A DNA stretch of 16,870 nt, taken from Deltaproteobacteria bacterium RBG_13_61_14 (GTDB lineage: Bacteria; RBG-13-61-14). Positions 1-16,870 of the stretch are shown here, piece after piece. Position numbers and translations under genes: made by a program. The notes beneath the pieces are model-generated. The model saw only the letters and a program-made list of their open reading frames with translations. It made no database searches and was not told the DNA's origin. The stretch covers positions 142,524 to 159,393 of the forward strand of contig MGQK01000081.1 in assembly GCA_001797815.1 (NCBI GenBank), read 5' to 3'. Every line of letters begins with the position of its first letter. The first letter of the stretch is position 1.

Positions 1-2
1 AC

Positions 3-584
3 TGGGGTTACGCGCTTTGCTTGCAAGCCGAAGTGAAACGCGGTCGCCGAGCCGAAGCGCTCTTTACCCAAGCCCTGGAAAAATTCCAGGCGGCGCTCCA
101 ATTCCAGCCGGACCTGGCCGAGGCGGTCCATGGCTCCGCCCTGGTGGGTTACGAACAAGCGAAACGAAAATCCGGCGCGGCCAAGTCTCGACTCCTCGGT
201 TCGGCCCTGCTCAAGGCGCGGGAGGCCCAGAAGCTCAAGCCCGGTTACTTCAACGCCATCGTCACCTGGGGCGCCATCCTCTTGGAGCAAGCCGAGGCCC
301 GACCCGAAGCGGAGGCCGGCCGGCTCTTTCGGCAGGCGCAAAAGAAGCTCCTGGCAGCGGAAACCCTTGTCCCCGGGAGCGGGGCTTATAACCTGGCCTG
401 TATGAGCGCGGTTCTGGGGGATGAGACTGCCTGCCGGCAATGGCTGGAGAAGTCCAGGCGGAGCGGTCAATTACCGGTCCTGGAATTCATCCGCCAAGAC
501 CCGGACCTGAAAAAGTATCGGAAAAAGAGATGGTTGCAAAAGCTCCTCGCCAGCTTGAACTCGCGATCCGATCCGCTAGAATAA
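3..584 (+). CDS. TPR-like helical repeat protein, C-terminal part (5' end outside window)
   Basis: The frame is open from the first bases of the window with no convincing start, so the gene begins upstream; a TTG at 21 is the only in-window candidate and has no clear Shine-Dalgarno sequence. The visible ~193 residues are alpha-helical, with TPR-like units such as ALFTQALEKFQAALQFQPDL, a second ALLKAREAQKLKPGYFNA unit and a third RLFRQAQKKLLAAETLVPG unit. Each has the amphipathic helix pair and the P after the second helix that are typical of TPRs. The C-terminus is basic (KKYRKKRWLQKLL). No catalytic motif is visible, so a scaffold or protein-interaction role is the inference. It ends 36 bp before the BtrH-like gene on the same strand, so the two may be co-transcribed. 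Confidence 0.7.
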   Translation, partial: WGYALCLQAEVKRGRRAEALFTQALEKFQAALQFQPDLAEAVHGSALVGYEQAKRKSGAAKSRLLGSALLKAREAQKLKPGYFNAIVTWGAILLEQAEARPEAEAGRLFRQAQKKLLAAETLVPGSGAYNLACMSAVLGDETACRQWLEKSRRSGQLPVLEFIRQDPDLKKYRKKRWLQKLLASLNSRSDPLE

Positions 585-620
585 TCAAATTGGCAAAACT
601 CGGAAGGAAGGGAATTCACC

Positions 621-1631
621 ATGGCTCCCCATCTGGTCCCGGGCTGGCTGCATAACCCCGGCTGGCATTGCGCGTCCACCGCGCTCAGCGACGCCACCGC
701 CTTTTTAGGACATCCGCTCTCCGAGGCGATGTGCTTCGGCCTGGGCGCGGGGCTCGGCTTTGCCTATCTCAAGGGCGAGGTCTTCTATCCCACCCGCTTC
801 ACCGCCACCCGCTCGCGCATCCTGGAGACCAACTTCTTCGAGAACCTGGGGATTGCCCGCACCTGGCTGACCGTCCCGGACCCGGACCAGGCCCTGAAGA
901 AGGCCAAGGCCGGCGCCGACCAGGGGATTCCGCTGCTCATGCGCGCCGACATCTATCACCTCGACTATTACCAGTCCCAGGCCCATTTCCCGGGCCACGT
1001 CATCCTCTTCTGGGGCTACGACGATGAGGCCGGCACCGCCTTTGTCGCCGACACCGAGCGGCCCGGGCTGCAGACCGTGGCCCAGGAATCCTTGAAGAAG
1101 GCCCGTTTCTCCAACCTGCCCGGCTACCCGGTGCAAGGCGACCATATCCCGGTGGACTGGGCCCTGCCTTCTTCCGACCTGCGGCCCGCCATCCGCCGCG
1201 CGCTCCGCAAGCAGGCCCGGGATCTATTCAAGCCTGAATACGCGCAGGCCGGTATCTTCGGCTTCCCCGCCCTGGCCCGCGCCGTCACCGACCTCTCCGA
1301 CTGGGGCGGGGCGGAGGACTGGCAGTGGTCGGCGCGGTGGTTCTACCAGGTGATCGAGAAGCGCGGCACCGGCGGCGGCGCTTTCCGCCGGCTCTACGCC
1401 CGGTTCCTGGAGGAAGCGGCGGCCCTGATCCCGGAGCTGGCTGGCCTGGCCCCGGCCCGCGAGATGTTCGCCATCAGCGAGTGCTGGAGCGAGCTTTCCC
1501 GGCTGCTCAAGGAGATCAGCGAGAGAGACCGGCCCGAGGGATTTGGCGAGGCGGCTGAGGGTCTCGCGGAAATCTTCGAGCGCGAGCAGGCGCTGATGGA
1601 GAAAATCCAGGGGCTGGGCGAGAGCGGCTGA
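621..1631 (+). CDS. BtrH N-terminal / DUF4872 family protein
   Basis: A 336-residue protein. The N-terminal half has the features of the butirosin BtrH_N family (papain-like fold): GWHCASTAL with Cys17 next to His16, then LSEAMCFGLGAGLGFAYL (about residues 33-50), and later FPGHVILFWGYD with His126, followed by VADTE with Asp144. Cys17, His126 and Asp144 could form a cysteine-hydrolase or acyltransferase triad. The helical C-terminal half (about 180-330) fits DUF4872, the usual partner of this domain. In butirosin biosynthesis BtrH transfers an acyl chain from a carrier protein to an aminoglycoside; no carrier protein or antibiotic cluster is visible here, so the substrate is unknown. The start is supported by AAGGGA 7 nt before ATG. 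The family call rests on motifs recalled by eye, not on a search. Confidence 0.75.
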   Translation: MAPHLVPGWLHNPGWHCASTALSDATAFLGHPLSEAMCFGLGAGLGFAYLKGEVFYPTRFTATRSRILETNFFENLGIARTWLTVPDPDQALKKAKAGADQGIPLLMRADIYHLDYYQSQAHFPGHVILFWGYDDEAGTAFVADTERPGLQTVAQESLKKARFSNLPGYPVQGDHIPVDWALPSSDLRPAIRRALRKQARDLFKPEYAQAGIFGFPALARAVTDLSDWGGAEDWQWSARWFYQVIEKRGTGGGAFRRLYARFLEEAAALIPELAGLAPAREMFAISECWSELSRLLKEISERDRPEGFGEAAEGLAEIFEREQALMEKIQGLGESG

Positions 1632-1690
1632 TCCTCCAGGCGGCGAGGCCGGATACCGCGGGTCGGCCCGGGCTGGCGGAAGCGACGCGG

Positions 1691-2806
1691 TTAGGATGAA
1701 CCCGTTGCGGTGGAGGGATCGGCGTCGGCTTCTTCGGCCGGCGCGGGTCGGATCGAGGTGGGCACGGCCATGGTAAAAGTCGTGCCCACTTTTTCGTGGG
1801 CCGCGGGAGTAAAGGTCCCGTCCATGGCCTGGACCAGGCGCCGGGCCATGAACAGTCTCAGGATCAAGCGCTTTTCCTCGTCGTCGCGGCCCAGGTACAG
1901 CTCCTGCCGCCAGTCGCTGATGCCCCGGAGGAACTGCTCGGGCGGGATCCAGCCGGTTCCGGTCACCGAGTAGACCAGTTGGGGGTGGCCGTCCTGGGGC
2001 TGGAGTAAGTCCGCCGCCATGATCACCAGTTGCCGGTTGGCCACGCTCTTGACCATAAAGTCCGCCATCAGCCCCAGGATCCGGCTCAGGTAGCCGGGGT
2101 CGCCCAGGACTTCGGGCAGTTCCCGGGTGGGAGCCTCTTCCAGAAACACGTTCCGGCTCTTGGCCGAGGCGGAAAGGGTCTTTCGGGTCAAGGCGAGCAG
2201 GCGCAGCGGCTGGAAAGGCACGCGGGTGGGGGCCACGTTGCCAAAGAGGATCTCGCCGAAGTCCTGGAAGCGGGAGAGGCTTTCCTGGGCTTGCGCCACT
2301 CCCTGACCGAGGGTTTGAGCAAGGCTCAGCGGCAATTTGCCTTGCGAGGAATAGGTCGTGGCCTCCCGCGCCAGGTGGGCGATCGGGCCGGCCAGGTCTT
2401 CCAGCATGGCGCGGAACAAGGCCACGTTCGGCCGCTTGACCTCGATCTCTCGGGTGGCGTCCCATAAGCTGACCATGCTCCCGATCAGCCGGTCGCGACG
2501 GCTTACCGGCACCAGGCTCAGGCGGAACGATTCCTGGTAACTCTTGGCCCAGAAATGGCGGGGCGAGGAGTGGGCTTCCAGGCCTTCCAAATGTTGGAGG
2601 ATCGAGGTCAGGATATAGGGGGGAAGGATGGTTTCCAGTTTCTGGCCCAGGGCCGATTCCCAGGTGCACTGGAAGCGCCGGGCAAAGGCCGGGTTCAGGT
2701 AAACGACGATCAGTCCCCGGGTGAAGACCACGACCGGGTCCTCCAGGAACGCGAGTAGAGTGTGCGCCCGGTCCGGGGACCGTCGAAGCTCTTCCCATTT
2801 GGACAT
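1691..2806 (-). CDS. PAS-domain protein with degenerate histidine-kinase core (probable pseudokinase)
   Basis: A 371-residue soluble protein. Residues ~12-118 form a PAS domain (LLAFLEDPVVVFTRGLIVVYLNPAFARRF is its typical opening). Residues ~128-185 resemble a HisKA dimerisation helix pair, but the H-box position reads LEDLAGPI (135-142), with Glu136 where the phospho-accepting His normally sits; His144 is close but out of register. Residues ~235-349 resemble HATPase_c: GDPGYLSRIL keeps the lead-in, but the N-box asparagines are Gly and Asp (ILGLMADFMV), the D-box is VTGTGWIPPE without Asp, and the G2 glycines are absent before ARRLVQAMDGT. The end, GTTFTMAVP, is typical. It therefore looks like a kinase fold that lost catalysis and may act as a sensor or partner. 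It starts 7 nt after the TPR gene stop, so they are almost surely co-transcribed. The C-terminal ~20 residues are low complexity. Confidence 0.75.
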   Translation of the reverse strand: MSKWEELRRSPDRAHTLLAFLEDPVVVFTRGLIVVYLNPAFARRFQCTWESALGQKLETILPPYILTSILQHLEGLEAHSSPRHFWAKSYQESFRLSLVPVSRRDRLIGSMVSLWDATREIEVKRPNVALFRAMLEDLAGPIAHLAREATTYSSQGKLPLSLAQTLGQGVAQAQESLSRFQDFGEILFGNVAPTRVPFQPLRLLALTRKTLSASAKSRNVFLEEAPTRELPEVLGDPGYLSRILGLMADFMVKSVANRQLVIMAADLLQPQDGHPQLVYSVTGTGWIPPEQFLRGISDWRQELYLGRDDEEKRLILRLFMARRLVQAMDGTFTPAAHEKVGTTFTMAVPTSIRPAPAEEADADPSTATGSS

Positions 2807-2813
2807 GAGCCGG

Positions 2814-3452
2814 CTAGGCCTCTCCGATCGAGATCAGGCCGTCCGCCAGCAGGCGATGGAGAGTCCGATAGGTTGTCCCGCGCGGGACCGGGCTGATGGC
2901 GATCACGTCTTCGAAACTGATCTCGCCGTTGATCAAGGAAAGGATAAAGCCTTCTTCCTGGGTAAAGTTCATTTTTGCCAGTTCTTTCATGCTCGGGATC
3001 AGCCGGGGAACTTTGTCCAGGCCGCCGACTTTCTCGATGGTATCTTTCACCAGGCGGGCGCGGGTCAACTCCACGTGGGCCCAGTAGAGAGGATTGTTCG
3101 GCTCCAACCGATGGGCGGTCAGAAACGCCTGCTCGGCTTCCGGCCACCGCTCGGCCAACAGCATCTGCTGGCCGGTGAAAAATTCTTCCGCCCCTGGATT
3201 CTTGCCGCCCGGCCCTGGCGGCGCCTCTTCGAGCATCTCCGATTCCAAATCGAAAACGTCCTCGTCCACCACCGGCGCGGCCTGACCCGCGGGTTGGCCG
3301 GTCTCGATCTCAATGTATTCCCGGGCCATTTCATTGCCCGGTTCCAGGGCCAGCACCTCGTGCCAAAGCTGAAGCGCCTTGCCTACCTCCCCCAGGCCGT
3401 AATGGTAGAGACCACGCTCCAACAGGTCCTGAATCGTTTTGCTATCCGCCAT
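2814..3452 (-). CDS. TPR protein with C-terminal winged-helix-like domain
   Basis: A 212-residue soluble protein. Residues ~8-45 form one TPR (GLYHYGLGEVGKALQLWHEV then LALEPGN). An acidic, Pro/Gly-rich linker follows (~50-88). A second TPR pair lies at ~88-140 (AERWPEAEQAFLTAHRLEPN). The last ~65 residues, with FTQEEGFILSLINGEISFED followed by YRTLHRLLADGLI, resemble the small winged-helix domain at the C-terminus of PatA/DUF4388-type signalling proteins (leading LSLI-NG, closing LLADGLI); this is by eye. No enzyme motif is seen. GAAGGA 9 nt before ATG supports the start. It lies 68 bp downstream of the M1 peptidase and 7 nt upstream of the PAS pseudokinase, all on the minus strand. A role as adaptor or regulator working with that kinase-like protein is inference. 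Confidence 0.7.
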   Translation of the reverse strand: MADSKTIQDLLERGLYHYGLGEVGKALQLWHEVLALEPGNEMAREYIEIETGQPAGQAAPVVDEDVFDLESEMLEEAPPGPGGKNPGAEEFFTGQQMLLAERWPEAEQAFLTAHRLEPNNPLYWAHVELTRARLVKDTIEKVGGLDKVPRLIPSMKELAKMNFTQEEGFILSLINGEISFEDVIAISPVPRGTTYRTLHRLLADGLISIGEA

Positions 3453-3479
3453 CTCAGGTGATCCTTCTTTCCTTGGACT

Positions 3480-3493
3480 GATGATACATCATC
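3480..3493. promoter_or_regulatory. Inverted repeat between M1 peptidase and TPR gene
   Basis: GATGAT-AC-ATCATC is a perfect 6-bp inverted repeat with a 2-bp centre, in the only non-coding gap (3453-3520) of this gene run. It could be an operator for the downstream TPR/pseudokinase pair. No clear -35/-10 pair was found beside it, and a short repeat like this can arise by chance. Confidence 0.25.
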
Positions 3494-3520
3494 CTCCGGA
3501 AAATTCACCCTGCCCCCGGC

Positions 3521-5494
3521 CTACTCCGGCTTCGACCGGAGCAGGAACTTGACCATGTCCAACATTTCCGAGCCTTGCTTCTCGGCGCGGCGCTGCTCCT
3601 TCAGGCTGCGGCGGTTGTTGCCCCAATGGAGATCGAGCGGAATTTTCCCGTCCGGATCCACCGCGGCCGCGACCAGCTTGGCCGGCCGGGTATACCGGTA
3701 TTTCTTCCATAGCTCCTGCCCGTCCCAGCTCTCCCGGATCGTCTCGCCGTCGGCGAAGCTGACCTCGATTTCCACCGGGAACTTGAATTCACCCAGCCGG
3801 CGGACCGAGACCTCGCTGGCATACATTTCCGGCTGGTCGCCTCGCCCGGCGGCGGCATGTTTCCGGGCCGGGCCCGGCTCGCCGGCGGCGGATAAGGCGT
3901 AATCGTATCCCCGGCCGGGCTTCAGCCGGCGGCTGCTCACCCGGTCCACGCTGTAGTCGAGCACCGCGTTGGAGTAGAGCGCCGGGTTGAAAAACCACTC
4001 CAGGTCTTGGCCGGCGACCTCCTCGGCCACGGCCACGAAGTCGGCGGTGACCGGATGCTGGAAGCGGTAGCGGGCCAGGTAGGCGCGCAAAATCTCGCGC
4101 ATGGTCTCTGGTCCCAGGTAGTTTTCGAGCGTGATCAGGGCCAGGGCCGGCTTGGAGTAGGAATTGGCCCGGTAGCTCGAGCCGGAGTAGTATTCCCAGG
4201 CGTTGCGCTGGATCGGGTCCAGGTCCGGCGCGCGCACGTAGGAGTAGCGCCGCATCTGCAGGTCGTCCACCTGGATCCCCATCCAGTCCATCAGGCTGCC
4301 GGCCGGGCCGTAAAGGTCCTTGCTGATCTGGATCTCCGCGTAAGTGGTGATCCCCTCGTCCAACCAACTGTCTTCAAACTCGTTGGAGGCAACCAGGTGA
4401 TACCAGAAGTTGTGCCCGAACTCGTGGATGATCACCAGCTCCACCGCGTGCACGCCCTGGGGCAGGCCGGTGAAAGTGCCGGCGGTGATCAGGGTCGGAT
4501 ACTCCATCCCGCCGACCTCAGCCGCCCCCGGCCGCGGGTCCACCACCGTCAAGTTCGGATAAGGGTAATCCCCATACCAATTCTGAAAATACTCCACCGC
4601 CTTCTCGGCCGCGGCCAGGTGACGGGGACCCTGGCGGGCATGATCGGCCTGCATCAAGACCCGGACCTCCACGTCCTGGGCCCGGCCCTTATATTCCCGG
4701 AACCGGGGCGACGTGGTCCAGGTAAAATCGTGCACGTCCTCCGCGTGATACCAGTGGGTGGCGGTGCCGTCTCCGTTGCTCCTCCGCTCCACTTCCACCC
4801 CGGTCGCGCCCACCAGGTTCTTCTCCGGCACCGTGATCCGCACCTCGTAAACCCCGAAGTCCGCGAAAAATTCGGTGTGCGCGTGATATTGGTGGCAGTT
4901 CCAACGGCCGTCCTGATAGACCCCCACCTTGGGAAACCACTGGGCCACGAAGAAAAATTCCTTTTTGGCGCCCGCGCGGGCGATGGGCGGCTCCGGTAGC
5001 CGGGCCCGGAAGGAAACCAAGAGCGCGACCGTTTCGCCCGGCGCCACCGGCCGGGGCAAGGGCAGGCGGAAGACGGTCTTGTCTTCCGCGTTGTCGTCAT
5101 CCGGATGGATGAACTCCATGGCCGCGGTCAGGTCTTCACCCGAAGCCAGCGCGATCCGGTCCACCTCGATGAAACCCCACTCCTCCGGCTTGATCTTCAA
5201 TTCGTCCTTTTCCCGGCTCTTTTCGAGCAGGAAACTGGAGTGGCTGTTCCGGAACGCGTTCAAGTAGAGATGGAACTGCAGCTCCTGGACTTGATCCGAG
5301 GAGGTGTTCCGCCAGGCGACCAACTCTTTGCCCCCGAGGGTGCGCGTCTCCGGGTCAAGCCGCACCTCGATGTCATAGTTCGCGATCCGCGGGCTGAGCG
5401 GCTGCGGGAACAGGACCGGCTGCCCGAAAAGAGGAGCTGGCCACGTTACGATGATCCAGAGCAAAACCCAAATCCTGAGGTGATCCTTCCGCAT
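3521..5494 (-). CDS. Exported M1-family zinc metallopeptidase (aminopeptidase-like)
   Basis: A gluzincin peptidase. With residues counted from the first ATG (5503): residues 1-27 are a signal peptide (basic start, then IWVLLWIIVTWPAPLFG) and ~35-250 the beta-sheet N-domain of M1 enzymes. GGMEYP (331-336) corresponds to the GxMEN exopeptidase motif, and HEFGH (360-364) with WLDEG supplies zinc ligands His360, His364 and Glu383 at the usual spacing. SYSKPALAL further on is the region that carries the catalytic Tyr in the family. It acts outside the cytoplasm, probably trimming peptides from the N-terminus. Two starts are possible: the ATG at 5503 overlaps the upstream stop by 4 nt but has GAGGA touching it, while the ATG at 5494 has the same GAGGA at a usable 9-nt spacing, so I chose 5494. 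It is translationally coupled to the oxidoreductase. Confidence 0.9.
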   Translation of the reverse strand: MRKDHLRIWVLLWIIVTWPAPLFGQPVLFPQPLSPRIANYDIEVRLDPETRTLGGKELVAWRNTSSDQVQELQFHLYLNAFRNSHSSFLLEKSREKDELKIKPEEWGFIEVDRIALASGEDLTAAMEFIHPDDDNAEDKTVFRLPLPRPVAPGETVALLVSFRARLPEPPIARAGAKKEFFFVAQWFPKVGVYQDGRWNCHQYHAHTEFFADFGVYEVRITVPEKNLVGATGVEVERRSNGDGTATHWYHAEDVHDFTWTTSPRFREYKGRAQDVEVRVLMQADHARQGPRHLAAAEKAVEYFQNWYGDYPYPNLTVVDPRPGAAEVGGMEYPTLITAGTFTGLPQGVHAVELVIIHEFGHNFWYHLVASNEFEDSWLDEGITTYAEIQISKDLYGPAGSLMDWMGIQVDDLQMRRYSYVRAPDLDPIQRNAWEYYSGSSYRANSYSKPALALITLENYLGPETMREILRAYLARYRFQHPVTADFVAVAEEVAGQDLEWFFNPALYSNAVLDYSVDRVSSRRLKPGRGYDYALSAAGEPGPARKHAAAGRGDQPEMYASEVSVRRLGEFKFPVEIEVSFADGETIRESWDGQELWKKYRYTRPAKLVAAAVDPDGKIPLDLHWGNNRRSLKEQRRAEKQGSEMLDMVKFLLRSKPE

Positions 5495-5499
5495 GTGTT

Positions 5500-6264
5500 T
5501 CATTCCTCTACCGGGCGCAGTGATTCCGATTCAAAAGTCCGGTTTGCGGCCGCGGGATCCAGGGCCAGTCGGACCAGGGCCTCGGCCAGGGCGGTGTTGG
5601 TGGTGGAAGCATAACGCGCCTGCAGCCGCCACCCGCCGAAAAGGCCGGCGACCCGGAGCAGACCGTCCACCACGGCGGCGCCGATTCTCTCGCCCGGCCG
5701 CGGCTCGTCCCGACCCGGGCCGCTGATCAAAGAAGGCCGGGCAATGAGAAAAGGCAGCGCGCTGGCCTTGAGCTCGGCCTCCGCCCGGGCGCGTGCCTGG
5801 TAGTAGGGCGACCGCGCCCGTTCGTTGACCCCGGCGGCGGAAAGGTAAATGAAACGCGGCCTGGAGCCGGCCGCCATTGCGGCGCGGAGGAGCAGGGCGG
5901 TAAGACCGTAGTCCACGTTTTGGTAGCTCTGGCTTTGGGGGTCTTGGCCGGTGCGGGCGACTTGCTTCATCAGGCGGCGGGTGGTGCCGAGGAGGGCGAA
6001 GACATAGGCGGGCCGCAGGCGGGCCAGGGTCGCGGCCATCGCGCCCTCTTCCCAGGGCGTGCAGTCCACTTGCGCTCCCAGCCGCTGCAAACGCTGCTGC
6101 CACTCTTCCCGGCGGGGGGAGTCCGGCCGGACGTGCGCATAAGTCAAGATCCCGCGGGCGGCCAGTAAGCGGACCACTTCCCGCCCGGTGAAGCCGGTGG
6201 CTCCCGCCACGAATGCTGGACCAGCAGCGCCGGGCGAAGAGGAGTGCTCGAACAGGGGCACCAT
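5500..6264 (-). CDS. NAD(P)-binding atypical SDR / NmrA-HTATIP2-like oxidoreductase
   Basis: A 254-residue Rossmann protein. The nucleotide-binding loop is GATGFTG (21-27), after the hydrophobic strand AFVA and before the helix REVVRLLAARG. Later FIYLSAAGVN matches the strand bearing the active-site Ser in extended/atypical SDRs, and YYQARARAEAELKASALPFL then ARPSLISGPG matches the Tyr/Lys helix and the RPxxIxGP segment. The usual Lys of YxxxK is not conserved (Arg/Ala at that place), as in NmrA or HTATIP2-like proteins, so catalysis is uncertain and a redox-sensing or chaperone role is possible. GAGAGG 5 nt before ATG supports the start. Its stop overlaps the first ATG of the M1 peptidase (ATGA), and a good promoter lies about 80 nt upstream. 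Confidence 0.8.
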   Translation of the reverse strand: MVPLFEHSSSPGAAGPAFVAGATGFTGREVVRLLAARGILTYAHVRPDSPRREEWQQRLQRLGAQVDCTPWEEGAMAATLARLRPAYVFALLGTTRRLMKQVARTGQDPQSQSYQNVDYGLTALLLRAAMAAGSRPRFIYLSAAGVNERARSPYYQARARAEAELKASALPFLIARPSLISGPGRDEPRPGERIGAAVVDGLLRVAGLFGGWRLQARYASTTNTALAEALVRLALDPAAANRTFESESLRPVEE

Positions 6265-6341
6265 CTCAGCCTCTCAAAAAACTTCCCCCCATACGCGAGA
6301 GTAATTGAAGATAATCGCGCCGATTTTTTTAAACCTGTTTG

Positions 6342-6370
6342 ATCGTAACTTCCTCTGCCGGGGTTGTCAA
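6342..6370 (-). promoter_or_regulatory. Sigma70-type promoter for the oxidoreductase-peptidase operon
   Basis: On the minus strand TTGACA (6370-6365, perfect -35) is followed after 17 nt by TACGAT (6347-6342; 4 of 6 bases of the -10, including the key A and T). Transcription would start near 6335, leaving a leader of about 70 nt before the oxidoreductase ATG at 6264. Confidence 0.55.
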
Positions 6371-6523
6371 GGACGCGAAAGCCCCCCTCGCAGAGGGCGA
6401 ATCCGACAGAATCACCTTGACAGAGCACTATTGAAGGATCGCGTAATTGGTTGACACGCGTAAGTAGGGGCGGCTCGCGAGCCGCCCCTACCCCGCCTGG
6501 GGCGGGGTTCTGGATGACAACCC
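6361..6523. repeat. Possible MITE-like palindromic intergenic element
   Basis: A 163-bp stretch bounded by a perfect 9-bp inverted repeat: GGGTTGTCA at 6361-6369 and TGACAACCC at 6515-6523. Inside lie several hairpins: CCCTC-gca-GAGGG (6385-6397), the 28-bp palindrome (6464-6491) and CCCCGCC-tgg-GGCGGGG (6491-6507). I see no target-site duplication at the ends and no coding potential, so the boundaries are tentative. The left repeat also carries the -35 box of the oxidoreductase promoter. Confidence 0.35.
6464..6491. repeat. Perfect 28-bp GC-rich palindrome
   Basis: The arm GTAGGGGCGGCTCG (6464-6477) is followed with no spacer by its exact reverse complement (6478-6491). A second hairpin, CCCCGCC/GGCGGGG (6491-6507), abuts it. 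Palindromes beginning GTAGGGGCG are, as I recall, a common dispersed intergenic repeat type in diverse bacteria, so many copies in this genome would be expected. There is no T-run, so it is not a standard terminator. Confidence 0.8.
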
Positions 6524-6620
6524 GAATCGGCAAATCCAGCCAGCGAAGAGGATTTTTCTGTCAATCTATTTTGCGATCATCACTAGGACCTGCGCCGATT
6601 GCGGGGGCCAAAGCTTTCCT

Positions 6621-7355
6621 CTAAAACTGCTTGCCGGGAATTTCCATTTTCTGCATCCGTTCCAGAGTGATGGCCACGCGCTTTTGATAGGCGCGGTTGC
6701 CGCTGCCCGGATGCCAGGCCGACGGCCTGGGCAAGCCCGCGACCAGTTGCGCGGCCTCCCCTTCGCTGAGGTCGTCCGCCGACTTGTGGAAGTAGTGGCG
6801 GGCGGCGGCTTCCGCGCCGTAGATGCCGGGGCCGAACTCGATGACGTTGAGGTAAATTTCAAAAATCCGTCTCTTTTTCAGGTTCCGTTCGAGCTGGATG
6901 GTAAGGATGGCTTCTTTGAGCTTGCGATACGGATCCTGGGAAGGAGACAGCCACAGGTTCTTCGCCACCTGCTGGGTCAAGGTCGAAGCCCCGCGGGGAA
7001 ATTCCACGTCCTGGAAGGACTCCTTGATCGCTTCCCAGATTTCTGCCAGGTCAAAGCCGCGATGGGAAAAAAAGCTGATGTCCTCGGAGACCAGCACGGC
7101 CCGTTTCAAGTTCGGCGAGATTTGGGAGTAAGGCACCCACTGCCAGGCTGCCGCCGGTTTGCGGCCGGCGCGGCGCTCGCGGGCCTGGTAGCGCTCGATA
7201 AAAGCGGTGGTCTTGGGGTTCTGCTTAGCCAGCGCCTTGACCTCCGGCCAGGTGAGCGCTTCGTAGGCCGCGAAAACGGCCAGGCCGATGAGCAGGGCCG
7301 CGAGGAGAGCCCTGGCGGTCCGGCCGGAGCGAGGGCGGCTCATGCGGCGGCTCAT
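6621..7355 (-). CDS. mtgA: Monofunctional biosynthetic peptidoglycan transglycosylase
   Basis: A 244-residue GT51 enzyme that polymerises lipid II into glycan strands at the outer face of the inner membrane. The N-terminus is basic and followed by one membrane anchor (about 15-33, ALLAALLIGLAVFAAYEA). GT51 motifs occur in order: VSEDISFFSHRGFD (89-102) with catalytic Glu91; RGASTLTQQVAKNLWLS (121-137); RKLKEAILTIQLERNLKKRR (144-163) with the second conserved Glu156; then IYLN, and IYGAEAAARHYF with LSEGEAAQLVAGLPRP. There is no transpeptidase domain, and the length matches MtgA (about 220-250). The start is less certain: another in-frame ATG lies at 7343 and neither has a strong Shine-Dalgarno sequence. 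It is transcribed divergently from the acyl-CoA-synthetase gene. Confidence 0.93.
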   Translation of the reverse strand: MSRRMSRPRSGRTARALLAALLIGLAVFAAYEALTWPEVKALAKQNPKTTAFIERYQARERRAGRKPAAAWQWVPYSQISPNLKRAVLVSEDISFFSHRGFDLAEIWEAIKESFQDVEFPRGASTLTQQVAKNLWLSPSQDPYRKLKEAILTIQLERNLKKRRIFEIYLNVIEFGPGIYGAEAAARHYFHKSADDLSEGEAAQLVAGLPRPSAWHPGSGNRAYQKRVAITLERMQKMEIPGKQF

Positions 7356-7658
7356 GGGAGCACCGGCGCGGGAGAAAAGGATGAAAATTTCCAGGAATCG
7401 TAAGGCACGAATGGCAACACGTTAGTCATTCCCAACAGGCAAGCAGACAAAATACCTCAAAAGCAGGAGAGGATCAAGAATCTCTTTCCAAAGGGTTCGG
7501 GATTGATCGGAGCGATCTGATCATTTATAATTTCTGGCAAGTCATCCCGGAGAATGGATCAGGAAGCTCGGGTTCGTCCGTGGCTTGGTCCTGGTCCTGT
7601 GTCTTTGGCGGAACTGTTTGAAAACCGTGCAGTCGGGACTGCAAAAGGAGTCATGGAG
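7356..7658. other. Divergent intergenic region between mtgA and the synthetase gene
   Basis: About 300 bp, AT-richer than the neighbours. It holds the plus-strand promoter (7503-7531) and a short hairpin, GCAGTC-gg-GACTGC (7629-7642), just before the Shine-Dalgarno AAAGGAG (7644-7650). I could not find a convincing -35/-10 pair for mtgA on the minus strand. Confidence 0.5.
7503..7531 (+). promoter_or_regulatory. Promoter of the acyl-CoA-synthetase gene, with possible operator
   Basis: TTGATC (7503-7508; 4 of 6 of the -35), a 17-nt spacer, then a perfect TATAAT (7526-7531). Start of transcription near 7538 gives a leader of ~120 nt to the ATG at 7659. An inverted repeat TGATC (7504-7508) and GATCA (7519-7523) fills the space between the boxes and could be a repressor site; that part is inference. 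Confidence 0.6.
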
Positions 7659-9299
7659 ATGTCTGTTTTCAAGACCGTGACGGTCGCCTTGCGGCGGAGG
7701 TTGAATTGGGGTCTGCTCGGGCATTTGCTGGAGATCAGGGCGCGGGTGAAACCCGACTTTCCGGTGCTGGTCTTCGAGGACGCGACCAACCCCGAAGAAG
7801 TCCAGACCTATCGCGACCTCTTCGAGAACTCGCACCGGTTCGCGAGGGCTCTGCTTGACGCGGGCGTGGACAAGGGGGATCGGTATGCGGCGATGATGCA
7901 CAACCGCCCCGAGATGGTGGAGCTGATGGCGGCGGCAAGTATCCTGGGCGCGGTCATCGTGCCGGTGGACCCGCGGTCCAAGGGCGACAAGTTGGCGCAC
8001 CAGATCAAGAACTCCAAGAGCAAGGCGATCTTCCTGACCGCGGACCTGCTGGACCGGATCGAGGAAATCCGGGACCGGATCCAGGACGTTAAGATCTTCA
8101 GCATCGAAAAGCCCGGCGCTCCGGCGACGGGAGATGTCTCCGGCTGTGCCTCCATCCGGGAGGTTCTGGAGGCGCCTTTTCGACCGGTGGATTACCGTGA
8201 CATCGGTCTGGCGCACCCGATGCAGATCATTTATACCTCGGGGACTACCGGGGACCCGAAGGGAGTGGTCAACGAGAACTACCGCCTGCCGGTTTACGGC
8301 GCTCTGCTCAGCCGGTATTGGGACTACCGGGAAGGCGACGTGCTCTACACCGGCCTCTCGCTCACTCACGGGAACGCTCAGGCCGTGACCCTGTCGCCGG
8401 CGCTCTATCGGGACTTGCGGGCGGTGTTCAGCGTCAAGTTTACCAAAAGCCGGCTGTGGGACGTGACCCGCAAGTATGGCGCTACCAGCTTTTCCCTGCT
8501 CGGGGGCATGGCCTCCGGGATCTACAACGAGCCTCCCCGGCCCGACGATGCGGACAACCCGGTGCGACAGGTGGTCAGCGCGGGCATGCCCAGGGCGATT
8601 TGGGAGGATTTCGAGAGGCGCTTCCACGTCCAGGTGCTGGAGTGGTATGGCACGGTGGAGGGCGGAGGTTTTGCCCGCAAGCCGGTGGGAAAGGGGCCGG
8701 TGGGCAGCTTTGGCAAACCCATCCCGCTCTTCAACATGAAGGTAGTTGACGAAAACGACCGCGCCTGCCCGCCCCACGTCCCCGGCGAGCTGGTGGGTCG
8801 CATCCGGTTTTTAGGCGCGGCGGTCAACTACTTCGACAACCCCGAAGCCAGCCGGAAGAAGACCCGGGGCGGATGGATCCGCTCCGGTGACATCGTGCAC
8901 GTGGACGCGGACGGATGGTTCTTCTTCGACCACCGCGCGGGGGAAGGGTTAAGAAGGGCCGGGGACTTCATTCAGCCCGATGCCGTGGAGAGGGCGATCG
9001 GCGAGCACCCGGACGTCAGCGAGGTCGCGGTCTTCGGCATCCCCGCCGCCAGCGGCGCCCCGGGCGAATCCGACATGGTCGCGGCCTTCACCCTGTTTCC
9101 GGGAAAGAAACCGGACCCCGCCTCCCTCTTCGAGCTCGCGGCCCGGAAATTGGAGGCGAACAGCGTCCCCAGCTATCTTCTCTTTTTGGATGAGATCCCC
9201 AAAACCATCAGCGAAAAACCCCAGGAGCGGTTTCTCAAAAAAAGCTTCGCGGAACAACCGGAGCGGGTCTATAAGCTCGAAGACTACCGGAAGAAATAA
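7659..9299 (+). CDS. AMP-dependent synthetase/ligase, acyl-CoA-synthetase-like (ANL superfamily)
   Basis: A 546-residue adenylate-forming enzyme that would activate a carboxylic acid with ATP and, most likely, transfer it to CoA. Motifs, numbered from this start: P-loop YTSGTTGDPKG (192-202), LTHGNAQ (236-241), the adenine/acyl site WYGTVEGGG (329-337), and hinge region GWIRSGDIVHVDADGWFFF (405-423) followed by DHR. In the C-terminal lid, IPKTISEKPQERFLKK (513-528) is in the place of the catalytic-Lys motif, with Lys520 the candidate. The pattern is closest to fatty-acid-transport/crotonobetaine-ligase-like enzymes; the substrate cannot be read. The frame is open to an ATG at 7554, but the ATG at 7659 has AAAGGAG at 8-nt spacing and 7554 lies only ~16 nt from the predicted transcription start, so I chose 7659. 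It is followed immediately by a recombinase remnant in the same frame. Confidence 0.88.
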   Translation: MSVFKTVTVALRRRLNWGLLGHLLEIRARVKPDFPVLVFEDATNPEEVQTYRDLFENSHRFARALLDAGVDKGDRYAAMMHNRPEMVELMAAASILGAVIVPVDPRSKGDKLAHQIKNSKSKAIFLTADLLDRIEEIRDRIQDVKIFSIEKPGAPATGDVSGCASIREVLEAPFRPVDYRDIGLAHPMQIIYTSGTTGDPKGVVNENYRLPVYGALLSRYWDYREGDVLYTGLSLTHGNAQAVTLSPALYRDLRAVFSVKFTKSRLWDVTRKYGATSFSLLGGMASGIYNEPPRPDDADNPVRQVVSAGMPRAIWEDFERRFHVQVLEWYGTVEGGGFARKPVGKGPVGSFGKPIPLFNMKVVDENDRACPPHVPGELVGRIRFLGAAVNYFDNPEASRKKTRGGWIRSGDIVHVDADGWFFFDHRAGEGLRRAGDFIQPDAVERAIGEHPDVSEVAVFGIPAASGAPGESDMVAAFTLFPGKKPDPASLFELAARKLEANSVPSYLLFLDEIPKTISEKPQERFLKKSFAEQPERVYKLEDYRKK

Positions 9300-9302
9300 T
9301 CG

Positions 9303-9542
9303 TCCCCAGCCGGGGCCAAGCCCAAAGAGGTCATGGACTTGGCGCGCCATGCGACTGTGGACATGACCTTGCGGGTTTATGCTCGGTCGAGGTGGGAACG
9401 GCGGGGAGAGCTTGCCGAAGCCGTGGGCAGGATGGTGAATCCTGGGCCGAAGTGTGCTACCAGCGTGCTACGGCAAATGGTGTGGGGATTCGTAACTATG
9501 GACAAGATCAAGGAAAATCATGGTGCGAAAGGGGGGATTTGA
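9303..9542 (+). pseudogene. Tyrosine recombinase (integrase) C-terminal remnant
   Basis: After the synthetase stop (9297-9299) the same frame reads PAGAKPKEVMDLARHATVDM and then TLRVYARSRWERRGELAEAV. This matches the last part of phage-type integrases: AGA-PKEV, the conserved His of the RH-A motif, and the nucleophilic Tyr in the MT-RVYAR segment. The catalytic Arg and the HxxR motif, with the whole N-terminus, are missing and there is no start codon context, so it is a truncated pseudogene. Recognisable similarity ends near 9437; the frame then continues as a tail that stops inside the tRNA-Leu 3' end (TGA 9540-9542), the arrangement expected when an integrase gene abuts its tRNA attachment site. 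Confidence 0.75.
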
Positions 9543-9607
9543 ACCCCCACGACCTTGCGGCCGCTGGACCCTGAATCCAGTGCGTCTCCCAGTTCCGCCA
9601 CTTTCGC
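9521..9607 (-). tRNA. tRNA-Leu (anticodon CAG)
   Basis: On the minus strand the acceptor arms GCGAAAG (9607-9601) and CTTTCGC (9531-9525) pair perfectly, followed by discriminator A and an encoded CCA (9523-9521). The anticodon stem CTGGA/TCCAG encloses the loop TTCAGGG, giving anticodon CAG (reads CUG). The T arm is GGGGG-TTCAAAT-CCCCC, and a long variable arm makes it class II. The 87-nt length is typical for leucine tRNA. It ends beside an integrase remnant. Confidence 0.97.
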
Positions 9608-9624
9608 ACTTCGGGGCGTTTTTA

Positions 9625-9652
9625 AGTTTAACAAGATCGGGAAAATTGTCAA
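9625..9652 (-). promoter_or_regulatory. Promoter of tRNA-Leu
   Basis: On the minus strand a perfect TTGACA (9652-9647), a 16-nt spacer, and TAAACT (9630-9625; 4 of 6). The predicted start near 9618 is about 10 nt before the mature tRNA 5' end at 9607. Confidence 0.5.
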
Positions 9653-10029
9653 CTTCGCCGAAACCCCCGCCAGGGTTGCGATCTTCCGGCCTTGATCGTC
9701 GCCGGCAATATTCTCATCTGAAATCGAGCAGTCGCCAATGGGAGTCCGGTTTTATCCAGGTTCAGATCCATGGAAAACCCCCTGCCTTACTTCCTGGCGC
9801 GCCAACGAGCGCGCCCGAGGGGGGAGGCGCGCGCCGTTTGTCTTCGACCCTGAGGCTCAGACCCGAAGGGAGCGCAAACACCCAAAGGCGCTCGACGCCT
9901 TCTTTTCTTGGCGGCTTCGCCCCTTTAACCACCTTCTTCTTTCTTCTTCTTTTCTTTCAGCTAAACCCCAAGTTTGCTGTGACCGGGAGGGCACAAAGTG
10001 TTTACAATGTATTGAACCTATACAGGTTT
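9653..10029. other. Non-coding stretch between tRNA-Leu and the pabA promoter
   Basis: No credible gene. It contains a GC-rich hairpin GGCGCGC-caacga-GCGCGCC (9796-9815) and a nearby GGCGCGCGCC palindrome (9826-9835). A weak terminator-like hairpin on the plus strand, AAGGCG-ctcga-CGCCTT (9885-9901), is followed by T/C-rich sequence, and a long C/T-rich tract covers about 9930-9960. Open frames here are low-complexity and lack family features. Confidence 0.5.
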
Positions 10030-10057
10030 TTGACAAGAGCGGTCTTGAGGATGTAAT
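10030..10057 (+). promoter_or_regulatory. Promoter of the pabA-pabB operon / leader RNA
   Basis: Perfect TTGACA (10030-10035), a 16-nt spacer, and TGTAAT (10052-10057; 5 of 6). An alternative -10, TAATCT (10054-10059), gives an 18-nt spacer. Transcription would start near 10064, exactly where the structured leader begins. Confidence 0.6.
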
Positions 10058-10063
10058 CTATGT

Positions 10064-10172
10064 TCCAGGTCAAGGACCTGGCCGCCGGTGTCGGCGGCTT
10101 TCGGAAGTATGCCAGGTCATCCCGCGAGAGCGCGGATGAGCACCCAGCTTCCAGGCGGAGCTGGGTTTTTTT
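10064..10172 (+). ncRNA. Structured pabA leader, possible attenuator or terminated small RNA
   Basis: Four hairpins stand in tandem: CCAGGTC-aag-GACCTGG (10065-10081); CCGCC-ggtgtc-GGCGG (10082-10097); TCAT-c-CCGCG-agag-CGCGG-ATGA (10117-10139); and the terminator (10142-10172). The single GACCTGG (10075-10081) can pair either with the CCAGGTC at 10065-10071 or with a second CCAGGTC at 10113-10119, so two mutually exclusive folds exist; a third CCAGG (10151-10155) sits in the terminator loop. This is what a transcription attenuator or riboswitch would look like, but it matches no class I know. A stand-alone ~110-nt RNA with read-through into pabA is the alternative. Confidence 0.45.
10142..10172 (+). 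terminator. Intrinsic terminator immediately before pabA start codon
   Basis: ACCCAGCT (10142-10149) and AGCTGGGT (10159-10166) form a perfect 8-bp stem with a 9-nt loop, followed by seven T (10166-10172). The pabA ATG begins at 10180, so termination here would prevent pabA-pabB expression; this favours attenuation. Confidence 0.8.
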
Positions 10173-10179
10173 ATTGGTC

Positions 10180-10752
10180 ATGCGAATCGTGATAATTGAC
10201 AACTACGACTCCTTCACCTACAACCTGGTCCAGGCGCTGGGCGAGCTGGGGCACGAGCTGCGCGTCTTCCGCCACGACCGGGTGAAGGTGGATGAAATCG
10301 CGGAGCTGCGGCCGGACAAGATCGTGATCTCGCCCGGTCCGGGCCGGCCCCGGGACGCGGGCATCTCCATGGAGGTGATCCGCGGTTTCGGCCCGAGCAC
10401 CTGGGTGCTCGGCGTCTGCCTGGGCCACCAGTGCCTGGCCGAGGCGTTCGGCGGCAAGGTGAAGCACGCGCCCCGGGTGATGCACGGCAAGACCTCGCGG
10501 GTGGCGCATGACGGCCGGGGCATCCACGCGGGCGTGGCCAACCCCTTCGTGGCCATGCGCTATCACTCGCTGGCGGTGGAGGAAAAGAGCCTGCCCTCGT
10601 GCCTGAAAGTGACGGCCCGGGCGGAAGACGGCGTGATCATGGGGCTGCGCCACACCGACCAGAAACTGGTGGGCGTGCAATATCATCCAGAGTCGTTCCT
10701 CACCCCCGAGGGCAAGCGCATCCTCCAAAACTTCATCCGTCTGGACTCATGA
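10180..10752 (+). CDS. pabA: Aminodeoxychorismate synthase, glutamine amidotransferase component
   Basis: A 190-residue class I glutamine amidotransferase that releases ammonia from glutamine for the partner PabB subunit. The start MRIVIIDNYDSFTYNLVQ is the standard N-terminus of TrpG/PabA. SPGPGRP (51-57), nucleophile Cys80 in GVCLGHQ, and His169 and Glu171 in YHPES make up the oxyanion loop and catalytic triad. TrpG and PabA are near-identical families; the PabA assignment follows from the downstream gene, whose active site is of the PabB type, though a shared TrpG/PabA role is possible. The start has no good Shine-Dalgarno sequence: the 7 nt before ATG follow directly on the terminator T-run, itself a hint of special control. 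The frame is open to an ATG at 10060, but that extension is leader RNA, not family sequence. It overlaps pabB by 4 nt (ATGA). Confidence 0.9.
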   Translation: MRIVIIDNYDSFTYNLVQALGELGHELRVFRHDRVKVDEIAELRPDKIVISPGPGRPRDAGISMEVIRGFGPSTWVLGVCLGHQCLAEAFGGKVKHAPRVMHGKTSRVAHDGRGIHAGVANPFVAMRYHSLAVEEKSLPSCLKVTARAEDGVIMGLRHTDQKLVGVQYHPESFLTPEGKRILQNFIRLDS

Positions 10753-12140
10753 TGGAACCGATCGAGCTAAAAGGCCTGGCCCTGGAACCCGCGGCGCTGT
10801 TCGCCGGCCTGGCCGAGCGCCCCGGTTCGGCCTATCTCGACAGCGCCCTGATTGACGAGCACGGCCTGGGCCGCTGGTCGTTTTTAGCCTGGGACCCGTT
10901 CCTCACTCTTTCCGGCAAAGGCGACGCCCTCCAGGTGCGCCAGGCCGGCCGCTCCAGCCGGTCCGCCGATCACCCCCTGCAAATCCTCCGCGCCCTGCTC
11001 CAACGCTATCGGTCCGAAAAGGGCGAGGGACCGGTTCCTTTTGGCTCCGGAGCGATCGGTTACCTGGCTTACGATTTAAGCCACGCCCTGGAGCGGCGGC
11101 CGCGAACTACCAATGACGACCTGCAGCTACCGGACCTCTATTTCACCTTCCACGACTTTGTCCTGGCTTACGACCACCTCGGCCAACGCTGGCACCTGGC
11201 CGGCGAAGACCAGCACCAGGGCGAGCGGCCGTCCCTCGCCCGGCGCCGGGATGAAGTGATGGCTCTGGCGGAAAAGGCGGCTCCGGCCGGTCTGCCGGAA
11301 ATCTCCCCGGCCGAGCCGGTCCGCTTCTCGTCCAACTTCACCCGCGATGACTATCTTCGCGCCATCGTCAAGGCCAAGCACTACATCCGCGAGGGCGACA
11401 TCTACCAGGTCAATCTCTCCCAACGCTTTCGCGCGCCGGCGCCGGGTCCGGCCTGGCCGCTGTATCGGCGGCTGCGCCGGACCAATCCGGCCCCGTTCGC
11501 GGCGTTTTTGCAGGCCGGTGATTTCCAGGTGCTCTCCTCCTCGCCCGAGCGCTTCTTGCGGCTGGAAAGCGGCCGAGTGGAAACCCGGCCGATCAAGGGC
11601 ACCCGGCCCCGGGGCCGAACCCCGGCCGAAGACGCTGGTCTCGCCCAGGAGCTTTTGACCAGCGAGAAAGATCATGCGGAATTGAATATGATCGTGGACC
11701 TGGAGCGGAACGACCTGGGCCGGGTCTGCGCTTACGGCACGGTGCGGGTGACCCGCCACGCCGCGCTGGAAAGTTACGCGCGCGTGCATCACCTGGTCTC
11801 GACGGTCGCGGGGCAGCTCCTTGGCGGCAAGGACACGGTGGACCTGATCCGCGCCGCCTTCCCCGGCGGCTCGATCACCGGCGCGCCCAAGATCCGGGCC
11901 ATGCAGATCATTGACGAGCTCGAGCCTACTTCCCGCAGTGTTTACACCGGCGCCATCGGCTGGCTGGGATTCAACGGCGACCTTGACCTCAATATCGCCA
12001 TCCGCACCATGATCGCGAAAGGGGGCGAGGTCTTTTTCCAGGCCGGGGGCGGCATCGTGGCCGATTCGGACCCGGAGGCCGAATACCAGGAGACTTTTGC
12101 CAAGGCGCAGGCGCTGTTCGAGGCCCTGAATGCCGGTTGA
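10749..12140 (+). CDS. pabB: Aminodeoxychorismate synthase component I
   Basis: A 463-residue chorismate-binding enzyme that converts chorismate and ammonia to 4-amino-4-deoxychorismate, the precursor of p-aminobenzoate for folate. The N-terminal part has AYLDSAL (28-34), the PabB-like variant of the TrpE LLES site. The C-terminal catalytic part has GDIYQVNLSQR (216-226), SSSPERFLRL (263-272), PIKGTRPRG (281-289), DHAELNMIVDLERNDLGRVC (308-327), FPGGSITGAPK (371-381) and FQAGGGIVADSDPEAEY (430-446). Lys283 in PIKGT is the key residue separating PabB from TrpE, which has PIAGT, because PabB uses it as a nucleophile. Translation is probably coupled to pabA through the ATGA overlap (a second ATG follows at 10752). 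No pabC is visible in the window. Confidence 0.92.
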   Translation: MMEPIELKGLALEPAALFAGLAERPGSAYLDSALIDEHGLGRWSFLAWDPFLTLSGKGDALQVRQAGRSSRSADHPLQILRALLQRYRSEKGEGPVPFGSGAIGYLAYDLSHALERRPRTTNDDLQLPDLYFTFHDFVLAYDHLGQRWHLAGEDQHQGERPSLARRRDEVMALAEKAAPAGLPEISPAEPVRFSSNFTRDDYLRAIVKAKHYIREGDIYQVNLSQRFRAPAPGPAWPLYRRLRRTNPAPFAAFLQAGDFQVLSSSPERFLRLESGRVETRPIKGTRPRGRTPAEDAGLAQELLTSEKDHAELNMIVDLERNDLGRVCAYGTVRVTRHAALESYARVHHLVSTVAGQLLGGKDTVDLIRAAFPGGSITGAPKIRAMQIIDELEPTSRSVYTGAIGWLGFNGDLDLNIAIRTMIAKGGEVFFQAGGGIVADSDPEAEYQETFAKAQALFEALNAG

Positions 12141-12194
12141 CTCCCTGGAGCGCGTGGATTAGGATGAGGGCATCCGCGAAGAGTGATTGCCGGG

Positions 12195-14129
12195 ATGAAG
12201 AAGTTCCTGATCCTGCTGGCCTTTCCGGTCTGCGCCCTGGCCCAGCCCAAGCTTTCGCTGACCCTCCAAGCCCCGGCCCTCTGGGTCAAGGGCACGCCGG
12301 CGGAGGTGGCAGTTGCAGTCAAGGAGATCGGGCCGGAGCAGACTGTTATGGTCCAGCTCTCCGGCGCCGGGCTTGCGCCTGCACCCGTCCTTTCCCGGAC
12401 CGGCCCGGGCGAGATTCTGTTCCAGAACCTGACCTTCACTGAAACCGGCCGGCTCGAGCTTGTGGCCCGGACCGCGGGCGCTGAAATCAGCCAACCCTTC
12501 CGCGTCATCCACGGCCTCTGGACTTTGCTCCCGCCGCTTTTGGCCATCGCCCTGGCCCTGATCTTTCGCCAGGTGCTGGCCGCGTTGTGGGTGGCGATCT
12601 GGCTGGGCGCGTTCATCGTTTACGACTGGCAGCCTCTCACCGCGGTGATGCGCTCGATTGACCACTACCTCAAGCAAGCCCTGGCCGACCCCGAGGACGC
12701 GGCCATGCTCCTCTTTATCATTTTCATGGGCGGCCTGATCGGGATGGTGAGCAAGAGCGGCGGTCTGCAGGGGGTGGTGGAGATCCTGGCCCGCCGGGCC
12801 ACCTCCGCGGTCCGCGGCCAGATCTCGACCTGGGCGATGGGGCTGTTCATCTTTTTCGACGATTACGCCAACTGCATCCTGGTGGGCAACACCATGCGGC
12901 CGATCACGGACCGGCTCAAGATCTCGCGGGAGAAGCTCGCTTACATCGTGGACACCACCGCGGCGCCGGTGGCGAGCCTGGTGCCGATCTCGACCTGGAT
13001 CGGATACGAGGTGGGGTTGATCAACCGCGCCCTGGAAAGCGCGGGCATGGATCAGAGCGGCTACATGGTCTTCCTCTGGTCGGTGCCCTATCGCTTTTAC
13101 CCCATCCTCTCGCTGGTCCTGGTGGCGATGATCGCTTTCTCCCACCGCGACTTCGGTCCCATGCTCCGGGCCGAGCGCCGGGCCCGGCGCGAGGGCAAAG
13201 TGCTCCGCGACGGCGCGGTGCCCATGGCCAGCCTGGAGGCGGACATCACCGAGCCGCCCGCGGGCGCGCCCCGGCGCTGGTACAATGCCGCGGTGCCGCT
13301 TTTATCGGTGATCGTGCTCACCGGCATCGGGCTCTGGGTGAACGGGGTGGACAACCTGGGCGAGGCGGGCTGGCAAGAGGTCTCGGCCCGGGCCCAGCCC
13401 TTCGGCTTCTGGACCGGCAAGGTTTACCTGGTGGGCATGGTGCTCTCGGAAGCTTCGGCCAACACGGTGCTCTGCTGGTCGAGCCTGGCCGGGTGCTTGA
13501 TCACGGTGCTGATGGTGGTGCCGCAGCGGATCTTGAGCCTGGCCGAGGCCATGCACGCCTGGCTGGGCGGGGTCAAGTCCATGGTGATCGCAATCGTGGT
13601 GCTGCTCTTCGCCTGGTCCCTGGGCTCGGTCTGCGCCGACCTGCACACCGCCGAGTTTCTCACCCACACCCTGGCCGGAGCGCTCTCGCCCCGTCTGCTC
13701 CCGGTCCTGGTCTTCCTCATCGCCTGCGCCATCTCCTTTGCCACCGGCACCAGCTACGGCACCATGGCCATCCTCATGCCCCTGGTCATCCCCATCGGAC
13801 ACCGGCTCTCGCTCGAGGCCGGCTTCGGCCCGGCCGACCAGCACCTGATCCTGGTGGGCGTGGTCTCCTCGGTGCTGGCCGGATCGGTCTTCGGCGACCA
13901 CTGCTCGCCCATCTCCGACACCACCATCATGTCGAGCATGGCCTCGGCCTGCGACCACGTGGACCACGTGCGCACCCAACTGCCCTATGCCGTGCTGGTG
14001 GCGCTGGTGGGCATGAGCCTGGGCGATATCCCGACCGCCTACGGGATGAGCCCGCTTATCACCATCATCGGGGGGGCCCTGGTCCTGTTCATGGTCTTGC
14101 GGATTTTCGGAAAGCGGGTGGAAAATTAA
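12195..14129 (+). CDS. NhaC-family Na+/H+ antiporter with exported N-terminal domain
   Basis: A 644-residue inner-membrane protein. Residues 1-16 look like a signal peptide (MKKFLILLAFPVCALA), and ~17-103 form a beta-rich soluble domain (VAVAVKEIGPEQTVMVQLSG, then LTFTETGRLELVART), presumably periplasmic. From ~108 on there are about a dozen hydrophobic segments with NhaC signatures: FFDDYAN (220-226) and GDHCSPISDTTIMSS (567-581), plus SFATGTSYGTMAILMPL. Canonical NhaC proteins are shorter and lack the exported domain. The family exchanges sodium for protons, and some NhaC-superfamily members carry amino or organic acids, so the substrate is not certain. A GTG at 12183 is in frame, but ATG 12195 gives a proper signal peptide; the Shine-Dalgarno sequence is weak. 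The gene lies 54 bp after pabB. Confidence 0.85.
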   Translation: MKKFLILLAFPVCALAQPKLSLTLQAPALWVKGTPAEVAVAVKEIGPEQTVMVQLSGAGLAPAPVLSRTGPGEILFQNLTFTETGRLELVARTAGAEISQPFRVIHGLWTLLPPLLAIALALIFRQVLAALWVAIWLGAFIVYDWQPLTAVMRSIDHYLKQALADPEDAAMLLFIIFMGGLIGMVSKSGGLQGVVEILARRATSAVRGQISTWAMGLFIFFDDYANCILVGNTMRPITDRLKISREKLAYIVDTTAAPVASLVPISTWIGYEVGLINRALESAGMDQSGYMVFLWSVPYRFYPILSLVLVAMIAFSHRDFGPMLRAERRARREGKVLRDGAVPMASLEADITEPPAGAPRRWYNAAVPLLSVIVLTGIGLWVNGVDNLGEAGWQEVSARAQPFGFWTGKVYLVGMVLSEASANTVLCWSSLAGCLITVLMVVPQRILSLAEAMHAWLGGVKSMVIAIVVLLFAWSLGSVCADLHTAEFLTHTLAGALSPRLLPVLVFLIACAISFATGTSYGTMAILMPLVIPIGHRLSLEAGFGPADQHLILVGVVSSVLAGSVFGDHCSPISDTTIMSSMASACDHVDHVRTQLPYAVLVALVGMSLGDIPTAYGMSPLITIIGGALVLFMVLRIFGKRVEN

Positions 14130-14146
14130 CTCAGGGAATAACGGTG

Positions 14147-14704
14147 ATGGATGAGGCAAGCTTTATTCGCCAGCGGGTGCTGGTGGCCCGGATTCTGGCG
14201 ACGGCATTTTTATTAACTAACTTCTTTTACTTATGGTTTGGTCTTTTCTTGCGGAATCAAAATTTTTATCTGCCCGCTCCTCATATAATAGAAGAGCTTC
14301 CCTTGGCCGGAGTGCGCGCGATCGCCTGTGTTTTCAGCTTGGCTGCACTTGCTCTGGCTTATTATTTCCACTCCTTTTTCCTCAGTTCTTCTATGGTGAA
14401 CAAAGCCCTTGCCTCACCAAAGGGTTGGCTTCGGCCGCCTTCACCGAAACAAGTCACTCAGTATCCGGATTTAGAACCGGGCATGATCGTGGTGGGCCGA
14501 TTATTTCTGACGGTAACCCTTGTGAGTAGCGCGTTGGCCGAAGCAGTCGGCTTATATGGCCTTTTGTTAGCTGTTATGGTGAAAGACTTTCTCGGGTTCT
14601 ATGCACTGATTGGATTGGCGTCCCTGCTCATGATTGCCCAATTTCCGAGAAGAAGTATGATGGGAAAGTTGATACAGACCTTGCAGATGCGGAAAGGGAT
14701 GTAA
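14147..14704 (+). CDS. Small multi-pass membrane protein of unknown function
   Basis: A 185-residue protein with about four hydrophobic segments (~13-36, 54-77, 113-145, 148-165) and a basic C-terminus. The segment VSSALAEAVGLYGLLLAV (126-143), with Glu132 inside the membrane, resembles the second helix of V-type ATPase c/K subunits (AE-xxx-YGL), though the rest of the protein does not look like a proteolipid. The base composition is clearly more AT-rich than the flanking genes (many TTT, TTA, TAT codons). AGGGA 9 nt before ATG supports the start; a GTG lies one codon upstream. It starts 17 bp after the antiporter stop, so it may share its transcript. I do not recognise the family. Confidence 0.7.
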   Translation: MDEASFIRQRVLVARILATAFLLTNFFYLWFGLFLRNQNFYLPAPHIIEELPLAGVRAIACVFSLAALALAYYFHSFFLSSSMVNKALASPKGWLRPPSPKQVTQYPDLEPGMIVVGRLFLTVTLVSSALAEAVGLYGLLLAVMVKDFLGFYALIGLASLLMIAQFPRRSMMGKLIQTLQMRKGM

Positions 14705-14748
14705 CGACGGATACCAAGAACAAGCTGGAGCAGGTTCTCGCGGAAGAG

Positions 14749-15084
14749 ATGGAGGCGTCGCTTCTCCGTGCGGCGGACTGGCGGGCGGTGTTCGAGTGGT
14801 GCCGGGAGACGGGGGTGGAGTTTTACTTGAAGCCGGTGCTGGAAGACAACCCCGGCCTGGAGCTAAAGATCCAGCGGGTGGAAGCGGAGCGCCTGGCGAC
14901 CCTGGACGGGGAGGTGGCCTTTCGCGAGATCGAATGGATCAAGGTGCCTTTTACCACGCCCTTTTTGGGCAAGAGCCAGCCTGACCTCCGGCCTTATCTC
15001 CGGGCGCGCGGCATCCCCTTTGAAGAGAGACCCAACGGCATCGTGGTGCGCGGCCCGATGCGCAAGCTCAAAACCCCGACATGA
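14749..15084 (+). CDS. Small hypothetical protein
   Basis: A 111-residue, charged, soluble protein with no recognised motif; it begins with a helical segment (LLRAADWRAVFEWCRETG) and has mixed alpha/beta character after it. Base composition is back to high GC. The start is uncertain: the frame stays open upstream into the end of the preceding gene, giving an acidic run that includes KNKLEQVLAEEMEAS, but no ATG, GTG or TTG occurs there. The ATG at 14749 has only GGAAG at very short spacing. It overlaps the glycosyltransferase gene by 4 nt (ATGA, 15081-15084), so the two are probably translated together and may work together. Confidence 0.6.
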   Translation: MEASLLRAADWRAVFEWCRETGVEFYLKPVLEDNPGLELKIQRVEAERLATLDGEVAFREIEWIKVPFTTPFLGKSQPDLRPYLRARGIPFEERPNGIVVRGPMRKLKTPT

Positions 15085-16870
15085 AGCGGTTCTCGGCGCT
15101 CTTCTTTCCGCTCGCGGTCTTTGCCCTCGCGTTCTGCATCCGCCTGCTCTACCTCTTCGAGATCAGGAAAAGCCCTTTTTTCAGCTTCCCGCTGATTGAC
15201 GCCGAGACCTATTTCGAAATGGCCCAGAACATCGCCGGGGGGGACCTGCTGGCCGGCCATGCCGCTTACTGGCAGCCGCCGCTGTATCCTTATCTCCTGG
15301 CGCTAATGCTCGCGCTCTTCGGGCAGAACCACTTCCTCCTCCACCTGCTCCATTTCCTGCTCGGCTCCCTGAACTGCGTGCTCATCTACTCCCTGGGCCG
15401 GCGGGTGTTCTCCGAGGGCATGGCCAAGCTCGCCGGCCTGATCGCCGCCCTTTACGGCCCGTTCCTGTATTTCGAGGGCGAATACCTCGCGCCCGTGCTC
15501 CTGGTCTTCTTATCGCTGCTCGTGCTCCTGGCTCTGCTCCGGGCAGGGGAAAAGGCTTCCGCCCGCGCCTGGTTCCTGCCCGGCTTTCTTCTCGGGCTCC
15601 ATGCGATCGCCCGGCCCGACATCCTGCTTTTTCTGCCGCCGGCGCTCGCCTGGCTGATCGCGCGGCACCGGCGCCGGATGAAAGCGGCCGGCCTGACTCT
15701 GGCCGCCGGCTTGTTTCTTCTCGGGCTGATCCTGCCCATTTTGCCGGTGAGCCTGCGCAACTGGGCGGTGGAGCGGGTGGTCGTTCCGATCTCGTATAAC
15801 GGCGGGCTCAACTTCTACATCGGCAACAATCCCGACTACGACCGCCTGGTCGGGATCCGGCCCGGCTATACCTGGCTCGATTTGAACCAGCGGCCCTTCC
15901 TGGACCGGGTGGCTTCCACTGCGGAGCGGTCCGATTATTTCTACCGGCTTTCCTTCCGCTGGATCCGCGAGCATCCGGGGGACTGGCTTGGCCTCATGGC
16001 CCGCAAGACCGGAATGTTCTGGATGGGCCACGAGTTCGTCCGCAACCTCAACTTCTACTCCTTCCGCCAATACTCGCGGGTGCTCTCGCTCCTGCTTTGG
16101 GAGCACGGGATCGCCTTTCCCTTCGGCCTGATCGCTCCCTTCGCGCTCCTGGGCCTGGTCCTCTCGCTCCGCGACCGCCGACCCCAGGCGACTCTCCTCA
16201 TCCTGTTCACCCTGGCCTCTTCCTTTTCCGTGATCTTCTTCTTTATCGCCTCGCGCTACCGGGTGCCGCTGGTTCCGGTGCTGTTGCTGTTGGCGCTGCG
16301 GGCGGGCCAGGAGTTGGCCGCAAGCCTCCGCCGCCGGCAATGGAGGATTTTCGCGCCGGGCCTGCTCGCGCTTGGAGGGCTTCTCTTTTTCCTCAACCAC
16401 GGCACCCACATGCGGATGGAGGTGAACCCGGCCGAAGAGTTTTATTGGTTGGGCAAGGTGGCGTGGAAGCAGGGGAACCGCACCCTGGCGCAAAACTATT
16501 TTGACCAGGCCCTGGGGGCGGAACCTACCTACCTGGAGTCGCGCATGCAAAGCGGGTTCCTGGCGTTGGAAATGATGCGCTGGCCGGAGGCCGAATATCA
16601 TTTCCAGCAGGTGCTGCGCGGCCAGGACCAGGTCCCGCTTCTGGCGCGGGCCGCGGCCCATGCCGCGCTGGGCCAGGTTGACCGCGAGACCGGGAGGCCC
16701 TTGCCGGCGGAGGCGGAATTCCGGGCCGCGCTTTTGATTGCGCCCGGCTTTCAGGATGCCCGCTTGGGTCTGGCCAAGCTCTTGATCGAGGAGAACCGGC
16801 TGGACGAGGCGGAGGCGGAGTTGCGCCAGGCCATCCGCTTCGGACCCTGGTCCGCGGAAGCCTATTTGGG
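15081..16870 (+). CDS. GT-C (GT39-like) membrane glycosyltransferase fused to TPRs, 3' end outside window
   Basis: The frame is open from ATG 15081 to the window end (596 codons visible). Residues ~5-25 are a first membrane helix; then comes the first extracytoplasmic loop with PLIDAETYFEMAQNIAGG, where Asp40 is at the catalytic Asp position of polyprenyl-phosphate-dependent GT-C enzymes (PMT/ArnT-like). WQPPLYPYLLALMLALFG and many further hydrophobic segments follow to about residue 440. From ~447 the sequence becomes soluble TPRs: YWLGKVAWKQGNRTLAQNYF, then MMRWPEAEYHFQQVL, then ENRLDEAEAELRQAI. It would move a sugar from a lipid carrier to lipid, glycan or protein on the outer face of the membrane; the acceptor is unknown. 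The TPR part probably lies on the same outer side and binds a partner. It overlaps the upstream small gene by 4 nt. Confidence 0.85.
   Translation, partial: MKRFSALFFPLAVFALAFCIRLLYLFEIRKSPFFSFPLIDAETYFEMAQNIAGGDLLAGHAAYWQPPLYPYLLALMLALFGQNHFLLHLLHFLLGSLNCVLIYSLGRRVFSEGMAKLAGLIAALYGPFLYFEGEYLAPVLLVFLSLLVLLALLRAGEKASARAWFLPGFLLGLHAIARPDILLFLPPALAWLIARHRRRMKAAGLTLAAGLFLLGLILPILPVSLRNWAVERVVVPISYNGGLNFYIGNNPDYDRLVGIRPGYTWLDLNQRPFLDRVASTAERSDYFYRLSFRWIREHPGDWLGLMARKTGMFWMGHEFVRNLNFYSFRQYSRVLSLLLWEHGIAFPFGLIAPFALLGLVLSLRDRRPQATLLILFTLASSFSVIFFFIASRYRVPLVPVLLLLALRAGQELAASLRRRQWRIFAPGLLALGGLLFFLNHGTHMRMEVNPAEEFYWLGKVAWKQGNRTLAQNYFDQALGAEPTYLESRMQSGFLALEMMRWPEAEYHFQQVLRGQDQVPLLARAAAHAALGQVDRETGRPLPAEAEFRAALLIAPGFQDARLGLAKLLIEENRLDEAEAELRQAIRFGPWSAEAYL

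Follow-up and report, generated by a model that had tools for sequence, protein, structure and literature searches.

The short leader in front of the pabA gene of the window (the whole 16,870-nucleotide stretch of DNA analysed here) is apparently a conserved and undescribed attenuator candidate from a poorly sampled phylum, recognised from three sequences. Our main reading, to which we give a probability of roughly 0.6, is that it is a transcription attenuator of the para-aminobenzoate (PABA) branch, particular to this lineage, a small bacterial order; it would stop transcription by default and be opened by an effector that stabilises an antiterminator. Our search of the open literature turned up no attenuator or riboswitch described before pabA or pabB, and Rfam gave no family either. 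PABA feeds folate, the pathway targeted by sulfonamides.

Promoter and leader of the pab genes

The promoter, read both directly and by script, consists of TTGACA (10030-10035), a 16-nt spacer and TGTAAT (10052-10057) and agrees with the consensus at 11 of 12 positions, which bears out the preliminary description of it as near-consensus. An automated promoter scan overlooked it, as that scan demands an A at position 2 of the -10 element. Transcription is predicted to start at about 10064/10065. The leader of about 110 nt between promoter and pabA forms a pair of small hairpins at its 5' end, then a longer one and finally the terminator stem of 10 bp; its free energy is -56.4 kcal/mol vs -40.4 kcal/mol for dinucleotide shuffles (z = -4.7; 0/200 shuffles as good), in keeping with the structured leader described before. 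The strong intrinsic terminator of that description was likewise recovered: at 10142-10166, ten pairs enclose a loop of 5, and seven T at 10166-10172 end 7 nt before the pabA ATG at 10180. That pabA has no preceding Shine-Dalgarno sequence, as had been observed, is true of the window; the related genome G002 has GGAGAGAATG, so the absence is not conserved. Features are listed in Table 1.

Table 1. Positions of the leader elements and pab genes in the window.
Feature	Position	Strand	Basis or remark
Promoter TTGACA-16-TGTAAT	10030-10057	+	Sequence reading; both relatives have TTGACA too, with 17 nt to the -10
5' extension with two hairpins (10066-10080, 10081-10098)	10065-10098	+	Folding; window genome only, absent from L126/L127
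Antiterminator P1, 5' strand GGAAGU-A-UG	10103-10111	+	Alignment and folding of growing transcripts
Hairpin P2, enclosed by P1 across a 3x3 internal loop, CCA (10112-10114)/ACC (10142-10144)	10115-10141	+	
P1 3' strand CAGCUUCC, also the terminator 5' arm	10145-10152	+	Alignment and folding
Intrinsic terminator (stem 10142-10166, T-run 10166-10172)	10142-10172	+	Kept in both relatives
pabA, glutamine amidotransferase of aminodeoxychorismate/anthranilate synthase	10180-10752	+	
pabB-like component I	10749-12140	+	4-base overlap with pabA; orthologue directly follows the leader in relatives

Read upstream, the pabA frame meets no stop in the leader and reaches an ATG at 10060 (10060-10752 of the window). 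We rejected this in-frame extension as the start of the gene: transcription is predicted to start downstream of the ATG at 10060, and homology sets in at residues 2-3 of the protein that starts with the 10180 ATG. The pabB frame is open into the leader in the relative G001; in G002 it extends no further than a TTG immediately ahead of the start.

The window is part of contig C81 of a 4.7-Mb draft genome, which carries a separate trpG and trpE pair elsewhere on the same contig; no such leader was seen on the trp operon of this genome. A tRNA-Leu(CAG) gene (9521-9607, minus strand) diverges from pabA and has its own promoter-like TTGACA-16-TAAACT at 9652-9625. The gene after pabB (12183-14126) resembles Na+/H+ antiporters of the NhaC/Tet(35) kind, with a score of 157.6 bits that falls far short of the Tet(35) cut-off of 750.

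Orthologous leaders in related genomes

The phylum sample comprises three genomes: that of the window and two relatives, G001 and G002, which belong to one genus in the same order as the window genome. Both relatives have the same kind of leader directly before pabB. Upstream of it lie TTGACA, 17 nt and a -10 element of GATACT or AATAAT, then a core of the form GRARGY-A-UG-ACAG-hairpin-CACCCAGCUUUCC-UUU-GGRARGCUGGG-U(6-7)-AUU, followed by the start codon. The window alone carries a 39-nt 5' extension with two hairpins, which both relatives lack. Since the predicted +1 in both relatives is the first base of P1, the complete regulatory part may be only about 60 nt.

Across the three sequences 39 columns of the leader core are invariant, though the PabB proteins of the relatives are just 50-51% identical to that of the window. 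Local alignment of the upstream regions outscores 500/500 shuffles, and does so at the matching position. When the 4.7-Mb genome was searched with a covariance model built from G001 and G002 only, the window leader (39.4 bits, E = 1.1e-8) was the one match at E <= 10. With a model of all three sequences (R1), searched across 386 genomes of the domain, the three leaders score 71-87 bits, and each of the three phylum genomes has one strong match, before its first pab gene. Matches outside the phylum reach at most 26 bits, and the best eight, which we inspected and discarded, adjoin unrelated genes. Judged by sequence and position, then, the leader is orthologous across the three genomes, once per genome and always before the first pab gene.

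In G001 and G002 TrpG adjoins TrpE, and no second close PabA/TrpG was seen. Since the leader precedes pabB in these genomes, and in the window precedes pabA, which stands between leader and pabB, it appears to belong to the first gene of the pab unit, whichever that is.

A promoter, a structured RNA and a strong terminator within about 110 nt would also be expected of a free-standing small RNA (about 60 to 110 nt) that acts in trans and for which the position beside pab is secondary. We regard this as quite improbable: in 3/3 genomes 7-11 nt separate the T-run from the first pab start codon, no further promoter-like site for the pab genes was seen in that interval, and genomes that lack pabA still have the leader before pabB.

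Terminators directly beside pabA/trpG are nearly absent from 108 other loci, where a scan that detected the window as its positive control gave one weak possible candidate within 60 nt (L107). Upstream of pabB/trpE, among 27 other loci (about 20 correctly placed), a terminator immediately precedes the open frame in two, L182 and L187; these may be of trp type or a property of the preceding gene.

Mutually exclusive antiterminator and terminator folds

The conserved switch is a pairing of GGAAGY-A-UG (10103-10111) with CAGCUUYC (10145-10152), a segment that doubles as the terminator 5' arm. The resulting antiterminator, P1, has 6 bp, a bulged A and 2 bp, followed by a 3x3 internal loop MCA/ACC and P2, and it and the terminator fold are mutually exclusive. 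When the growing transcripts of the three leaders were folded, the 8-bp antiterminator was the minimum free energy (MFE) fold of 3/3 truncated transcripts until the terminator 3' arm appeared, with ((((((.((...P2...)))))))) common to all three, and the fold flipped to the terminator once that arm was nearly complete. The leader thus has the general make-up of an attenuator, a terminator between promoter and first gene with an exclusive upstream pairing, and the same MFE antiterminator and terminator are kept in the relatives (n = 3).

Each of the 8 P1 pairs is formed in all three sequences (24/24 cells). The second pair is G-C, A-U or G-U, and the fourth and sixth show changes on one side. Sliding the partners by one to three columns lowers whole-structure pairing from 97% to 33-58%, and when the 5' segment of each sequence was permuted, 8 such pairs arose in only 1.5-2.2% of cases. 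The leader core with its antiterminator and terminator stems is found in both relatives, a comparison that the preliminary description had proposed; the covariation score falls within column shuffles (123/500), on three sequences of which two are from one genus. Part of the leader conservation stems from the terminator itself. There are matching G/A choices at two positions in the P1 5' strand and the terminator 3' arm, with GAAGG occurring twice in G001 and GGAAGC twice in G002 (L126:1947-2007 and L127:1870-1929). These hint at co-evolution or copying between the competing strands, as if they were kept in balance.

The terminator conformation is favoured over that with the antiterminator by 7-16 kcal/mol, so that termination may simply be the usual outcome at this leader. 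One could go further and propose an unregulated partial terminator that a fixed fraction of polymerases passes, giving a low constant level of PabA/PabB, with the P1 pairing incidental. The large difference in stability fits such a terminator, as do the weak covariation among three sequences and the free-energy gain from the 5' strand, which is not significant in single sequences (p 0.07-0.32). We nevertheless consider it unlikely, given that 9/13 bases upstream of P2 (GGAAGYAUGMCAG) are invariant, that the four variable ones keep the P1 pairing or sit in the internal loop, and that the same 8-bp fold is found in three genomes.

The switch differs from the one first proposed, in which GACCTGG would pair with either of two CCAGGTC segments. 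The repeats themselves are present: CCAGGTC at 10065-10071 and GACCTGG at 10075-10081 were placed correctly, the second CCAGGTC is at 10112-10118 rather than 10113-10119, and the third CCAGG, assigned to the terminator loop, is at 10151-10155. As an alternative fold they fail, with a long-range pairing probability of about 3e-4 where the local hairpin reaches 0.91-0.99 in its core pairs, and the switch is not kept in relatives, as GACCTGG sits in the 39-nt extension exclusive to the window genome. Folding of both conformations yielded a different terminator/antiterminator pair. The idea of an undescribed attenuator survives on the orthologous leader in both relatives, the conserved antiterminator/terminator and the lack of an Rfam match, with that particular alternative fold set aside.

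The AUG within P1 (10109-10111) is invariant in 3/3 sequences, and in G001 and G002 the predicted 5' end is 6 nt before it. A ribosome at this AUG would block P1 and favour termination, and low formyl-folate, by slowing initiation, would relieve it; such a sensor of translation start seems to us hardly credible. Frame and stop after the AUG are not conserved (P2 differs by 14 nt), no properly spaced Shine-Dalgarno sequence is present, and in the window the AUG is about 45 nt from the 5' end. Nor do the three leaders encode a trp-type leader peptide: the frame of the conserved AUG is not maintained through the leader, its ends differ, and there is no Trp run, in agreement with the earlier statement that a Trp-rich peptide is lacking.

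Proposed mechanism

For the attenuator of our main reading, we infer that termination is regulated, that the default is off and the effector turns it on, and what the effector would be. RNA polymerase would start at the promoter and make the short leader, in which the newly made terminator 5' arm would pair with the upstream GGAAGY-A-UG to form the antiterminator hairpin (P1, 3x3 internal loop, P2). On completion of the terminator 3' arm, P1 would be displaced by the terminator hairpin, which is more stable, and transcription would stop before the pab gene or genes. Expression would then need the P1/P2 antiterminator to be stabilised or its displacement to be slowed. Because the antiterminator is the only conserved upstream element besides the terminator, default termination with effector-stabilised read-through is the simplest logic.

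The most likely effector would recognise the conserved AUG-MCA/ACC internal loop and report the need for PABA or folate. It could be a small molecule from the chorismate/PABA/folate branch or else a protein that binds the RNA. Each genome has a single strong match, which belongs to the PABA branch, and none was seen on the trp operon of the window genome; this points to a PABA- or folate-related signal. More tentatively, and we think this possible rather than probable, the leader could represent a compact (about 60-nt) class of cis-regulatory RNA from one poorly sampled phylum, in which the antiterminator with the AUG-MCA/ACC loop binds a metabolite of the PABA branch or related to folate and turns on the pab genes. 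Few attenuator designs would be simpler than a leader of about 60 nt with its antiterminator beginning at the predicted first transcript nucleotide. Which signal is sensed can be tested directly, thanks to the small conserved internal loop.

Known RNA families and comparison with known systems

No Rfam family reaches its gathering score on the window leader, the outcome of a check that the preliminary description had suggested, and a permissive scan of this leader gave just two weak matches, both sharing the terminator. Over window and relatives the permissive candidates, which we rejected, were anti-hemB, a betaproteobacterial toxic sRNA, NsiR1 and PyrR, all far under their gathering scores and matching mainly through the terminator. 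The T-box family had no match at the window leader at gathering or permissive thresholds, and THF-I, THF-II or any other Rfam riboswitch had none at gathering score in the window and none in the permissive scans of the window, G001 and G002; the earlier exclusion of T-box and known tetrahydrofolate riboswitches therefore stands.

TRAP controls trp and pabA in Bacillus subtilis and needs a series of (G/U)AG repeats. It shares with the pab leader RNA-level control that includes a pabA-type gene, and differs in that the pab leader has no such repeat series.

In the ribonucleic antiterminators (RAT) of the BglG/LicT/SacY family, too, the terminator 5' arm serves as the 3' strand of a hairpin with an internal loop, and effector binding would give read-through there as in the pab leader. 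The RAT consensus is a different sequence, it serves a different kind of target gene, and the antiterminator protein domain CAT_RBD (PF03123) was not found in the three draft genomes, while it was detected in the E. coli and B. subtilis controls. A search for the ANTAR domain gave no match in the three genomes, nor in any control genome.

PyrR attenuators (RF00515) also have a short leader with a hairpin upstream of a competing antiterminator/terminator pair, and they occur in this lineage before pyrR-pyrB: in the window genome at L197:1501-1602, minus strand (C43:20609-20710, minus strand), with 48.8 bits, and in G002 with 42.2 bits, against a gathering score of 54. The PyrR site of the window genome's pyr leader departs slightly from the usual form (AAUCCGGCGAGAUU); for this phylum the family threshold may therefore be set too high. 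One could accordingly imagine P2 as a degenerate PyrR site through which pyrimidines control PABA synthesis. The pab leaders of G001 and G002 do match weakly, at 21.8 and 19.8 bits, and the window P2 (10115-10141) holds AUCCCGCGAGA, one base off the site AUCCGGCGAGA in the pyr leader of the same genome. We judge this control very improbable. The scores are less than half the gathering score, the window leader is not listed as a match, and in the G001 match the part aligned with the PyrR hairpin is the promoter instead of P2. The PyrR loop has the consensus ARUCCNGNGAGGYU, to which AUCCCGCGAGA in the window conforms in part and which is broken in G001 and G002. Pathway logic is also absent, and the likeness of AUCCCGCGAGA to a PyrR site is probably chance.

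The THF-I and THF-II riboswitches are likewise cis-regulatory RNAs of the folate pathway, and THF-II is compact too (a 62-nt construct; PMC6800512). They are set apart from the pab leaders by the lack of any Rfam match and by position, as THF-II RNAs always adjoin folE (PMC6800512) rather than pab genes. The terminator/antiterminator principle of the pab leader is ordinary; its gene target and its sequence are apparently new.
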